Source: Serratia sp. FDAARGOS_506 (GTDB lineage Bacteria; Pseudomonadota; Gammaproteobacteria; Enterobacterales; Enterobacteriaceae). Taken from it: a DNA stretch of 64,000 nucleotides. Positions 1-64,000 of this stretch are shown here, piece by piece (positions within the stretch are counted from its first letter, which is position 1; every line of letters starts with the position of its first letter). The DNA is taken from the NCBI RefSeq assembly GCF_003812745.1, contig NZ_CP033831.1:1240001-1304000 (forward strand), written 5' to 3'. The notes below the pieces were generated by a model, which was given only the letters and a program-made list of their open reading frames with translations, made no database searches and was not told where the DNA came from. The position numbers and the translations under genes were made by a program.

Positions 1-1119
1 TTTTTACAAGCGCTGGCCGGCCTGACCGCCGCCGCCGGCATATTCTCTCCTCTCACCCCAGTAGGTGCCGCTATGCCAACTTTCGCCGCCGGGCGCCCAG
101 GCGCCCGCAACCTGATTACCGATGTGCCGGGCCTTAAGGTCGGCGTGGCGCAGGACAGCCGGGTGCGTACCGGCGTGACGGTTATCCTGCCGGACAGCCC
201 GGCGATCGCCGCCGTGGACGTGCGCGGCGGCGGTCCCGCCACCCGGGAAACCGACGCGCTGGGTGAAGACAATTTGGTACAGACCATCGATGCGCTGACG
301 TTCAGCGGCGGCTCGGTTTACGGTCTGGCGGCGGCGGACGGCGTCGCGGCCTGGCTGGGGCAACAAGGTAAAGGCTACGCGCTGCGCCCGGCACCCGGTG
401 TGCCGGTCTCCCCTATAGTGCCCACCGCCTGCCTGTACGATCTGGCCAACGGCGGCGACAAAAACTGGCAGCTCACACCGCCGTATCGCCAGTTGGGCAT
501 CGATGCGGCCGGCAAGGCCGGGATGGACTTTCCGCTGGGCACCGTCGGCGCCGGCTATGGCGCCATGACCGGCATGGGTAAGCTGAAAGGCGGCCTCGGC
601 TCGGCGTCTATCATTGCCGCCAACGGTGCTACCGTCGGCGCACTGGTGGCAGTCAACAGTTTGGGTGCGGTGGTAGCGCCCGGCACCCGCGCCTTCTGGG
701 CAGCCCCCTATGAAATTGACGGTGAGTTCGGCAACGGCGGCGCGGCGGCGCTGACGCAACTGCGCGCGCAGGGCGAAGATTGGATGGAACAAGAGCCGCA
801 GGGCGGCAGAAAGAACACTACCCTGGCCTGCGTCGCCACCGACCTGGCGCTGACGCGAGTGGAGTTGAAACGGGTGGCCATTATGGCGCAAGACGGCATG
901 GCGCGCGCTATCCGCCCGCTGCACAGCCCGTTTGACGGCGACGTAGTGTTCGCTCTGTCCACCGGGCAGCGGGAGGTGCAGGGCAGCCGCGAACTGGCAG
1001 TGCTGCAAATCGGCGCGCTGGCGGCGGATACCCTGGCCCGGGCGATCGCCCGCGGAGTGCATGCCGCCACGCCGTGGCCGGGTAGCCAGGTCGCAACCTG
1101 GCAAACGCTCGGCGGCTAA
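1..1119 (+). CDS. P1 (S58/DmpA-like) family peptidase, 5' partial, probable Tat substrate
   Basis: Self-processing N-terminal-nucleophile aminopeptidase of the DmpA/BapA type. The ATG at 73 starts a 348-residue protein with family hallmarks: GxxNLITDVPGLKVG near the start, a Gly/Ala-rich core, and an N-T-T-L-A-C-V-A-T-D stretch. In this family that last stretch is where autocleavage exposes the Ser/Thr nucleophile (Asn248-Thr249 counted from the ATG at 73). The same frame is open leftward to base 1 and reads FLQALAGLTAAAG..., a hydrophobic stretch ending in an A-x-A-like site, which looks like the inside of a twin-arginine signal peptide (RRxFLQ type) whose RR lies outside the window. The ATG at 73 has only a weak upstream AGTAGG, so I extend the CDS to the edge. 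Family is sure; secretion is inference. Confidence 0.85.
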   Translation, partial: FLQALAGLTAAAGIFSPLTPVGAAMPTFAAGRPGARNLITDVPGLKVGVAQDSRVRTGVTVILPDSPAIAAVDVRGGGPATRETDALGEDNLVQTIDALTFSGGSVYGLAAADGVAAWLGQQGKGYALRPAPGVPVSPIVPTACLYDLANGGDKNWQLTPPYRQLGIDAAGKAGMDFPLGTVGAGYGAMTGMGKLKGGLGSASIIAANGATVGALVAVNSLGAVVAPGTRAFWAAPYEIDGEFGNGGAAALTQLRAQGEDWMEQEPQGGRKNTTLACVATDLALTRVELKRVAIMAQDGMARAIRPLHSPFDGDVVFALSTGQREVQGSRELAVLQIGALAADTLARAIARGVHAATPWPGSQVATWQTLGG

Positions 1120-1135
1120 CACGCCGCCATCAAAA

Positions 1136-1940
1136 AAGGGGCGCTGGCGCCTAATGCTGGTCAGTTAGCGTTTTTCTGAACGTATTTGTGCAGTTTTCGG
1201 TCGATAAAAGCGAGATGTCCCATGTGGCTCCTGCACCTCGACCGAGCCAGGGGCCGAAGGCGCGGCCCCTGGCAACCCGCGCCTTTGCCCTATCAGACGA
1301 TTGGCTTTGCCAACTTTACTCAGCCCATCCCTGGGCCTCGCCCCTTCGGGGCCGCTGCAAGCAGCGTTCAAATCTGCTCCAGGCAGATTTGTCCTCTCTC
1401 CGCCATAGCGCATTGAGGCCGGTTGCGACAGGCGTCCCTGCCTGTCTCACCTGAAACCGCCGTCCATGGCGGTTTCTCCTAATGCGCTATGCCTGCGTTC
1501 GGCGTCTTCAAGGGCGCCTTACACTTGTGCTCATCTCCAACTTCTCTTCTCTGCCATAACCTCATAAAGGACGGGTTGCCCGGTAGCCACCAGCTCGGGT
1601 GTTGACCTTTGGCGCGCATCACCGGCTGCCGAGCAAGACGGCATTGTCAGGGGCAACCGGCCAGGGAAGGCCGGTTGAGGCGAGACTAACAGGGACGTTT
1701 GTCGTAGCCGACCCGCCCGACAATGCAGACGCGGCGAGGGTATCCGCACAGCGGACAGACGGTGTTAAGCGAAGGCGCGGGTGGAGGGGCCGCGCCTTCG
1801 GCCCCTCCAATTGCCATTCATTGTAGTAACAGAGAAATTCTGGGCATTTACGGCAATTCATCCTGCACGCCACGTACAGAGACTGGATAAAAAAATGCCA
1901 GTCAGGCTTAAGTGACCAGCATTAGGCGCTGGCGCCCCTT
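1136..1940. repeat. Non-coding element bounded by inverted terminal repeats (MITE-like or dispersed repeat)
   Basis: The ends at 1136-1168 and 1908-1940 are inverted copies of one another over about 32 bp with roughly three mismatches (shared core CGCCTAATGCTGGTCA). Inside them is a second inverted pair: the stretch at about 1249-1287 and its reverse complement at about 1771-1806 (GGGGCCGAAGGCGCGGCCCC core). There are several perfect hairpins: GAAACCGCC/GGCGGTTTC at 1453-1476, AACCGGCC/GGCCGGTT at 1658-1679, and CATAGCGCATT near 1403 pairing with AATGCGCTATG near 1480. Open frames here are short, overlap on both strands and match no family I know. The 3' end lies 22 bp from the iolE stop. I see no obvious target-site duplication, so it may be two nested repeats rather than one mobile unit. 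Confidence 0.6.
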
Positions 1941-1962
1941 AATCTTTGTTAACCCCCGCAGC

Positions 1963-2859
1963 TTAAATGCCGGCGGTTTCACGAATATAACGGCGCGCTT
2001 TCACCGCATACTCGAACGGGTTGGCCAACGCCGGATCCTGCTCGGCCTCCACCACCATCCACCCTTTGTAACCGCGCTCGTCCAACAGTTTGAACACCGG
2101 CCTGAAGTCGATCACGCCATCACCCGGCACGGTGAAGGTGCCCTTCTTCACGCCGTCGAGGAAGCTCAGCTTGTTGGCCTTCACTTCCGCCACCACCTCA
2201 TCGCGCACGTCCTTCAGATGGACGTGGTTGATGCGCGGCAGGTACTTCTCCAGGATCGCCATCATCGCCTGCTGGCTGCCTTCCGAATAGTAGGCGTGGC
2301 CGGTATCGAACAGCAGGTAGACGTCGTCGTTGACCATGCTCATGTAGCGATCGATTTCGGCCGTAGTCTGAATGCCGGTGCCCATGTGATGGTGCAGACA
2401 GACCTGCATGCCTTTGCCGGCGGCGATCTTCGCCAACTCGTTGTAACCGTCGGCCACCCGCTGCCACTCTTCATCGCTGAAGTACGGCTTCTCTTCGAAC
2501 ACGCCTTTGGTGGTGCCCTGAATGCTCTTGCTCTGTTCGGAACAGCCGATCACCCTGGCGCCCATGGCATGCAGGAAATTCATGTGGTTGATAAATTCAT
2601 CGATGGTTTTGTCTTTCTGACCGTCGGCGAAAAAGGTGCTGAACCAGGCGTTGCAGATCTGGATGCCGCGAATATCCAACATCGGTTTCAGCACCGCCGG
2701 ATCGCGCGGGTATTTGCTGCCCACTTCGCTACCGGCGAAGCCGGCCAGCGCCATTTCGCTGACGCACTGCTGGAAGGTGTTTTCCTTGCCCAGATCGGGC
2801 ATGTCGTCGTTGGTCCAGCCGATCGGCGCAATGGCCAATTTCACGTTGTCTTTATTCAT
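1963..2859 (-). CDS. iolE: myo-inosose-2 dehydratase IolE
   Basis: Dehydrates 2-keto-myo-inositol (scyllo-inosose) to 3D-(3,5/4)-trihydroxycyclohexane-1,2-dione, step 2 of myo-inositol catabolism in the cytoplasm. The 298-residue protein has the expected family length. It begins with the recognisable IolE N-terminus ([17 protein letters not shown]) and is a xylose-isomerase-like TIM barrel; metal-ligand candidates are seen in [21 protein letters not shown] and INHVHLKDV. The start is the ATG at 2859 downstream of a purine-rich stretch. It is the last gene of the leftward iolD-iolG-iolH-iolE operon, 59 bp after iolH. Confidence 0.95.
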
Positions 2860-2918
2860 GGTCTGCCTCGGTCCTTGGAGGGCCGCCGGTGCAAACGCAG
2901 CCGGCGAGCCGAATAAGA

Positions 2919-3803
2919 TTATTTGCCCAACAGCTCTCTTTCGATGCGCTCTCTGGTCGCCACCGCCTGGCTCGGCATCTTTTCCGGGTAGCCGAACAGC
3001 GAGGTGCAGATGATCGATTCGCCACCGACCTTGAAACTGCGGTTGGCAAATTCCATGTCGCGCAGCGTCTGGAACAGGGCGTCGAAATTCACCTCGCCTT
3101 CGCCGATACCGACGTGCTGGTGCACCGCGGCGTCAACGCCCGGCGGGTTGACGATATAGCGGCAATGCTTGGTGTGATTCATGGTGTCAGCGATCAGCAC
3201 GTGGGAAAGATCGTCCCCGGCGTACTGCAGCATGCCGGCCACGTCGCCCTGCCCCTTGTCGTAGTAGAAGGTGTGCGGCACGCTGTAGAGGTATTTGACG
3301 TGGTCGCTGCGCAGCGATTTCACCAGATCGGCGGTTTCGTTGCTCAGCTCGCAGAAGTCCCACGGGTGCGACTGGATCTCCATACGAATGCCCTCACGCT
3401 CGACGATCGGCAGCAGCTCCTCCATCGAGCGATACCACAGCTCCTCGCAGATCTCCGGCTCGTTGGGGTTACCCGCCAACTCGGTGTTAATCACCTGCAC
3501 GCCCATCTCCACCGCGATTTCGATCATCCGCCGCCAGTTTTTAACCGCCGCCTGGCGGCGATCTTCCCCCGGTCCGGACCAGCGATACACTACGATAAAT
3601 GAGGAGATCTCCACGCCGGTCGCTTTCAGGGCGTTTTTATACTCCGCCATGATTTCGCGGCTGGCCTTCGGATGCTTGTAAAACGGGTTGATCTGCGGGT
3701 GCGGCGACTGCTCGATGTACTTATAGCCCCAGTCCGCCACCTGCTGAACCATTTTGGTCACGCCCAAATCCCGGATAACGTCGACATCAAAAGCGATCTT
3801 CAT
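2919..3803 (-). CDS. iolH: TIM-barrel sugar isomerase/epimerase-like protein IolH
   Basis: Xylose-isomerase-like TIM-barrel protein (AP endonuclease family 2 fold) of the IolH group found in inositol operons; its exact reaction is not firmly established. The 294 residues start [14 protein letters not shown] and carry metal-site-like motifs ([33 protein letters not shown]). I chose the ATG at 3803 because GAGGAG sits six bases upstream; the GTG two codons earlier would lie on that ribosome binding site. It lies between iolG (31 bp upstream) and iolE (59 bp downstream), so it is almost surely co-transcribed. A role as isomerase or accessory enzyme on an inosose or keto-inositol derivative is inference from context. 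Confidence 0.85.
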
Positions 3804-3834
3804 GGTCACTCCTCTGCAATCGTGGGTTCGGGGT

Positions 3835-4875
<1,041 letters not shown>

Positions 4876-4892
4876 TTATGTATGAAAACGAA

Positions 4893-6833
4893 TCAGTAAT
4901 CGCGCGCCTTATCGATGTTTTCCTGCAGCTTGCGCGCCACTGCGACGATTTTCTCGCTGTCGGCCACCTGAGCGCCGCCCACGCGCCACCAGCTGAGATA
5001 CTTGTGCACCATGGTCTTCGGCAGCACCTTGATGTCCAACAGCGTGGACACGGTTTGCCTGCGGGCGTCGGCCAGCGCGTCGAGCAGCTGCTGCTCGGTG
5101 GTGACGCGGTAGGTTTTACAGCCGTAAGCCGCCGCCAGCATGGCGAAATCGACCGGCACCAGCTTGCCGTCGAGTTTGCCGCCCTCTGGATTGCGGAAGC
5201 GGAATTCGGTGGTGTAGCTGTCCATGCCGTGTTCCATCTGCAGGTTGTTGATGCAGCCGTTGGTCATGTTGTCGAACAGCACCACGTTGATCTTGCAACC
5301 TTCCTGAATCGAGGTGACCAGTTCGGAATGCAGCATCATGAAAGCGCCGTCGCCTACCATTGCGTACACCTCGCGCTGCGGCTCGGCCAGCTTGACCCCC
5401 AGTGCGGCGTTCACCTCGTACCCCATGCAGGAGTAGCCGTATTCCACGTGGTAGCCGTGCTCGCCGCGGTTGTGCCACACCCGCTGCAGATCGCCGGGCA
5501 GGCTGCCGGCGGCGGCGACGATCACGCTGTCCGCCGGCAGCTCGCGGTTCAGCACCCCCAGTACCCGGCTTTGCGTCATCGCGGAATCGGTCTGGGCGAT
5601 AAATTCGGCGAACACCCGCTCGCGATCGAGGTGATCGTCGATCTCCGGCACAAAGCCTGCGCCGCTGTATTCCACCGCGTAAACACGCTCGGTCTCTTCA
5701 CGCTGCGCGCCGCGCGCCGCAGCGATGGCGTCGCCCCAGCCGGCTCGGTACTCGGCCTGCGCCAACCGCGCGGCCAGTTCGCTCAGGGCCTCGCGGGCGT
5801 CCGCCAGCACCTGCACGCCGTCGAGCTTGCCGGCATCGAAGGCGCTTACGTTGATGTTGAGGAAATTGACGTCCGGATTTTGGAACAGCCATTTGGACGA
5901 GGTGGTGAAATCGGTGTAACGGGTGCCGACGCCGATCACCAGATCGGCCTGCCGGGCCAACGTGTTGGCCGCCAGGCAGCCGGTTTCGCCAATGCCACCA
6001 AGGTTGAATTCATGGTCGCTCGGCACTGTGCCTTTGCCGGCCTGGGTTTCGGCGAATGGAATGCCGAAGCGCTCGGCAAATTCGCGCAGCGCCCGCCCGG
6101 CCTGCGAGTACTTCACGCCGCCGCCGCACACCAGCAGCGGTTTGCGCTTGGCGATCAACAGCGCCAACGCGTCCGCCAACATGCCCTCGGTTGCCGGGCG
6201 GCGATCGAGCCGATGCACGCGTTTTTGGAAGAAATAGTCGGGATAATCGTAGGCTTCCCCCTGCACGTCCTGCGGCAGGCACAGCGTCACTGCGCCGGTA
6301 TCCGCCGGATCGGTCAGTACGCGCATCGCGTTGATGCAGGCGCTCATCAGCTGTTCCGGCCGCACGATGCGGTCCCAGTATTTGCTCACCGCGCGGAACG
6401 CGTCGTTGGTGCTGATGCTGAGATCGTAAGACTGCTCGATTTGCTGCAGCACCGGATCCGGCTGGCGGGAAGCGTAAACGTCGCCCGGCAGCAGCAATAA
6501 AGGAATGCGGTTGGCGGTGGCGGTGGCCGCCGCGGTGATCATGTTGGCGGCGCCGGGGCCGACCGATGAGGTGCAGGCGTAGATCTGCCGGCGCAGCTTC
6601 TGTTTGGCGAAACCGATCGCCGCGTGGGCCATGCCCTGCTCGTTGCGGCCCTGATGCACCCGCAGCTCGCCGCTATCCTGTTCCAGCGCTTGCCCCAACC
6701 CCAACACGTTGCCGTGGCCGAAAATCGCGAAAATGCCCGCGACGAATTTGGTTTCCACCCCGTCGGCCAGCAGATACTGGTTATCGAGAAATCTGACGAG
6801 CGCCTGCGCCATGGTTAGCCTGATCTTGCCCAT
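4893..6833 (-). CDS. iolD: 3D-(3,5/4)-trihydroxycyclohexane-1,2-dione acylhydrolase IolD
   Basis: Thiamine-diphosphate enzyme that opens the cyclohexane ring of the diketo intermediate to give 5-deoxy-glucuronate. The 646 residues show the three-domain acetolactate-synthase-like layout: an N-terminal pyrimidine-binding domain (VFGHGN-like segment near 35 and the [14 protein letters not shown] stretch), a central domain, and a C-terminal TPP-binding domain with [12 protein letters not shown]...N-x-x-x-N. The start ATG at 6833 follows AAAGGGTGAG. It is the first gene of the leftward operon iolDGHE and is divergent from iolC across a 545 bp control region. Confidence 0.95.
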
Positions 6834-7378
6834 TTACTCACCCTTTAGATTGAGGGCCGCCCCGGAAAGGGCTCGCGCCGAGCCGACAATCCCGTGTTTG
6901 TGTTACGCGGCGGCAGCTATTATCTTGAGCAGGCGATGCCCGCTGCTCACGAAGTCGACAACCTGAAACGTGAAGCGATTATAAACAAATATATTTTTCA
7001 TAAAATCACATTACAGAAGAAACATTTCATTTTGCGATAAAGATCGCATATTACATGAAAAGCCCGTTTCATCTCGTGGTTCAGCCTTCACTGACTTCGC
7101 GCCGCGCAATGGCAGATGAACGCCGTCAGTACACAGGATGACAGCCTTTTATCCTGCCCTCGCTCTCCTTTTCTGCCCGCGCCTGGCTGCCCTTCCGTGG
7201 CCGTTTCAGCGGCTTTTCCCTCCCCCTGTCGATGTTTTAAACGCATCACATTTTTGGGGTGTAAATTTCATTTCATATTGAAATTGAAATTTTCATTCCC
7301 CATACTGTCAACATGCTTCCTGCAGGGCGCCACGCTCGGGCCGCCGCCGGAGTTTTGCTTAAACAGAAGGAAACGGGT
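6834..7378. promoter_or_regulatory. iolD/iolC divergent control region with repeated TTTCAT/ATGAAA motifs
   Basis: No gene is seen here. The AT-rich middle (about 6980-7075) and the stretch before iolC (about 7255-7310) carry the hexamer TTTCAT or its complement ATGAAA at 6996-7001, 7025-7030, 7055-7060, 7067-7072, 7266-7271, 7271-7276 and 7291-7296. Two of these form an inverted pair at 7055-7072. The same hexamer recurs upstream of iolR and between iolA and iolT, so I read it as the likely IolR operator; that reading is inference. About 180 bp between the two clusters is GC-rich and without recognisable signals. Confidence 0.55.
7055..7072. promoter_or_regulatory. Candidate IolR operator, ATGAAA-N6-TTTCAT
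   Basis: A perfect 6-bp inverted repeat, ATGAAA and TTTCAT separated by AGCCCG, lies in the iolD/iolC divergent region and contains two of the recurrent hexamers. A dimeric RpiR-family regulator would fit a site of this shape. Assignment to IolR is inference from recurrence of the hexamer in the other iol promoter regions. Confidence 0.45.
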
Positions 7379-9310
7379 ATGGCTACACAAGAAAAACAGC
7401 TTGATGTCATTTGTCTCGGGCGCATCGCCGTCGATTTCTATGCTCAGCAGATCGGCGCGCGTCTGGAAGACGCCGGCACATTCGCCAAATACCTCGGCGG
7501 CTCCTCCGGCAACGTGGCCTACGGCACCGCCATCCAGGGGTTAAAATCCGGCATGCTGGCGCGGGTCGGCGACGAGCACATGGGCCGCTTTCTGCGTGAA
7601 GAGCTGCAGCGCGTCGGAGCCGATACCCGCTGCCTCATCACCGACAAACAACGATTAACCGGCCTGGTGATCCTCGGTATCAAGGATCAGGAAACCTTCC
7701 CGCTGATCTTCTACCGCGAAAACTGCGCGGACATGGCGCTGACGCCGGACGACATTGACGAGACCTACATCGCCTCCTCGCGCGCGCTGGCCATCACCGG
7801 CACGCACCTGTCCCACCCGAACACCCGCGCCGCGGTGCTGAAAGCGCTGGAATACGCGCGCCGCCACGGCTTGCGTACCGCGCTGGACATCGATTACCGC
7901 CCGGTGCTGTGGGGGCTGACGTCGCTGGGCGACGGCGAAACCCGCTTTGTGGAGTCGGATCAGGTGACCCGCGAGCTGCAGGAGGTGCTGCACCATTTCG
8001 ATCTGATCGTCGGCACCGAAGAGGAGTTTCATATCGCCGGCGGCAGCACCGACACGCTGACGGCGCTGAAAAACGTGCGCCGGGCCACGGCGGCCACGCT
8101 GGTGTGCAAGCGCGGCGCGCAGGGTTGCTCAGTATTCGAAAGCGAAATCGCCGACGATTGGGCGCAGGTGAAGCTGCACGCCGGCGTACGGGTTGAAGTG
8201 CTGAACGTGCTGGGGGCCGGCGACGCCTTTATGTCCGGCCTGCTGCGCGGCTACCTGAACGATGAGGGCTGGGATCAGGCCTGCCGCTACGCCAACGCCT
8301 GCGGCGCATTGGTGGTCTCGCGCCACGGCTGCGCGCCGGCGATGCCGACCAAGCGGGAGCTGGACGACTACCTGCTGCGCGAACGGCAGGTCACGCGCCC
8401 GGACCGCGACGCGCGTCTGAACCACCTGCATCGGGTCACCACCCGCAAACAGCAGTGGCCGGAACTGTGCGTGTTCGCCTTCGATCACCGCAAGCAGTTG
8501 GCGGATATGGCGCGCGAAGCCGGCGTCGGCGAAGAGCGCATTCCACGCCTGAAAACCCTGCTGTTGGCTGCGGCGCAACAGGCTGCTGCAGAGGCCGGCC
8601 TCAACGGCAACAGCGGCATTCTGGCCGATACCACCTACGGACAGGCGGCGCTGAACGAGATAACCGGCCAGGGATGGTGGATCGGCCGGCCGGTAGAACT
8701 GCCCAGCTCGCGTCCGCTGCGCCTGGAGCACGGCAATATCGGCTCGCAATTGATCGACTGGCCGCAGGAGCACGTGGTGAAGTGCCTGGTGTTTTATCAC
8801 CCGCACGACGCGGCGGAACTGCGCCGCGAGCAGGATGAGCTGATCGCCGACGTCTACCGCGGCTGCTGCAAATCCGGCCACGAGCTGCTGCTGGAAGTGA
8901 TCCTGCCGGACAGCAACCCCGACAAGGACGAACGCCATTACCTGGAGATGATTGAACACTTCTACCAGCTGGGCATTCAGCCGGACTGGTGGAAACTGCC
9001 GCCGCTGAGCGCGGAAAACTGGCAGCGGGTCGGCGCGCTGATCGACACCTACGATCCCTTCTGCCGCGGTGTGCTGATCCTGGGCCTCGACTCCCCGGAA
9101 GCGGTGCTGAAGGCGGGCTTTGCCGCCGCCGCGGATGCGCACTGGGTGAAGGGCTTCGCCGTCGGCCGCACCATCTTCGGCCAACCTTCGCGCCGCTGGC
9201 TGCAAGGTGAGCTCGACGACGCGGCCCTGATCGAACAGGTAAAACAAAAATACCTGACGCTGATCGGTTTCTGGCGCCAGTACCGTCCGCGGGCGAGCGG
9301 CGCGCACTGA
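7379..9310 (+). CDS. iolC: Bifunctional 5-dehydro-2-deoxygluconokinase / aldolase-like protein IolC
   Basis: Phosphorylates 5-dehydro-2-deoxy-D-gluconate (DKG), and its second domain is thought to cleave DKG-6-phosphate to dihydroxyacetone phosphate and malonate semialdehyde. The 643 residues have an N-terminal PfkB sugar-kinase domain (about 8-325; GGSSGNVAYG near 40 and the catalytic GAGDAFMSGLLRG near 280) fused to a C-terminal DUF2090 domain (about 335-640; FAFDHRKQL, GILADTTYG, KLPPLS and KGFAVGRTIFGQP). I start at the ATG at 7379 (MATQEKQLDVICLGRI), preceded by AGAAGG; the in-frame start at 7313 adds residues unlike the family. It is transcribed opposite to iolD, with a strong terminator at 9331. 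Confidence 0.92.
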   Translation: MATQEKQLDVICLGRIAVDFYAQQIGARLEDAGTFAKYLGGSSGNVAYGTAIQGLKSGMLARVGDEHMGRFLREELQRVGADTRCLITDKQRLTGLVILGIKDQETFPLIFYRENCADMALTPDDIDETYIASSRALAITGTHLSHPNTRAAVLKALEYARRHGLRTALDIDYRPVLWGLTSLGDGETRFVESDQVTRELQEVLHHFDLIVGTEEEFHIAGGSTDTLTALKNVRRATAATLVCKRGAQGCSVFESEIADDWAQVKLHAGVRVEVLNVLGAGDAFMSGLLRGYLNDEGWDQACRYANACGALVVSRHGCAPAMPTKRELDDYLLRERQVTRPDRDARLNHLHRVTTRKQQWPELCVFAFDHRKQLADMAREAGVGEERIPRLKTLLLAAAQQAAAEAGLNGNSGILADTTYGQAALNEITGQGWWIGRPVELPSSRPLRLEHGNIGSQLIDWPQEHVVKCLVFYHPHDAAELRREQDELIADVYRGCCKSGHELLLEVILPDSNPDKDERHYLEMIEHFYQLGIQPDWWKLPPLSAENWQRVGALIDTYDPFCRGVLILGLDSPEAVLKAGFAAAADAHWVKGFAVGRTIFGQPSRRWLQGELDDAALIEQVKQKYLTLIGFWRQYRPRASGAH

Positions 9311-9330
9311 CAGCGAAAGCGAGTTCACGT

Positions 9331-9369
9331 CCCCTTAAGGCCATTTCGCCGCTTTAAGGGGATTTTTTT
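9331..9369 (+). terminator. Rho-independent terminator after iolC
   Basis: An inverted repeat (CCCCTTAA ... TTTAAGGGG) is followed directly by ATTTTTTT, 20 bp after the iolC stop. It separates iolC from iolR, implying that iolR has its own promoter. Confidence 0.8.
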
Positions 9370-9421
9370 GCCCATTTTCTGTGAAGTCGCGCACCGTGCG
9401 ATCGAATAAATCGCTTTTTGA

Positions 9422-9436
9422 GGAAATGAAATTTCC
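9422..9436. promoter_or_regulatory. Candidate autoregulatory operator upstream of iolR
   Basis: GGAAAT-GAA-ATTTCC is a perfect 6-bp inverted repeat 78 bp before the iolR start, and it contains ATGAAA. It shares that hexamer with the iolD/iolC and iolA/iolT regions, which suggests IolR autorepression. No footprint evidence is possible from sequence alone. Confidence 0.4.
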
Positions 9437-9513
9437 GCTCCGTCTGTTAAAATACCCTGTCAATATTTCAGGCGTCAGGCCAATGCGCCTCCACCCCACT
9501 GCGAGCCGAATGG

Positions 9514-10350
9514 ATGAACAACCCAACTCAACTTTCGCTGTTACAGGACGAGATTCGCCACCGTTATGAAACGCTGAGCAAGCGTTTGAAGCAGGTGGCG
9601 CGCTATATTTTGGATAACAGTAACAGCATCGCTTTCGATACCGTTGCCTCCATCGCCGCACAGGCCAGCGTCCCCCCCTCCACCCTGATCCGTTTCGCCA
9701 ACGCCTTCGGCTTCAGCGGCTTCAACGAAATGAAGCAGGTGTTCCGTCAGCATCTGATGGAAGAAACGGTGAACTATACCGAACGCGCGCGCCTGTTCCG
9801 CCAAACCTCCACCGACGACAACGTCGCGCCGGAGAAACCGGCGGAAATTCTCAACGTATTCACCATGGTCAACGCGCAGGCGCTGCAGCAGCTGGCGATG
9901 CAGATCGCCCCCGAGCAGCTGGATCGCGCCGTCGAGCTGCTCAACAACGCCGAAAACATCTACGTGATCGGCCTGCGCCGTTCGTTCAGCGTCGCCTCTT
10001 ATCTCACCTATGCGCTGCGCCATCTGGAGCGCCGCGCGTTTCTGATCGACGGGCTGGGCGGCATGTTCACCGAACAGCTGAGCATGGTGAAACCGAAGGA
10101 CGTGGTGATCGCCATCAGCTATTCGCCGTACGCCCGCGAGGCGGTGGAACTGGTGGAATTGGGCGCCAAGCGCGGCGCGCAACAGATCGCCATCACCGAC
10201 AGCCAGGTCAGCCCGCTGGCCGCCTTCAGCGACGTCTGTTTCGTGGTGCGCGAAGCGCAGGTGGATGGGTTCCGCTCGCAGGTGGCCTCAATGTGCCTGG
10301 CGCAGACGCTGGCGGTCTCGCTGGCGCTGAATAACGCCCGGGACGAGTAA
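9514..10350 (+). CDS. iolR: RpiR/MurR-family transcriptional regulator, IolR
   Basis: Predicted repressor of the inositol genes, of the RpiR type used in Salmonella and related bacteria. The 278 residues contain an N-terminal winged-helix HTH_6 domain (about 8-85; PPSTLIRFANAFGFSGFNEMK is the recognition region) and a C-terminal SIS sugar-phosphate sensing domain (about 130-260; NIYVIGLRRSFSVA and DVVIAISYSPYAREAVEL). The likely effector is a phosphorylated pathway intermediate such as DKG-6-phosphate, by analogy. It lies 203 bp after iolC, beyond a terminator. Assignment to inositol control rests on location. Confidence 0.9.
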   Translation: MNNPTQLSLLQDEIRHRYETLSKRLKQVARYILDNSNSIAFDTVASIAAQASVPPSTLIRFANAFGFSGFNEMKQVFRQHLMEETVNYTERARLFRQTSTDDNVAPEKPAEILNVFTMVNAQALQQLAMQIAPEQLDRAVELLNNAENIYVIGLRRSFSVASYLTYALRHLERRAFLIDGLGGMFTEQLSMVKPKDVVIAISYSPYAREAVELVELGAKRGAQQIAITDSQVSPLAAFSDVCFVVREAQVDGFRSQVASMCLAQTLAVSLALNNARDE

Positions 10351-10362
10351 GGCTGGTGTGAA

Positions 10363-10385
10363 CGCGCCCGGTAAGCTCGGGCGCG
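10363..10385. terminator. GC-rich stem-loop between iolR and the toxin gene
   Basis: A perfect 8-bp stem (CGCGCCCG/CGGGCGCG) with a 7-base loop lies just after the iolR stop, between two converging genes. There is no clear T run on either side, so terminator function is plausible but not certain. Confidence 0.4.
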
Positions 10386-10391
10386 GCGGGA

Positions 10392-10730
10392 TTATTGCAA
10401 CAACAAATAGCGGTAGAGCGCGCTTTCCAGATCCTGTTTCATGCTGATGAAAAGCAGAATCTCCACCGTCTGGCCGTCGTAGTCATAGACAACGCGGTAT
10501 TCGCTATCGGGATCCAATCGCTCGTGCAACCGTACCCCCATGCCCGCCAGCACGGCGTTGAAGCGGTAGCGGGCAGGATCGTCGGCAATTGCCGCAAGGG
10601 ACGATAACAACAGATTGTCCACGAACACCCCGGCTGCGGCGGCCCCTATCGTTCCGCTCTTGTAAGACTCGATGTCTTTCAGGCTCCATTCCGCCGCCGG
10701 CGCGACGGTAAAACGTATTTCCTTGGGCAT
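10392..10730 (-). CDS. ParE/RelE-superfamily toxin
   Basis: Small protein of 112 residues that looks like the toxin of a type II toxin-antitoxin pair. The visible features are a basic N-terminal strand (EIRFTVAPAAEWSLKDIESYK), a helical middle, and a C-terminal strand pair ending YRVVYDYDGQTVEILLFISMKQD, the usual ParE/RelE core. Whether it targets gyrase (ParE) or ribosome-bound mRNA (RelE) cannot be told from sequence. It lies 14 bp downstream of the antitoxin in the same orientation and is embedded between iolR and iolB. Confidence 0.75.
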   Translation of the reverse strand: MPKEIRFTVAPAAEWSLKDIESYKSGTIGAAAAGVFVDNLLLSSLAAIADDPARYRFNAVLAGMGVRLHERLDPDSEYRVVYDYDGQTVEILLFISMKQDLESALYRYLLLQ

Positions 10731-10744
10731 CCTGCACCTCGGGC

Positions 10745-11014
10745 CTATTTCCGCGCGTCGCGCAGCCGCTGCAACGTTTCTTCGGGCGACAGACCGCGCT
10801 GATTCTTAATCTCTTGCTTCGCCATCATAGTCAGTTTCAGCAACGCGTTGGACTGGCGCTCCAGATTGCGTTCCCGAATTTCGGCCTCTCTCTCAGCCGC
10901 CGTTTGCACAAACAGCTCAGCAACACCATTTTTTGTGACGTAAACCCCGCCTTCAAACAGATCGGGCGAACCTAATCCTTCTCGCGCCGCTTTTTGGGAC
11001 ATGGTAGTCGTCAT
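10745..11014 (-). CDS. Phd/YefM-like antitoxin
   Basis: Antitoxin partner of the downstream toxin. The 89 residues read MTTTMSQKAAREG..., then the strand-loop-strand VYVTKNGVAELFVQT typical of Phd/YefM folds, and a charged helical C-terminus (AEREAEIRERNLERQ... LSPEETLQRLRDARK) that would wrap the toxin. I chose the ATG at 11014 because GGAGGA lies eight bases upstream; a start 39 bases further out has no such site. These antitoxins usually autoregulate the operon with the toxin. The 89-residue length is normal for the family. Confidence 0.75.
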   Translation of the reverse strand: MTTTMSQKAAREGLGSPDLFEGGVYVTKNGVAELFVQTAAEREAEIRERNLERQSNALLKLTMMAKQEIKNQRGLSPEETLQRLRDARK

Positions 11015-11155
11015 GGTTTTTCCTCCTGCGCATAGGCAATCACGCTGTATCACAGCGGTTCTTTGGATTCACTCAGCCGGGGAGCGATCGCGTGCGGACA
11101 GGTTATCATTTGAACAAGATGGAGGGCAAATTTAGGTCAAATTTATACCCTGATA

Positions 11156-11181
11156 AAAAGAAGGCCCGGCAAGCCGGGCCT
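11156..11181 (-). terminator. Rho-independent terminator after iolB
   Basis: The stem AGGCCCGGC/GCCGGGCCT is followed on the minus strand by TTCTTTTT. It ends the iolA-iolB transcript 8 bp past the iolB stop and isolates it from the toxin-antitoxin pair. Confidence 0.8.
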
Positions 11182-11188
11182 CAAGCGC

Positions 11189-12010
11189 TTATTGCGCGGC
11201 GGGATAGGCGTCGCCGTTAATCCAGGCGTGGTCTTTTTCCCAGGTGAATTTCCACTGTCGCACCGGCCCGGCCATCACGTTGAGATAATAATTGTCGTAG
11301 CCCGCCAGGGTCGCCACCGGGTGGTAACCGCGCGGCACTTTCACCACGTCACGATTGTAGACCGGCATGCACTCGTCGAGCGCGCGGTCGTCGGTATAGA
11401 CGCGCTGCATGCAGAACCCCTGCTCCGGCTGAATGCGGTGATAGTACGTCTCTTCGAGATAGGTTTCGTCCGGCGAATCTTCCCGATCGTGCTTGTGGCT
11501 TGGGTAGGAGCTGGTGTTGCCCTCGTCGGTGTAAACCTCCACCACCAGCAGACTGTCGGCCGGTTCGCTGTCCGGCAGAATGTTGTGCACCAACCGTTGG
11601 TTACGCCCCTTGCCGCGCCGCTCTACGCCGATATCCGCCGGCGTGATCAGCCGTGAAGGCAGGTGGCCGCTGCCGGGCGCGCTGCACACCGCCAGCTCCA
11701 GATCGGTTTCTGCCCGCACGTCGATGCGATCGTGGTGTGGCACATACACCGCGTAAGGCGGCGTGCGCTCGAATGGGCTCATGCGCTTGCCGATATGCGG
11801 GTACTCGGCGCGCAGCGTGGCGACAGAGGCGATACCGGCCACCAACACCAGACACAGCTCCTTGTCGCCGCACTCAAGCTGCAGCGACTGCCCGGCGGCC
11901 AGGTGGTAAACGTCAAAGCCGACATAGCGCCAACCGGCATTTTCCGGCGTCACGTGCTGGATGCGCCCCTCGGCGTTCGGCGTCTGACATTTGGCAAGCA
12001 GTGAAGACAT
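11189..12010 (-). CDS. iolB: 5-deoxy-glucuronate isomerase IolB
   Basis: Isomerises 5-deoxy-D-glucuronate to 5-dehydro-2-deoxy-D-gluconate, the substrate of IolC. The 273 residues match the family length and show the bicupin layout, with the metal-site motif SSYPSHKHDRE in the second half, followed by the EETYYHRIQPEQGFCMQRVYTDD stretch and PRGYHPV, both typical of IolB. The start ATG at 12010 follows AGGAG. It lies 77 bp downstream of iolA and probably shares its promoter. Confidence 0.95.
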   Translation of the reverse strand: MSSLLAKCQTPNAEGRIQHVTPENAGWRYVGFDVYHLAAGQSLQLECGDKELCLVLVAGIASVATLRAEYPHIGKRMSPFERTPPYAVYVPHHDRIDVRAETDLELAVCSAPGSGHLPSRLITPADIGVERRGKGRNQRLVHNILPDSEPADSLLVVEVYTDEGNTSSYPSHKHDREDSPDETYLEETYYHRIQPEQGFCMQRVYTDDRALDECMPVYNRDVVKVPRGYHPVATLAGYDNYYLNVMAGPVRQWKFTWEKDHAWINGDAYPAAQ

Positions 12011-12087
12011 CTCGATTCTCCTGTTAACTCCCCGTGCAAAGGCCGCTGCCCCGCAGGAGCAACGGCCCGCTCATACTCTGAAATCGC

Positions 12088-13593
<1,506 letters not shown>

Positions 13594-14149
13594 GTCACGC
13601 CCTCTTTTCAAGTCCGCTGTCGCCTGACCACACGTAGGTGGCGCGGCGTTAATCGTCCCGCTCGCCAAACCCCGTCGGCAAGCCGGCTAAATCCTGACCG
13701 GATACAGCAAACTCTATTTCATTGAAAAAAAAGTTTCAAATAAATTGTTTTGGAAAATTTATTTTTAGTGCGTGAGGTCGCAATTTTGCGGTGTCGATCG
13801 GGTTGATGCTTTCATTACCGTGCCAAGCAAAGCGCGATGACAGGGGAGAAATCGCGGGCAATGCACACTGACTTTGCTACATAAAATCCGCGCCGTGCCT
13901 GCCCTGCCGCCGTTACCGTCCGCCCCCGGGCGCCCAAGATGCCTGGAGCGCTCACAACGGTTTTTTTTGAACTGGATCTAAAAATCAATATTCCATTATT
14001 CACTAATTATGAAATAAATGTTCTTGTTTGTTCCAGTATTTATCGACGACATCGCCTTGATGACAGGCACGGTTCACACCCTTCCGCTCGCCCTCTCCCC
14101 GACACCCCAACCGTGCGGACGGAAGCCAGGATAAAAATCGGAGCAACAC
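13594..14149. promoter_or_regulatory. iolA/iolT divergent control region
   Basis: No gene is seen. The iolA-proximal AT-rich part holds the palindrome TTTCA-T-TGAAA at 13717-13727 followed by TTTCAA at 13734-13739. The iolT-proximal AT-rich part holds ATGAAA at 14009-14014. These are the same hexamers as in the other iol promoters, so both divergent genes are probably under IolR. The central part (about 13800-13960) is GC-rich and uninformative. Confidence 0.5.
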
Positions 14150-15592
14150 ATGTCATATCAGCGTAAGCACAATACCGGCTACATATTGCGAATTTGCGGC
14201 ATCGCCGCCTTGGGCGGCATTCTGTTCGGCTACGATACCGCCGTGATCTCCGGCGCGATCGAAGCGTTGAAAACCTATTTCAGTCTCAGCCCGGCCGAAA
14301 CCGGTTGGGCGGTCTCCAACGTGGTGATCGGCTGCGTGGTCGGCGCCTTCGCCGCCGGGCCGCTGGCGGCGCGCTGGGGCCGTAAAAAGGCGCTGATGCT
14401 GGCGGCACTGCTGTTCACCGTGTCCGCCGTCGGCGCGGCCTTGGCCCCGACCTTCACCTGGTTCGTCATCTACCGCATCATCGGCGGGCTGGCGGTCGGC
14501 ATTGCCGCCACCGTGTCGCCGATGTACATGTCGGAAGTATCGCCGAAAGACATGCGCGGGCGCGCGCTCAGCATGCAGCAGTTCGCCATCGTGTTCGGCC
14601 AAATCGTGATTTTCTACGTCAACTTCAAAATCGCCAGCCTCGCCAGCGAAGCCTGGCTGGTGGAAATGGGCTGGCGCTGGATGTTCGCCTCAGGCGTGAT
14701 CCCCTGCATCCTGTTCTGCATCCTGGTATTCGTCATTCCTGAATCCCCGCGCTGGAACGTAATGATGGGGCGCGACGATCAGGCACTGGCGATGTTGACC
14801 AAGGTCTCCAACGCCGCCCACGCGCAGAATCTGCTGAAAGAAATCAAAGACTCGCTGCAGCAGGATCAACAGCAGCAGCACCGGAAGCTGAACTACGGCG
14901 ATGTGCGGGTACGTTTCATCCTGTTCGTCGGCTGCATGATCGCCATGTTGCAGCAGGTGACCGGCGTCAACGTGATGATGTATTACGCGCCGGTGGTGCT
15001 GAAAACCGTCACCGAAAACGCGCAGGAAGCGCTGTTCCAAACCATCTGGATCGGCGTGCTGCAGCTGGTCGGTTCGGTCATCGGCGCCATGCTGATGGAT
15101 CGCATGGGCCGCATCCCGCTGATGCGCTACGGCACGCTGGGCGCCATCGCCGGCCTGCTGCTCACCTCGTATGCGCTCTACACCCAGGCCACCGGCTATT
15201 TCGCGCTGTTCGGCATGCTGTTCTTCATGGTGTTTTATGCGCTGTCCTGGGGCGTCGGCGCCTGGGTGCTGGTGTCGGAAATCTTCCCGAACCGCATGCG
15301 CGCGCAGGGGATGAGCATCGCCGTCGGCTGCATGTGGGTCGCCAACTTCGCGGTGTCGCAGTCGTTCCCGATGATCAACGACCACCCTTACCTGTTCTCT
15401 CATTTCCACGGCGCCTTCCCGATGTGGATCTTCGCCGCCTGCTGCCTGTTCAGCTACTGGTTCATCGGCCGCTACATTCCGGAAACCAAAGGCGTCTCGC
15501 TGGAAAAAATGGAGCAGGTGGTGCTGGCCAAACGCCACCGTCACCCCCTGCCCGACGGCAAGCCGCTGCCGCTGGAAAACGGTAAATCCTGA
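14150..15592 (+). CDS. iolT: MFS sugar:proton symporter, myo-inositol transporter IolT
   Basis: Inner-membrane proton-coupled uptake of myo-inositol. The 480 residues are predicted to form 12 transmembrane helices with a central cytoplasmic loop, and carry the sugar-porter signatures GYDTAVISGA in helix 1, RWGRKKAL between helices 2 and 3, PESPRW before the loop, QQVTGVN in helix 7, and PETKG near the C-terminus. The start ATG at 14150 is preceded by GGAG. It is the first gene of the rightward iolT-iolI pair. Substrate assignment rests on context and strong resemblance to IolT1-type transporters. Confidence 0.9.
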   Translation: MSYQRKHNTGYILRICGIAALGGILFGYDTAVISGAIEALKTYFSLSPAETGWAVSNVVIGCVVGAFAAGPLAARWGRKKALMLAALLFTVSAVGAALAPTFTWFVIYRIIGGLAVGIAATVSPMYMSEVSPKDMRGRALSMQQFAIVFGQIVIFYVNFKIASLASEAWLVEMGWRWMFASGVIPCILFCILVFVIPESPRWNVMMGRDDQALAMLTKVSNAAHAQNLLKEIKDSLQQDQQQQHRKLNYGDVRVRFILFVGCMIAMLQQVTGVNVMMYYAPVVLKTVTENAQEALFQTIWIGVLQLVGSVIGAMLMDRMGRIPLMRYGTLGAIAGLLLTSYALYTQATGYFALFGMLFFMVFYALSWGVGAWVLVSEIFPNRMRAQGMSIAVGCMWVANFAVSQSFPMINDHPYLFSHFHGAFPMWIFAACCLFSYWFIGRYIPETKGVSLEKMEQVVLAKRHRHPLPDGKPLPLENGKS

Positions 15593-15624
15593 TCTCTCAC
15601 CCCTGACCGCTGGAGTAATGCCTC

Positions 15625-16461
15625 ATGACCATTGCGCTGAACCGCTTCTGCATTAACCGCAAGATCGCGCCGAATCTCGATCTGGACAGTTTTTTCCGCC
15701 TGGTGAAACGCTGTGGGCTCAGTAAGGTTGAGCTGCGCAACGACATGCCCAGCGGCAAGGTGACAGACGATCTGAGCGACACGCAGCTCAACGCGCTCGC
15801 CGCGCAATACGGCATCGAGATCGTCACGATCAACGCCCTTGGCATGTTCAATCGGGTAGACGACCCGGCGGCGCTGCAGCAGCGCGCCGAAGCGCTGCTG
15901 GCGCAGGCACAGGCCATCCACAGCCGGGCGCTGGTGCTGTGCCCGCACTGCAGCGCCGATGACAAGCGCAGCGAGCAACAAAAACGGGACGACACCCTCG
16001 CCGCGTTGCGGTTGCTGGCGCCGCTGTTTGCCCGCTATGGCGTGCAGGGGTACGTCGAGCCGCTGGGATTCGGCATCAGCTCGCTGCGATCGTCGCTGCT
16101 GACCCAGGCGCTTATCGGCGATTCGGGCGCACCGTACCGCATCGTGCTCGATACTTTCCACCACTATCTGAGCGGCGTGGCGCAGGCCGACTTCGACGCG
16201 CAAATCCAGGTGGCGCAGATCGGCCTGGTGCATCTGTCCGGCGTGGAGGACGGGAGGGATAAAGACGCGCTGAGCGACGAAGAGCGCATCATGCTGAGCG
16301 CAGGCGATCGGCTGGAGAGCCGCCGCCAGGTGCAGAACCTGGAACGCCTGGGCTACACCGGCGTCTATGCCTTCGAACCCTTCTCTTCGCAGCTGGAAAG
16401 CTGGAGCGAGGCGGATATCGAACGGGAAATCCGCCAGAGCATCGCCCTGCTGCAAGGGTAA
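15625..16461 (+). CDS. iolI: TIM-barrel inosose isomerase-like protein (IolI-like)
   Basis: Xylose-isomerase-like TIM barrel of 278 residues, 32 bp behind iolT. Likely metal and acid residues are seen in VELRNDMPSG, GYVEPLGFG, IVLDTFHHYLSG, VHLSGVED and YAFEPFSS. IolI proteins interconvert inosose isomers so that D-chiro-inositol-derived or other keto-inositols enter the main route; that role is inference here. It differs clearly from IolE and IolH in this locus, so three members of this fold are present. The start ATG at 15625 follows TGGAG. Confidence 0.8.
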   Translation: MTIALNRFCINRKIAPNLDLDSFFRLVKRCGLSKVELRNDMPSGKVTDDLSDTQLNALAAQYGIEIVTINALGMFNRVDDPAALQQRAEALLAQAQAIHSRALVLCPHCSADDKRSEQQKRDDTLAALRLLAPLFARYGVQGYVEPLGFGISSLRSSLLTQALIGDSGAPYRIVLDTFHHYLSGVAQADFDAQIQVAQIGLVHLSGVEDGRDKDALSDEERIMLSAGDRLESRRQVQNLERLGYTGVYAFEPFSSQLESWSEADIEREIRQSIALLQG

Positions 16462-16490
16462 AAAAAACGGCCTCCGCGGAGGCCGTTTTT
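16462..16490. terminator. Bidirectional terminator between iolI and fetB
   Basis: The perfect stem ACGGCCTC/GAGGCCGT is flanked by an A run on the left and a T run on the right, so it can stop both the iolT-iolI transcript and the converging fetAB transcript. Confidence 0.9.
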
Positions 16491-16497
16491 CATGGCG

Positions 16498-17271
16498 TTA
16501 CTTCAGGTTGCCGACCACCAGCTGGTGGCGCTCATTGTAAAACTTACGGTAGGCCAGATAGCAGGCGATGATGGTCGACAGGCTGGCGGTGGAAAGCAGC
16601 ATGAAGGTCACCATAATCTGGTATTTGATCGCTTTCACCGGATCGATGCCGGCGAAGATCAGCCCGGACATCATGCCCGGCAGGCTGACCAGCCCGACGG
16701 TTTTCGCCGAGTCCACGGTCGGGATCAGCGAAGCGCGGATGCTGTCGCGGATCAACGCCGCCGAAGCGAACTTGGGCGTCGCCCCCAGGCTGAGCATCTC
16801 CTGAATCTTCTGCTGTTCGCTTTTGAAACGCTGGCCGAGGTTGGTGTAGCACAATCCCACCGCCACCATGGCGTTACCGGCGATCATCCCGGAGATGGGG
16901 ATCACCTGCATCGGCGTAAATTCGATGGAGCCGGTCAATACCAGCACCGCCAGCGTCAGCACCGCGCCGGTGGTGATGGCAATAAACGACGTCACGAACG
17001 CATGTTCGACGTACTTGCTGCGTTTCTTGGCGTTGTAGGCCGCGTTAAAGCAGATGAACAGCACCATCAACACGGTGAGAACCGCATTATCCAGATCGAA
17101 AATATACTTCAGCACGTAGCCAACGATGATCAGCTGCACCACTGCGCGGCAGATGCTCCAGATAATGTCCTTTTCCAGCGCCAGTTTTTCCCGGTGGCTG
17201 ATCAGGATGGCGACCACCACCAGGACCATCGACAAGCCTAAGGATTCGTTGGTGATGTTATGCTGATTCAT
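16498..17271 (-). CDS. fetB: Iron export ABC transporter permease FetB
   Basis: Membrane part of the FetAB exporter, which in E. coli lowers iron stress under peroxide. The 257 residues of the UPF0014/FetB family have about seven hydrophobic segments and the signature LPGMMSGLIFAGIDPVKAIKYQIMV. The cytoplasmic loop LCYTNLGQRFKSEQQKIQEMLSLGA is also typical. The start ATG at 17271 overlaps the fetA end by 14 bp, so the two are translationally coupled. Iron as substrate is taken from the family; other metals are possible. Confidence 0.92.
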   Translation of the reverse strand: MNQHNITNESLGLSMVLVVVAILISHREKLALEKDIIWSICRAVVQLIIVGYVLKYIFDLDNAVLTVLMVLFICFNAAYNAKKRSKYVEHAFVTSFIAITTGAVLTLAVLVLTGSIEFTPMQVIPISGMIAGNAMVAVGLCYTNLGQRFKSEQQKIQEMLSLGATPKFASAALIRDSIRASLIPTVDSAKTVGLVSLPGMMSGLIFAGIDPVKAIKYQIMVTFMLLSTASLSTIIACYLAYRKFYNERHQLVVGNLK

Positions 17272-17935
17272 GCTGTTGCTCCTGTTGCTCGGCGCCGTGT
17301 GCGCGCAGGGTGATAACCTCGTCCGCGTGCGCTATCTCTTCGGTATCGTGCGTCACCCACAGCACCGCCAGCCGGTGTTCCGCCACCAGCTGATGAACGA
17401 TTTCGTTGACGTTGCGCTTATTTTCCTCGTCCAGCGCGCTGGTGATCTCATCGAGCAACAGCACCCGCGGCATAAACTGCAGGTTGCGGATCAGGGATAC
17501 GCGTTGCTTCTCCCCGCCGGACAGCTCATTGATGCTTTTGGTCAGCATTGCCTCCGGCAGCCCGAAACGTGCCAGATCGGCCTTCATTTTGCGCTCGGCC
17601 GGCGGCTGTTGGCGGATCTGGTAGGGCAGCGCCAGATTGTCGTAAACCGTATTGCCGAACAGTGCCGGCGTCTGGAAGCAATAAGAGACCTGTTTGCGGT
17701 ACTCCTCCGGCGATATCTCGGCGATCGCCCGGCCATCGAAATAGAGGTTTCCGCTCGTCGGATCCATTAAGGAAGAGATGATTTTCAGTAAGGTGCTTTT
17801 CCCGCAGCCGGAAGGGCCGGTGATCAATTTAAATTCCCCTTCCCCCAGCGTGAAAGAGACGGAGTCCAGGATCACCTGGTTGTCTATTTGATAATGAATA
17901 TCATCCAATCTCAGTATGTCTTTCTTTTCCTTCAT
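17258..17935 (-). CDS. fetA: Iron export ABC transporter ATP-binding protein FetA
   Basis: ATPase partner of FetB. The 225 residues contain Walker A GPSGCGKSTL (about 40-49), the Q-loop in SYCFQTPALFG, signature LSGGEKQR, Walker B VLLLDEITSALD and the H-loop VTHD, so all catalytic motifs are intact. The length equals that of the E. coli protein. The start ATG at 17935 opens the fetAB operon; no terminator separates it from fetB. Confidence 0.93.
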   Translation of the reverse strand: MKEKKDILRLDDIHYQIDNQVILDSVSFTLGEGEFKLITGPSGCGKSTLLKIISSLMDPTSGNLYFDGRAIAEISPEEYRKQVSYCFQTPALFGNTVYDNLALPYQIRQQPPAERKMKADLARFGLPEAMLTKSINELSGGEKQRVSLIRNLQFMPRVLLLDEITSALDEENKRNVNEIVHQLVAEHRLAVLWVTHDTEEIAHADEVITLRAHGAEQQEQQHESA

Positions 17936-18042
17936 TGTGATGCCGGCTCCCTACACCTGTTCCCGTCTGAGCGATAAGTATATGGCTGCAAAAAACATCT
18001 TAGCAATGCCTGTGCGGCGGACAGGGCGCGAGAAGGTGGAGC

Positions 18043-18063
18043 GGCGGAGCGAAATGCTCCGCC
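18043..18063. terminator. Stem-loop downstream of the PapI-like gene
   Basis: A perfect 8-bp stem GGCGGAGC/GCTCCGCC with loop GAAAT lies 63 bp past the end of the leftward PapI-like gene and upstream of fetA. There is no T run, so it may be an mRNA-stabilising end rather than a true terminator. Confidence 0.35.
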
Positions 18064-18125
18064 AAATGATAAGATTAATTAATGATTAGCTGTAGGAATA
18101 GTCAAAAGCGACCGGCAAGGTCGAA

Positions 18126-18413
18126 TCACTCTTTTTTTAGCACTGCCTGTTCGTCGCAGCTGTACCAACGTAGAGAATTATTAATGCTGCGGTGGGTGCA
18201 ATGCACCTTACCCTCCTTTTCCAGCGCCAGCAGCAGGGTGCGGGTGGTATAAATATTTTCGCCGCATTTATCCGCCAGTTCGCGCGTCTTCGGCCACTGC
18301 TCCGGCGGGGGATGATGCCCCCCAGACCCTTCAACACGATCCCTGCACAATCCTTGCAACACATTCAGCATCAGCGATTTTCTGCTTTCAAACGTTTTCG
18401 GCGCCTTGGCCAT
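18126..18413 (-). CDS. PapI/FaeA-family fimbrial transcriptional regulator
   Basis: Small winged-helix protein of 95 residues like PapI and FaeA, which act with Lrp and Dam methylation to switch fimbrial operons. The HTH core TRELADKCGENIYTTRTLLLALEKEGKV is followed by the wing THRSINNSLRWYS. Between helix 1 and the recognition region there is an extra Gly/His/Pro-rich stretch (EGSGGHHPPPEQWP) that short PapI proteins lack. A strong AGGAGGA precedes the ATG at 18413. It is the last gene of the leftward lipoprotein-PPIase-regulator group, facing away from the fimbrial operon it probably controls. Confidence 0.82.
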   Translation of the reverse strand: MAKAPKTFESRKSLMLNVLQGLCRDRVEGSGGHHPPPEQWPKTRELADKCGENIYTTRTLLLALEKEGKVHCTHRSINNSLRWYSCDEQAVLKKE

Positions 18414-18451
18414 AGCATTCCTCCTGAGTGGTTACTGCTGAGCTCCCCCGC

Positions 18452-19582
18452 TCATGACTGCACGTCAGCGATGCGCAGGGTATAAATCATCGTGGCGTCC
18501 GGAGGGATCGTCGGCGGACTGCCCTGCTTGCCGTACGCCAGCGCCGGCGGCACCACCAGCGTGATCGAACCGTGGCGCTGCAGCTTTTCGATAGCGGCGC
18601 GAAACAGCGGCGGGTAGCGCGTCAACGGCTGCGAGATCACCGTCCCCGCCAGTTCCATGTCTTTGACCACCCGGCCGTCGGTCAGGCTTTCGCGCACCAC
18701 GATATCCACTCGATCGTCGGCGCCGATCGCCCCGCTACCGGCATAGTCCACTCGGTAGTAGAAACCGAGCGCATCTTGCTTGACCCCCTCCTGACGGGCG
18801 AAATCGGCCAGATAGGCCTTGCCGTCCAGAGGGGAAGCCTGCGTCTGTTGCGCTTGCTGCAGCCGCTGCTGCGCCGTGTGCAGAGCGCTGTCGATAACGG
18901 CTTCATCCAGCCGCAACCGCCCGGCCAGGGTATCGGCGATGCCCGCCAGCAACAGCTGCCGATCCGCCTCCAGCCCAGCGCGCCGATTCTCCTGCTGCAG
19001 ATGCAAAATGTCGCGCCCGAGCGATACGCCGGCGGCATACGCCAGTTTGTCCGCCTCGCTAGTCAGCAAGGGCGGCTCGGCCGCCTGCTGCCGCTCGGCC
19101 AGCAAGGTGTCTATCCGTTGCTGTTGCCGCGTCAACTGCGCCGCCAACCTTGCGCTGCGCTGTTCGGCCCGCGCTAGCGAAGCGGCCAATACCCCCACCT
19201 CAGGCACCGGCGCAACGGCCTGCCGCAATCCCTTCAGGGCATCGACCAGAGGCCGAATATCGACGACGGCCCGCTCCCGTTTCGGTGCCGCCTGAGCCGC
19301 CGCTAACTGGCGCTCCAACTGACGGATTTTCTCCGCCTGCCGTTGCAAAGACTGCTTCAGTGAAGTTAAACGAACGCTGTCTGCCCCGACGATGGCAGCC
19401 GGTTTGGCGGCCGGTGCGGGCGCCGGTTTACGCGCGGCTTCTTCCTTGAGCGCGGCCGGCGGTGCCTGCCGCTGTTCGGCAAACTTCAACAGGGCGGGAA
19501 TGCCGTCGTCGGCGGCACAAGCCGCCCCGTTCGCCGTCAACAGCCAAAAAGCCATCGCCCATCCTTGCGCGCATCGCTTCAT
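18452..19582 (-). CDS. Periplasmic FKBP-type peptidyl-prolyl isomerase-like protein with coiled coil
   Basis: Exported protein of 376 residues. A signal peptide covers about 1-23 (cut after GAACA). A Pro/Ala-rich linker and a long heptad-like Gln/Arg/Leu region (about 65-165) follow, then an FKBP N-terminal dimerisation-like domain (about 170-270; KLAYAAGVSLGRDI) and a C-terminal FKBP domain (about 270-376; VVPPALAYGKQGSPPTIPPDATMIYTL). This resembles FkpA/Mip with an added coiled coil. The segment that normally holds the active-site Trp (VIPGW in FkpA) reads ...YPPLFRAAIEKL, so chaperoning rather than isomerase catalysis is possible. It starts 2 bp after the lipoprotein stop and is 38 bp from the PapI-like gene. 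A role in pilin folding is inference. Confidence 0.8.
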   Translation of the reverse strand: MKRCAQGWAMAFWLLTANGAACAADDGIPALLKFAEQRQAPPAALKEEAARKPAPAPAAKPAAIVGADSVRLTSLKQSLQRQAEKIRQLERQLAAAQAAPKRERAVVDIRPLVDALKGLRQAVAPVPEVGVLAASLARAEQRSARLAAQLTRQQQRIDTLLAERQQAAEPPLLTSEADKLAYAAGVSLGRDILHLQQENRRAGLEADRQLLLAGIADTLAGRLRLDEAVIDSALHTAQQRLQQAQQTQASPLDGKAYLADFARQEGVKQDALGFYYRVDYAGSGAIGADDRVDIVVRESLTDGRVVKDMELAGTVISQPLTRYPPLFRAAIEKLQRHGSITLVVPPALAYGKQGSPPTIPPDATMIYTLRIADVQS

Positions 19583-19584
19583 GG

Positions 19585-19998
19585 CTACAGATTCTCAACC
19601 CGGCTGGACAGATCGGACATCAGCTCATGTTCGACGTCGGCGCAGAATTTCTCGGTTTTATATTGATAAAGAGCATCAATCGCTTTACGGGTGCTCTCAT
19701 CCACGTTCCCACGTACCCCGGCATATCCGGAAGCATTGGAAAGCAGACCGTTAAAATAGGCTATGCGCTTCTGGTAACTTTGCGGATTAATATTCTTTAA
19801 CGAATTAACTCGTTGTTGGCAAAGCGCGATGCGTTGCTCATCGGATTTATCATTAGGATTGTTCTGTGAGATTTTTTTCACAGAATTCAGTTTTGTCTTG
19901 CTACCGCCCGCACAGCCAGACAACGCCATAAAAGACAGAAAAAATATAGCCAAACCCACCGTGCGGCGTCCGCCGCAAGCATTAATCATCGTTATCAT
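19585..19998 (-). CDS. Small putative lipoprotein
   Basis: Protein of 137 residues that I do not recognise. It has an N-terminal hydrophobic segment and the lipobox L-S-G-C (FMALSGCAGGSK), so the mature protein would be lipid-anchored, starting at Cys29. The mature part is helical and polar (QRIALCQQRVNSLKNINPQSYQKR..., then ESTRKAIDALYQYKTEKFCADVEHELM), with two further cysteines that could form a disulphide. The ATG at 19998 is used; the ATG at 19989 is an alternative. It is the first gene of the leftward group with the FKBP-like protein and the PapI-like regulator. Confidence 0.65.
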   Translation of the reverse strand: MITMINACGGRRTVGLAIFFLSFMALSGCAGGSKTKLNSVKKISQNNPNDKSDEQRIALCQQRVNSLKNINPQSYQKRIAYFNGLLSNASGYAGVRGNVDESTRKAIDALYQYKTEKFCADVEHELMSDLSSRVENL

Positions 19999-20068
19999 TC
20001 CGTTTATAATCCTTTAATTGTCACTTAGGTCATCATTATGTGGCGAACGGCAGCGGCACATGCCTTAA

Positions 20069-20082
20069 TTTGATTAATCAAA
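20069..20082. promoter_or_regulatory. 14-bp perfect palindrome upstream of the lipoprotein gene
   Basis: TTTGATTAATCAAA reads the same on both strands and lies 71 bp upstream of the leftward lipoprotein start. It could be an operator or an Lrp/H-NS-type site; nothing in the sequence identifies the binder. Confidence 0.4.
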
Positions 20083-20355
20083 ATAGGTTAGGTAGCGAAA
20101 AATCCCTATATCGCAATGCGATAGAATAATTCACTACCGGTAAAATTGTTATTTAATTGTTAACCAATTAGATCTAAACGCAGGCTAAACGCGAATAAGA
20201 AACCCAATCAATCGTGAACAGAAAACCATGAAACAACAATAAAAACAATGAATTATGTTTTATATTTTGTTTCTAACGGGAAATTCAGCATCTGCTGCCT
20301 AAGAGCGATATTAGCAAAACAATATTGTGAATTGTAGGTGCCACCCTATTTCATC

Positions 20356-20425
20356 CGATCTAATATCTCGCATATCGTTATTTATATAGTGATTTATACT
20401 GGATAATATTTGTATACGATCTATT
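20356..20425. promoter_or_regulatory. Pair of CGATCTA Dam sites (possible pap-like switch)
   Basis: CGATCTAATA begins at 20356 and CGATCTATTG at 20417, so two GATC sites in near-identical context lie 61 bp apart. In pap the two switching GATC sites are also in CGATCT context but 102 bp apart. The adjacent PapI-like regulator makes a Dam/Lrp switch plausible; the shorter spacing argues for caution. Confidence 0.35.
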
Positions 20426-20573
20426 GGTTTTAAAGCAAATATATTTCTTTTTCCTTTTAGTTTTATATTCTGAATTTGACTTAATTTAATAAAATCTATT
20501 TCCAAGCAATACTATTATTTGCAAGAATATTCCCAGCAACACGCCACACTTAAAACCCGTATTTTATTTACCA

Positions 20574-20622
20574 GAAAATCCATTGTTGATTTTCCAAATC
20601 TCGTTATTTCTCACAAATAACG
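20574..20622. promoter_or_regulatory. Tandem perfect inverted repeats upstream of the major pilin gene
   Basis: GAAAATC-N7-GATTTTC at 20574-20594 and CGTTATTT-CTCAC-AAATAACG at 20602-20622 lie side by side about 135-180 bp before the pilin start. Their size and spacing suggest two protein dimers on one face of the DNA. The regulator is unknown; the LuxR-type and PapI-like proteins of the locus are candidates. Confidence 0.45.
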
Positions 20623-20755
20623 GATGTTGGCGTATTGCCCAGAGCAAAAGGATCTGGCTCCAACCGCACGACCGGTGACATGGCGTTGCCGCCGCCGCGG
20701 GGGATTTAGATGTGCTGTTCTTTTTATTTAAAAACTCTCTACAGGAACCTGAGAA

Positions 20756-21286
20756 ATGAAACTGAATAAATTAATGCTGGCAACCGTGATTGCTTTCGCT
20801 TCCGCATCTGTTGCGCATGCAGCACCAAATCAGGGCAGCGGTAAAGTCACCTTTACCGGCGAAATTATCGATGCGCCATGCAGCGTCGCACCGGAATCCG
20901 TTGATCAGACCGTGCCGATGGGCCAGATCAGCAGCCGTATCCTGGCCAACCAGGGCAAATCCAGCATGCAACCTTTCAGCATCGAACTGAAAGATTGCTC
21001 CATCTCCACCATGAAAAACGTCGAAGTGACCTTTACCGGCACGCCTGATCCGGTCAACAGCAAACTGCTGGCCCTGAGCGGCACCGCGACCGGCGCCGGC
21101 ATCGTGATTTACGACAACCTGCACTCCAAAGAAGTGGAACTGGGTACGGCGACTGACGGCCAGGGCCTGAACAACGGCGACAACTCGCTGAAATTCGCCG
21201 CTTACCTGCAGGGCAGCAGCGCCTCTGCCGCCGTGGTACCGGGCGACTTCACCAGCGTGGCGAACTTCACCCTGGCTTACCTGTAA
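20756..21286 (+). CDS. Major fimbrial subunit (type 1/MR/P-like pilin)
   Basis: Secreted structural pilin of 176 residues. The signal peptide ends at HAA (about residue 23). The mature protein has the usual pilin frame: GKVTFTGEIIDAPCSV with the first cysteine, a second cysteine in IELKDCSI, and the C-terminal donor/acceptor strand ending VANFTLAYL with the penultimate Tyr. It is followed by a stem-loop and four further structural genes plus usher and chaperone. It is the first gene and is separated by a stem from the rest, the classic arrangement for the most abundant subunit. Confidence 0.93.
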   Translation: MKLNKLMLATVIAFASASVAHAAPNQGSGKVTFTGEIIDAPCSVAPESVDQTVPMGQISSRILANQGKSSMQPFSIELKDCSISTMKNVEVTFTGTPDPVNSKLLALSGTATGAGIVIYDNLHSKEVELGTATDGQGLNNGDNSLKFAAYLQGSSASAAVVPGDFTSVANFTLAYL

Positions 21287-21295
21287 TACCCCATA

Positions 21296-21317
21296 GGGGA
21301 TGTCTCAGGGCATCCCC
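21296..21317 (+). terminator. Attenuating stem-loop after the major pilin gene
   Basis: GGGGATG/CATCCCC with an 8-base loop starts 10 bp after the pilin stop. There is no long T run, so partial termination or 3' protection of an abundant pilin mRNA is the more likely role. Confidence 0.5.
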
Positions 21318-21377
21318 CGCTTTATTGCATGCCGAGGATACCGGCAAGGGAACAGGGAAAGACAGGGAGACGCCAGT

Positions 21378-21929
21378 ATGACTATCCGCCTTTGCAGCCT
21401 GTTGCTCATCGCGCTCAGCGTAGGCAGCACGGCGGCGGCAGCGAAAAATCAGGGCCACGGCAAAGTCAGCCTGGGCGGCACCATCGTCGAAACGCCGTGC
21501 GGCATCGCCAGCGACAGCCTGGACCAAACCGTCGATTTTGGCCTGATCTCCATGACCGACGCCTCACAGGACGGGCAATCGGTGCTGCTCGGCAGCCGCC
21601 GCCATTTCACGATAAAACTGGTGAACTGCGAGCTGGCAAGCCAGGTGAAGCCTGACTTCGTCTATCGTGCGGCCAACGTCACGTTCGACGGCACCGCCGA
21701 CAGCCGTGATCCCTCTCTGCTCGGCGTTTACGGCGAGGCGAAGGGTGTGGCTATCGAGCTGTTGACCGATGCCGGTACCCCGATCCCGCTCGGCAGCACG
21801 ACGGCGGATTACCAGATCGTCGCCGGCGACAACACGCTGCGCTTCGGCGCGCAGTTGCGCCTGCATCCCGATAAGGCGCGAGCGGGCGGCTTCAGCTCTC
21901 TGGCCAAATTCACCCTGTCTTATCTCTAG
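21378..21929 (+). CDS. Fimbrial minor subunit, second pilin
   Basis: Exported pilin of 183 residues. The ATG at 21378 (MTIRLCSLLLIALSVGSTAAAA) gives a clean signal peptide and has GGGAGA upstream; an in-frame start at 21300 has neither. The mature chain repeats the pilin pattern: GKVSLGGTIVETPCGI, the second cysteine in IKLVNCEL, and the terminal LAKFTLSYL. It lies between major pilin and usher, the position of MrpB in Proteus MR/P fimbriae, so it may be an anchor or terminator subunit; that role is inference. Confidence 0.88.
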   Translation: MTIRLCSLLLIALSVGSTAAAAKNQGHGKVSLGGTIVETPCGIASDSLDQTVDFGLISMTDASQDGQSVLLGSRRHFTIKLVNCELASQVKPDFVYRAANVTFDGTADSRDPSLLGVYGEAKGVAIELLTDAGTPIPLGSTTADYQIVAGDNTLRFGAQLRLHPDKARAGGFSSLAKFTLSYL

Positions 21930-22000
21930 CGCCGGCGGGCGCTGCACAGCATTACAAGTTCAGGTCGCACGGATGACCTGCTATTGGGCGCGGACTTGCC

Positions 22001-24502
22001 ATGAGTGATTATGCTATGACGTCATTACTGACACGGAAACACCTACCTCTCCTCGTCATTCTATCTTTCCTCTGGGTGCGTCCGGCATTTTCCGCCACGG
22101 AATTCAATACCGACGTCCTGGATATCGGCGAGCGCAGCAAAGTGGATCTTTCGCGCTTTTCCGACGCCGACTACGTCATGCCCGGCGCTTATCTGCTGGA
22201 CATCAAGATCAACCAGAAAACGCTGCCTCAGCGCAGCATTCAGTATTTCCCGTCGCAGGATAACAAGAGCGGCAGCCAAGTGTGCCTGCCGCCTGACCTG
22301 GTGGAAAAAATGGCGCTGAAAGAAGAAGCGGCCAAAAAAGTCACCCTGTGGCACGACAACCAGTGCGCCGACATTCGCGCGATCCAGGGGGCAACCGTCT
22401 CCGATCGCATCGGTGGCGGCGTGCTGGCGATCACCATCCCGCAGGCGTGGATGAAATACTCCGATCCCGACTGGACGCCGCCCGAGCAGTGGGATGATGG
22501 CATTCCCGGCCTGCTGCTGGACTACAACCTGAGCGGTCAGCTCGGCAAGCAAAGCCACAACAACAACACCGCCCAGAACCTGAGCAGTTACGGCACGCTG
22601 GGCGCCAACCTGGGAGCCTGGCGCCTGCGCGCGGACTACCAGGCCAATTACAATCAGCAAGCCGGCGATCGCAGCACCGGTTTCGACTGGAACCAAATCT
22701 ACGCCTACCGCGCACTACCGATGCAGGCCGCCAAGCTGACGCTGGGTGAGATCTACCTGGATTCCGGGGTGTTCGACGCTTACCGCTTCACCGGCCTCAA
22801 CCTGGCCAGCGACGAGCGCATGCTGCCGCCCAATCTGCAGGGTTACGCGCCGGAAGTGCGCGGCATCGCCAAAAGCAACGCCAAGATCACCGTCTCGCAG
22901 GAAGGCCGCACGCTGTACGAAACCACCGTGCCCGCCGGTCCGTTCGTCATCCAGGATCTCAACAGCTCGGTACGCGGCAAACTGGACGTCAAGGTCGAAG
23001 AGCAGGACGGCACCGTCTCGACCTTCCAGGTGGATACCGCCACCATTCCGTACCTGACCCGGCCGGGCTACGTGCGCTACAACGTGGCGCTGGGCAAAAC
23101 CTCTGCCTACGACCACCGCACCCAGGGGCCGCTGTTTTCCGCCAGCGACTTCTCCTGGGGCCTGAGCAACGCCTGGTCACTGTATGGCGGGGCGCTGCTC
23201 GGTGGCGATTATAACGCCTGGGCGCTCGGCCTCGGCCGCGATCTGAACGTGTTAGGCGCCATGTCGGTGGACGTCACCCAGTCGATCGCCCGTCTGCCCG
23301 GCGAACCGACCGCCAGCGGCATGTCGTTCAAGCTCAACTACGCCAAACGCTTCGACGAACTGAACAGCCAGATCACCTTCGCCGGCTACCGCTTCTCGCA
23401 GCGCAAATTCATGAACATGTCGCAGTATCTGCAGGAGCGCTACGGCGACTACGACAAGAATTACAATGGCCGCCAGAAAGAGCTGTACACCATCACCGCC
23501 AGCAAAACCTTTATGGCGGAGGACAGCGCCAAGGCGATCACCGCCTATCTGACCTACTCGCACCAGACCTATTGGGACGCGCGAACCCAGGACCGTTACG
23601 GGCTGTCGACCAGCAAGCTGTTCAGCATCGGCGATATCAGCAACATTACTGCATCGCTGTCGGCTTACCGCACCTACTACCAGGGCCGCACCGACGACAG
23701 CGTGATGCTCAACTTCACCGTGCCGATCGGCGATCGCCGGCGCGTCGGCTATGCGCTGCAAACCAACAACGGCGACGTCACGCAGACCGCGTCGTACAAC
23801 GACTACAGCGATCCGGACAATACCTGGCAGGTCAGCGGCGGCTTTAATCAGTCCGGCAAATCGCTGGCGCGCGGGTACTACACCCACAACGCCTCGTTCG
23901 GCTCGCTGAACGCCAGCGCCTCTTACCAGCAGGACAGCTATTCGTCGATCGGCGGCTCGTTCCGCGGCGGCCTCACCGCCACCCGGCACGGTATCGCGGC
24001 GCACCAAAACTCGAGCAACGGCGGCAGCCGCATGATGCTCGACACCGACGGCATCGCCGGCGTGCCGATCAACAACGGCCGCGCCTACAGCAACCGCTTC
24101 GGGCTGGCGGTGATTTCCGACATCACCAGCTACTACAACACCGACACCCGCATCGACGTCAACAAACTGGCGGACGACGTTGAAGCCACCCGCGCGGTGG
24201 TGCAAGGCACGCTGACCGAAGGCGCCATCGGCTACCGCCACTTCGAGGTGGTAAAAGGCAGCAAGCTGCTGGCCACCATTCGCCTCGCGGACGGCAGCGA
24301 GCCGCCGTTCGGCGCTGCGGTGCTGAGCGAGAAAGGCCGCGAGGTCGCGGTGGTCAACGACGGTGGTTCGGTCTACCTGACCGGCGTGCAGCCGGAGGAA
24401 AAACTGGATGTCGCCTGGGAAGGCCAACGCCGCTGCCGCATCGTGATCCCGGGCGCCGCCAAGCCGCTGGACCAGCTGCTGCTACCGTGCGCCACCCTGT
24501 AA
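22001..24502 (+). CDS. Fimbrial outer-membrane usher
   Basis: Outer-membrane assembly platform of 833 residues. After a signal peptide (about 1-31) come the usher N-terminal domain (TEFNTDVLDIGERSKVDLSRFS), the barrel with the plug inserted (YRFTGLNLASDERMLPPNLQGYAPEVRGIA is a diagnostic stretch), and the C-terminal domains ending with the cysteine pair in RRCRIVIP...LLPCATL. Length is normal for the family. An in-frame ATG at 22016 is a possible alternative start. It is followed 24 bp later by its chaperone. Confidence 0.95.
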   Translation: MSDYAMTSLLTRKHLPLLVILSFLWVRPAFSATEFNTDVLDIGERSKVDLSRFSDADYVMPGAYLLDIKINQKTLPQRSIQYFPSQDNKSGSQVCLPPDLVEKMALKEEAAKKVTLWHDNQCADIRAIQGATVSDRIGGGVLAITIPQAWMKYSDPDWTPPEQWDDGIPGLLLDYNLSGQLGKQSHNNNTAQNLSSYGTLGANLGAWRLRADYQANYNQQAGDRSTGFDWNQIYAYRALPMQAAKLTLGEIYLDSGVFDAYRFTGLNLASDERMLPPNLQGYAPEVRGIAKSNAKITVSQEGRTLYETTVPAGPFVIQDLNSSVRGKLDVKVEEQDGTVSTFQVDTATIPYLTRPGYVRYNVALGKTSAYDHRTQGPLFSASDFSWGLSNAWSLYGGALLGGDYNAWALGLGRDLNVLGAMSVDVTQSIARLPGEPTASGMSFKLNYAKRFDELNSQITFAGYRFSQRKFMNMSQYLQERYGDYDKNYNGRQKELYTITASKTFMAEDSAKAITAYLTYSHQTYWDARTQDRYGLSTSKLFSIGDISNITASLSAYRTYYQGRTDDSVMLNFTVPIGDRRRVGYALQTNNGDVTQTASYNDYSDPDNTWQVSGGFNQSGKSLARGYYTHNASFGSLNASASYQQDSYSSIGGSFRGGLTATRHGIAAHQNSSNGGSRMMLDTDGIAGVPINNGRAYSNRFGLAVISDITSYYNTDTRIDVNKLADDVEATRAVVQGTLTEGAIGYRHFEVVKGSKLLATIRLADGSEPPFGAAVLSEKGREVAVVNDGGSVYLTGVQPEEKLDVAWEGQRRCRIVIPGAAKPLDQLLLPCATL

Positions 24503-24526
24503 TCCGTAACGCTGAGAAATAATGAC

Positions 24527-25273
24527 ATGAACAAACACCCGATAACGCTACTGACCGCCGCCGGCCTGGCCTTGAGCGCCGTACTGCCCACCGCCGACGC
24601 GGCGATATCGCTGGATCGCACACGCGCCGTCTATGTGAGCGACGCTAAATCGATCAGCCTGAATATCGTCAACGAAAACAAAGAGCTGCCTTTCCTGGCG
24701 CAGTCCTGGCTGGAGAACGAACAGCACCAGAAAATCACCTCGCCGCTGGTGGTGCTGCCGCCGTTGCAGCGCGTGGAACCGAGCGAACGCAGCGTGGTGC
24801 GCATCACCAAGACGCCGGAGGCGGATCGCCTGCCGCAGGATCGCGAGTCGGTGTTCTACTTCAACCTGCGCGAGATCCCGCCGAAAAGCACCAAAACCAA
24901 CGTGATGCAGCTGGCACTGCAAACGCAGATCAAGCTGTTCTACCGGCCGAAGGCCATCGTCGCGCCCAAGGGCGAAGTGTGGCAGGAAAAGCTGGTATTC
25001 CGTAAAAGCGGCGGCGCCGTCACCGTCGACAACCCGACGCCGTTTTACATCACCCTGACCGGCATGACGCGGCAGACGCAAAAACAGGGCGGCGGCGCGA
25101 TCGGCGGCTTCCAACCGCTGATGCTGAAGCCGAAGTCCAGCGAAAGCCTCAAGCTGCATGACACCGGCATGAACAGCTTCGTCATCACCTACATCAACGA
25201 CTACGGCGGCCACCCCGAACTGCGCTTCGCCTGCAACGGCAGCGTTTGCACCGCCGTGCCCGAGAAAAAATAA
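24527..25273 (+). CDS. Periplasmic pilus-assembly chaperone
   Basis: Immunoglobulin-like chaperone of 248 residues that caps pilins before usher delivery. The signal peptide ends at ADA (about 25). Domain 1 carries the substrate-anchoring basic residues (RTRAVY near the start and SVVRITKTP) and the alternating hydrophobic G1-strand region followed by ESVFYFNLREIPPKS, the family signature. Domain 2 ends with a cysteine pair (FACNGSVCTAV). It has FGS-type loop length by eye. It is located directly after the usher. Confidence 0.95.
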   Translation: MNKHPITLLTAAGLALSAVLPTADAAISLDRTRAVYVSDAKSISLNIVNENKELPFLAQSWLENEQHQKITSPLVVLPPLQRVEPSERSVVRITKTPEADRLPQDRESVFYFNLREIPPKSTKTNVMQLALQTQIKLFYRPKAIVAPKGEVWQEKLVFRKSGGAVTVDNPTPFYITLTGMTRQTQKQGGGAIGGFQPLMLKPKSSESLKLHDTGMNSFVITYINDYGGHPELRFACNGSVCTAVPEKK

Positions 25274-25284
25274 GGAGGTCCAGC

Positions 25285-25896
25285 ATGGCTGAATTCACCG
25301 ATCGACTGCGCCCGCTGCTGCTCGGCGCCCTGCTGTGCGGCGGCAGCGCGATGGCGGCAACGCCGCTGGGCGTGATCGAAGGCACCACCGGCACCGTCAG
25401 TTTTCACGGCGGCCTGCTCAGCTCCCCCTGTAGCCTGACGCCGGATAGCCGGGAGCAGGCCGTCGATCTGGGCGACGTCAGCGCACGCGACTTCCGAAAC
25501 GCCGGCGATCGCAGCGCGCCGGTGCGTTTTCGCCTCTCGTTCCGCAACTGCCTGCTGGGCGCGCGCGCGCTGGCGGATAACCCGGCCGGCCCACGTAACG
25601 GCGACGCCGGCCGCCTTTACCTACAGGGTGAACAGGCCGCTACGCTGGTCTTTCTCGGCGAAAGCGACGTCGACAATCCGTCGCTGCTGAAGCTGAACGG
25701 CGGCGTACGAGGCATCGGCCTGCGGCTGCAAGACCAGCAGGGCCAAGCGCTGGAACTGAACCAGCGCAGCCGCCCCTACATTCTGCAACCCGGTAGCAAC
25801 ACCCTCTGGTTCAGCGCCAGCGTGGAATCCACCCAGCGAGCAGTGATGGCTGCCGGGTTCGCCGCCGTGGCGCACATTCAGGTGATTTACCTGTGA
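25285..25896 (+). CDS. Fimbrial minor subunit, third pilin
   Basis: Exported pilin-like protein of 203 residues. A near-perfect AAGGAGGT precedes the ATG at 25285 (MAEFTDRLRP...), which gives a signal peptide ending near AMA. The mature protein shows GTVSFHGGLLSSPCSL, a second cysteine in FRNCLLG, and the terminal strand VAHIQVIYL. Compared with the other pilins it has about 25 extra residues in the middle (ADNPAGPRNGDAGRLY), suggesting an adaptor with a specialised loop. It sits between the chaperone and the putative adhesin. Confidence 0.85.
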   Translation: MAEFTDRLRPLLLGALLCGGSAMAATPLGVIEGTTGTVSFHGGLLSSPCSLTPDSREQAVDLGDVSARDFRNAGDRSAPVRFRLSFRNCLLGARALADNPAGPRNGDAGRLYLQGEQAATLVFLGESDVDNPSLLKLNGGVRGIGLRLQDQQGQALELNQRSRPYILQPGSNTLWFSASVESTQRAVMAAGFAAVAHIQVIYL

Positions 25897-25910
25897 GGCT
25901 CGAGAACGCG

Positions 25911-26915
25911 ATGAAAATGCAACTGACCAAACTTTGCCTGCCGCTGGCGATCGCGCTGGCGGCTCCCGCCGCCTGGGCCAACGGCTACGTCACGCCGGAC
26001 GGCGGGGCGAAACCGTTCTATATCGATCTGAATCAAAGCAACATCACCAACCAGGTAGGGTTCACCAAAGTGTTCCCCTATTCATTAGGCGGCACCTATA
26101 CCGGCAAGGCTTACTGCAACACGCCGATCCCCAAAAGCCCGCACTTTTACAAGTCGGATTCGGCGCTCCCCCCATCCAGTTACGGCAACGGCTTCTTGCA
26201 GCTGAACGACTTCCTGGATTTAAAAGCCGAGGTGTGGATCGCCGGCTATAAGAAGGCCTATGTCACCGTGCCTTTTTACAACGAATCCAACGAGTACCCC
26301 AATCACAGCTGTACGCCGCCCTATGTGCAGGTCAACAACTATGAAAGCGGCTCCAAAGGCCGCATCACCTTCCGGGTGCGCAAAAAAATCATCAACGGCG
26401 TCGAGATTAACGATCGGCAGATCATCGAGATGTTCGGCCGCCTGGGCTCGACCGACGGCGGTTTCGGGCCCAACCCGATGGCGCAGGTGTTTATCCAATC
26501 CGCGATCCTCTACGTACCGGATAAGTGTGTGGTGAACGAAGGCCAGCTGATCAACGTGGAGTTCGGCGAGATCGGCGGCAGCGATCTTAACGGTTCGAAC
26601 TACCCGCAAAGCATTCCGGTGCGCTTCCAATGCGAAGGCGGCAGCTTTGAGGACGGCACGCTGAACATCAAACTGGCGGTCTCAGGCTCGGCGGCCTCTT
26701 TCAATAACGAGGTATTCAAAACCGACAAGAACGATCTCGGCATCCGGCTGACGCACAACGGCCAACCGGTCATCCCGAATGAATTTTATCCGGTGCCGAA
26801 CATTGGCAACGGCGGTTCCTGGAACCTGGTGGCGGCACCGTTCGCCAACGGCGGCGCAGAGATTGGCGAAGGGGAATTCAACGCATCGGCCACCATCGTG
26901 GCGGCATTCCAGTAA
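25911..26915 (+). CDS. Putative two-domain fimbrial tip adhesin
   Basis: Exported protein of 334 residues, about twice pilin size. The signal peptide MKMQLTKLCLPLAIALAAPA ends at AWA. The N-terminal part (about 25-195) is unlike pilins, rich in Tyr/Asn and with two cysteines (AYCNTPIP and NHSCTPPY), as in receptor-binding domains. The C-terminal part (about 196-334) is pilin-like, with DKCVVNEGQLINVEFGEI, VRFQCEGG and the closing strand NASATIVAAFQ. That layout is typical of tip adhesins such as FimH, but the receptor is unknown. The ATG at 25911 gives a clean signal peptide; a GTG at 25893 overlapping the previous stop is the alternative. Confidence 0.75.
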   Translation: MKMQLTKLCLPLAIALAAPAAWANGYVTPDGGAKPFYIDLNQSNITNQVGFTKVFPYSLGGTYTGKAYCNTPIPKSPHFYKSDSALPPSSYGNGFLQLNDFLDLKAEVWIAGYKKAYVTVPFYNESNEYPNHSCTPPYVQVNNYESGSKGRITFRVRKKIINGVEINDRQIIEMFGRLGSTDGGFGPNPMAQVFIQSAILYVPDKCVVNEGQLINVEFGEIGGSDLNGSNYPQSIPVRFQCEGGSFEDGTLNIKLAVSGSAASFNNEVFKTDKNDLGIRLTHNGQPVIPNEFYPVPNIGNGGSWNLVAAPFANGGAEIGEGEFNASATIVAAFQ

Positions 26916-26933
26916 TCGAGGGAGGAACGAAAA

Positions 26934-27473
26934 ATGCGTCTACGCGCTTTAGCGCTGCTGAGCTGTGCGCCCTGGTGGTTTGCCGTCATGCCGGCGACGG
27001 CGAACACCGAGCTTATCGGCGCGCCGGTGCAGTTCCACGGCACCGTGGTGAGCCGCCCGTGCAATATCGAGCCGCAGTCCGCCGATCAGTTGGTGGAGAT
27101 GGGGACGGTGATCGTCAAAACTCTGTACCGCTACGGCCACACCACGCCGGTGCCGTTCAGCATCAAGCTGACCGACTGCAAGACCACGGTATTCAAATCC
27201 GTCAGCGTGACCTTCAGCGGCACCGAAGACGGAGAGCTGCCGGGCAAACTGGCGATCAACAACGGCGCGAATGGCGCCGCCATCGCCTTGTTCGATCATC
27301 AGGGTGCAGATATCGACCTGAATAAGGCCACCAGTACGGTCACGCTGCAAAACGGCCCCAACAGCCTGAATTTCACCGCCTATGTGCAGGGGCGGCCGAG
27401 TGCGATTCAGAACCAAAGTATTACCGAAGGCGAATTCACTTCCGTCGCCAATTTTGTGCTGGCGTACCAATAA
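26934..27473 (+). CDS. Fimbrial minor subunit, fourth pilin
   Basis: Exported pilin of 179 residues with a signal peptide ending near TANT, then VQFHGTVVSRPCNI with the first cysteine, IKLTDCKT with the second, and the terminal strand VANFVLAYQ. It closely follows the pattern of the major pilin and is the last structural gene, 18 bp after the putative adhesin, so it could be an adaptor joining tip to shaft. The start ATG at 26934 follows GGAGG. Confidence 0.87.
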   Translation: MRLRALALLSCAPWWFAVMPATANTELIGAPVQFHGTVVSRPCNIEPQSADQLVEMGTVIVKTLYRYGHTTPVPFSIKLTDCKTTVFKSVSVTFSGTEDGELPGKLAINNGANGAAIALFDHQGADIDLNKATSTVTLQNGPNSLNFTAYVQGRPSAIQNQSITEGEFTSVANFVLAYQ

Positions 27474-27582
27474 GCCCCGCACCATCCCAGGGAAATCAGG
27501 AAAACGACCGGCGCACCATCGCCGGCGATTGGCCGTCACCGTTCGCTCCGCTGCGGTGCTGCGGCCTTTTAAGGAGTCACCC

Positions 27583-28206
27583 ATGCCAGATATTCGCTTC
27601 ACGCTGTTCGACAGCGATAACTTCTACCAGCAGGGGCTGCGTCTGCTGATGCAGGACTATCTGCACTCCCTGAACGAATGCCAGCGTCTGTATCCGCAGT
27701 TCTCACCGCTGGCGCTTCAGGCGCTGGATAACATCGAAATCGTGTTCCGCACGCCGGAAGAGCGCTGGGGCTGCGCCAGCTGCTATCAGAGCCCCTACGG
27801 CATCCCGCGCCAGCGGCAGCTGACCCTGCTGATCCTCGACGACACGACTCAGCAACAGGTGAAAAACCTGTCGCCGCTGTTCAGCATTCATCGGCGCGAT
27901 TCGGCCTATGCCATTCGCCTCAAGCTGCAGATGGCGTTGGAAAAATTCATCCAACATCCGTGGATGGCGGTACACACCGCCGGCATGTGGAAATGCCAGT
28001 CCTGCCGCATCGCCGCACTCAGCCACTGCGAAAAAAAAGTGCTGGGGTTGATGAGCAGCGGCATGTCCGCCTGCAGCATCGCCGGCCTGCTGCAGCGCAG
28101 CCAGAAAACCATCAGCGCCCACAAGCGTTCGGCGATGCGCAAGTTGAACGTGCGCAAAAACAGTGAGTTGAATAAGGTACTGCTGAATCAACGGGGGCTG
28201 AGCTGA
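27583..28206 (+). CDS. LuxR-family regulator at the end of the fimbrial operon
   Basis: Protein of 207 residues with a C-terminal GerE/LuxR helix-turn-helix (about 150-205; LSHCEKKVLGLMSSGMSACSIAGLLQRSQKTISAHKRSAMRKL). The N-terminal part begins IRFTLFDSDNFYQQGLRLLMQDYL, which resembles the start of a receiver domain but lacks a clear phosphorylation Asp and K-P pair, so it is probably not a classical response regulator. Cysteines (GCASCY and WKCQSCR) are notable. The ATG at 27583 follows AAGGAG. It probably regulates these fimbriae or motility, like other cluster-terminal regulators; inference from position. Confidence 0.75.
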   Translation: MPDIRFTLFDSDNFYQQGLRLLMQDYLHSLNECQRLYPQFSPLALQALDNIEIVFRTPEERWGCASCYQSPYGIPRQRQLTLLILDDTTQQQVKNLSPLFSIHRRDSAYAIRLKLQMALEKFIQHPWMAVHTAGMWKCQSCRIAALSHCEKKVLGLMSSGMSACSIAGLLQRSQKTISAHKRSAMRKLNVRKNSELNKVLLNQRGLS

Positions 28207-28285
28207 ACGACAACAGGCTCGCGAGTGACACGAAAGTGGTTTACTCTGAATACTCATTTTCGCACTATAAAACGAGCCGGAATGC

Positions 28286-29779
28286 ATGCCCAGAACAGCC
28301 AAAGTCGTTGACGTCCCCGCAATCGGCGGGCTCGATCGCCAAGCGGGCCAGCTTAGCCACCAGCTGGCCCAGGCCCTGCGCCAGGCCATCCATCGGGGCG
28401 ATCTGAAAGCGGGCGATCTGCTGCCCTCGACGCGCCGGCTGTCGGCGGCGCTGAATCTGGCGCGCGGCACGGTATTGGAAGCCTTTGCGCAGCTGACGGC
28501 GGAAGGCTTTCTCGAACCGCAACCCGGCTCCGGCACCCGGGTCGCTCACTATCAGGCGCCGCACCGCACGCCGCACGCCAACGTGCAGGCGAGTTCCACG
28601 GTAGCGGTTCCGCTTTCTTCGCAGGCGCAACATCTGGCGCGTTTTGCCGCCCAGGCGCGGGCGTTGCCGCCGGTGCCGTTCACCGTCTCTGTGCCGATCG
28701 GCGATACCGCGCCCGACGATGTCTGGCGCCGGCTCGGCAACCGCATCCGGGCTCGCGGCGCCGGCGCTCCGTCGGGCTATGGCGATCCGCTGGGCGCACT
28801 GCCGCTGCGCGAAGCCATCTGCGACTATGTGCGCCGTTCCCGCTCGGTAAACTGCGCGCCGCAGCAAATCCTCATCACCTCCGGTACGCAACAAGGGCTC
28901 TATTTGGCCGCGCAGATCCTGTTGGACGCCGGCGACAGCGCCTGGGTCGAAGATCCCGCCTACGCCGGCATTACCGCCATTTTCGACAGCCTATTTCGCG
29001 ACCGCCGCATGGTCAGAGTGCCCGTCGACGATGACGGCATCGACGTCGCCGCCGGCGTGCGTCTGGCCGCCGATGCCCGCGCCGCCTTCGTCACGCCGTC
29101 GCATCAATACCCGCTGGGCATGCCGATGAGCATGGCGAAAAGAAGCGCCCTACTGGCCTGGGCCAGGGAGCGACAGGCCTGGATCGTGGAAGACGATTAC
29201 GACAGCGAGATGCGCTACGCCGGCCACCCGTTCCCGTCGCTGCAGGGGCTGGCGCCCGAACGGACGCTCTATCTCGGCACCTTCAGCAAGGTGCTGTTCC
29301 CTTCGCTGCGGTTAGGTTACGCCATCGTGCCGCCAGCGCTGGTCGACGCTTTCTGCGGCGCCAGGATCCTGATGGATCGTCACCCTCCCAGCGCGGATCA
29401 ACACGTGCTGGCCGCCTTCATCGCCGAAGGGTACCTCGACCGACATATCCGCAAAATGCGCGGCGTCTACGCCGAGAAACGCCGGGTGCTGATCGAGGCG
29501 ATCAACGCGCATATCCCCGCAGAACTGGCGGTGGTGCAGCCCTGCGATCAGGGCATGCACATGGTGCTGTGGCTGAGGAAAGATCTCGACGACGTGCGGG
29601 TCGCCCAATGCGCCAACGAAGCCGGGTTGGCGCTGCGGGCGGTGTCGCCGATGTATGCACCCGGCCACGGTGAGCCGGGTCTGGTGCTGGGGTTGGGCGG
29701 TTACGCCGACCGCCAGGTGCAACAGGCGGTGGAACGGCTTGGACAGGTGATCCTGGCCTGCGCCGGTAGCGGCGCCTAG
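28286..29779 (+). CDS. MocR-type PLP-dependent transcriptional regulator (GntR family)
   Basis: Regulator of 497 residues with an N-terminal GntR winged helix (about 15-85; LPSTRRLSAALNLARGTVLEAFAQLTAEGFLEPQPGSGTRV) and a C-terminal class I aminotransferase-like domain. The PLP lysine is in TLYLGTFSKVLFPSLRLGY, and the aminotransferase stretches ITSGTQQGLYLAAQILL, VEDPAYAG and VEDDYDSEMR are intact. Close to PdxR/GabR-type proteins; the effector is unknown. Its stop overlaps the stop of the converging DMT transporter, a likely target. Confidence 0.9.
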   Translation: MPRTAKVVDVPAIGGLDRQAGQLSHQLAQALRQAIHRGDLKAGDLLPSTRRLSAALNLARGTVLEAFAQLTAEGFLEPQPGSGTRVAHYQAPHRTPHANVQASSTVAVPLSSQAQHLARFAAQARALPPVPFTVSVPIGDTAPDDVWRRLGNRIRARGAGAPSGYGDPLGALPLREAICDYVRRSRSVNCAPQQILITSGTQQGLYLAAQILLDAGDSAWVEDPAYAGITAIFDSLFRDRRMVRVPVDDDGIDVAAGVRLAADARAAFVTPSHQYPLGMPMSMAKRSALLAWARERQAWIVEDDYDSEMRYAGHPFPSLQGLAPERTLYLGTFSKVLFPSLRLGYAIVPPALVDAFCGARILMDRHPPSADQHVLAAFIAEGYLDRHIRKMRGVYAEKRRVLIEAINAHIPAELAVVQPCDQGMHMVLWLRKDLDDVRVAQCANEAGLALRAVSPMYAPGHGEPGLVLGLGGYADRQVQQAVERLGQVILACAGSGA

Positions 29780-30693
29780 CGGGAAAAGCGTTTGGCGCCG
29801 AACACGCAAACCACCACGCCGGTCATCACGGCGATCATCATCGGCTGGACGGTCTCATGCAGCAGCCAGCCCGCCAGCGCCAGGCCGAAGAATGGCTGCA
29901 GCAGCTGCAGCTGTCCGACGGCGGCGATGCCGCCCTGCGCCAGGCCGCGATACCAGAAAATAAACCCAATCCACATGCTGAACACCGAGACGTAAACCAG
30001 CGACAGCCAGGCGGCGCCGCTGATCACAGGCCAGCCGGCCGGGGCCGCCTGCCAGGTGGCCGCCAGCGTCAACGGCAACGCCACCACCAGCGCCCAGGAG
30101 ATCACCTGCCAGCCGCCGATCCGGCGTGACAATACCGCCCCTTCGGCATAACCCAGCCCGCACAGCAGTACCGCCCCGACCATCAGTGCATCCCCTTGCC
30201 AGGCACCACCGCTCCCCTGGCTCAGCGCGAAGGCGCCCACCAGCGCAGCACCGACGCCTGAAAAAGCCCAAAAAGCGGGCCTGGGCCGTTCTCCGCCGCG
30301 CAAAACGCCAAAACCGGCGGTCGCCAGCGGCAGCAGGCCGATATACATCAGCGAATGCGCCGACGTGGTGTGCTGCAGCGCCAGCGCCGTCAGCAGCGGA
30401 AAACCGATGACCACGCCGAGCGCCACAAACAGCAGCGGCGGCAAGTCGGCCCACGTGGGCCGCGCCTGGCGGGTGATCAACAGCGCGCACAGGGCCAGCA
30501 AGGCGGCGATCGCCGCCCTGACCGCCGTCAGAAACAGCGGATCGAGCTCCAGCACCGCCACTCGCGTGGCGGGCAGCGAGCCGCTGAAGATAATCATGCC
30601 GAGGAAGCCGTTCATCCAGCCCTGGGCCGAATGCCCGACGGCGGGATGTGCAGGGGTAACAACGAGAGTTTTTTCAGACTGACTGTCCGTCAT
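29776..30693 (-). CDS. EamA/DMT-family transporter
   Basis: Inner-membrane protein of 305 residues with about ten hydrophobic helices in two EamA repeats (first about 28-150, second about 168-300; WALVVALPLTLAATW and LQLLQPFFGLALAGWLLHE are in the second). Such proteins export amino acids or other metabolites. I start at the ATG at 30693 because GGAG lies nine bases upstream; an ATG at 30708 has no site. It converges on the MocR-type gene with overlapping stop codons on a shared CTAG. Confidence 0.85.
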   Translation of the reverse strand: MTDSQSEKTLVVTPAHPAVGHSAQGWMNGFLGMIIFSGSLPATRVAVLELDPLFLTAVRAAIAALLALCALLITRQARPTWADLPPLLFVALGVVIGFPLLTALALQHTTSAHSLMYIGLLPLATAGFGVLRGGERPRPAFWAFSGVGAALVGAFALSQGSGGAWQGDALMVGAVLLCGLGYAEGAVLSRRIGGWQVISWALVVALPLTLAATWQAAPAGWPVISGAAWLSLVYVSVFSMWIGFIFWYRGLAQGGIAAVGQLQLLQPFFGLALAGWLLHETVQPMMIAVMTGVVVCVFGAKRFSR

Positions 30694-30858
30694 GTGAAGG
30701 CTCCGCACGCCTGAGGCATACCGAAATCGGCAACCCGCGAGGCGATGTCATAGTGAAAGAGAACATCGTTCCCCGACGTCGCTTGCCGGGGTTACGCTCT
30801 ATTTTTCAGATAAAGCGGTTCACAGACAGGTCCAGATAGCGAGATTTTCACTGTGCCG

Positions 30859-30899
30859 GTTAGCAAAGCGCGCCGCTAACGCCAAAGAAGGGCGTTTTT
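30859..30899 (+). promoter_or_regulatory. Possible attenuator in the srfA leader
   Basis: GTTAGC (30859-30864) pairs with GCTAAC (30875-30880), and AACGCC (30878-30883) pairs with GGCGTT (30891-30896), which is followed by TTT. The two stems share bases 878-880 and cannot both form, the usual logic of a terminator with an alternative antiterminator. It lies 47-92 bp before the two candidate srfA starts. Function is inference. Confidence 0.35.
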
Positions 30900-30942
30900 C
30901 GGGCTGTCCTTGGCCGTTTGGCGGCTCTGCCCACGGGGTATC

Positions 30943-32208
30943 ATGGACTTTTATGCGTTTTTGCAGAACAGGACAAGGTGCGGTGCCGTGGTGAAACCCT
31001 TCTTACGCAGTGGCAGTTTGGATGATGTGCTGGCTTTAGGCGAAAACGGCCAACCGGTCTACGCCTGCGCGCAGCAGCTGCGGGAAACCCTGCGTCTTCG
31101 CCGGCAGCAGCAGGCCGCCGACTGTCTGGCGATCCCCCAGCCGAACGAAAGCGGCACCCGCATCGACTGGTATGCGCCCTTCCCCGGCAAGGTCACCTCC
31201 TGGCTGGCGGCGAGCGACGCCCAGCGCGCGCAGGCGGTACGCCACCTGGAACATTGCCTGGCGACCTTCCGCTGCCTGACGGAACAGGCCCAGGCGACCG
31301 ATCACCCCAGCCATCGTCTGTTCGGCGCGCTGCTGGCTAAAGCGATGCACATACCCGACCCCAACCACGTTTACCTGGTGGACGACCGGCCGGTGCTGAC
31401 CTTCTGGGGCTTTATCAAGCCACAAGCGCAGAGCCCTGACGATCCTTTGGCTTGCCTGCGCCCGATCGAAGCAGAGGTGAAAGTCGAAGTGGAAAAACCG
31501 GCCATTGTCGAGCCGGTAAAACCGGCCCCGGCCGCCGAGCCCGAACCGCTGCCCGCCCCGGCAGCGCCTATCGAATCCCCTGCCATCGTTCGCCCTCGCC
31601 GGCGCTACGCTCTCTGGCTCTTGCTCATACTGCTGCTAGGTAGCGCGGCGCTGGCCACCTGGCTGCACCGCTCGCCGCCGCCGCAACCGGCGATGCCGGC
31701 AGAAGTTCAGCCTCCGGCGCCGCCGGAAAAAGCTGCCGCGCCGTTGCCCAAGCTGCGCTTACCGCTGGCGCACGCGACGCTGATGCCGCCGCCACCGGCG
31801 CCGGCCATCCCGCAGCCGGCGGACAAAAATGCGCTGGTGCTGCCGCCCGAGGCGGTGAAAGCCGGCTCCACCCGTTTCCTTAACGGCAAATGGCGCGCCA
31901 CGGTGGCGCTGAAAGACCCGATCACCGGCAAACGCCCCGGCCTGCAATACCGTCTGAACGGCGGCAAAGGCAGCGCCATCATCGCCTACGGCGACGGCGT
32001 CAGCTGCCGGGTAGCGGTCGAAGCCGGGCTGATGCAGTCCGGCAATCTGGTGATCAACAGCCGCACCAAGGCGCACTGCAGCGACGGCAGCCGCTACCAG
32101 ATCCCGGAGATCGTCTGCCGCCAGGGCGAAACCGGCGCGGCGGAGTGCACCGGCCGCTACGATGCGGACACCACCTATCCCATGACGTTCAAGCGCGAGA
32201 GTAAATGA
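30943..32208 (+). CDS. srfA: SrfA-family protein
   Basis: First protein of the srfABC operon, named in Salmonella for genes activated by the SsrAB regulators. The product from 30943 has 421 residues. There is a soluble N-terminal domain (SGSLDDVLALGENGQPVYACAQQLRETL is the conserved opening), a Glu/Lys/Pro-rich spacer, one transmembrane helix (WLLLILLLGSAALATWL, codons at about 31615-31665), and a Pro-rich linker leading to a compact C-terminal domain with three conserved-looking cysteines. The true start is uncertain: the ATG at 30943 has only GGGG upstream, while the GTG at 30988 (MVKPFLRSG, AAGGTG upstream) gives the N-terminus I remember for SrfA and would make 406 residues. The stop overlaps srfB. 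Confidence 0.82.
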   Translation: MDFYAFLQNRTRCGAVVKPFLRSGSLDDVLALGENGQPVYACAQQLRETLRLRRQQQAADCLAIPQPNESGTRIDWYAPFPGKVTSWLAASDAQRAQAVRHLEHCLATFRCLTEQAQATDHPSHRLFGALLAKAMHIPDPNHVYLVDDRPVLTFWGFIKPQAQSPDDPLACLRPIEAEVKVEVEKPAIVEPVKPAPAAEPEPLPAPAAPIESPAIVRPRRRYALWLLLILLLGSAALATWLHRSPPPQPAMPAEVQPPAPPEKAAAPLPKLRLPLAHATLMPPPPAPAIPQPADKNALVLPPEAVKAGSTRFLNGKWRATVALKDPITGKRPGLQYRLNGGKGSAIIAYGDGVSCRVAVEAGLMQSGNLVINSRTKAHCSDGSRYQIPEIVCRQGETGAAECTGRYDADTTYPMTFKRESK

Positions 32209-35153
32209 TGCTGGCACCCCTTACGGACTACAAACACGGCATTACGCTGATTCAGGACAGCGGCATTCAGTTTCTGGACTTTGCCCTGACGCCGCTGCTG
32301 GATGCCGAGTTTCCCGGCAAATTCGTGCGCAAGACCGCCAGCGGCCCGCTGCTGCGCCTGCAATGGGAGGCCGAGAGCGGCAAATACCAGCTGCCGGCCG
32401 CGAGCGGCCAGGCCGCCGAAGTGGTGCGGCCGGAGTTCAGCTATCCGCTGCAGCAGTCGCTGCGTCTGCTGGATAAGCTCTGGCTGCCACTGCCCTTCTT
32501 GCGCCACACCCCGGCGGGCCTGTTTTTATCGGGCCCGGACAACTGGGCGCGCCTGCAGGTGGTGCAGTTGGATGAACCGGATCAGGACGGCAACCTGCTG
32601 CGCGTGGTGCTGGCCTTCGACACCCGCGGTGCGGCACCCGGCCAGGAAGCGCTGGCACCGGGCGAAAGCGATCTCGGCACCGATCTCCGTTTCGCGTTGG
32701 CTCACCGCAACCACGAACTGGGTGAGTTTCTCGATCTGACCTGGGTAGACGGCTGGCTGCGCGAGGCATTCAGCCAACGCGCCGCCGAGCGGGAGCAGCG
32801 CGCCGAAGCGGAGATCAACGCCGGGCTGAAAACCTTCGAGTATCAGGCGCATTACCTCAACCTGTTGCACATGCTCGGCCACCAGTTGGCGGTGCCGCAG
32901 ATAAAAATGGTGGCGGCGACGCTGCAGCAACCGGCGATCGACGTCGATCTGGTGCTGGACGTCGGCAACTCGCACACCTGCGGCGTGCTGGTCGAGGACC
33001 ATCCGGAGGAGAGCAACGGCCTGAAGCAAACCTACGAGCTGCAGCTGCGCTCGCTTTCCGAACCGCATCGCGTCTACAACGAACTGTTCGAGAGCCGGGT
33101 AGAGTTTTCGCGGGCCGGGTTCGGCAAGCCACATCTGTCGTTCCAGAGCGGGCGCGACGACGCCTTCCAATGGCCGTCCATCACCCGCGTCGGCCGTGAA
33201 GCCGCGCAGTTGGCGCAGCGGCGAACAGGCCATGAAGGCACCACCGGCATTTCCAGCCCGCGCCGCTATCTGTGGGACGAGGAACGCTATGCGTCCGGCT
33301 GGCGCTTCAACGAACCGCAAGAACCCATGGCCGCCGCCGCGCCGTTGACCACCCTGATCAACGACGAAGGCGTGCCGCTGTCCGCCCTGCCGACGGCGCA
33401 ACGGCTGCCGGTGTTCGCCGCCCACTACAGCCGCAGCGCGGTGATGACCCTGATGCTGACCGAGCTGCTGGCGCAGGCGCTGATGCAGATCAACAGCATC
33501 GCTCAGCGCAGCCGCATGCCGAACGCCGCCGCGCCACGCCGTCTGCGCGCCATCATTCTGACGCTGCCTTCGGCCATGCCGAAGCCGGAGCGCGAGATTT
33601 TCCGCCGCCGCATGCAGGAGGCGATCGGGCTGGTGTGGAAAGCCCTCGGCTGGCACCCGCAGGATGCGCCGTTCGACGGCGCGCACGCCCGCTTCCCGGT
33701 GCCGCAGGTGCAGATGGAGTGGGACGAGGCCACCTGCGGCCAGATGGTTTATCTGTACAACGAAACCCAGGTGAATTTCGCCGGCCGCACCGACGCCTTT
33801 TTCGCCGCCATGGCCCGGCCTGACCGGCCGCTGGCCCCGGGCGAGCAGGTGGGAAAAACGCTGCGTATCGCCTCCATCGACATCGGCGGCGGCACCACGG
33901 ATCTGGCGATCACACACTATTCGCTCGACGACGGCGTGGGCAATAACATCAAAATCAACCCGCGCCTGCTGTTCCGCGAGGGCTTTAAAGTCGCCGGCGA
34001 CGATATTCTGTTGGACGCCATCCAACAGTTTATCCTGCCCGCCGTGCAGCAGGCGTTCGAAGCCGCCGGCGTAAGCGCCGCCCCGGCGTTGATGGACAGA
34101 CTGTTCGGCAACGAAGGACGCATGGACGGGCTTTCCACCCTGCGTCAGCAGGCCGCGCTGCAGATTTTCATGCCCGCCGGACGTGCGCTGCTCGGCGCCT
34201 ATGAAGAATACGATCCGCTGGACAGCCGAGCGGAAATCGCCGCCAGCCTGGGCGATCTGCTGCCGCAGCCGCCGACGCCGCAGGTGCTGGCGTTTATCAA
34301 CGGCGAGGTGCAGCGCGAAGCCGACAGCGACGCCTTCGATATTCTGCACACCCCGTTGGTGATTCGTCTGGCCGATCTGCACGCCGCCTTCTTGTCCGAT
34401 CGCATCGGCATCGGCCGCTGCCTGCGCCTGCTGGCTGAGGTGGTGGCGTTGTATACCTGCGACGTGCTGCTGCTGACCGGCCGTCCGGCGCGTTTCCCCG
34501 GCGTGCAGGCGCTGCTGCGCCATCTGCAGCCGCTGCCCGCCAGCCGTATTCTGCCGCTCGAGGGCTACCACACCCGCAGCTGGTACCCGTTCAACAAACG
34601 CGGCCGCATCGATAACCCCAAATCCACCGCAGCGGTAGGCGCCATGCTGTGCCTGCTGGCGATCGACCTGCGGCTGGAGAGCTTTTACTTCAACGTCGGC
34701 GATTTCCAGCCTTACTCCACCATTCGCCATCTGGGTATGCTGGACGGTAACAACATGCTGGCGGACGATAACGTCTATTACCGCGACATCGATCTGGATC
34801 GCGCCGACTTCGCGCTCGATCCCGCCGGCAGCTTCCAGCTGCGCGGCCCGTTGCGCCTGGGCTTCCGCCAACTGGACAACGAACGCTGGCCGGCCTCGCC
34901 GCTCTATACGCTGACCATCAATGACGCCCCGCTGGCACGCAAGCTGGCCGGTGACGCGGTGATCACCCTGCGGCTGGCCATTACCGCCAGCGCCGAACAG
35001 GGCGCAGAAAGCGTCAAGATCGCGCAGGCGGTAATGGCCGACGGCAGCCCTGTCCCGGCGCACCACTTGCAACTGAAACTCAATACCCTGGCTGCCAGCG
35101 CCTCCGGCGCGACCCACTACTGGATAGACAGCGGGAGCATTTACCCACGATGA
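32205..35153 (+). CDS. srfB: SrfB-family protein with actin/Hsp70-like ATPase motifs
   Basis: Large cytosolic-looking protein of 982 residues. Two motifs match the phosphate-binding loops of the actin/Hsp70/sugar-kinase fold: VDLVLDVGNSHTCGVLV at about 247-263 and IASIDIGGGTTDLAITHY at about 554-571. A helical N-terminal part of about 240 residues precedes them. No signal peptide or membrane helix is seen. It begins at ATG ATG overlapping the srfA stop by 4 nt and ends overlapping srfC by 4 nt, so the three are translated together. Described in the literature as a virulence factor, with mechanism unsettled. Confidence 0.9.
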   Translation: MMLAPLTDYKHGITLIQDSGIQFLDFALTPLLDAEFPGKFVRKTASGPLLRLQWEAESGKYQLPAASGQAAEVVRPEFSYPLQQSLRLLDKLWLPLPFLRHTPAGLFLSGPDNWARLQVVQLDEPDQDGNLLRVVLAFDTRGAAPGQEALAPGESDLGTDLRFALAHRNHELGEFLDLTWVDGWLREAFSQRAAEREQRAEAEINAGLKTFEYQAHYLNLLHMLGHQLAVPQIKMVAATLQQPAIDVDLVLDVGNSHTCGVLVEDHPEESNGLKQTYELQLRSLSEPHRVYNELFESRVEFSRAGFGKPHLSFQSGRDDAFQWPSITRVGREAAQLAQRRTGHEGTTGISSPRRYLWDEERYASGWRFNEPQEPMAAAAPLTTLINDEGVPLSALPTAQRLPVFAAHYSRSAVMTLMLTELLAQALMQINSIAQRSRMPNAAAPRRLRAIILTLPSAMPKPEREIFRRRMQEAIGLVWKALGWHPQDAPFDGAHARFPVPQVQMEWDEATCGQMVYLYNETQVNFAGRTDAFFAAMARPDRPLAPGEQVGKTLRIASIDIGGGTTDLAITHYSLDDGVGNNIKINPRLLFREGFKVAGDDILLDAIQQFILPAVQQAFEAAGVSAAPALMDRLFGNEGRMDGLSTLRQQAALQIFMPAGRALLGAYEEYDPLDSRAEIAASLGDLLPQPPTPQVLAFINGEVQREADSDAFDILHTPLVIRLADLHAAFLSDRIGIGRCLRLLAEVVALYTCDVLLLTGRPARFPGVQALLRHLQPLPASRILPLEGYHTRSWYPFNKRGRIDNPKSTAAVGAMLCLLAIDLRLESFYFNVGDFQPYSTIRHLGMLDGNNMLADDNVYYRDIDLDRADFALDPAGSFQLRGPLRLGFRQLDNERWPASPLYTLTINDAPLARKLAGDAVITLRLAITASAEQGAESVKIAQAVMADGSPVPAHHLQLKLNTLAASASGATHYWIDSGSIYPR

Positions 35154-37330
35154 AAGCTACCACCACCGCCCAATCGGCCCCGAACCACGTACTCAGCACA
35201 GGCATTCTGCAGGCGATCGACTGGGTGGACGCCGCGCGACGGCAGTCCGCCCGTTTGGAACAGGAGGCGGACCGGCTGACGCTGCGCCTGCGCCGTTGCC
35301 ATAACCGCGCTTTGCAATTGGCGAACGCGCAGCCTGACCAGGTCGCTATCGGCCTGTACGGCCACAACGCCGCCGCCAAGGCCCACCTGCTGGCGGCGCT
35401 GGCCCCCGGAGCAGAAAGGCTGCACGCAGACGCCGCGCTGGCGGTGCGTTATTGCGCCACCGCGCCGGCACCATGCGCCGAGTATCCTCTCGCCCTCGCG
35501 CTGCTCGATGAAGCGCAATGGCTGGCCATCACGCTCGATGCCGCCGCGATGGGCGGCTTCCGGCTGGACTGGGACGCCCGCGCGATCGCCGCCCATCTGC
35601 AAGCGTTGGCGCGCCACCGCCAAGCCGTCGCTCTCGACGGCCTCAGCGACAACGATGTGCTGGCGCTGTGGGATAGCCAACGCCGCCACGGCGACAAAGG
35701 GCAACAGACGCTGGACAGGCATTTCTGGCCGCAGGCCGTGGCGCTGGCGCCGCAACTGAGCATCGACGACCGCGCACGCCTGTTTGCGCCGCTGTGGGGA
35801 GAGGAAACGACGCTGACGGCGCGTTATCGCCAGCTGGCACACACGCTGCACGCCCTCGGCGGCAGCCGACAGGTTCATGCTCCGCACCGCGCGTTGGCGC
35901 TGCTGACCGCGAGCGCCGCAGCGGAAAACGCCACGATCGTCGTGATGGCCGAACACGGCGGTAAACGGGAGATCGCGCTGAGCGATCTGACCTGGTTGAC
36001 CGCCGAAGTGACTACCGTTCTGCCGCAAACGGCGCAGGCGGCCCTGCCCGCCGACGTGGCGCTGATCGACCTGCCCGGCAGCCGCGCCTGCCCGCAGGCG
36101 GAACCGACGCAGCGGCTGCAACAGGCGAAACGCGCCCATTTGCTGACCCGTTGCGCGGACGGCCTGCACGCCAATCTGCTGCTGGTGGCCGATGCCGCCG
36201 CCACGCCGCAGGACGCCGCCCGCGTCGGCCAGGCGCTCGCCAACTGGGTCAACCAAACCCAGGGGGAAACCCCGGCGCTGCGCCAGCGCCGCAAACCCGG
36301 CCTGATTTGGGCGGTCACACCGTTCGACCAGCGCGGGGAAGGTAAAGCACGCCCCGACGACGCCGTACAGCGCCAGGTCGGCGAGCCCGGCGACAGCTGG
36401 GCCACGCTGCTGGCGCTGGATGAACAGGATTGCCGCCGCATGGTGAGCTACCTGGCCACTCAGGCGCGCCCGGCCCAGAAGCAAGCCCGCCTGCTCGAAC
36501 AACGCGAAGAGTTGCAGCGCGAGCTGACGGAAAGCCTGCTCGGCAACTGGCTCACCGCCGCCGATCCGCACGCGGCGCAGCAGCGCGGCCAACAGCTGTT
36601 GCGCGCGCTGCAGGCGCAGGCCGGCCGCCACGGCGAGCTGTTGGAACGGCTGTTACCCCAGCGCGATACGTTGCGCCAGCTTTATCAGCAACAGCAGCAC
36701 GCCGCGCCGGCCCCGGCGGCGACGCCTGCGCCGTTCGGGCTCGACATCGACCTGTTCGGCGCACCGGAAGCCTCAGCGCCCGGCGAGCCCCCCGCGTTAC
36801 CCTTTGCTACGCGGGTGTTTGCGGATTGGATCAACCATCTGCGCAGCCTGCCGGACAGCCGCCGGTTGCTGGATCTGCTCGGCGTCGAAAAGCCGCATCT
36901 GGAACTGCTGGTCGATGCGCTGATCGGTGCCGCCTGTCGCCTGCGGCTCGATGATGAGCTGGAGCGCGCGCTGTGCGCCGGGGGCCTGCCGGACCAGAGT
37001 GAAGATCGGCAAATCAGCCAGGCGCTGGCGATACTGGGCGACTTCGTCGCCTGGCTCGGCTTCCAGCGGCGCGATGCGGCAACGCGCCCCGAGAGCCGCG
37101 TCAATCCCGGCCAGCCGATCTTTACCCCACCGCCGCAGCCGGCGGTGGACTGGAGCAACCAGCAGCGGTTAACCCGGCTGGCGCCGACGCCGACCAAAAA
37201 TACCGCGTTTTATATCTATGACTGGCTGATCGGCCTGCAAACCCTGCTGGCGGAGAATGCGGCAACGGAAAACAAGCTCGGTGAGGCGCAGCGCGCGGCG
37301 TTGGAAGAGATCGTGGCCACCCTGCGCTAA
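35150..37330 (+). CDS. srfC: SrfC-family protein with a degenerate P-loop
   Basis: Third srf protein, 726 residues. Near the N-terminus, QVAIGLYGHNAAAKAHLLAAL (about 65-85) sits where a P-loop GTPase/ATPase would have GxxxxGKS, but the canonical GK is replaced by AK. Later there are ALIDLPGS (DxxG-like) and a predicted helical C-terminus. The overall plan resembles a large dynamin-like or YfjP-type protein whose nucleotide site has drifted. No signal peptide. It overlaps srfB by 4 nt; no terminator is obvious within 90 bp downstream. Confidence 0.85.
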   Translation: MKATTTAQSAPNHVLSTGILQAIDWVDAARRQSARLEQEADRLTLRLRRCHNRALQLANAQPDQVAIGLYGHNAAAKAHLLAALAPGAERLHADAALAVRYCATAPAPCAEYPLALALLDEAQWLAITLDAAAMGGFRLDWDARAIAAHLQALARHRQAVALDGLSDNDVLALWDSQRRHGDKGQQTLDRHFWPQAVALAPQLSIDDRARLFAPLWGEETTLTARYRQLAHTLHALGGSRQVHAPHRALALLTASAAAENATIVVMAEHGGKREIALSDLTWLTAEVTTVLPQTAQAALPADVALIDLPGSRACPQAEPTQRLQQAKRAHLLTRCADGLHANLLLVADAAATPQDAARVGQALANWVNQTQGETPALRQRRKPGLIWAVTPFDQRGEGKARPDDAVQRQVGEPGDSWATLLALDEQDCRRMVSYLATQARPAQKQARLLEQREELQRELTESLLGNWLTAADPHAAQQRGQQLLRALQAQAGRHGELLERLLPQRDTLRQLYQQQQHAAPAPAATPAPFGLDIDLFGAPEASAPGEPPALPFATRVFADWINHLRSLPDSRRLLDLLGVEKPHLELLVDALIGAACRLRLDDELERALCAGGLPDQSEDRQISQALAILGDFVAWLGFQRRDAATRPESRVNPGQPIFTPPPQPAVDWSNQQRLTRLAPTPTKNTAFYIYDWLIGLQTLLAENAATENKLGEAQRAALEEIVATLR

Positions 37331-37421
37331 GCGGCTCCGGCAGCAATAGGGGGTGAAAACAGGATAAATCGGGCGTTGCCGATTATGCTGATGAGTAACG
37401 CTGCGATTCTGGGAGAAAATC

Positions 37422-37832
37422 ATGCCCCCTTTCAGCCTGAAGACTATCGATCATGTGGTTTTGCGCGTGCGCGATATGCAGAAAAGCCTGCATTTTTATA
37501 CCCAGATCGTCGGCTGTGATATCGCCAAACAGCGGCCGGATTTGGGGCTGATGCACCTGCGCGCCGGAGCAGCCATGATTGATCTGGTCGACGTTAACGG
37601 CCAGCTTGGGAAAAAAGGCGGCGAAGCGCCCGATCCTCGCCGGCAAAATGTCGATCACGTTTGCCTGCGCATCGATCCTTTCAACGAAGACGATCTGTTG
37701 GCCTATCTGCGATCGCAGGGGATCGCCGTCAATCCCGCTGAATCGCGCTACGGTGCGGAAGGCGACGGGCCGTCGATTTACTTCAACGATCCGGACGGCA
37801 ACCGCATAGAGCTTAAGGGACCGGCGGAATGA
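37422..37832 (+). CDS. VOC-family (glyoxalase/bleomycin-resistance fold) protein
   Basis: Small metalloenzyme-like protein of 136 residues with two beta-alpha-beta-beta-beta modules. Likely metal ligands are His11 (IDHVVLRVRDM), a second His in QNVDHVCLRID near 80, and Glu in DPDGNRIELKG near the C-terminus. The substrate cannot be told from sequence; candidates range from lactoylglutathione-like adducts to dioxygenase substrates. It stands alone, 91 bp after srfC, and is followed by a stem-loop at about 37859-37876. Confidence 0.85.
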   Translation: MPPFSLKTIDHVVLRVRDMQKSLHFYTQIVGCDIAKQRPDLGLMHLRAGAAMIDLVDVNGQLGKKGGEAPDPRRQNVDHVCLRIDPFNEDDLLAYLRSQGIAVNPAESRYGAEGDGPSIYFNDPDGNRIELKGPAE

Positions 37833-37930
37833 GATTAACGAGCCATAGAATAGAAAAGGGAGCCTTATCGGCTCCATCTGTTCATCTCGTTGTGCATTGC
37901 CATCGTGGCTTATGAGGGGCGTTGCCCCGC

Positions 37931-38185
37931 ATGAGAAAACGGATTGCCTTGGTGATTTCTGTTCTGATCTTCGCCTTCTTGCCAAACATCATTCCATCTC
38001 GGCTGCTGCTTACGCCGGATATGGCGTTGAAAATGATTCACAAGTCTAATGAATCGGGGCTCGGCGATCCGAAGGCGCGTTCGACAGCCTACCTGCTGAT
38101 GCTTTATGCCGCAGCAGCAGCGGTAATCGCTTGGCGGTGTCTGCGTTTTATTCCCAAAAATCGGCCTAGCCCGTCACACTGCTGA
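37931..38185 (+). CDS. Small hypothetical membrane protein
   Basis: Eighty-four residues with a basic N-terminus and a first hydrophobic segment (IALVISVLIFAFLPNII), a polar middle (MIHKSNESGLGDPKARST), and a second hydrophobic segment (AYLLMLYAAAAAVIAW). It would form a two-helix inner-membrane hairpin. I recognise no family. The ATG at 37931 has GAGGGG about 11 bases upstream; a TTG at 37922 is the alternative. It ends 3 bp before the converging yhiN stop. Confidence 0.5.
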   Translation: MRKRIALVISVLIFAFLPNIIPSRLLLTPDMALKMIHKSNESGLGDPKARSTAYLLMLYAAAAAVIAWRCLRFIPKNRPSPSHC

Positions 38186-38188
38186 ACG

Positions 38189-39388
38189 TTAACGCCCCTG
38201 CGCCGCCAACGCCTGCGCGCAGGCCCAGGCCGAGCTCCAGGCCCACTGGAAGTTGTAGCCGCCCAACCACCCGGTTACGTCCACCACTTCGCCGATAAAG
38301 TAGAGCCCCGGCGCCTTGTGGGCTTCCATCGTCTTGGAGGAGAGTTCGTTGGTGTCGACGCCGCCGAGCGTCACTTCCGCCGTGCGATAGCCTTCGGTGC
38401 CGTTCGGCTGCACACGCCAGTTCTGCAACAGATCCGTCAGCGCCGCCTGCTGCGGCGCATTCAGCTGCTTCAATGTCGCCTCCGGCAGTTGTCCCAACGT
38501 TTGCAAGCATTCCACCAACCGCTTCGGCAAGTGCAACGCCAGGGTGTTTTTCAGGCTTTGGTTCGGGTGCTGACGGCGTTGGTCATCCAGGAAGGCCGCC
38601 AAATCCAGATCAGGAAGTAAGTTAACGCTCACATACTCACCCGGCTGCCAGTAGCTGGACAGCTGCAGCACCGCCGGGCCGGACAGGCCGCGATGGGTGA
38701 ACAGGATGCTTTCACGGAAGCTGACGCCGTTCTCGGCGGTGATCACCGCCGGCACCGAGACGCCGGACAGCGTCTGTAAATGCTCCAACAGCGGCTTATG
38801 CAGGGTAAAAGGCACCAGCCCGGCCCGCGTCGGTAGCACCTTGAGGCCGAACTGCTCCGCCAGCTTGTAACCGAACGGCGAAGCGCCCAGCCCCGGCATG
38901 GACAATCCACCGCTGGCCACCACAAGTGAGCGAGCACTAACTTCCTCACCATTCAGCGCCAGTTCGTAACCGTGTTCGGTTTTTTCCACGCCCAGCACTT
39001 CGCTGCGCAGGCGCATGGTCACCTGGCCCAGCTCGCACTCTTTGACCAACAGATCCACCACCTGCTGCGCCGAGTCGTCGCAGAACAGCTGCCCCAGCGT
39101 TTTTTCATGGTAGGCGATGCCGTAGCGGTTGATCAGATCGATGAAGTCCCACTGGGTGTAGCGCGCCAGCGCCGACTTGCAGAAATGCGGATTGTTCGAC
39201 AGGTAAGCCGCCGGTTCAGCGTACATGTTGGTAAAGTTGCAGCGTCCGCCGCCGGACATCAGGATCTTGCGGCCCGGTTTTTTGCCGTTGTCGAGCAGCA
39301 ACACGCGGCAACCGAGTTGCCCCGCCTGCGCGGCGCAAAACATGCCGGCGGCGCCCGCCCCAATCACTACGACATCAAACTGTTCCAC
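38189..39388 (-). CDS. yhiN: YhiN-family flavoprotein (NAD(P)/FAD-dependent oxidoreductase, HI0933-like)
   Basis: Predicted FAD protein of 399 residues with the N-terminal Rossmann motif VIGAGAAGMFCAAQAGQLG, the FAD-binding stretch GRKILMSGGGRCNFTN, and the C-terminal GLYFIGEVVDVTGWLGGYNFQWAWSSA. The reaction is unknown. I start at the GTG at 39388 (MEQFDVVVIG) because GAGG lies eight bases upstream and this matches the usual N-terminus; the frame is open to a GTG at 39412. It is divergent from pitA, as in E. coli. Confidence 0.88.
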   Translation of the reverse strand: MEQFDVVVIGAGAAGMFCAAQAGQLGCRVLLLDNGKKPGRKILMSGGGRCNFTNMYAEPAAYLSNNPHFCKSALARYTQWDFIDLINRYGIAYHEKTLGQLFCDDSAQQVVDLLVKECELGQVTMRLRSEVLGVEKTEHGYELALNGEEVSARSLVVASGGLSMPGLGASPFGYKLAEQFGLKVLPTRAGLVPFTLHKPLLEHLQTLSGVSVPAVITAENGVSFRESILFTHRGLSGPAVLQLSSYWQPGEYVSVNLLPDLDLAAFLDDQRRQHPNQSLKNTLALHLPKRLVECLQTLGQLPEATLKQLNAPQQAALTDLLQNWRVQPNGTEGYRTAEVTLGGVDTNELSSKTMEAHKAPGLYFIGEVVDVTGWLGGYNFQWAWSSAWACAQALAAQGR

Positions 39389-39688
39389 CTGAGCCTCACT
39401 TATCAAAACCACAATCGCGACAAAAGAGCGCCATATTACGCCGTTTCGCCGCCGGTCACCGCCAAATTCACGGCGGCAGATTGTAAAGCCCCGGCGCCGC
39501 CAACGCCATAGTAAGAAAATATTACAGAGGTCAGAGGAGAATAACGCGTTGATATTTCATATTTTTGTTATAGACACGCCATCATTTCGTCATGTCCAAA
39601 TCAAAAAAACGTCATATTTTCCTTTTCCCCGGCCCCGGTTGTCACTGATAATGCGCGGCGTTCATGTCCACAAACTGGCGTAACGCTT

Positions 39689-41191
39689 ATGCTGCATTTG
39701 TTCGCTGGCCTGGATTTCCATACCGGCCTGATGTTAATTCTCGCATTGTTGTTCGTGTTGTTTTATGAAGCCATCAACGGTTTTCATGATACGGCCAATG
39801 CGGTCGCTACAGTTATTTATACCCGCGCCATGCGCTCGCAACTTGCGGTCGTGATGGCAGGTTTGTTCAACTTTCTTGGCGTAATGCTCGGCGGTTTGAG
39901 TGTTGCTTACGCCATCGTCCACTTGCTGCCTACCGATCTGTTGTTGAACGTCAGTTCAGCACACGGATTAGCCATGGTCTTCTCCATGCTGTTGGCGGCA
40001 ATCATCTGGAACCTCGGCACCTGGTATTTCGGTCTGCCGGCCTCCAGTTCCCATACGCTGATAGGCGCAATCATCGGTGTCGGTTTAACCAACGCCCTGA
40101 TGACCCACACTTCGGTGGTGGATGCGCTTAACGTCCCGAAAATGATTGGTATTTTCCTTTCTCTGCTGTTCTCGCCGCTGGTCGGCATGATGGTGGCGGG
40201 AGTGATGGTGTTCGCCTTGCGCCGCTATTGGAGTGGCACCAAGAAACGCCAGCGTATCCACATGACCCCTGCGGAACGTGAAAAGGTCGACGGCAAACGC
40301 AAGCCGCCGTTCTGGACCCGTATCGCACTGATCCTGTCGGCGATTGGCGTCAGCTTCTCGCACGGCGCCAACGACGGCCAGAAAGGCATCGGCCTTATCA
40401 TGCTGGTGCTGATCGGCGTTGCGCCGGCCGGCTTCGTGGTCAATATGAATGCAACCGGTTATGACATCACACGTACGCGTGATGCCGTGACCCACCTGCA
40501 ACAATATTACCAGCAGCACGGTGATGCCCTGTCGCATGCGGTGTCATTGACGCCGCTGGTGCCAAGCCCGGATGACGAGGCCGAACCTAACAAGCCGGCC
40601 GAGTTCCACTGCGACAGTTCGCGCGCCATGCCGGCGATCGAGCTGGCTCAGGGCATGCTGACCAACCTGCAAAGCTACGATCAGCTGACGGTTGACCAGC
40701 GCAGCCACCTGCGCCGCCTGCTGATGTGCGTGACCGACACGGCGGATAAAGTCGCCAAGCTGCCGGAAACCTCATCCGCCGACCAGCGCTTCCTGAAGAA
40801 CCTGCGTCAGGATCTGCTGCAGACCGTCGAGTACGCACCGATGTGGATCATCGTCGCCGTCGCGCTGGCGCTGTCGCTCGGCACCATGGTGGGCTGGAAA
40901 CGCGTGGCCACCACCATCGGCGAGAAGATCGGCAAGAAAGGCATGACCTACGCTCAGGGCGTGTCGGCCCAGATGACCGCGGCGCTGTCGATCGGCGTGG
41001 CGAGCTATACCGGCATGCCGGTCTCCACCACCCACGTTCTCTCTTCGGCAGTTGCCGGGACGATGATCGTGGACGGCGGCGGCGTACAGAGCAAAACCGT
41101 GAAGAACATTCTGTTGGCTTGGGTACTGACCCTGCCAATCTCGATTCTGCTTTCCGGTGCGCTGTATTGGGTCGCGTTGAAGCTGATCTAA
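39689..41191 (+). CDS. pitA: Low-affinity inorganic phosphate transporter PitA
   Basis: Inner-membrane metal-phosphate:proton symporter of 500 residues (E. coli 499). The two PHO4 signature repeats are present: [16 protein letters not shown] near 30 and [15 protein letters not shown] near 230, with [12 protein letters not shown] in the last third. A large cytoplasmic loop (about 265-390) separates the halves, as in E. coli. A strong terminator follows. The gene order yhiN-pitA-uspB is that of E. coli K-12. Confidence 0.96.
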
Positions 41192-41210
41192 GCGATAAGC
41201 ATCATGAGAA

Positions 41211-41237
41211 AGGCGGCCGCAGGGCCGCCTTTTTTTT
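41211..41237. terminator. Rho-independent terminator after pitA
   Basis: AGGCGGCC-GCAG-GGCCGCCT is followed by a run of T from 41231. It lies 20 bp past the pitA stop and before the converging uspB gene. Confidence 0.92.
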
Positions 41238-41264
41238 GCCTGCATCAAGGGAAACAGGAAGGCA

Positions 41265-41600
41265 TTAATACCAGATCATCAGCGCTATCAGGCTGATGAC
41301 CACCAGGCCGCACAGGGCCGAGGTCAGCATAAACTGCCCGCGCACCCGCTCGCAGCGGCGAATAAACTCCGGATCGTGGTGTTCGACATAGCGCTGCGCA
41401 AAGATATAGCGCACCAGCCTCAGCTGCTTGCTGGGTTGCCCGTGGGCGGTGAAGAAACCGCCGCCGTCGACGTATTGGTACAGCAGCGGGTCGCAGCCGC
41501 GCAATACCACCAGCAGCGCGCGCAAAGAAGAGTAATAACGCACCATGTTTACCACACACACCACACATAAGGCCCAAAACAGCGCGACGGTACTGATCAT
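41265..41600 (-). CDS. uspB: Universal stress protein B
   Basis: Small inner-membrane protein of 111 residues with an N-terminal helix ([19 protein letters not shown]), a soluble middle ([30 protein letters not shown]) and a C-terminal helix ([17 protein letters not shown]), the exact plan of E. coli UspB, which is RpoS-dependent and linked to ethanol tolerance. In E. coli it is divergent from uspA; here 2.5 kb with an SDR and a LysR gene separate them. Confidence 0.95.
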
Positions 41601-42023
41601 GATTGCCCCCTCAAGGCGTTGTTATCCGCGGCCATCCGCCGGGTCCAACCGCCCTACCTCATTACCCGATACTCTGCTGGAGCTTACCGCTCTCATCCCC
41701 TTTTTTGCCTGCACGGGCCATGCCCATAACCCACCGCCTCCGGAGACGTTACCGCACCGCGCAGAGAGATTTGCACAGCGTGGTTCCACTCAGAGGGGAA
41801 ATGGTGAGGCCCATATCCATCATTGTAGGTTAATGAAACGCAAACTGGCCTGAGCAGTGGATAAAATTTACCGAAACGTCCTCCGCCGGGGCGTGCTAAC
41901 GGCTCACCGCCGGCCGGTGATTGGTCGGTTTTTCTGGATAGTCTATCCCGCTCCGCGCCGCTGATCTTTCCCCCCACGCTGGCTAGACTCAGGTTTCCGT
42001 TATGTTCATCCAAGGAAACTGTT
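41601..42023. other. Intergenic region uspB / SDR gene
   Basis: Four hundred and twenty-three bases between divergent genes. I see no conserved ORF, RNA or strong terminator. It should hold the uspB promoter on the left and the SDR promoter on the right. Confidence 0.5.
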
Positions 42024-42797
42024 ATGGCAAACCATTCAATCAAAGGAAAAACCGTCCTCATCGCCGGCGGCGCCAAAAACCTCGGCGGGCTGATCGCGCG
42101 CGATTTGGCTGAACAAGGCGCAAAAGCGGTGGTAATCCACTACAACAGCGCCGCTTCCAAAGCCGAGGCGGAGAAAACCGTCGCCGCCATTCAGGCCGCC
42201 GGGGCGAAAGGCGTCGCACTGCAGGCCGATCTGACCACCGCAGATGCAGTCGAGAAGCTGTTCGCCGATGCGGTCGCCGCCGTCGGCAAGCCGGATATCG
42301 CCATCAATACCGTCGGCAAAGTGCTGAAAAAGCCGATGGTCGACATCAGCGAAGCCGAATACGACGAGATGACGGCGGTCAACGCCAAAACCGCGTTCTT
42401 CTTCCTGAAAGAGGCGGGCAAACACCTCAACGACAACGGTAAAATCTGCACGCTGGTCACCTCGCTGCTCGGCGCCTTCACGCCGTTTTACGCCGCTTAC
42501 GCCGGCACCAAAGCGCCGGTGGAACACTTCACCCGCGCCGCCGCCAAGGAGTTCGGCGAACGCGGCATCTCCGTGACGGCGGTCGGCCCCGGCCCGATGG
42601 ACACCCCGTTCTTTTACCCGGCAGAGGGTGCGGACGCCGTGGCCTACCACAAGACGGCGGCAGCGCTGTCGCCGTTCAGCAAAACCGGCTTGACCGATAT
42701 CGAAGACGTGGTGCCGTTCATTCGCCATCTGGTCAGCGATGGCTGGTGGGTAACCGGCCAAACCATCCTAATCAATGGCGGCTACACCACCAAATAA
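42024..42797 (+). CDS. Short-chain dehydrogenase/reductase
   Basis: Classical SDR of 257 residues. The cofactor motif is GGAKNLGG (15-22) with a nearby NSAASKAEAEK that would favour NADP, followed by QADLTT, the NTVGK variant of NNAG, catalytic Ser in TLVTSLLGAF, and Tyr-x-x-x-Lys in YAGTK. All catalytic residues are present. The substrate is unknown. It is followed by a LysR-type regulator in the same direction, 102 bp on. The pair interrupts the uspB-uspA neighbourhood. Confidence 0.9.
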   Translation: MANHSIKGKTVLIAGGAKNLGGLIARDLAEQGAKAVVIHYNSAASKAEAEKTVAAIQAAGAKGVALQADLTTADAVEKLFADAVAAVGKPDIAINTVGKVLKKPMVDISEAEYDEMTAVNAKTAFFFLKEAGKHLNDNGKICTLVTSLLGAFTPFYAAYAGTKAPVEHFTRAAAKEFGERGISVTAVGPGPMDTPFFYPAEGADAVAYHKTAAALSPFSKTGLTDIEDVVPFIRHLVSDGWWVTGQTILINGGYTTK

Positions 42798-42899
42798 GCT
42801 CGAGGGGGGCGGAATGCCCCCGCACCTGCTCGCGCGCAACCGCGCCATGCGGCTACACTCTTTGTCAGAAACGGCGCCAAGGAACAGCAGGTCAACGAG

Positions 42900-43808
42900 A
42901 TGGACAGATTCAATCAATACCGCATATTCGTGCAGGTGGCGGAGATGGGCAGCTTTATCCGGGCAGCCCATGCGCTGGAAGTGCCGCGCGCCTCGGTGTC
43001 CGCCGCCGTGCAACAACTGGAAACGCAGCTGGGCGTGCGCCTGCTGCACCGCACCACGCGGCAAGTGCGGCTGACTGCCGACGGCGAACAGCTGCTCGAA
43101 CGGCTGCGCCCGCTGCTGGCCGAAGTGGAAGACATCGATCAGTCGTTTCAGGCCAGCCAACGCCAGGCCTCCGGTCGACTCAGCGTCGACGTGCCGAGCC
43201 GCATCGCCCGCCGGCTTATCGCCCCGGCGCTGCCCGGCCTGCTGCTGCGCCACCCCCATCTGCAGCTGGTGCTCGGCTCCGCCGATCGCGCCATCGATCT
43301 GGTGCAGGAAGGGGTCGACTGCGCGGTGCGCGTCGGCGATCTGCACGACAGCAGCCTGGTGATGCGCCCACTCGGCCATATCGCGCTGATCAACTGCGCC
43401 AGCCCCGCCTACCTCGGCGAATTCGGCCACCCGCTCCAGCCCGGCAATCTCGTCGAAGGACACTGGAGCATCGGCTACGCCTCGCCTAAAACCGGCCGGG
43501 AATCCCCCTGGGAATACCTGACCGACGACGGCCATACGCAACGGCTCGAATTGCCCAGCCGGGTGGTGGTCAACAACGCCGAAAGCTATATCGCCTGCTG
43601 CCGCGCCGGATTGGGGCTGATGCAAATCCCGCGCTACGACGTGCAACACCTGCTCGACGCCGGTGAACTGGTGGAAGTCCTGCCCGGTTACCGCGCCGCC
43701 TCCATGCCAATCTCCCTGATCTATCCCCATCGCCGCCAGCGATCGCGCCGCCTGGCGGTGTTTCATGAGTGGTTTGAAAGCCTGCTGCAACCGCATCTCG
43801 AGCGCTGA
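42900..43808 (+). CDS. LysR-family transcriptional regulator
   Basis: Regulator of 302 residues with the N-terminal LysR HTH (MDRFNQYRIFVQVAEMGSF, then RAAHALEVPRASVSAAVQQLETQLGVRLLHRTTRQVRLT) and a C-terminal periplasmic-binding-like effector domain from about 90. This type commonly controls an adjacent oxidoreductase, here the SDR upstream. The start ATG at 42900 follows a GA-rich stretch. The effector is unknown. Confidence 0.92.
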   Translation: MDRFNQYRIFVQVAEMGSFIRAAHALEVPRASVSAAVQQLETQLGVRLLHRTTRQVRLTADGEQLLERLRPLLAEVEDIDQSFQASQRQASGRLSVDVPSRIARRLIAPALPGLLLRHPHLQLVLGSADRAIDLVQEGVDCAVRVGDLHDSSLVMRPLGHIALINCASPAYLGEFGHPLQPGNLVEGHWSIGYASPKTGRESPWEYLTDDGHTQRLELPSRVVVNNAESYIACCRAGLGLMQIPRYDVQHLLDAGELVEVLPGYRAASMPISLIYPHRRQRSRRLAVFHEWFESLLQPHLER

Positions 43809-44075
43809 TTGCGCATTTAGCGCTATACTTTGTTTAATAACGCTTATAATTCAAGCGGTCAGACCGTCAACATCCGCATAATCAATAGGCTTTTACGCCG
43901 CGCGGGTGTACAACGAAAGGTATCGGGCAGAGAGATTTTCGATGCGGCGCAGTGTGATCGCCCCAACATATCATTGCGTTATCCGAATGATACTATGGAA
44001 CCAAAAGCGCCAGGCGGGTAAACGGAACGCCTGCTAACCCTTTTTAATCGGCATGTTTATGGAAGGAGTATTCTT

Positions 44076-44513
44076 ATGGCTTACAAACACATCCTGATCG
44101 CGGTGGACCTATCCCCGGAAAGCAAGATTCTGGTAGAAAAAGCCGTCTCAATGGCGCGGCCGTACAACGCTAAAGTTTCTCTGATCCACGTCGATGTCAA
44201 CTATTCCGACCTTTATACCGGCCTGATCGACGTCAATCTCGGCGACATGCAAAAACGCATCTCCGAGGAAACCCATCAGGCACTGACCGAGCTGTCGCAG
44301 AACGCCGGCTACCCGATCACCGAGACCCTGAGCGGCAGCGGCGATCTGGCGCAGGTATTGGTGGATGCCATCAAGAAATACGACATGGACCTGGTGCTGT
44401 GCGGCCACCACCAGGACTTCTGGAGCAAGCTGATGTCTTCCGCTCGCCAGCTGATCAATACCGTGCACATCGATATGCTGATCGTGCCGCTGCGCGATGA
44501 AGAAGACGAATAA
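44076..44513 (+). CDS. uspA: Universal stress protein A
   Basis: Cytoplasmic stress protein of 145 residues, nearly the E. coli length, with [22 protein letters not shown] at the start and the conserved [12 protein letters not shown] and ending in [11 protein letters not shown]. It lacks the ATP-binding G-2x-G-9x-GS motif, as does E. coli UspA. The upstream 267 bp hold no gene I can support. A strong terminator follows. AAGGAG precedes the ATG. Confidence 0.96.
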
Positions 44514-44540
44514 AGTAAGCGCTCGCTAACTTAACTGCCC

Positions 44541-44566
44541 AACGCCCGCGCCATGCGGGCGTTTTT
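44541..44566 (+). terminator. Rho-independent terminator after uspA
   Basis: AACGCCCGC-GCCAT-GCGGGCGTT is followed by TTT, 27 bp past the uspA stop. Confidence 0.9.
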
Positions 44567-44712
44567 CATGCCGCCGCGCCGATTAATCGCTTGATAATCA
44601 ACCGCCCTCCGATGATATAGTCGCTAAAGACACAACATCCTCCCCCGGGCATCGCCTATACCCATATCTATAAGAAATAGCGGGGGAAATTTAATGCGAA
44701 AAGGAGTTATCC

Positions 44713-46056
44713 ATGGAATATGCCGTATCGGTAGAGTCTTTCCTGTCCTCGTTACAACGCCATAACCCCCACCAGCCGGAATATTTGCAGGCGGTGCGCG
44801 AAGTATTCACCTCGCTGTGGCCGTTTATCGAACGCAACCCGCGCTATCGCGAACAGGCGCTGCTGGAGCGCCTGGTGGAGCCCGAGCGCGTCATTCAGTT
44901 CCGCGTCAGCTGGGTGGACGATCGCGGCCAGGTGCAGGTCAACCGCGCCTTCCGCGTGCAGTTCAACTCGGCCATCGGCCCCTATAAGGGCGGCATGCGC
45001 TTCCACCCGTCGGTAAACCTGTCGATCCTGAAATTCCTCGGTTTTGAGCAGACCTTCAAGAACGCGTTGACCACCCTGCCGATGGGCGGCGGCAAAGGCG
45101 GCTCCGATTTCGATCCAAAGGGCAAAAGCCAGGGCGAGATCATGCGCTTCTGCCAGGCGCTGATGACCGAGCTGTATCGCCATCTGGGCCCGGACACCGA
45201 CGTGCCGGCCGGCGATATCGGCGTCGGCGGCCGCGAAGTCGGCTTTATGGCCGGCATGATGAAGAAACTGTCCAACAATACCGCCTGTGTATTTACCGGC
45301 AAGGGCCTCTCCTTCGGCGGCAGCCTGATCCGCCCCGAGGCGACCGGCTATGGCCTGGTGTACTTTACCGACGCCATGCTGCAGCGCCACGGTCTGGGCT
45401 TTGAGGGCATGCGGGTGGCGGTGTCCGGCTCCGGCAACGTAGCGCAGTACACCATCGAGAAAGCGCTGGAACTGGACGCGCGCGTGATCACCGTGTCGGA
45501 TTCCGGTGGCACTCTGGTAGACGAAGACGGCTTCACCACCGAGAAGCTGGCACACCTGGCGGAGATCAAAAACCAACGCTACGGCCGGGTGGCAGACTAC
45601 GCCCGCGAACGCGGCCTGACGTATCTGGCGGGCCAGCAGCCGTGGAACGTGCCGGTGGATATCGCCCTGCCGTGCGCCACCCAGAACGAACTGGATCTCG
45701 AGGCGGCGCAGACGCTGATCCGCAACGGAGTGAAGGCGGTAGCGGAAGGCGCCAACATGCCGACCACCATCCAGGCCACCGACGCCTTCCTCGACGCCGG
45801 CGTGCTGTTCGCGCCGGGCAAGGCGGCCAACGCCGGCGGCGTCGCCACTTCGGGCCTGGAGATGGCGCAAAACGCCGCGCGCATCGGCTGGCGGGCAGAG
45901 AAAGTGGATGTACGTTTACAACATATCATGGCGGATATTCACCACGCCTGCGTGGAATACGGCGGCGAAGGCAAGCAAACTCACTACGTACACGGCGCGA
46001 ACATCGCCGGTTTCGTCAAGGTCGCGGATGCCATGCTGGCGCAGGGCGTGCTGTAA
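44713..46056 (+). CDS. gdhA: NADP-specific glutamate dehydrogenase
   Basis: Hexameric cytoplasmic enzyme that aminates 2-oxoglutarate with NADPH and ammonia. The length of 447 residues equals E. coli GdhA. The catalytic lysine region LPMGGGKGGSDFDPKGKS is near 120-137, glutamate-binding GPYKGGMRFHPSV near 90, and the dinucleotide fold VAVSGSGNVAQYTIEKA near 235. The start ATG at 44713 follows AAGGAG. It sits between uspA and the sugar operon; in E. coli gdhA is elsewhere, so its position here is a lineage-specific rearrangement. Confidence 0.97.
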   Translation: MEYAVSVESFLSSLQRHNPHQPEYLQAVREVFTSLWPFIERNPRYREQALLERLVEPERVIQFRVSWVDDRGQVQVNRAFRVQFNSAIGPYKGGMRFHPSVNLSILKFLGFEQTFKNALTTLPMGGGKGGSDFDPKGKSQGEIMRFCQALMTELYRHLGPDTDVPAGDIGVGGREVGFMAGMMKKLSNNTACVFTGKGLSFGGSLIRPEATGYGLVYFTDAMLQRHGLGFEGMRVAVSGSGNVAQYTIEKALELDARVITVSDSGGTLVDEDGFTTEKLAHLAEIKNQRYGRVADYARERGLTYLAGQQPWNVPVDIALPCATQNELDLEAAQTLIRNGVKAVAEGANMPTTIQATDAFLDAGVLFAPGKAANAGGVATSGLEMAQNAARIGWRAEKVDVRLQHIMADIHHACVEYGGEGKQTHYVHGANIAGFVKVADAMLAQGVL

Positions 46057-46100
46057 TCCGCCTTAAAGGTGATCTTGTTCACACATCGATTAAATGCTTC

Positions 46101-46129
46101 AATGCCGGCCTCTGCGCCGGCATTTTTTT
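46101..46129 (+). terminator. Rho-independent terminator after gdhA
   Basis: AATGCCGGC-CTCTGC-GCCGGCATT continues into a T run. It closes the gdhA transcript 44 bp after its stop. Confidence 0.92.
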
Positions 46130-46384
46130 ATGCTTTCACGCCATCAAAATGATGCCACAATGTTAATAAATTGTTAATTTATAGTTATTTACTGCGAATT
46201 AATCGGTAGTAAATTTACCACCACTAAATAATTAAACATTTATTTAACATTAAATTCGTCATTATTTTACTTAAATGTGCGCAGATCACATTTCATTAAC
46301 TTCAGCTACGCCCCCTCTTCCATTCCTTTGTAATCTGCAGCGGTGGAAAAACCGCCACCCCTACAGATAAAAAAGGTACAGCTA
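46130..46384 (+). promoter_or_regulatory. AT-rich promoter region of the sugar operon with a CRP-like inverted repeat
   Basis: At 46273-46293 the arms AAATGTG and CACATTT are separated by seven bases (CGCAGAT). The CRP consensus has the same arms separated by eight, so this is one base short of a canonical site. The location, about 95 bp before the binding-protein gene of a sugar operon, suits catabolite control. The rest of the region is AT-rich without other clear signals. Confidence 0.45.
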
Positions 46385-47371
46385 ATGAAATTTAACCTCG
46401 CATTATTAAATGCATGTGTGGTTTCTGCGTGCATGTTATCGACAACACCTGTGTTCGCCGCTGAGAAATATGAGATTGCCGTAGTCGCCAAAGTGACCGG
46501 CATTCCGTGGTTCAACCGCATGGAAGTGGGCGTCAACGAAGCGGCGAAAAAACTTGACGTCAACGCTTACCAGACCGGCCCTTCTACGCCGGATCCGGCC
46601 GCGCAGGTCAAGGTGATTGAGGATCTGATCGCCAAGAACGTCAACGCCATCATCGTGGTGCCGAACGACGCCAAAGTGCTGGAGCCGGTGCTGAAAAAAG
46701 CACGCGACAAAGGCATCGTGGTGCTGACCCATGAATCCCCGGACCAGCAGATCGGCCAGTGGGACATCGAGACCATTGACAGCGAGAAATACGCGCAGGC
46801 CAACGTCGATGAGCTGGCGAAAGACATGGGCGGTAAAGGCGGCTACGCGATCTACGTCGGCTCGCTGACCGTGCCGCTGCACAACGCCTGGGCCGACTCC
46901 GCCATCAAATACCAGAAAGAAAAATACCCGGACATGTTTGAAGTCACCTCGCGCTTGCCGGTGGCGGAAAGCATCGACAAATCCTATGCCACCACGCTGG
47001 ATCTGATGAAAACCTATCCGCAGATGAAGGGCATCATCGGCTTCGGCTCGCTCGGCCCGATCGGCGCCGGCCAGGCGGTGGCCAAGAAACGCGCCAAGGA
47101 CAAGATCGCGGTGGTGGGCATCGCCATGCCGGCGCAGGCCGCCCCTTACCTGATGCGCGGCGACATTAAAAAAGCGCTGCTGTGGGATCCGAAAGACGCC
47201 GGTTATGCGCTGGTGACGGTGGCCGATCAGCTGCTGCAAGGCAAAGAAGTGAACAAAGACCTGGCGATCGAGGGCCTCGGCAAGGCTGACGTCGACATGG
47301 ACCACAAAGTGATTCGGTTTAATAAGATTTTGGAAGTCACCAAAGACAACGCCCAATCGCTTGGATTCTGA
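46385..47371 (+). CDS. Sugar ABC transporter periplasmic binding protein
   Basis: Periplasmic binding protein of the RbsB/RhaS/LsrB-like group (Peripla_BP_4), 328 residues. The signal peptide ends at VFA (about 25). The mature protein starts AEKYEIAVVAKVTGIPWFNRMEVGVNEAAKKL, with VIEDLIAKNVNAIIVVPND and GIVVLTHESPDQ typical of pentose/AI-2 binders. I chose the ATG at 46385 because AAGGTA lies upstream and the signal peptide begins there. It heads an operon with an ATPase, two permeases, a kinase and a SIS protein. The ligand is unknown; a pentose or pentulose is inferred. Confidence 0.88.
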   Translation: MKFNLALLNACVVSACMLSTTPVFAAEKYEIAVVAKVTGIPWFNRMEVGVNEAAKKLDVNAYQTGPSTPDPAAQVKVIEDLIAKNVNAIIVVPNDAKVLEPVLKKARDKGIVVLTHESPDQQIGQWDIETIDSEKYAQANVDELAKDMGGKGGYAIYVGSLTVPLHNAWADSAIKYQKEKYPDMFEVTSRLPVAESIDKSYATTLDLMKTYPQMKGIIGFGSLGPIGAGQAVAKKRAKDKIAVVGIAMPAQAAPYLMRGDIKKALLWDPKDAGYALVTVADQLLQGKEVNKDLAIEGLGKADVDMDHKVIRFNKILEVTKDNAQSLGF

Positions 47372-47418
47372 TTTTTCGCGTAATTTCGCTACACCGGGAA
47401 AGTAGTTAAACCCTCGTA

Positions 47419-47439
47419 GGGGCGCAGCTTGCTGCGCCC
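47419..47439. repeat. Palindromic stem between binding-protein and ATPase genes
   Basis: GGGCGCAGC-TT-GCTGCGCCC forms a perfect 9-bp stem in the 104 bp gap. Placed just after a binding-protein gene, it may protect the 5' message from 3' exonucleases and raise its level over the transporter genes. Similar short palindromes are common intergenic repeats in enterobacteria. Confidence 0.55.
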
Positions 47440-47475
47440 AGGGCTTCGGCCGCTACGTAAGCACAGGTTAACGTT

Positions 47476-48975
47476 ATGACAGCCTCCCCCGCATTTATCA
47501 CCCTGGAGAATATCAGCAAGCGATTCCCAGGCGTACTGGCATTAGACCAGATCAACCTGACGCTGAATAAAGGCGAAGTGCACTGCCTGGCCGGGCAAAA
47601 CGGCTGTGGCAAAAGCACCATCATTAAAATCATCTCCGGCGTCTATCAGCCGGAAAAAGGCGCCAATATTTCGCTGGAAGGCAAACTTTTCCACGCCCTG
47701 ACGCCACAGCTGTCCGGTTATTACGGCATACAGGTGATCTACCAAGACCTGTCGCTGTTCCCTAATCTGACGGTAGCGGAAAACATCGCCATCCACCGTT
47801 ACCTGCCCGGCGGCCGCTTCTGGGTGCGCAAGCGATTGATGCGTCAGACGGCGCTCGACGCCATGGCGCGAGTCGGCGTACGCATCGATCCTGATAAAAA
47901 GGTGGAAAAACTGTCGATCGCCGATCGGCAACTGGTGGCGATTTGCCGCGCCATCGCCGCCGAGGCGCGGCTGGTTATCATGGACGAACCGACCGCCTCG
48001 CTGACGCGCCAGGAGGTCGACGGCCTGCTGCGGGTAGTTAACGAACTGAAGGCGGCCGGCATCTGCGTGGTATTCGTCAGCCACAGATTGGATGAAGTGA
48101 TGGAAGTCGCCGATCGCATCAGCGTGATGCGCGACGGCAAGCTGGTGGGCACCTGGCCGGCCAGCGACCTGGACAGCCATGAACTGGCGTTCCTGATGAC
48201 CGGCCAACGCTTCCATTACAGCCCGCTGCCGCCGCTGCCGCCGGCCGAACAGGCGCCGCTGCTCGAGGTGCGCAACCTCAGCCGCGGCGAGAAATACCGC
48301 AACGTCAACTTGGCGCTGCGCGGCGGCGAGATCGTTTCTATCGTCGGCCTGCTCGGCGCCGGCCGCACCGAACTGTGCCTCAGCCTGTTCGGCATGACGC
48401 GGCCGGACAGCGGCGAAATCCGCATCGAGGGCCGGGCGGTGCAGCTGCACAACAACCGCGAAGCGGTGCGCCACGGCATCGGTTATGTGTCGGAGGATCG
48501 CCTGACACAGGGGTTGATCATGGAACAATCGATCTACGACAACACCATCGTCACCGTCTTCGATCGGCTGCATACCTCGCTCGGGCTACTGGATCACGCC
48601 AAGGCGACCGAGCTGGTCAACCGGCTGATCCGCGATCTGAACATCAAGGTGTCCGACAGCGCATTGCCGGTGAAAACCCTGTCCGGCGGCAACGCCCAGC
48701 GTATCGCCATCGCCAAATGGGTAGCGACCCAGCCGAAGATCCTGATCCTCGATTCGCCCACCGTCGGCGTGGATATCGCCAACAAAGAAGGGATCTACCA
48801 GATCGCGCGCGATCTGGCGCAGCTGGGCATGGCGGTGCTGATGATCTGCGACGAGATCCCGGAAGCCTATTACAACAGCCATCGGGTGATGGTGATGCGC
48901 AAGGGCGAGCTGATCGCCGAGTTTGCGCCGCACCAGAGTACCGAACAACAGATCGCCGAGGTGGTGAATGGATAA
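47476..48975 (+). CDS. Sugar ABC transporter ATP-binding protein (double domain)
   Basis: RbsA/AraG-like protein of 499 residues with two ABC domains. The first has Walker A GQNGCGKSTI (about 40), a degenerate signature (LSIADRQLVAICRA) and Walker B LVIMDEPTASL. The second has the altered Walker A GLLGAGRTEL (about 292), full signature LSGGNAQRIAIAKW and Walker B ILILDSPTVGVD. This asymmetric pattern is normal for carbohydrate importers. It overlaps the first permease by 8 nt. Confidence 0.93.
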   Translation: MTASPAFITLENISKRFPGVLALDQINLTLNKGEVHCLAGQNGCGKSTIIKIISGVYQPEKGANISLEGKLFHALTPQLSGYYGIQVIYQDLSLFPNLTVAENIAIHRYLPGGRFWVRKRLMRQTALDAMARVGVRIDPDKKVEKLSIADRQLVAICRAIAAEARLVIMDEPTASLTRQEVDGLLRVVNELKAAGICVVFVSHRLDEVMEVADRISVMRDGKLVGTWPASDLDSHELAFLMTGQRFHYSPLPPLPPAEQAPLLEVRNLSRGEKYRNVNLALRGGEIVSIVGLLGAGRTELCLSLFGMTRPDSGEIRIEGRAVQLHNNREAVRHGIGYVSEDRLTQGLIMEQSIYDNTIVTVFDRLHTSLGLLDHAKATELVNRLIRDLNIKVSDSALPVKTLSGGNAQRIAIAKWVATQPKILILDSPTVGVDIANKEGIYQIARDLAQLGMAVLMICDEIPEAYYNSHRVMVMRKGELIAEFAPHQSTEQQIAEVVNG

Positions 48976-49957
48976 GTCATTATTGGCCCGCCTGGCCGGG
49001 CGGCACGAGTTTTATCTCGGCCTGTTGGTGCTGCTGCTGGCGATCGGCCTGAGCGCCGGCACCGACGAATTTCTGACGCTCGGCAACCTGACCGACGTCG
49101 CCACCAGCTACGCCATTCTCGGCATCCTGGCCTGCGGGCTGTTCGTGGTGCTGATCGCCGGCGGCATCGACATTTCGTTCCCGGCGGTCACCGCCATCGC
49201 CCAGTATGTGATGGCCAGCTGGGTGATCCAGCACGGCGGCAGCTTCCCGCTGGCGTTCGCCCTGGCGATCGGCGTCGGCCTGCTGCTCGGGCTGGTGAAC
49301 GGTTTTCTGGTGTACTGGCTGAAGGTGCCGGCGATCATCATCACCATCGCCACCCTTAACCTGTTCTATGGCCTGCTGGTGTACGCCACTAACGGCACCT
49401 GGCTTTACGGCTTCCCGGACTGGTTCATGAACGGCATCAACTGGTTCTCGTTCCAGGGCGCCGACGGCTACGACTACGGCCTGACGCTGCCGCTGCTGTG
49501 CCTGCTGGCGACCATCGTCGTTACCGGCGTGCTGATGAACCGCACCCGGCTGGGGCGCCAGATCTACGCCATGGGCGGCAACCGCGACGCCGCGTCGCGC
49601 CTGGGGTTGAACCTGCTGCGGCTGCATTTTTGCGTCTACGGCTACATGGGCATTCTGGCCGGCGTCGCGGCGGTGGTGCAGGCGCAGATCACTCAGTCGG
49701 TGGCCCCCAATTCGCTGCTCGGGTTCGAGCTGACGGTATTGGCGGCGGTGGTGCTGGGCGGTACCAGCATGAGCGGCGGCCGCGGCTCGTTGACCGGCAC
49801 CCTGCTCGGCGTGGTGTTGCTGGCCTTCCTGCAGAACGGACTGACGCTGCTCAGCGTCTCAGCCTATTGGCACCAGGTATTCAGCGGCGCGATCATTTTG
49901 ATCAGCATCAGCACCACCGCCTGGAACGAAAAACGCAAGCTGCTCAAGGAGATCTGA
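48968..49957 (+). CDS. Sugar ABC transporter permease 1
   Basis: BPD_transp_2-type (RbsC-like) permease of 329 residues with about eight to ten hydrophobic helices. Family stretches are ILACGLFVVLIAGGIDISFPAVTAIA, YAMGGNRDAASRLGLNL (EAA-like cytoplasmic loop) and LAAVVLGGTSMSGGRGSLTGTLLG. It starts inside the end of the ATPase gene and is followed after 1 bp by the second permease, suggesting a heterodimeric channel. Confidence 0.92.
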   Translation: MDKSLLARLAGRHEFYLGLLVLLLAIGLSAGTDEFLTLGNLTDVATSYAILGILACGLFVVLIAGGIDISFPAVTAIAQYVMASWVIQHGGSFPLAFALAIGVGLLLGLVNGFLVYWLKVPAIIITIATLNLFYGLLVYATNGTWLYGFPDWFMNGINWFSFQGADGYDYGLTLPLLCLLATIVVTGVLMNRTRLGRQIYAMGGNRDAASRLGLNLLRLHFCVYGYMGILAGVAAVVQAQITQSVAPNSLLGFELTVLAAVVLGGTSMSGGRGSLTGTLLGVVLLAFLQNGLTLLSVSAYWHQVFSGAIILISISTTAWNEKRKLLKEI

Positions 49958-49958
49958 C

Positions 49959-50912
49959 ATGACGCAGTTAACTCGGTTGATCCCAAACGATCGGATCATT
50001 CGCCTGCAGGGCGCGATCATCATCGCGGTGGCGCTGCTCTTCGCCGGGCTGCTCGGATCGCGCTTCTTCAGCCTCGGCAACTTCCAGTCGATCGCCTCGC
50101 AGCTGCCGATCCTCGGCCTGCTGGCGCTCGGCATGGGCATCACCATGCTGACCGGCGGCATCAACCTGTCGATCATCGCCGGCGCCAACGCCTGTTCGCT
50201 GGTGATGGCGGCGATCATCGTCAGCCATCCCGATCAGCCGTTGTTCCTGGTGCTGGCACTGTTGGCCGGCCTGCTGGTGGCAGTGGCGATCGGCGCGCTG
50301 AACGGCGTGCTGGTGGCCTGGATCGACGTTTCGCCAATCCTCGCCTCGCTCGGCACCATGACGCTGATCACCGGCCTGAACATCCTGCTGTCCAACGGCG
50401 CGGTGATCTCCGGCTTCCCGGCGGCGATTCAATTTCTCGGCAACGGCGCCGTGCTCGGCGTACCGGTGGCGCTGATCCTGTTCCTGCTGGTGGCAGCCGG
50501 GCTGTGGCTGCTGTTGGAGCACACCACGCTGGGCCGCAGCCTGTACCTGATCGGCTCCAACGAACAGGCCACCCGCTTCAGCGGCGTGAACACCGCGCGG
50601 GTGCAGATCGCGGTGTATATCCTGTCGGCGCTGCTCGGCTGGGGCGCCGCCCTGCTGATGATGGCTAAATTCAACTCGGCCAAGGCCGGCTACGGCGAAT
50701 CTTATCTGCTGGTGACCATTCTGGCCTCGGTGCTGGGCGGCATTAACCCGGACGGCGGTTTCGGCCGTATTCTGGGGCTGGTGCTGGCGCTGATCGTGCT
50801 GCAAATGTTGGAAAGCGGCCTCAATCTGCTGGGGGTCAGCAGCTACCTGACCATGGCCCTGTGGGGCGGCGTGCTGATCCTGTTTATCGCGTTACAGAAT
50901 CGAAAAGTTTAG
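49959..50912 (+). CDS. Sugar ABC transporter permease 2
   Basis: Second RbsC-like permease, 317 residues, with LLALGMGITMLTGGINLSIIAGANACSL, YLIGSNEQATRFSGVNTARV (EAA-like loop) and LASVLGGINPDGGFGRILGLVLAL. The organisation with two permeases is that of the AI-2 and rhamnose-type importers. It is followed by a 279 bp structured gap before the kinase gene. Confidence 0.92.
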   Translation: MTQLTRLIPNDRIIRLQGAIIIAVALLFAGLLGSRFFSLGNFQSIASQLPILGLLALGMGITMLTGGINLSIIAGANACSLVMAAIIVSHPDQPLFLVLALLAGLLVAVAIGALNGVLVAWIDVSPILASLGTMTLITGLNILLSNGAVISGFPAAIQFLGNGAVLGVPVALILFLLVAAGLWLLLEHTTLGRSLYLIGSNEQATRFSGVNTARVQIAVYILSALLGWGAALLMMAKFNSAKAGYGESYLLVTILASVLGGINPDGGFGRILGLVLALIVLQMLESGLNLLGVSSYLTMALWGGVLILFIALQNRKV

Positions 50913-50948
50913 GTTGCGCCCCGTCATTGAACGTGGCGCCGACGCAGA

Positions 50949-51139
50949 CCCAAAATTCCGCTATCAAGGCGGAAGGTGCAGGGCATAGCGAGTCTATGTC
51001 CAAACCTGACAACGCAGAAAGCGGGATTTTGGGGCGAGTCCCTTCGGGCTGGGGCCATTTAAGCGCGCAGCATCGTTATTCACCGCTTATTTGGGCCCAC
51101 CAAACTTCACGGCTCACGCCTTGCTTCGCGCTTAAATGA
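50949..51139. repeat. Structured intergenic repeat between permease 2 and kinase genes
   Basis: Within this stretch CCCAAAATTCCGC (50949-50961) pairs with GCGGGATTTTGGG (51021-51033), and CATTTAAGCGCG (51056-51067) pairs perfectly with CGCGCTTAAATG (51127-51138). No coding frame is convincing. It resembles a dispersed non-coding repeat inserted in the operon; whether transcription runs through it is open. It is different in sequence from the element at 1136-1940. Confidence 0.55.
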
Positions 51140-51191
51140 CCGCCAGCGGCGCTCACGGGCAATGGCGAGGCACAACCTTTAGGAGAAAATA

Positions 51192-52829
51192 ATGGCGAGC
51201 TATTTTATTGGCGTAGATGTGGGCACCGGAAGCGCGCGCGCGGGCGTATTCGATCTCAATGGCCGCATGGTCGGCCAGGCCAGCCGGGCCATCGATCTGT
51301 ACCGGCCGAAGGCGGATTTCGTCGAGCAGTCGTCGGATAACATCTGGCAGGCGGTGTGCAATGCGGTGCGCGACGCGGTCAACCAGGCCGACATCAACCC
51401 GATCCAGGTCAAAGGGCTGGGCTTCGACGCCACCTGTTCGCTGGTGGTGCTGGATAAAGAAGGCAAACCGCTGACCGTCAGCCCCTCCGGCCGCACCGAA
51501 CAGAACATCATCGTGTGGATGGATCACCGGGCGATCGCCCAGGCCGAGCGCATCAATGCCACCAAACACCGGGTGCTGGACTTCGTCGGCGGCATTATCT
51601 CGCCGGAGATGCAGACGCCGAAACTGCTGTGGCTGAAACAGCACATGCCCACCACCTGGGCCAACGCCGGTTACCTGTTCGATCTGCCGGACTTCCTCAC
51701 CTGGCGCGCCACCCAGGACGCCACCCGTTCGCTGTGCTCGACGGTGTGCAAGTGGACCTATCTCGGCCACGAACAGCGCTGGGACAAGAGCTACTTCCAG
51801 CAGATCGGGCTGGAAGACGTGCTGGAACATGACGCGGCCAAGATCGGCAGCGACGTCAAAATGATGGGCGAGCCGCTGGGCCACGGCCTGACCCAGCGCG
51901 CCGCCGGCGAGATGGGGCTGATCGCCGGCACGGCGGTGAGCGTGTCGATCATCGACGCCCACGCCGGCACTCTCGGCACGCTGGGCGCCACCGGCGTCTC
52001 CGGTGAGGTGGCCGACTTCAACCGCCGCGTCGCGCTGATCGGCGGCACCTCCACCGGCCACATGGCGATGTCGCGCACCGCGCGCTTTATCGGCGGCGTC
52101 TGGGGGCCGTATTACTCGGCGATCCTGCCGGAATACTGGCTGAACGAGGGCGGCCAGTCCGCCACCGGCGCGCTGATCGACCACGTCATCCAGTCGCACC
52201 CGTGCTACCCGGAGCTGCTGGCGCAGGCGAAAACCCAGGGCCAGACCATCTATGAAGTGCTGAACGCCATTCTGCGCCGCATGGCCGGCGAGCCGGAGAA
52301 TATCGCCTTCCTGACGCAGGACATCCATATGCTGCCGTACTTCCACGGCAACCGCTCGCCGCGCGCCAACCCGACGCTGACCGGCATCCTGACCGGGCTG
52401 AAGCTGTCGCGCACGCCGGAGGACATGGCGCTGCACTACCTGGCCACCATTCAGGCCATCGCGCTCGGCACCCGCCACATCATCGAAACCATGAACCACA
52501 GCGGCTACAGCATCGACACCATCATGGCCAGCGGCGGCGGCACCAAGAACCCGATCTTCGTGCAGGAGCACGCCAACGCCACCGGCTGCGCCATGCTGCT
52601 GCCGGAGGAGAGCGAAGCGATGCTGCTGGGCGGCGCCATGATGGGCACCGTGGCGGCGGGCGTGTTCGACACCCTGCCGGAGGCGATGAGCGCCATGAGC
52701 CGCATCGGCAAGACGGTCACGCCGCAGACCAACCAGATAAAAAGCTACTACGACCGCAAATACCGGGTATTCCACGAGCTGTACAACGACCACATGAAAT
52801 ACCGCCGGTTGATGCAGGAGGAGGCGTGA
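51192..52829 (+). CDS. FGGY-family carbohydrate kinase (YpCarbK/D-ribulokinase-like)
   Basis: Sugar kinase of 545 residues with N-terminal GVDVGTGSARAGVFD (phosphate loop), GLGFDATCSLVV, the substrate-region WMDHRA, and C-terminal GGGTKNPIFVQEHANATG. The length and the WMDHRAIAQAERIN motif place it in the subgroup with Yersinia YpCarbK and the eukaryotic FGGY proteins, for which D-ribulokinase activity has been reported. D-ribulose or a related ketopentose is thus the likely substrate. AGGAG precedes the ATG. The stop overlaps the SIS gene start. Confidence 0.87.
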   Translation: MASYFIGVDVGTGSARAGVFDLNGRMVGQASRAIDLYRPKADFVEQSSDNIWQAVCNAVRDAVNQADINPIQVKGLGFDATCSLVVLDKEGKPLTVSPSGRTEQNIIVWMDHRAIAQAERINATKHRVLDFVGGIISPEMQTPKLLWLKQHMPTTWANAGYLFDLPDFLTWRATQDATRSLCSTVCKWTYLGHEQRWDKSYFQQIGLEDVLEHDAAKIGSDVKMMGEPLGHGLTQRAAGEMGLIAGTAVSVSIIDAHAGTLGTLGATGVSGEVADFNRRVALIGGTSTGHMAMSRTARFIGGVWGPYYSAILPEYWLNEGGQSATGALIDHVIQSHPCYPELLAQAKTQGQTIYEVLNAILRRMAGEPENIAFLTQDIHMLPYFHGNRSPRANPTLTGILTGLKLSRTPEDMALHYLATIQAIALGTRHIIETMNHSGYSIDTIMASGGGTKNPIFVQEHANATGCAMLLPEESEAMLLGGAMMGTVAAGVFDTLPEAMSAMSRIGKTVTPQTNQIKSYYDRKYRVFHELYNDHMKYRRLMQEEA

Positions 52830-53428
52830 TGCAGCAGGAATGGCGGCAGGCTGTGCAGGGTTGGCAAACCTACAGCCAGGAGCTGGCGCAGCTGGGCGAG
52901 CGCCTCGACGCGCGCACCTGGCAGCGGCTGCTGGCGCTGCTGGCCGACTGCCGCGGTAAAATCGCCGTCACCGGCGTCGGCACCTCGGGGATTGCGGCGC
53001 GCAAGATAGCCCACATGCTGGCCTGCGTGGAACGGCCGGCGGTCTACCTCGACGCCACCGGCGCGGCGCACGGCGATCTGGGTTTTCTGCGCGCCGACGA
53101 TCTGCTGATCCTGATCTCGCGCGGCGGCAATTCCGACGAGCTGACCCGACTGCTGCCGACGCTGCAGGCCAAGGGCGTGACGCTGATCGCGGTGACGGAA
53201 AACCCGCATTCCGCCATCGCGCAGGCGGCGCAGCTGACGATCGCCACCGGGGTGCAAAAGGAGATAGATCCGCTGAACATGCTGGCCACCACCTCAATTG
53301 TGCTGGTGTTGGCGATCTTCGACGCCGCCTGTGCCTGCCTGATGGCGCGCAGCGGTTACGATAAGGACACCTTGCTGGCGGTGCATCCGGGCGGTGGCGT
53401 GGGGAAAAGCTTGCGGGAGGAAAACTGA
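52829..53428 (+). CDS. SIS-domain sugar-phosphate isomerase-like protein
   Basis: Single SIS domain of 199 residues resembling the isomerase half of KdsD/GutQ (arabinose-5-phosphate isomerases) without the CBS domains. Conserved are GAAHGDLGFL (79-87), Glu104 in SRGGNSDEL, Glu145 in VQKEIDP, and His186 in AVHPGGGVGKSL, which correspond to E. coli KdsD E111, E152 and H193. KdsD Lys59 (GMGKSG) is Thr52 here (GVGTSG), so the reaction may differ. It overlaps the kinase stop (TGATG) and probably acts on the kinase product. A GTG one codon earlier is an alternative start. Confidence 0.8.
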   Translation: MQQEWRQAVQGWQTYSQELAQLGERLDARTWQRLLALLADCRGKIAVTGVGTSGIAARKIAHMLACVERPAVYLDATGAAHGDLGFLRADDLLILISRGGNSDELTRLLPTLQAKGVTLIAVTENPHSAIAQAAQLTIATGVQKEIDPLNMLATTSIVLVLAIFDAACACLMARSGYDKDTLLAVHPGGGVGKSLREEN

Positions 53429-53456
53429 GGGCCCGACACGGCGGGCCCGGCAGACA

Positions 53457-54203
53457 TTACAGCGGCATGTAGATATCGAAACGGTGGCTTTTGGTCAGCG
53501 TGGCGGCATGCGCCGGCACGTCGGCCAACGGCGGCGCGTAGTCCGGGCGTTTCACCACCACGCGCTTGGTCGCCAAGCGGCGGGCCGGTTCCAGCAGGCC
53601 GTCGGCGTCATCGTCGCTGCCCACCAGCGATTGAAACACCCGCATCTCTTTCTTCACCAACGCGCTTTTCTGCTTGTGCGGAAACATCGGATCGAGATAC
53701 ACCACCTCGGGGCGCGGGCTGAGATCCGCCAGCGCCGTCAGGCTGGAGGCATGCAGCAGCGTCAGACGCTCGCGCAGCCACGGGCCGATTTCCGCATCCT
53801 GATAACCGCGCTGCAGGCCATCGTCCAGCAACGCCGCCACCACCGGATTGCGCTCCAGCATCCGCACCCGGCAGCCCAGCGCCGCCAGCACGAAGGCGTC
53901 GCGCCCCAGCCCGGCGGTAGCGTCCACCACGTCCGGCAGGTAGCTGCCCTTGATGCCGACTGCCTTGGCCACCGCCTCGCCGCGGCCGCCGCCGAAGCGG
54001 CGCCGGTGCGCCATGGTGCCGGTGACGAAATCGACGTAGATCCCACCGAGCTTAGGCTCGTCGCGCTTGCGCAGCTCCAGCCGCTGCGGGGTCAGTACCA
54101 GCGCCATCGACGCGTCCTCGTCGGACGTCAGCTGCCAGCGCTGCGCCAAAACAGACAAGGCGCCGGGATCGGCGCCTGCTTCACACAATAAACACACGCT
54201 CAC
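53457..54203 (-). CDS. rsmJ: 16S rRNA (guanine1516-N2)-methyltransferase RsmJ
   Basis: SAM-dependent rRNA methyltransferase (YhiQ), 248 residues. The SAM motif [19 protein letters not shown] is near 95, followed by [18 protein letters not shown], and the catalytic loop reads [24 protein letters not shown]. It lies 8 bp downstream of prlC, the same order and orientation as in E. coli. Confidence 0.95.
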
Positions 54204-54211
54204 GTGTCGGG

Positions 54212-56254
54212 TTATCCTTTAATGCCGTAATGGCGCAGCATAGCATCCAGCTGCGGCTCGCGGCCACGGAAGCGTTTGAACAGCGCCATCGGCTCTTCCG
54301 AACCGCCGCGCGACAGGATGTTGTCGAGGAAGGATTTGCCGGTTTCGGCATTGAAAATTCCCTCTTCTTCGAAGCGCGAGTAGGCGTCGGCCGACAGCAC
54401 TTCCGCCCACAGGTAGCTGTAGTAACCCGCCGCATAGCCGCCGGCGAAGATGTGGCTGAAGGCGTGCGGGAAGCGGCCCCAGCTTGGCGAAGGCACCACC
54501 GCCACCATTTTCTTCACTTCCGCCAGCGTCGGCAGGATCTGCGCCCCTTTTTCCGGGCTGTATTCGAAGTGCATGCGGAAATCGAACAGGCCGAACTCAA
54601 GCTGGCGCAGGATGAACAGCGCCGCCTGGTAATTCTTGGCCGCCAGCAGCTTGTCGAGCATAGCTTTCGGCAGCGGCTCGCCGCTCTGGTAGTGGCCGGA
54701 GATAAACGCCAGCGCTTCCGGCTCCCAGCACCAGTTTTCCATAAACTGGCTCGGCAGTTCGACCGCATCCCACGGCACCCCGTTGATACCGGAGACGCCG
54801 GCAGTATCGATCTGCGTCAGCATGTGGTGCAGACCGTGGCCGAACTCGTGGAACAGCGTGGTCACTTCGTTATGGGTGAACAGCGCCGGCTGATCGCCCA
54901 GCGGGCGGTTGAAGTTGCAGGTCAGGTAAGCGACCGGTTTTTGCAGCGTGCCGTCGGCCTTGCGCAGGCTGCCGACGCAGTCGTCCATCCAGGCGCCGCC
55001 GCGTTTGTTTTCGCGGGCGTACAGATCGAGATAGAAGCTTCCGCGCAGCTCGCCGTTAGCGTCGAACAGATCGAAGAAGCGCACGTCCGGATGCCAGGTT
55101 TCCACGTCTTTACGCTCTTTGGCGGTGATGCCGTAGATGCGTTTCACCACTTCGAACAGCCCTTCCACCACCCGCTGTTCCGGGAAGTACGGGCGCAGCT
55201 GCTCGTCGCTGATGGAGAACAGGTGCTGCTTCTGTTTTTCGCCGTAATAGGTGATGTCCCAGGCTTCAAGCTCGTCCACGCCATAGTGCTGTTTGGCGAA
55301 GGCGCGCAGCTGCGCCAGCTCCTGCTCGGCCTGCGGGCGGGCGCGCTTGGCCAGATCGCTCAGGAAGCCGATCACCTGCTCCGGGCTTTCCGCCATTTTG
55401 GTCGCCAGCGACTTGTCGGCGTAGGTGTCGAAGCCCAGCAACTGAGCCAGCTCGTGGCGCAGCGCCAGCGTTTCCGCCATCACTTCGCTGTTGTCCCATT
55501 TGCCGGCGTTCGGCCCCTGATCGGAGGCGCGGGTGGCGAAGGCGCGGTACATCTCTTCACGCAGCGCGCGGTTGTCGGCATAGGTCAACACCGGCAGGTA
55601 GCTCGGCATATCCAACGTCAGCAGCCAGCCTTCCTGCTCTTTGGCCTGCGCCATCGCCTGTGCCTGCGCCAGGGCGCTCTCCGGCAGGCCGCTCAGCTCG
55701 GCTTCGTCGGTAATCAGTTTGCTCCAGCCCATGGTGGCGTCGAGCACGTTGTTGCTGTAGGTGGAACCCAGTTCGGACAGGCGCGCGACGATCTCGCCGT
55801 AGCGCTGCTGTTTATCCGCCGACAGGCCGATGCCCGACAGTTCGAAATCGCGCAGCGCGTTGTCCACCGCCTTGCGCTGCGGCACGCTCAGCGCCTCGAA
55901 CGCCGCGCCTTCTTTCAGGCTGCGGTAAGCCTGGTACAGCCCTTCGTGCTGGCCGACCCAGGTGCCGTATTCAGACAGCAGCGGCAGCGCCTGCTCATAG
56001 GCGGCGCGCAGCTCCGGGCTGTTTTTCACCGAGTTCAGATGCCCGATCGGCGACCAGATGCGCGACAGGCGATCGTCCGACTCCGCCAGCGGCTGACACA
56101 GGTTATCCCAGGTGAACGGCCCCGGCTGCGCCACCACGCGCTCTACCGCGGCGCGGCAGTCCGCCAGCGCGGATTGCACCGCAGGCACGATATCTTCAGG
56201 GCGGATCGCCGAGAACGGCGGCAGGGAAAACGGGGTCAGCAACGGATTTGTCAT
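54212..56254 (-). CDS. prlC: Oligopeptidase A
   Basis: Cytoplasmic zinc metallopeptidase of the M3 family, 680 residues, the E. coli length. The start [22 protein letters not shown] at 56254 matches E. coli closely and has AGGA upstream; in-frame codons beyond it to 56287 are not used. The zinc motif is H-E-F-G-H in [16 protein letters not shown] (about 465-480), with the downstream Glu in [10 protein letters not shown]. It degrades oligopeptides such as cleaved signal peptides. Confidence 0.96.
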
Positions 56255-56372
56255 AGGGCAGTCCTGATTAGCGTTGGGGCCCGCCACGAGGGCGAGCCTT
56301 AAAATGCGTATGAATCTCTAACATGGAGCCAGGCAGCAGGAAAATCAATGCCCGGCGTTGATCGTTCGTGCC

Positions 56373-56834
56373 TTAAACGGCGCTTTGGCGGATGCGGGCG
56401 GCCAGCGCCGCCAACTGTTCGTCGTCGGCGCGCGCGGCGTCGTGGGAGGAGATATAGCCCTCGTAACGTTCGAAAAACTTCGGCGAGGTCGATTCGATCG
56501 GCCGCCACTGCTCCAGCGACGCGGTGCCGTGCAGCGGGATCAGTTTGGCGTGCACATGATCGACGCCGTAGCCTTCGAACACCATGCCGCAGCGGCCGAC
56601 GTCGTCGAACGCGCGGTCCAGCTGCTTCGCCACCCGCTTGGTCGCCAGCATCAACGAGCTCAACACCTCGTCCGGCAGGTCAAAGGCGTAGCTCGGGTGG
56701 TGCGCCTTGGGGATCACCACGCTGAAACCGTCGGTGTTGGGAAAGATGGACAGGAAGGCCAGATGGTTGTCGTCTTCCCAGATTTTATGGCACGGCGTCT
56801 TGCCCGCCACGATGTCGCAAAAAATGCAGCTCAT
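56373..56834 (-). CDS. HIT-family protein with altered histidine triad
   Basis: Nucleotide hydrolase/transferase fold of 153 residues. It opens with the zinc-site-like CIFCDIVAGKTPCHKIWEDD and carries the triad region as HVHAKLIPLHG, so the third histidine of HxHxH is Lys. The middle histidine, the usual nucleophile, is kept. The ATG at 56834 follows AAGGAG; in-frame residues before it are not family-like. It lies between prlC and the ASCH gene, an insertion relative to E. coli. A diadenosine-polyphosphate or AMP-adduct substrate is possible but unproven. Confidence 0.85.
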   Translation of the reverse strand: MSCIFCDIVAGKTPCHKIWEDDNHLAFLSIFPNTDGFSVVIPKAHHPSYAFDLPDEVLSSLMLATKRVAKQLDRAFDDVGRCGMVFEGYGVDHVHAKLIPLHGTASLEQWRPIESTSPKFFERYEGYISSHDAARADDEQLAALAARIRQSAV

Positions 56835-56850
56835 CCTTTCTCCTTGTGAT

Positions 56851-57255
56851 TCACAGCGTTTCAACCAGTTCGAACTCTTCGAACACCAGCCACATGTCCG
56901 GCGCAAAAGTGCCCTCGCGGGTAAAGAACGCCTGATGCCCCTGGCGCCAAAACGCCAGGCTTTTGTCGCCTTCGCCCTCCTTGGCCGCCATCTCGGCGGT
57001 CACCCGATCATAGCGCACCAGGCGCAGCGCCAGGGTTTTGATCACGCAGGCCGGTTCGCCGCGGCCGTCGAGAATAATGTTATCGTCGCCGACCATCGGC
57101 GTTTGCTCCCGGCGATAGCTCGCATAAGAACAGCAAGTGGCGGTCTTCTCCCCGCTCAGCACCAACTGCAGCAGTTCATCGGCCAGCTCGGGGCCGTCGC
57201 CGAACGCCCAGCGCGCCGCGTCGGGGTAGTTCGCCAAAATCGCCTGTTTGCTCAT
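56851..57255 (-). CDS. ASCH-domain protein
   Basis: Protein of 134 residues with the ASCH fold (PUA-like): a helical start (LANYPDAARWAFGDGPELADELLQLVLSGEKTATC), then strands with GDDNIILDGRGEPACVIKTLALRLV and the conserved closing ...MWLVFEEFELVE. ASCH proteins bind RNA or modified nucleosides; E. coli YqfB is an N4-acetylcytidine amidohydrolase, but this protein is longer and its activity is unknown. The ATG at 57255 is favoured (AAAGGG upstream). It lies 16 bp ahead of the HIT gene and probably shares its transcript. Confidence 0.82.
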   Translation of the reverse strand: MSKQAILANYPDAARWAFGDGPELADELLQLVLSGEKTATCCSYASYRREQTPMVGDDNIILDGRGEPACVIKTLALRLVRYDRVTAEMAAKEGEGDKSLAFWRQGHQAFFTREGTFAPDMWLVFEEFELVETL

Positions 57256-57390
57256 TGTTCTGTCCCTTTCTGTGAACGTCTGCGACAACGGAGTCCAGTT
57301 TTTCCCGGCCAGACAGTTTATACTGTGCAGATTATAAGCCTTATTGCATTGAATGCTCCGCCTGCGGAGCACAAGGAATCGCCACCCGTC

Positions 57391-58233
57391 ATGTTAAGTT
57401 ATCGCCACAGTTTCCACGCCGGCAACCACGCCGACGTGCTCAAGCACACCGTTCAGAGCCTGATCATCGAGTCGCTGAAGGAAAAAGAGAAGCCGTTCCT
57501 GTATCTGGATACCCACTCGGGCGCGGGCCGTTATCAGCTCAGCGGCGAACACGCCGAGCGCACCGGCGAATACCTGGAAGGTATCGGCTTGCTGTGGCAA
57601 CGCGACGATCTGCCGGAAGAGCTGGCGGCCTACATGAGCGTGGTGCACAACTTCAATCGTTCCGGCACGCTGCGCTACTATCCCGGCTCGCCGCTGATCG
57701 CTCGCCAGCTGCTGCGCCCGCAGGACAAAATCCACCTGACCGAGCTGCACCCGAGCGACTACCCGCTGCTGCGCAGCGAGTTCCAGAAAGACGAGCGCGC
57801 CAAAGTGCAGCGCGCCGACGGCTATCAGCAGCTGAAATCCCAACTGCCGCCCCTGTCGCGCCGCGGCCTGATCCTGATGGACCCGCCGTATGAAATGAAG
57901 ACCGATTACCAGGATGTGGTCAAAGGCATTCAGGAAGGTTACAAGCGTTTCGCCACCGGCACCTACGCGCTGTGGTACCCGGTCGTGATGCGCCAGCAGA
58001 TCAAACGCATGCTGCGCGATCTGGAAGCCACCGGCATTCGCCGCATTCTGCAGATCGAACTGGCGGTGAAACCCGACAGCGATCAGCGCGGCATGACCGC
58101 CTCCGGCATGATCGTCATCAACCCGCCGTGGAAGCTGGAACAGCAGATGAAAAACGTGCTGCCATGGCTGCACAAGGTGCTGGTGCCGTCGGGCATCGGC
58201 CACCATCTGGTGAACTGGGTGGTACCGGAATAA
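57391..58233 (+). CDS. rlmJ: 23S rRNA (adenine2030-N6)-methyltransferase RlmJ
   Basis: SAM-dependent rRNA methyltransferase (YhiR), 280 residues as in E. coli. It begins [19 protein letters not shown] and carries the catalytic DPPY motif in [14 protein letters not shown] (about 164-169). The SAM motif is [12 protein letters not shown]. The start ATG at 57391 is fixed by the conserved N-terminus even though the frame is open far upstream. It is followed by gor, as in E. coli. Confidence 0.96.
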
Positions 58234-58363
58234 TCCCCGGCAGGGCGCGGTTCGCCGCGCCCTGCGTCCACCTATCGCAGCCATCGACGCAATCTTTGCG
58301 ACAAACCCCGGTCAGGCGTTAAACTCTTACCCTCTTCAAATTCACAACTCATGGAAATCCCAG

Positions 58364-59716
58364 ATGACGAAACATTACGATTATCTAGCAATTGGCGGCG
58401 GCAGCGGCGGTATCGCATCGATCAACCGGGCAGCCATGTACGGCCAAAAGTGTGCGCTGATTGAAGCTAAAGAGCTGGGCGGCACCTGTGTAAACGTGGG
58501 TTGTGTACCGAAAAAAGTCATGTGGCACGCGGCGCAGATCGCCGAGGCCATCCATCAGTACGGCCCGGACTACGGCTTCGACACCACCGTCAACGCCTTC
58601 GACTGGAAAAAGCTGGTCGCCAACCGCACCGCCTATATCGACCGCATCCACAACTCCTACGATAACGTGCTGGGCAAGAACAAGGTCGACGTGATCAAAG
58701 GCTTCGCGCGCTTCGTGGATGCACACACCGTGGAAGTGAACGGCGAGACGATCACCGCCGACCACATCCTGATCGCCACCGGCGGCCGCCCGAGCCATCC
58801 GGCTATTCCGGGCGCGGAATACGGCATCGACTCCGACGGCTTCTTTGAGCTGGACGCCATGCCGAAGCGCGTCGCCGTAGTCGGCGCCGGCTATATCGCC
58901 GTGGAGATCGCCGGCGTGCTGAACGCGCTGGGCGCGGAAACGCACCTGTTCGTGCGCAAGCACGCGCCGCTGCGCAGCTTCGATCCGATGATCGTCGAAA
59001 CCCTGGTGGAAGTGATGAACACCGAAGGGCCGAGCCTGCACACCGAATCGGTGCCGAAAGCGATCGTCAAGAACGCCGACGGTAGCCTGACACTGCAGCT
59101 GGAAAACGGTAAAGAATTCACCGTTGACTGCCTGATTTGGGCCATCGGCCGCGAACCGGCGACCGACAACCTGAACCTCGGTGTCACCGGGGTGAAGACC
59201 AACGAACAAGGCTACATTGACGTCGATAAGTTCCAGAACACCAACGTCAAAGGCATCTACGCCGTAGGCGACAACACCGGCGCGGTAGAGCTGACCCCGG
59301 TCGCCGTGGCCGCCGGCCGCCGCCTGTCCGAGCGCCTGTTCAACAACAAGCCGGACGAGCACCTGGACTACAGCAACATCGCCACCGTGGTGTTCAGCCA
59401 CCCGCCGATCGGTACCGTCGGTCTGACCGAACCGGAAGCCATCGAGAAGTTCGGCGCGGACAACGTGAAGGTGTACAAATCTTCCTTCACCGCCATGTAC
59501 AGCGCCGTGACGCAGCACCGCCAGCCGTGCCGCATGAAGCTGGTGTGCGCGGGTAAAGAAGAGAAGATCGTCGGCCTGCACGGTATCGGCTTCGGCATGG
59601 ATGAAATCCTGCAGGGCTTCGCCGTGGCGGTGAAGATGGGCGCGACCAAGAAGGACTTCGACAACACCGTGGCTATCCACCCGACCGCAGCGGAAGAGTT
59701 CGTCACCATGCGCTAA
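58364..59716 (+). CDS. gor: Glutathione reductase
   Basis: Cytosolic NADPH-dependent flavoenzyme that regenerates glutathione, 450 residues as in E. coli. FAD motif GGGSGG at 11-16, redox-active Cys42-Cys47 in [18 protein letters not shown] motif [15 protein letters not shown] near 172, and the C-terminal active-site histidine in [12 protein letters not shown]. All catalytic residues are intact. It is followed by a strong terminator. Confidence 0.97.
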
Positions 59717-59737
59717 CCGCTGCGGTTAGCCCATTCT

Positions 59738-59769
59738 CAGGCCGGGTAAACACCGGCCTGTTCTTTTTG
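59738..59769 (+). terminator. Rho-independent terminator after gor
   Basis: CAGGCCGG-GTAAACA-CCGGCCTG is followed by TTCTTTTT. A second hairpin (GCTAACCGC/GCGGTTAGC) at 59712-59730 overlaps the gor stop. Confidence 0.9.
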
Positions 59770-59873
59770 TGCGGTTTACTATTCCCTTCGCACCCGCCTG
59801 CTTTTTCTGCCATTATTCTGCCTGATAAATTAGCGGGACTGATACAACCTCCCCGCGCCTCTGGAGAACACCG

Positions 59874-60368
59874 ATGCTGTTCAAACTATGCAAAACCCTT
59901 GCGATGGCCTGCGTGGCCCTGATTATCGCCCAGAGCAGCGCGCTCAGCTTTACCCTGGAAGTGGCGGGCAAGATCGATAACGTGACCGACCCGGTCAACA
60001 AAAGCTATCTGTTCACCGATAAACAGCTGTTGGCGATGCCGGTGCGCAGTATCACCACCTCCACTTCCTGGACGCCGCAGAGAAAATTCGAAGGGATTTC
60101 GGTGGCCGATATCCTGGAACGCGTCGGCGCCAAGGGCGAGACGCTGACCTTCTACGCGCTGAACGATTATTACATCGACGTGCCGCTGTCCGACGTCAAA
60201 AAGTACAACATGATCCTGGCCTACAAGATGGACGGGGAGATGCTGAAGCTCAGAAACTTCGGCCCGCTGTTCCTGGTTTACCCGCGCGACGCCGCCGGGC
60301 CTGAACTGAACTCACCGTTGTACAACTCGCGCTTTATCTGGCAAGTCGACAGGATCGTGATCAAATGA
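59874..60368 (+). CDS. Secreted sulfite-oxidase-fold (molybdopterin-domain-like) protein lacking the ligand cysteine
   Basis: Exported protein of 164 residues. The signal peptide covers about 1-24 (FKLCKTLAMACVALIIAQSSA). The mature part resembles a stand-alone oxidoreductase molybdopterin-binding domain (PF00174-like): LEVAGKIDNV, FEGISVADILERVG, DVPLSDVKKYNMILAYKMDGEML, GPLFLVYPRD. The cysteine that ligates molybdenum in true enzymes is absent (TTSTSW there), and no other cysteine is left in the mature chain. It overlaps the histidine kinase gene by 4 nt, so a role as periplasmic sensor or ligand-binding partner of that kinase is likely; inference. Confidence 0.75.
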   Translation: MLFKLCKTLAMACVALIIAQSSALSFTLEVAGKIDNVTDPVNKSYLFTDKQLLAMPVRSITTSTSWTPQRKFEGISVADILERVGAKGETLTFYALNDYYIDVPLSDVKKYNMILAYKMDGEMLKLRNFGPLFLVYPRDAAGPELNSPLYNSRFIWQVDRIVIK

Positions 60369-62149
60369 AGCTGACGACCTTTAAGAACGGCAGCAGGCTG
60401 GCGATCCCGGCCATCTTCGCCGCGCTGTTTCTGGTAGCGTCGACCGTCACGCTCTATTACTACAGCGCCACCCTGTCGAAGAAAGGGCTGTATGCCATCG
60501 CCGGCACGCAGGAGAACTACTCGTGGTCGATCGCCAAGTTCTCCATCAAGCTGGCAGAGTTCGACACGCTGGTCGAGCAGCAGAGCCACGCTGCGCAGGT
60601 GGACAACGACAACCTGCGGCTTCGGTTCGAAATCCTCTATTCGCGTTTTTACGTGCTGGAAACCGTCTCCGAATCGACCCAGCCGCTGTACGCCGAGCCA
60701 GGCTACCCGGAAGTGGTCAAACAGATGCGCCTGCAGATGGACCGCATCGACAAGCTGCTGGACAGCCCGAAAATCGACTTCGGCCAGGTTTCCGCTGCCA
60801 TGAAGGCCATTAAGCCTTACTCGATCGAAATGGCCAACCTGACCGACCACGCCGAGGTGAAGCAGCGCACCGCCGCCTATGAGGACTATATCGAGAAACG
60901 GCACATTATTTTCTATGGGCTGGTGATCGTCATGTTCTCGGTGATCGCGCTGGTCGCCATCACCCTGATCGTGTTCCGCCAGCAGCGGCTGACCATTCGC
61001 CAGCAGGCCAAGGCCATCGAGGCGGAGAAAGCGACGCGCACCAAAAACGCCTTTCTCGGCGCCATCGGCCATGAGCTGCGCACCTCGTTGCAGAGCGTGA
61101 TGTCGGCCATCGACGTGCTGGTGAATACCCGGGTATCAGCGGAGCATGCGGACACCTTCCAACGCCTGGAGACCGCCGCGCAGCAGATCGAAAGCCAGAT
61201 GAAGGATCTGACCGACTACGCGCACCTCGACAGCGGCATGATGGAATTGCGCATCGTGCCGTTCGACGCACAGAAGCTGATCGCGGAGACCGCCAACGAA
61301 ATCGCCACCCTGACCCGCAAAGAGCAGGTCAAACTCAGCTGTGAAGTGGAATGCAGCCACCTGCTGGTGCACTCCGATCCGCTGCGCATCCGGCAGATTA
61401 TCGTCAACCTGCTGACCAACGCCTACAAGTACACCGAAAGCGGCAGTATTACGCTGCACAGCTGCCTGCGCCGCCAACCGGGCGGCAGTTCGCTGATTAT
61501 CGAAGTGACCGACACCGGCATCGGTATCGAAAAGGACCAGCTCGATCAGATCTTCAAACCCTTTACGCAGTTGGATCAATCGCATACCAAGCAGTATGCC
61601 GGCGTAGGGATGGGGCTGGCGATCGTGCACGGCCTGGTGACACTGCTCGACGGCACCATCACGGTGTACAGCGAAATCAGGAAGGGCAGCACCTTTATCG
61701 TCAGCATTCCGGTGCAGATCAGTGAAGAAGAACGCGCCGGCGAGCCCACTGCCGCCAATGCCCCTCTGCAGCAGAAGCCGCAGCAGGTGTTGGTGGTGGA
61801 TGACAACAAGTCGGTGGGTGACGCCTTTGCGGCGCTGCTGGACAAGCTGGGTTATCAGCACGAACTGTGCGACTCGCCGGAGCGCGCGCTGCAGAAACTG
61901 CTCAGACGCCCTTACGACGCGCTGTTGCTGGATCTGCAGATGCCGGGCATCGACGGCGCCGCCCTGGCCAGACAGCTGCGCAACCGTCGCGGCCCCAACC
62001 GCCATGTGCCGATCATCGGCATCAGCGCCTACACGCCGGAGCAGTTGACGGCGGATCAGCGCGCCCTGTTCGACAACTACCTGATGAAACCGGTTCGGCT
62101 GGATGCGTTGTCAAACGCGCTGGCCGAGGTATTCCCCGCTAAAGATTAA
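60365..62149 (+). CDS. Hybrid sensor histidine kinase with C-terminal receiver
   Basis: Inner-membrane kinase of 594 residues. Helix 1 is at about 12-34, a periplasmic sensor region of no known family at 35-180 (helical by eye), and helix 2 at about 181-204. The HisKA H-box has His236 in AIGHELRTSLQSV. The ATPase domain has the N-box NLLTNAYKY (348-356), G1 DTGIGI (383-388) and G2 GVGMGLAI (413-420). The receiver domain (473-594) has acidic Asp479-480, phospho-acceptor Asp523 in LLLDLQMPG and Lys575 in LMKPV. It starts inside the upstream gene and converges on the HTH-REC gene with an 11 nt overlap. Confidence 0.9.
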   Translation: MKLTTFKNGSRLAIPAIFAALFLVASTVTLYYYSATLSKKGLYAIAGTQENYSWSIAKFSIKLAEFDTLVEQQSHAAQVDNDNLRLRFEILYSRFYVLETVSESTQPLYAEPGYPEVVKQMRLQMDRIDKLLDSPKIDFGQVSAAMKAIKPYSIEMANLTDHAEVKQRTAAYEDYIEKRHIIFYGLVIVMFSVIALVAITLIVFRQQRLTIRQQAKAIEAEKATRTKNAFLGAIGHELRTSLQSVMSAIDVLVNTRVSAEHADTFQRLETAAQQIESQMKDLTDYAHLDSGMMELRIVPFDAQKLIAETANEIATLTRKEQVKLSCEVECSHLLVHSDPLRIRQIIVNLLTNAYKYTESGSITLHSCLRRQPGGSSLIIEVTDTGIGIEKDQLDQIFKPFTQLDQSHTKQYAGVGMGLAIVHGLVTLLDGTITVYSEIRKGSTFIVSIPVQISEEERAGEPTAANAPLQQKPQQVLVVDDNKSVGDAFAALLDKLGYQHELCDSPERALQKLLRRPYDALLLDLQMPGIDGAALARQLRNRRGPNRHVPIIGISAYTPEQLTADQRALFDNYLMKPVRLDALSNALAEVFPAKD

Positions 62150-62990
62150 AACAGCGTTGCAGTGCGGCTTCGATCACATGGAGCCGCACCGGTTTTTCAT
62201 AAGGGCCGAGCACGTCGTACTCGCGCATCGCCTGAGCGATCTCAGACTCGCGTCGGTCGGTGCCCAACTCGCCGGTCAGCACCAGCACCGGCGCATCCGG
62301 GTTGTCGGAAGCGCGAATGGTGGCGATACAGCGATCCGCCGTTTCCTCGCCGATCAGCCAGTCCACCACGTAACCGTCGAACAGGCTTTGGTGCAACGCC
62401 TGGCAGAAGCTGTCGACATCGTAAAACGCCACCGCGTTGAAACCGCAGCCACCGAGATACTTGGCCAGCTCATCGGCCGCCTGATGCGAATCGTCCAATA
62501 CCGCAATGCTCAGCCGCTCGTCGTCGCCGTAGCCGGGCCGGATTTCGATCAGATCGACACCGTAACGCGGTCCTGCCGGCGCCTCATCGGCGCGATAGAT
62601 ATGCCACTGTCCCTCCGCGCGCAGCGCCACAAATTCCGCCGGCCGCCCGGCAGAAAGCTCGTCGCCAATGTGCCCGACGCAAGGCATCGCCACCCCCGCC
62701 ACGAAAAAGATGGCATCACGCGCCATGTTTGGCTCGGGAGTCTCGTGTTCGGCCCCCAAATCGGCGATCGCCGCCGGCGTTTCTCCCAACGCGGCCGCGA
62801 CGCTGTTGATCTGTTCCAGCGTCCAGGGGCTTTGCCCTTTCAGTTTGCGGTGCGCATGTGAAAAACTCAGATCCAAGATGCGGCTGAGTTCTCGGGCATG
62901 CTGACGTTTTCCAATCCCATAATGTAAAAACAGCTCCCTGACCCGATTGGCAATCGACTGTGAATCGAATTTTTGATGATTGTTATCCAT
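62139..62990 (-). CDS. HTH (BetR-like) - receiver domain regulator
   Basis: Protein of 283 residues in the reverse of the usual response-regulator order. An N-terminal helix-turn-helix (about 11-75; IGKRQHARELSRILDLSFSHAHRKLKGQSPWTLEQINSVAAALGE) of the BetR type comes first, then a middle region of about 80 residues, and a C-terminal receiver (about 162-283). The receiver has Asp166-167 (VLDDS), phospho-acceptor Asp210 (GYVVDWLIGEE), Thr239 (LVLTGE) and Lys266 (YEKPV). It is convergent with and overlaps the hybrid kinase gene, so it is the likely phosphotransfer target, directly or through a phosphotransfer protein. DNA targets are unknown. Confidence 0.85.
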   Translation of the reverse strand: MDNNHQKFDSQSIANRVRELFLHYGIGKRQHARELSRILDLSFSHAHRKLKGQSPWTLEQINSVAAALGETPAAIADLGAEHETPEPNMARDAIFFVAGVAMPCVGHIGDELSAGRPAEFVALRAEGQWHIYRADEAPAGPRYGVDLIEIRPGYGDDERLSIAVLDDSHQAADELAKYLGGCGFNAVAFYDVDSFCQALHQSLFDGYVVDWLIGEETADRCIATIRASDNPDAPVLVLTGELGTDRRESEIAQAMREYDVLGPYEKPVRLHVIEAALQRCFNL

Positions 62991-63098
62991 TTGTTCCTTC
63001 GATTTTTTTTACTGATTTATCAGTCGTTTTGATTATTTCTGATGAAAAAGCCACACCTAAAACTAGCATCCCATGCAATTATGCGTTAAAAACGTTGC

Positions 63099-63132
63099 TT
63101 GACATACCATGTTGCATCGTCAAACATGGTAT
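63099..63132 (+). promoter_or_regulatory. TTGACA hexamer overlapping a perfect 10-bp inverted repeat
   Basis: ATACCATGTT (63104-63113) and AACATGGTAT (63123-63132) are perfect inverted arms with a 9-base spacer. The consensus -35 hexamer TTGACA is at 63099-63104. No good -10 lies at 17 bp (AAACAT is the sequence there), so promoter activity is uncertain, but the repeat has operator form. Confidence 0.5.
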
Positions 63133-63345
63133 CAAAAGAGACATACAGCAATACACTATAAAAAATAACACCAGCACGTTTTTTAATAATAACCATAGTA
63201 ACACCAGGGAAAATTTGTTCCGTTGCCGCTACTGAGACGATGCCCACATCGCTCGGACTGCACAAACCAAACGGGGCTTGAGCCTTTAGCGCTAATCTGT
63301 TTTACCCACTTTTAAGCCGGGATCCGTCAGGGTCCCGGTTTTTTA
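63133..63345 (+). ncRNA. Candidate small RNA or leader between operator and terminator
   Basis: The stretch between the inverted repeat and the strong terminator at 63314-63345 has no coding frame that looks real, yet it ends with a proper plus-strand terminator not explained by any upstream gene. A short regulatory RNA is one reading; a remnant of a lost gene is another. Confidence 0.25.
63314..63345 (+). terminator. Orphan rho-independent terminator
   Basis: CCGGGATCC-GTCA-GGGTCCCGG (one G-T pair) is followed by TTTTTTA. No gene on the plus strand ends nearby. Confidence 0.75.
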
Positions 63346-63398
63346 TTGCCCCTGGCGCCGCGCCATCATACGTTCTCACCCCGCGGCCGCAAATAAAA

Positions 63399-63422
63399 AC
63401 GGAGCCGGCATGCCGGCTCCGT
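63399..63422 (-). terminator. Terminator of the autotransporter gene
   Basis: A perfect 24-bp palindrome (ACGGAGCCGGCA and its complement) is followed on the minus strand by TTTTATTT. It begins 24 bp past the stop at 63447. Confidence 0.85.
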
Positions 63423-63446
63423 TGTCCTTGAGATCGCCGTTGAAGG

Positions 63447-64000
63447 TCAGAAGCGCCAGGTGAAGCCGGCGTTGACGCTGTTGTCCTGATGGTGCTGCGA
63501 CAGCAGCCCGCCGTAGCCCAGCGACAGCGTGGCGTTTTCGTTCACCGCCACTTCCGCTCCCGCCTTCAGCACCATCCCGTCGCGCGAGACCGGCACGCTG
63601 TCCACCACGAACGGCGCGTTGCCCCCGTTGAACCGCAGCCCGGTGCCACGCTCCAGCCCGCCGTACTGGTGTTGCCACCCCAGCTCGCTGCGCAGCGCCA
63701 CCGTCGTGCCCGGGGTCACCTGCCATTCGGTGTCCGCACGCAGCCCCAGCGTCGACACCGTCGCGTCGGTATGCTGTTTGTCCCCGCGCAGCGCCGCTGC
63801 GCCGCCGCTTTCCGCAATGCCGTTGTTCTCAAAGTTCACGTACGCCAGGTTCACGAACGGCTCCAGGTTCAGCCACTCACCCTGCACGCTGTAGCCCGCT
63901 TCCGCGAATAGCTGCTCGGTGCGCGCGCTGTACTTCGCCGTGTCACGGTCCGACTGCATCCCGTAGTTCACCGACCGTTTGGTGTCGATGCGGTGCCAGG
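63447..64000 (-). CDS. Autotransporter, C-terminal beta-barrel (partial, 5' end outside window)
   Basis: The frame is open from 64000 down to the TGA at 63447, giving the last 184 residues. The sequence is alternating amphipathic beta-strands typical of an autotransporter barrel (LFAEAGYSVQGEWLNLEPFVNLAYVNF, LGLRADTEWQVT, LRSELGWQHQYGG, GAEVAVNENATLSLGYGGLL) and ends in the outer-membrane signature VNAGFTWRF with terminal Phe. It would carry an outer-membrane passenger domain lying to the right of the window; the passenger (protease, adhesin or esterase) cannot be identified here. Confidence 0.88.
   Translation of the reverse strand, partial: WHRIDTKRSVNYGMQSDRDTAKYSARTEQLFAEAGYSVQGEWLNLEPFVNLAYVNFENNGIAESGGAAALRGDKQHTDATVSTLGLRADTEWQVTPGTTVALRSELGWQHQYGGLERGTGLRFNGGNAPFVVDSVPVSRDGMVLKAGAEVAVNENATLSLGYGGLLSQHHQDNSVNAGFTWRF

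Follow-up and report, generated by a model that had tools for sequence, protein, structure and literature searches.

Three described systems come close to the locus analyzed here. The Reg1-Reg2-BetR (EepS/EepR) switch of Serratia marcescens controls type VI secretion as well as antibiotics, adhesion, and motility; the regulon and phenotypes of BetR and Reg2 are known, and the signal, in the text consulted, is still to be identified (PMC7618870). AirMSR of Chromobacterium violaceum ATCC 31532 consists of an operon encoding an OxMoco secreted protein and a hybrid-type kinase, with a convergent BetR-receiver gene, and AirM is needed together with AirS (PMC7240160). The PruR-DcpA and PruR-DTB systems, described for Proteobacteria, combine a small Sec-exported SUOX-fold protein that lacks the Mo-cysteine with a sensor that has a homologous periplasmic domain; the pruR gene lies upstream of the sensor gene and is coupled to it, and in the PruR-DTB form the sensor is, like Reg2, a TorS/BaeS-like kinase (PMC13259868). 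For Agrobacterium tumefaciens PruR, both pterin binding and contact with DcpA have been shown (PMC13259868). We also drew on parts of PMC8300729 and PMC11019928.

The window, which is the whole 64,000-nucleotide stretch of Serratia DNA under analysis, contains a related trio of genes:

59874 to 60368, forward strand: reg1 (airM/pruR-type), encoding a secreted PruR-family protein of 164 amino acids (open reading frame, Pfam, PDB match, and model)
60365 to 60368, forward strand: 4-nt ATGA overlap of the reg1 stop and the reg2 start
60365 to 62149, forward strand: reg2 (eepS/airS-type), encoding a 594-amino-acid hybrid histidine kinase of the PruR-DTB type
62139 to 62990, reverse strand: betR (eepR/airR-type), encoding a 283-amino-acid BetR-receiver transcription regulator, convergent to reg2

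All three reading frames are open, and their coordinates, the 4-nt overlap, and the convergent overlapping third gene agree with a preliminary description of this DNA. The ATGA arrangement suggests that reg1 and reg2 are translationally coupled; reg2 and betR overlap tail to tail by 11 nt (62139-62149). The S. marcescens system has the same gene order and gene types, a hybrid kinase with a receiver, a BetR-receiver protein, and genus-wide conservation (PMC7618870). Architecture and genus agree, and, since the other trio in the same genome has no receiver in its kinase, this locus is probably the published Reg1-Reg2-BetR locus. The DNA here, flanks included, is 95-96% identical to loci of S. 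marcescens, S. ureilytica, and S. nevei. AirMSR is likened to it by gene architecture and differs in output, which is violacein via quorum sensing (PMC7240160). With the PruR-DTB systems, the window shares the two-gene operon, the homologous sensor domain, and the TorS/BaeS-like kinase; unlike those systems, it has a BetR regulator as a third gene and belongs to a BetR-linked clade that lacks the acidic residue of the WX7E motif.

The idea that a redox-enzyme fold reused as a sensor would be new, and with it the proposal of a new kind of system, was abandoned, as Reg1-Reg2-BetR (PMC7618870), AirMSR (PMC7240160), and PruR-DcpA/PruR-DTB (PMC13259868) are already described. New here are the assignment of Reg1 and the Reg2 sensor domain to their families, a BetR-linked branch lacking the acidic residue of WX7E, and a coevolving surface formed by a pocket edge and a sensor motif. 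In word searches of the text consulted, the Reg1-Reg2-BetR paper did not mention pterin, PruR, or AirM (PMC7618870), and the PruR review did not mention Serratia, AirM, or Chromobacterium (PMC13259868). Our literature search found no paper joining PruR or pterin with EepR, BetR, or AirMSR; a subscription paper could hold such a link. A 2024 PNAS paper on PruR reportedly covers more than 5500 pairs and may include these species. The assignments tie together the EepRS/BetR, AirMSR, and PruR-DcpA literatures.

A CRP-site scan upstream of betR gave as its best match a two-mismatch site at 63233, which was not counted as evidence. The reverse-strand segment at 63447-63998 is the C-terminal part of an open reading frame that leaves the window end, and it resembles an autotransporter beta-barrel.

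Linkage of the three genes across genomes

Named genomes were scanned with the Reg1 alignment only, giving 58 confirmed loci out of 88 pattern matches, in Serratia, Burkholderia, Paraburkholderia, Robbsia, and Ottowia. A kinase and a receiver-bearing regulator adjoin Reg1 in 58/58 of these loci. The loci were found through the secreted protein alone, and the linkage is not due to chance. A BetR N-domain was detected by single-sequence search in 57/58 loci; in L103 it appeared only when the search profile contained L103 itself. The preliminary description had proposed conservation of the trio as a check on its claim that the three genes form a unit, and the trio held together on this count. The betR gene lies convergently downstream in 30/58 loci and upstream in the same direction in 28/58. 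The kinase carries a receiver domain in 52 of the 58, lacks it in five, and is cut by a contig end in one. Exceptions to compact layout were an Ottowia metagenome-assembled genome (L070), with a split kinase and betR 2.7 kb off; L072 and L078, with betR about 1.06 kb off; and L085, where the locus is cut by a contig end.

Several Serratia loci stood apart. The betR open reading frame of S. proteamaculans CCUG 14510 (L059) is only 214 amino acids long, and reg2 and betR of S. rubidaea NCTC12971 (L067) are broken across several frames; genuine inactivation or errors of sequencing could account for both. L099 and L103 encode a third Reg1 type with the regulator upstream in the same direction, and the L103 regulator has either a divergent N-domain or a misread start.

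Within the genus sample, a Reg1 orthologue with at least 83% identity was present in 27/30 genomes, the remaining three being genomes of 1.5-2.5 Mb. Over the genus, class, phylum, and order samples, Reg1-type matches occurred in 27/30, 11/369 (with a narrower query), 64/398, 48/399, 80/385, and 57/371 genomes. The same genome as the window holds a second complete Reg1-kinase-BetR trio beside rpoC (L008:7332-9969; G000:C2 about 1777331-1779968), in which a 424-amino-acid kinase without a receiver domain is partnered by a BetR-receiver protein. The Reg1 of this second trio has Asp at position 97, and the alignment shows no Trp at the WX7E position of its sensor.

A wider sample of 367 loci yielded 347 PruR-sensor pairs, 296 of them unique, and 20 loci without a pair. 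The gene after PruR encodes a kinase in 255 of the 347, a GGDEF protein in 40, and an untyped product in 52. Among 98 PruR loci of nine kilobases, BetR was found in three, each belonging to family f194, with the named set counted apart. Four loci from the order sample of G702 (L382, L388, L389, and L390) have PruR, a kinase of about 1010 amino acids, and then a separate receiver-bearing open reading frame, giving an output without BetR. In L197 (G765), the next same-strand gene after the PruR-like gene encodes a regulator of the receiver-LuxR type and no sensor.

Reg1 as a PruR-family protein

The residues of Reg1 used in the comparison with PruR are as follows:

60162 to 60170, forward strand: codons 97-99, Asn-Asp-Tyr, of which N97 and Y99 correspond to N102 and Y104 in A. 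tumefaciens PruR
60246 to 60254, forward strand: codons 125-127, Lys-Leu-Arg, a predicted docking edge
60339 to 60341, forward strand: codon 156, Trp, matching Trp160 of A. tumefaciens PruR

When Reg1 was compared with solved structures, only four PruR sequences (7KOS, 7RKB, 7KP2, and 7KOM) matched at an E value of ≤1, with 7KOS the best at 2.7e-28. A 14-row Reg1 profile reached 6.4e-52 against the PDB, and the next match after PruR was one sulfite oxidase at 7e-4. The predicted structure (pLDDT 90.2) was aligned by Foldseek on 7KOS with an rmsd of 1.1 Å over 138 columns at 38% identity (prob 1.00). In that search, 7KOS ranked ahead of all SUOX enzymes, and the model also fits 7RKB, which was solved with neopterin. 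Reg1 has the secretion signal of PruR proteins, falls in their size class of about 170 amino acids, and lacks the Mo-cysteine. By sequence and predicted fold, Reg1 is therefore a member of the PruR family. A search for relatives in viral contigs gave one pattern match, with none confirmed.

Reg1 also matches Pfam PF00174, Oxidored_molyb (E 3e-9), which speaks for a genuine, if small, molybdoenzyme with a redox product or state that the kinase senses. The Mo-ligand cysteine that marks SUOX-fold molybdoenzymes such as MsrP and sulfite oxidase is, however, absent. The only cysteines of Reg1 are residues 6 and 13, both within the N-terminal signal stretch, so the earlier claim that the protein had lost the Mo-ligand cysteine and all others holds for the mature part and fails for the signal peptide. 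Within columns 55-75 of the PruR alignment, columns 61, 71, and 75 each hold a single Cys among 297 rows. The three Cys-bearing relatives in the same genome are longer and have twin-arginine signals, whereas the signal peptide of Reg1, judged by eye, is Sec-type and without twin arginine. Crystal structures of relatives show a truncated pterin site, and PruR has no Mo-cysteine (PMC13259868). A molybdoenzyme role is thus extremely improbable. A simple Cys-to-Thr62 exchange at the Mo-cysteine column was dropped, because one alignment places a four-residue PruR gap there and a tryptophan is reported in place of the cysteine in PruR (PMC13259868).

The pterin site of A. tumefaciens PruR includes Asn102, Tyr104, and Trp160 (PMC13259868), and the residues characteristic of this site (N/D102, Y104, and W160) are retained in Reg1 as N97, Y99, and W156. 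Among the 297 aligned rows, position 156 is W in 294, position 99 is Y or F in all 297, and position 97 is split between N (219) and D (78). Together with the modeled fold, these residues suggest that Reg1 binds a pterin. The preliminary description had counted molybdopterin binding against its sensor model. That point came close to the mark: PruR proteins bind small pterins, in a site whose length does not suffice for the complete molybdenum cofactor (PMC13259868).

The Reg2 sensor domain and the BetR-linked branch

Reg2 contains HisKA, HATPase_c, and Response_reg domains by Pfam, and its best NCBIfam match is TorS. BetR matches PF08667 (E 1.6e-34); its C-terminal Response_reg match is weak (23.3 bits, below the cut-off of 30.2). 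The domains are arranged as follows:

60470 to 60904, forward strand: Reg2 periplasmic four-helix sensor domain, about residues 36-180 (hhalign and model)
60524 to 60550, forward strand: Reg2 W54 to K62, the WX7E motif position, with Trp retained and Glu replaced by Lys
60626 to 60646, forward strand: Reg2 residues 88-94, FEILYSR, the second conserved sensor motif (alignment and couplings)
61043 to 61237, forward strand: Reg2 HisKA domain, phosphoacceptor His236 (61070-61072)
61376 to 61717, forward strand: Reg2 HATPase_c domain (Pfam)
61787 to 62122, forward strand: Reg2 C-terminal receiver domain, Asp523 (61931-61933)
62178 to 62507, reverse strand: BetR receiver domain, residues 162-271, Asp210 (62361-62363) and Lys266
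62535 to 62960, reverse strand: BetR domain, residues 11-152 (PF08667)

Asp523 and Asp210, named earlier as the phospho-residues of kinase and regulator, are both present, as is His236. The BetR-first, receiver-last order, at first regarded as unusual, is the order of AirR (PMC7240160) and of the surveyed loci, and that claim was set aside.

The periplasmic region of Reg2 had been assigned to no known family. Its comparison with 114 WX7E-type PruR partner domains gave an hhalign probability of 98.4 and an E value of 5.1e-15 over 120 columns, whereas reversing the partner sequences gave an E value of 0.14. On this profile evidence, the Reg2 region is homologous to DcpA/DTB-type domains, which rules out an orphan domain. 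Searches of the Reg2 sensor model with VIA and Foldseek returned general helical bundles only; a match to XylFII-LytS (PDB 5XSJ) was no better than the helical-bundle background, and we do not claim a relationship. The full WX7E motif is absent from Reg2, in which W54 is present and position 62 is Lys. WX7E is described for the vast majority, not all, of PruR partner periplasmic domains (PMC13259868), so its absence marks Reg2 as a variant.

The alignment and tree comprised 297 rows (the 296 unique pairs and the window), and the tree was built without the tested columns. Sixty-nine BetR-linked rows formed one clade (support 0.994). Six rpoC-type rows stand beside it; their joint ancestor with the clade has 76 leaves (support 0.543) and includes the untyped L197. 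In all, 75 rows were counted as BetR-linked: 47 in which betR itself was observed, and 28 Serratia relatives of Reg1 in which the locus stops short of that gene. The WX7E acidic position in these rows is K in 29, V in 21, A in 20, R in 4, and S in 1, never E or D, compared with E or D in 172/222 other rows. The WX7E Trp is retained in 69/75, with a gap in the six rpoC-type rows.

Loss of the acidic residue in 75/75 rows would fit a clade that kept the PruR fold and docking and whose ligand is not a pterin or is absent, so that Reg1 would report, for example, products of translation stress, the state of the envelope, or a molecule from a competitor. AirMSR responds to translation-inhibiting antibiotics in one Chromobacterium strain (PMC7240160), though not in C. 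violaceum ATCC 12472. The pterin-site residues N/D97, Y99, and W156 are nevertheless kept in all 75 rows, which is unexpected of a ligand-free protein, and we consider a non-pterin or ligand-free clade unlikely.

Between-protein couplings across the family linked Reg1 K125 with Reg2 E89, and Reg2 R94 with Reg1 positions 97 and 127. In 52/296 rows the downstream open reading frame was untyped and in some cases unrelated (L197, L206, L207, and L212); the analysis was repeated minus these rows, on 245 rows including the window. Run on the BetR-linked rows alone, it was empty at their shallow depth (Meff 14.3). The family-wide coevolution favors direct contact of Reg1 with the sensor and, with the conserved linkage, bears out the original view of Reg1, hybrid kinase, and BetR-receiver regulator as one unit. 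Reg1 might instead be a chaperone or bystander acting apart from Reg2, with co-occurrence reflecting operon heritage only; mutations in the Serratia system are enriched in reg2 and betR and not in reg1 (PMC7618870). Against this stand the couplings, the need for airM beside airS (PMC7240160), and the PruR-DcpA contact in A. tumefaciens (PMC13259868), and we judge a separate Reg1 very unlikely.

Proposed signal and phosphotransfer

We think it probable that the unit is a two-component system of the PruR-DTB type that senses a pterin and has a BetR-receiver protein as its output. In such a system, Reg1, a protein of sulfite-oxidase fold without the cofactor, would be exported by Sec, and its shortened pocket would hold a small pterin in place of the molybdenum cofactor, with a tetrahydropterin (tetrahydromonapterin, for example) the likeliest. 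Loaded Reg1 would dock pocket edge first on the Reg2 four-helix domain, around W54/62 and FEILYSR (88-94), and set kinase activity. Reg2 would then phosphorylate Asp210 of BetR, either directly from His236 or via Asp523 and an Hpt protein encoded separately. Through BetR, genes for competition, motility, and secondary metabolites would be transcribed differently. For Reg1-Reg2-BetR, we infer pterin binding by Reg1, the identity of the pterin, the sign of its effect, and the phosphotransfer route.

As to sign, pterin-loaded Reg1 may raise the kinase output of Reg2 to BetR. In Serratia, type VI activity falls when the function of reg2 or betR is lost (PMC7618870), and the Chromobacterium response is restored by airMS and not by airS alone (PMC7240160); Reg1/AirM thus appears to be a positive partner of the kinase, at least in Chromobacterium. 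As to route, a full His236-Asp523-Hpt-Asp210 phosphorelay, rather than direct transfer from His236 to Asp210, is suggested by the receiver in Reg2 and in the kinase of 52/58 named loci, and both routes are offered in PMC7618870. The receiver-less kinase of the second trio, however, serves a BetR-receiver partner, so direct transfer is possible and the phosphorelay of the preliminary description is not required. We place the full relay slightly below an even chance.

With Reg1 assigned to the PruR proteins, the open signal of the Serratia switch gains a short ligand list and a defined docking surface, with pterin as a concrete candidate. In a broader reading, which we regard as evenly balanced between right and wrong, a reduced pterin carried by Reg1/AirM would be the missing signal of both the Serratia pioneering/resilient switch and the Chromobacterium antibiotic response. 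Asn/Asp97 would form a two-letter code at the pterin site, read by sensor positions 54, 62, and 94, and the BetR-linked clade would be a re-tuned branch without the WX7E acid. Pterin redox state, or pterins released by neighbors, would then tell bacteria when to compete. As a possible source of the ligand, the genome encodes a FolM-type dihydromonapterin reductase that is 66% identical to Escherichia coli FolM and carries the TGX3RXG motif, which is tied to pteridine reductases (PMC13259868).
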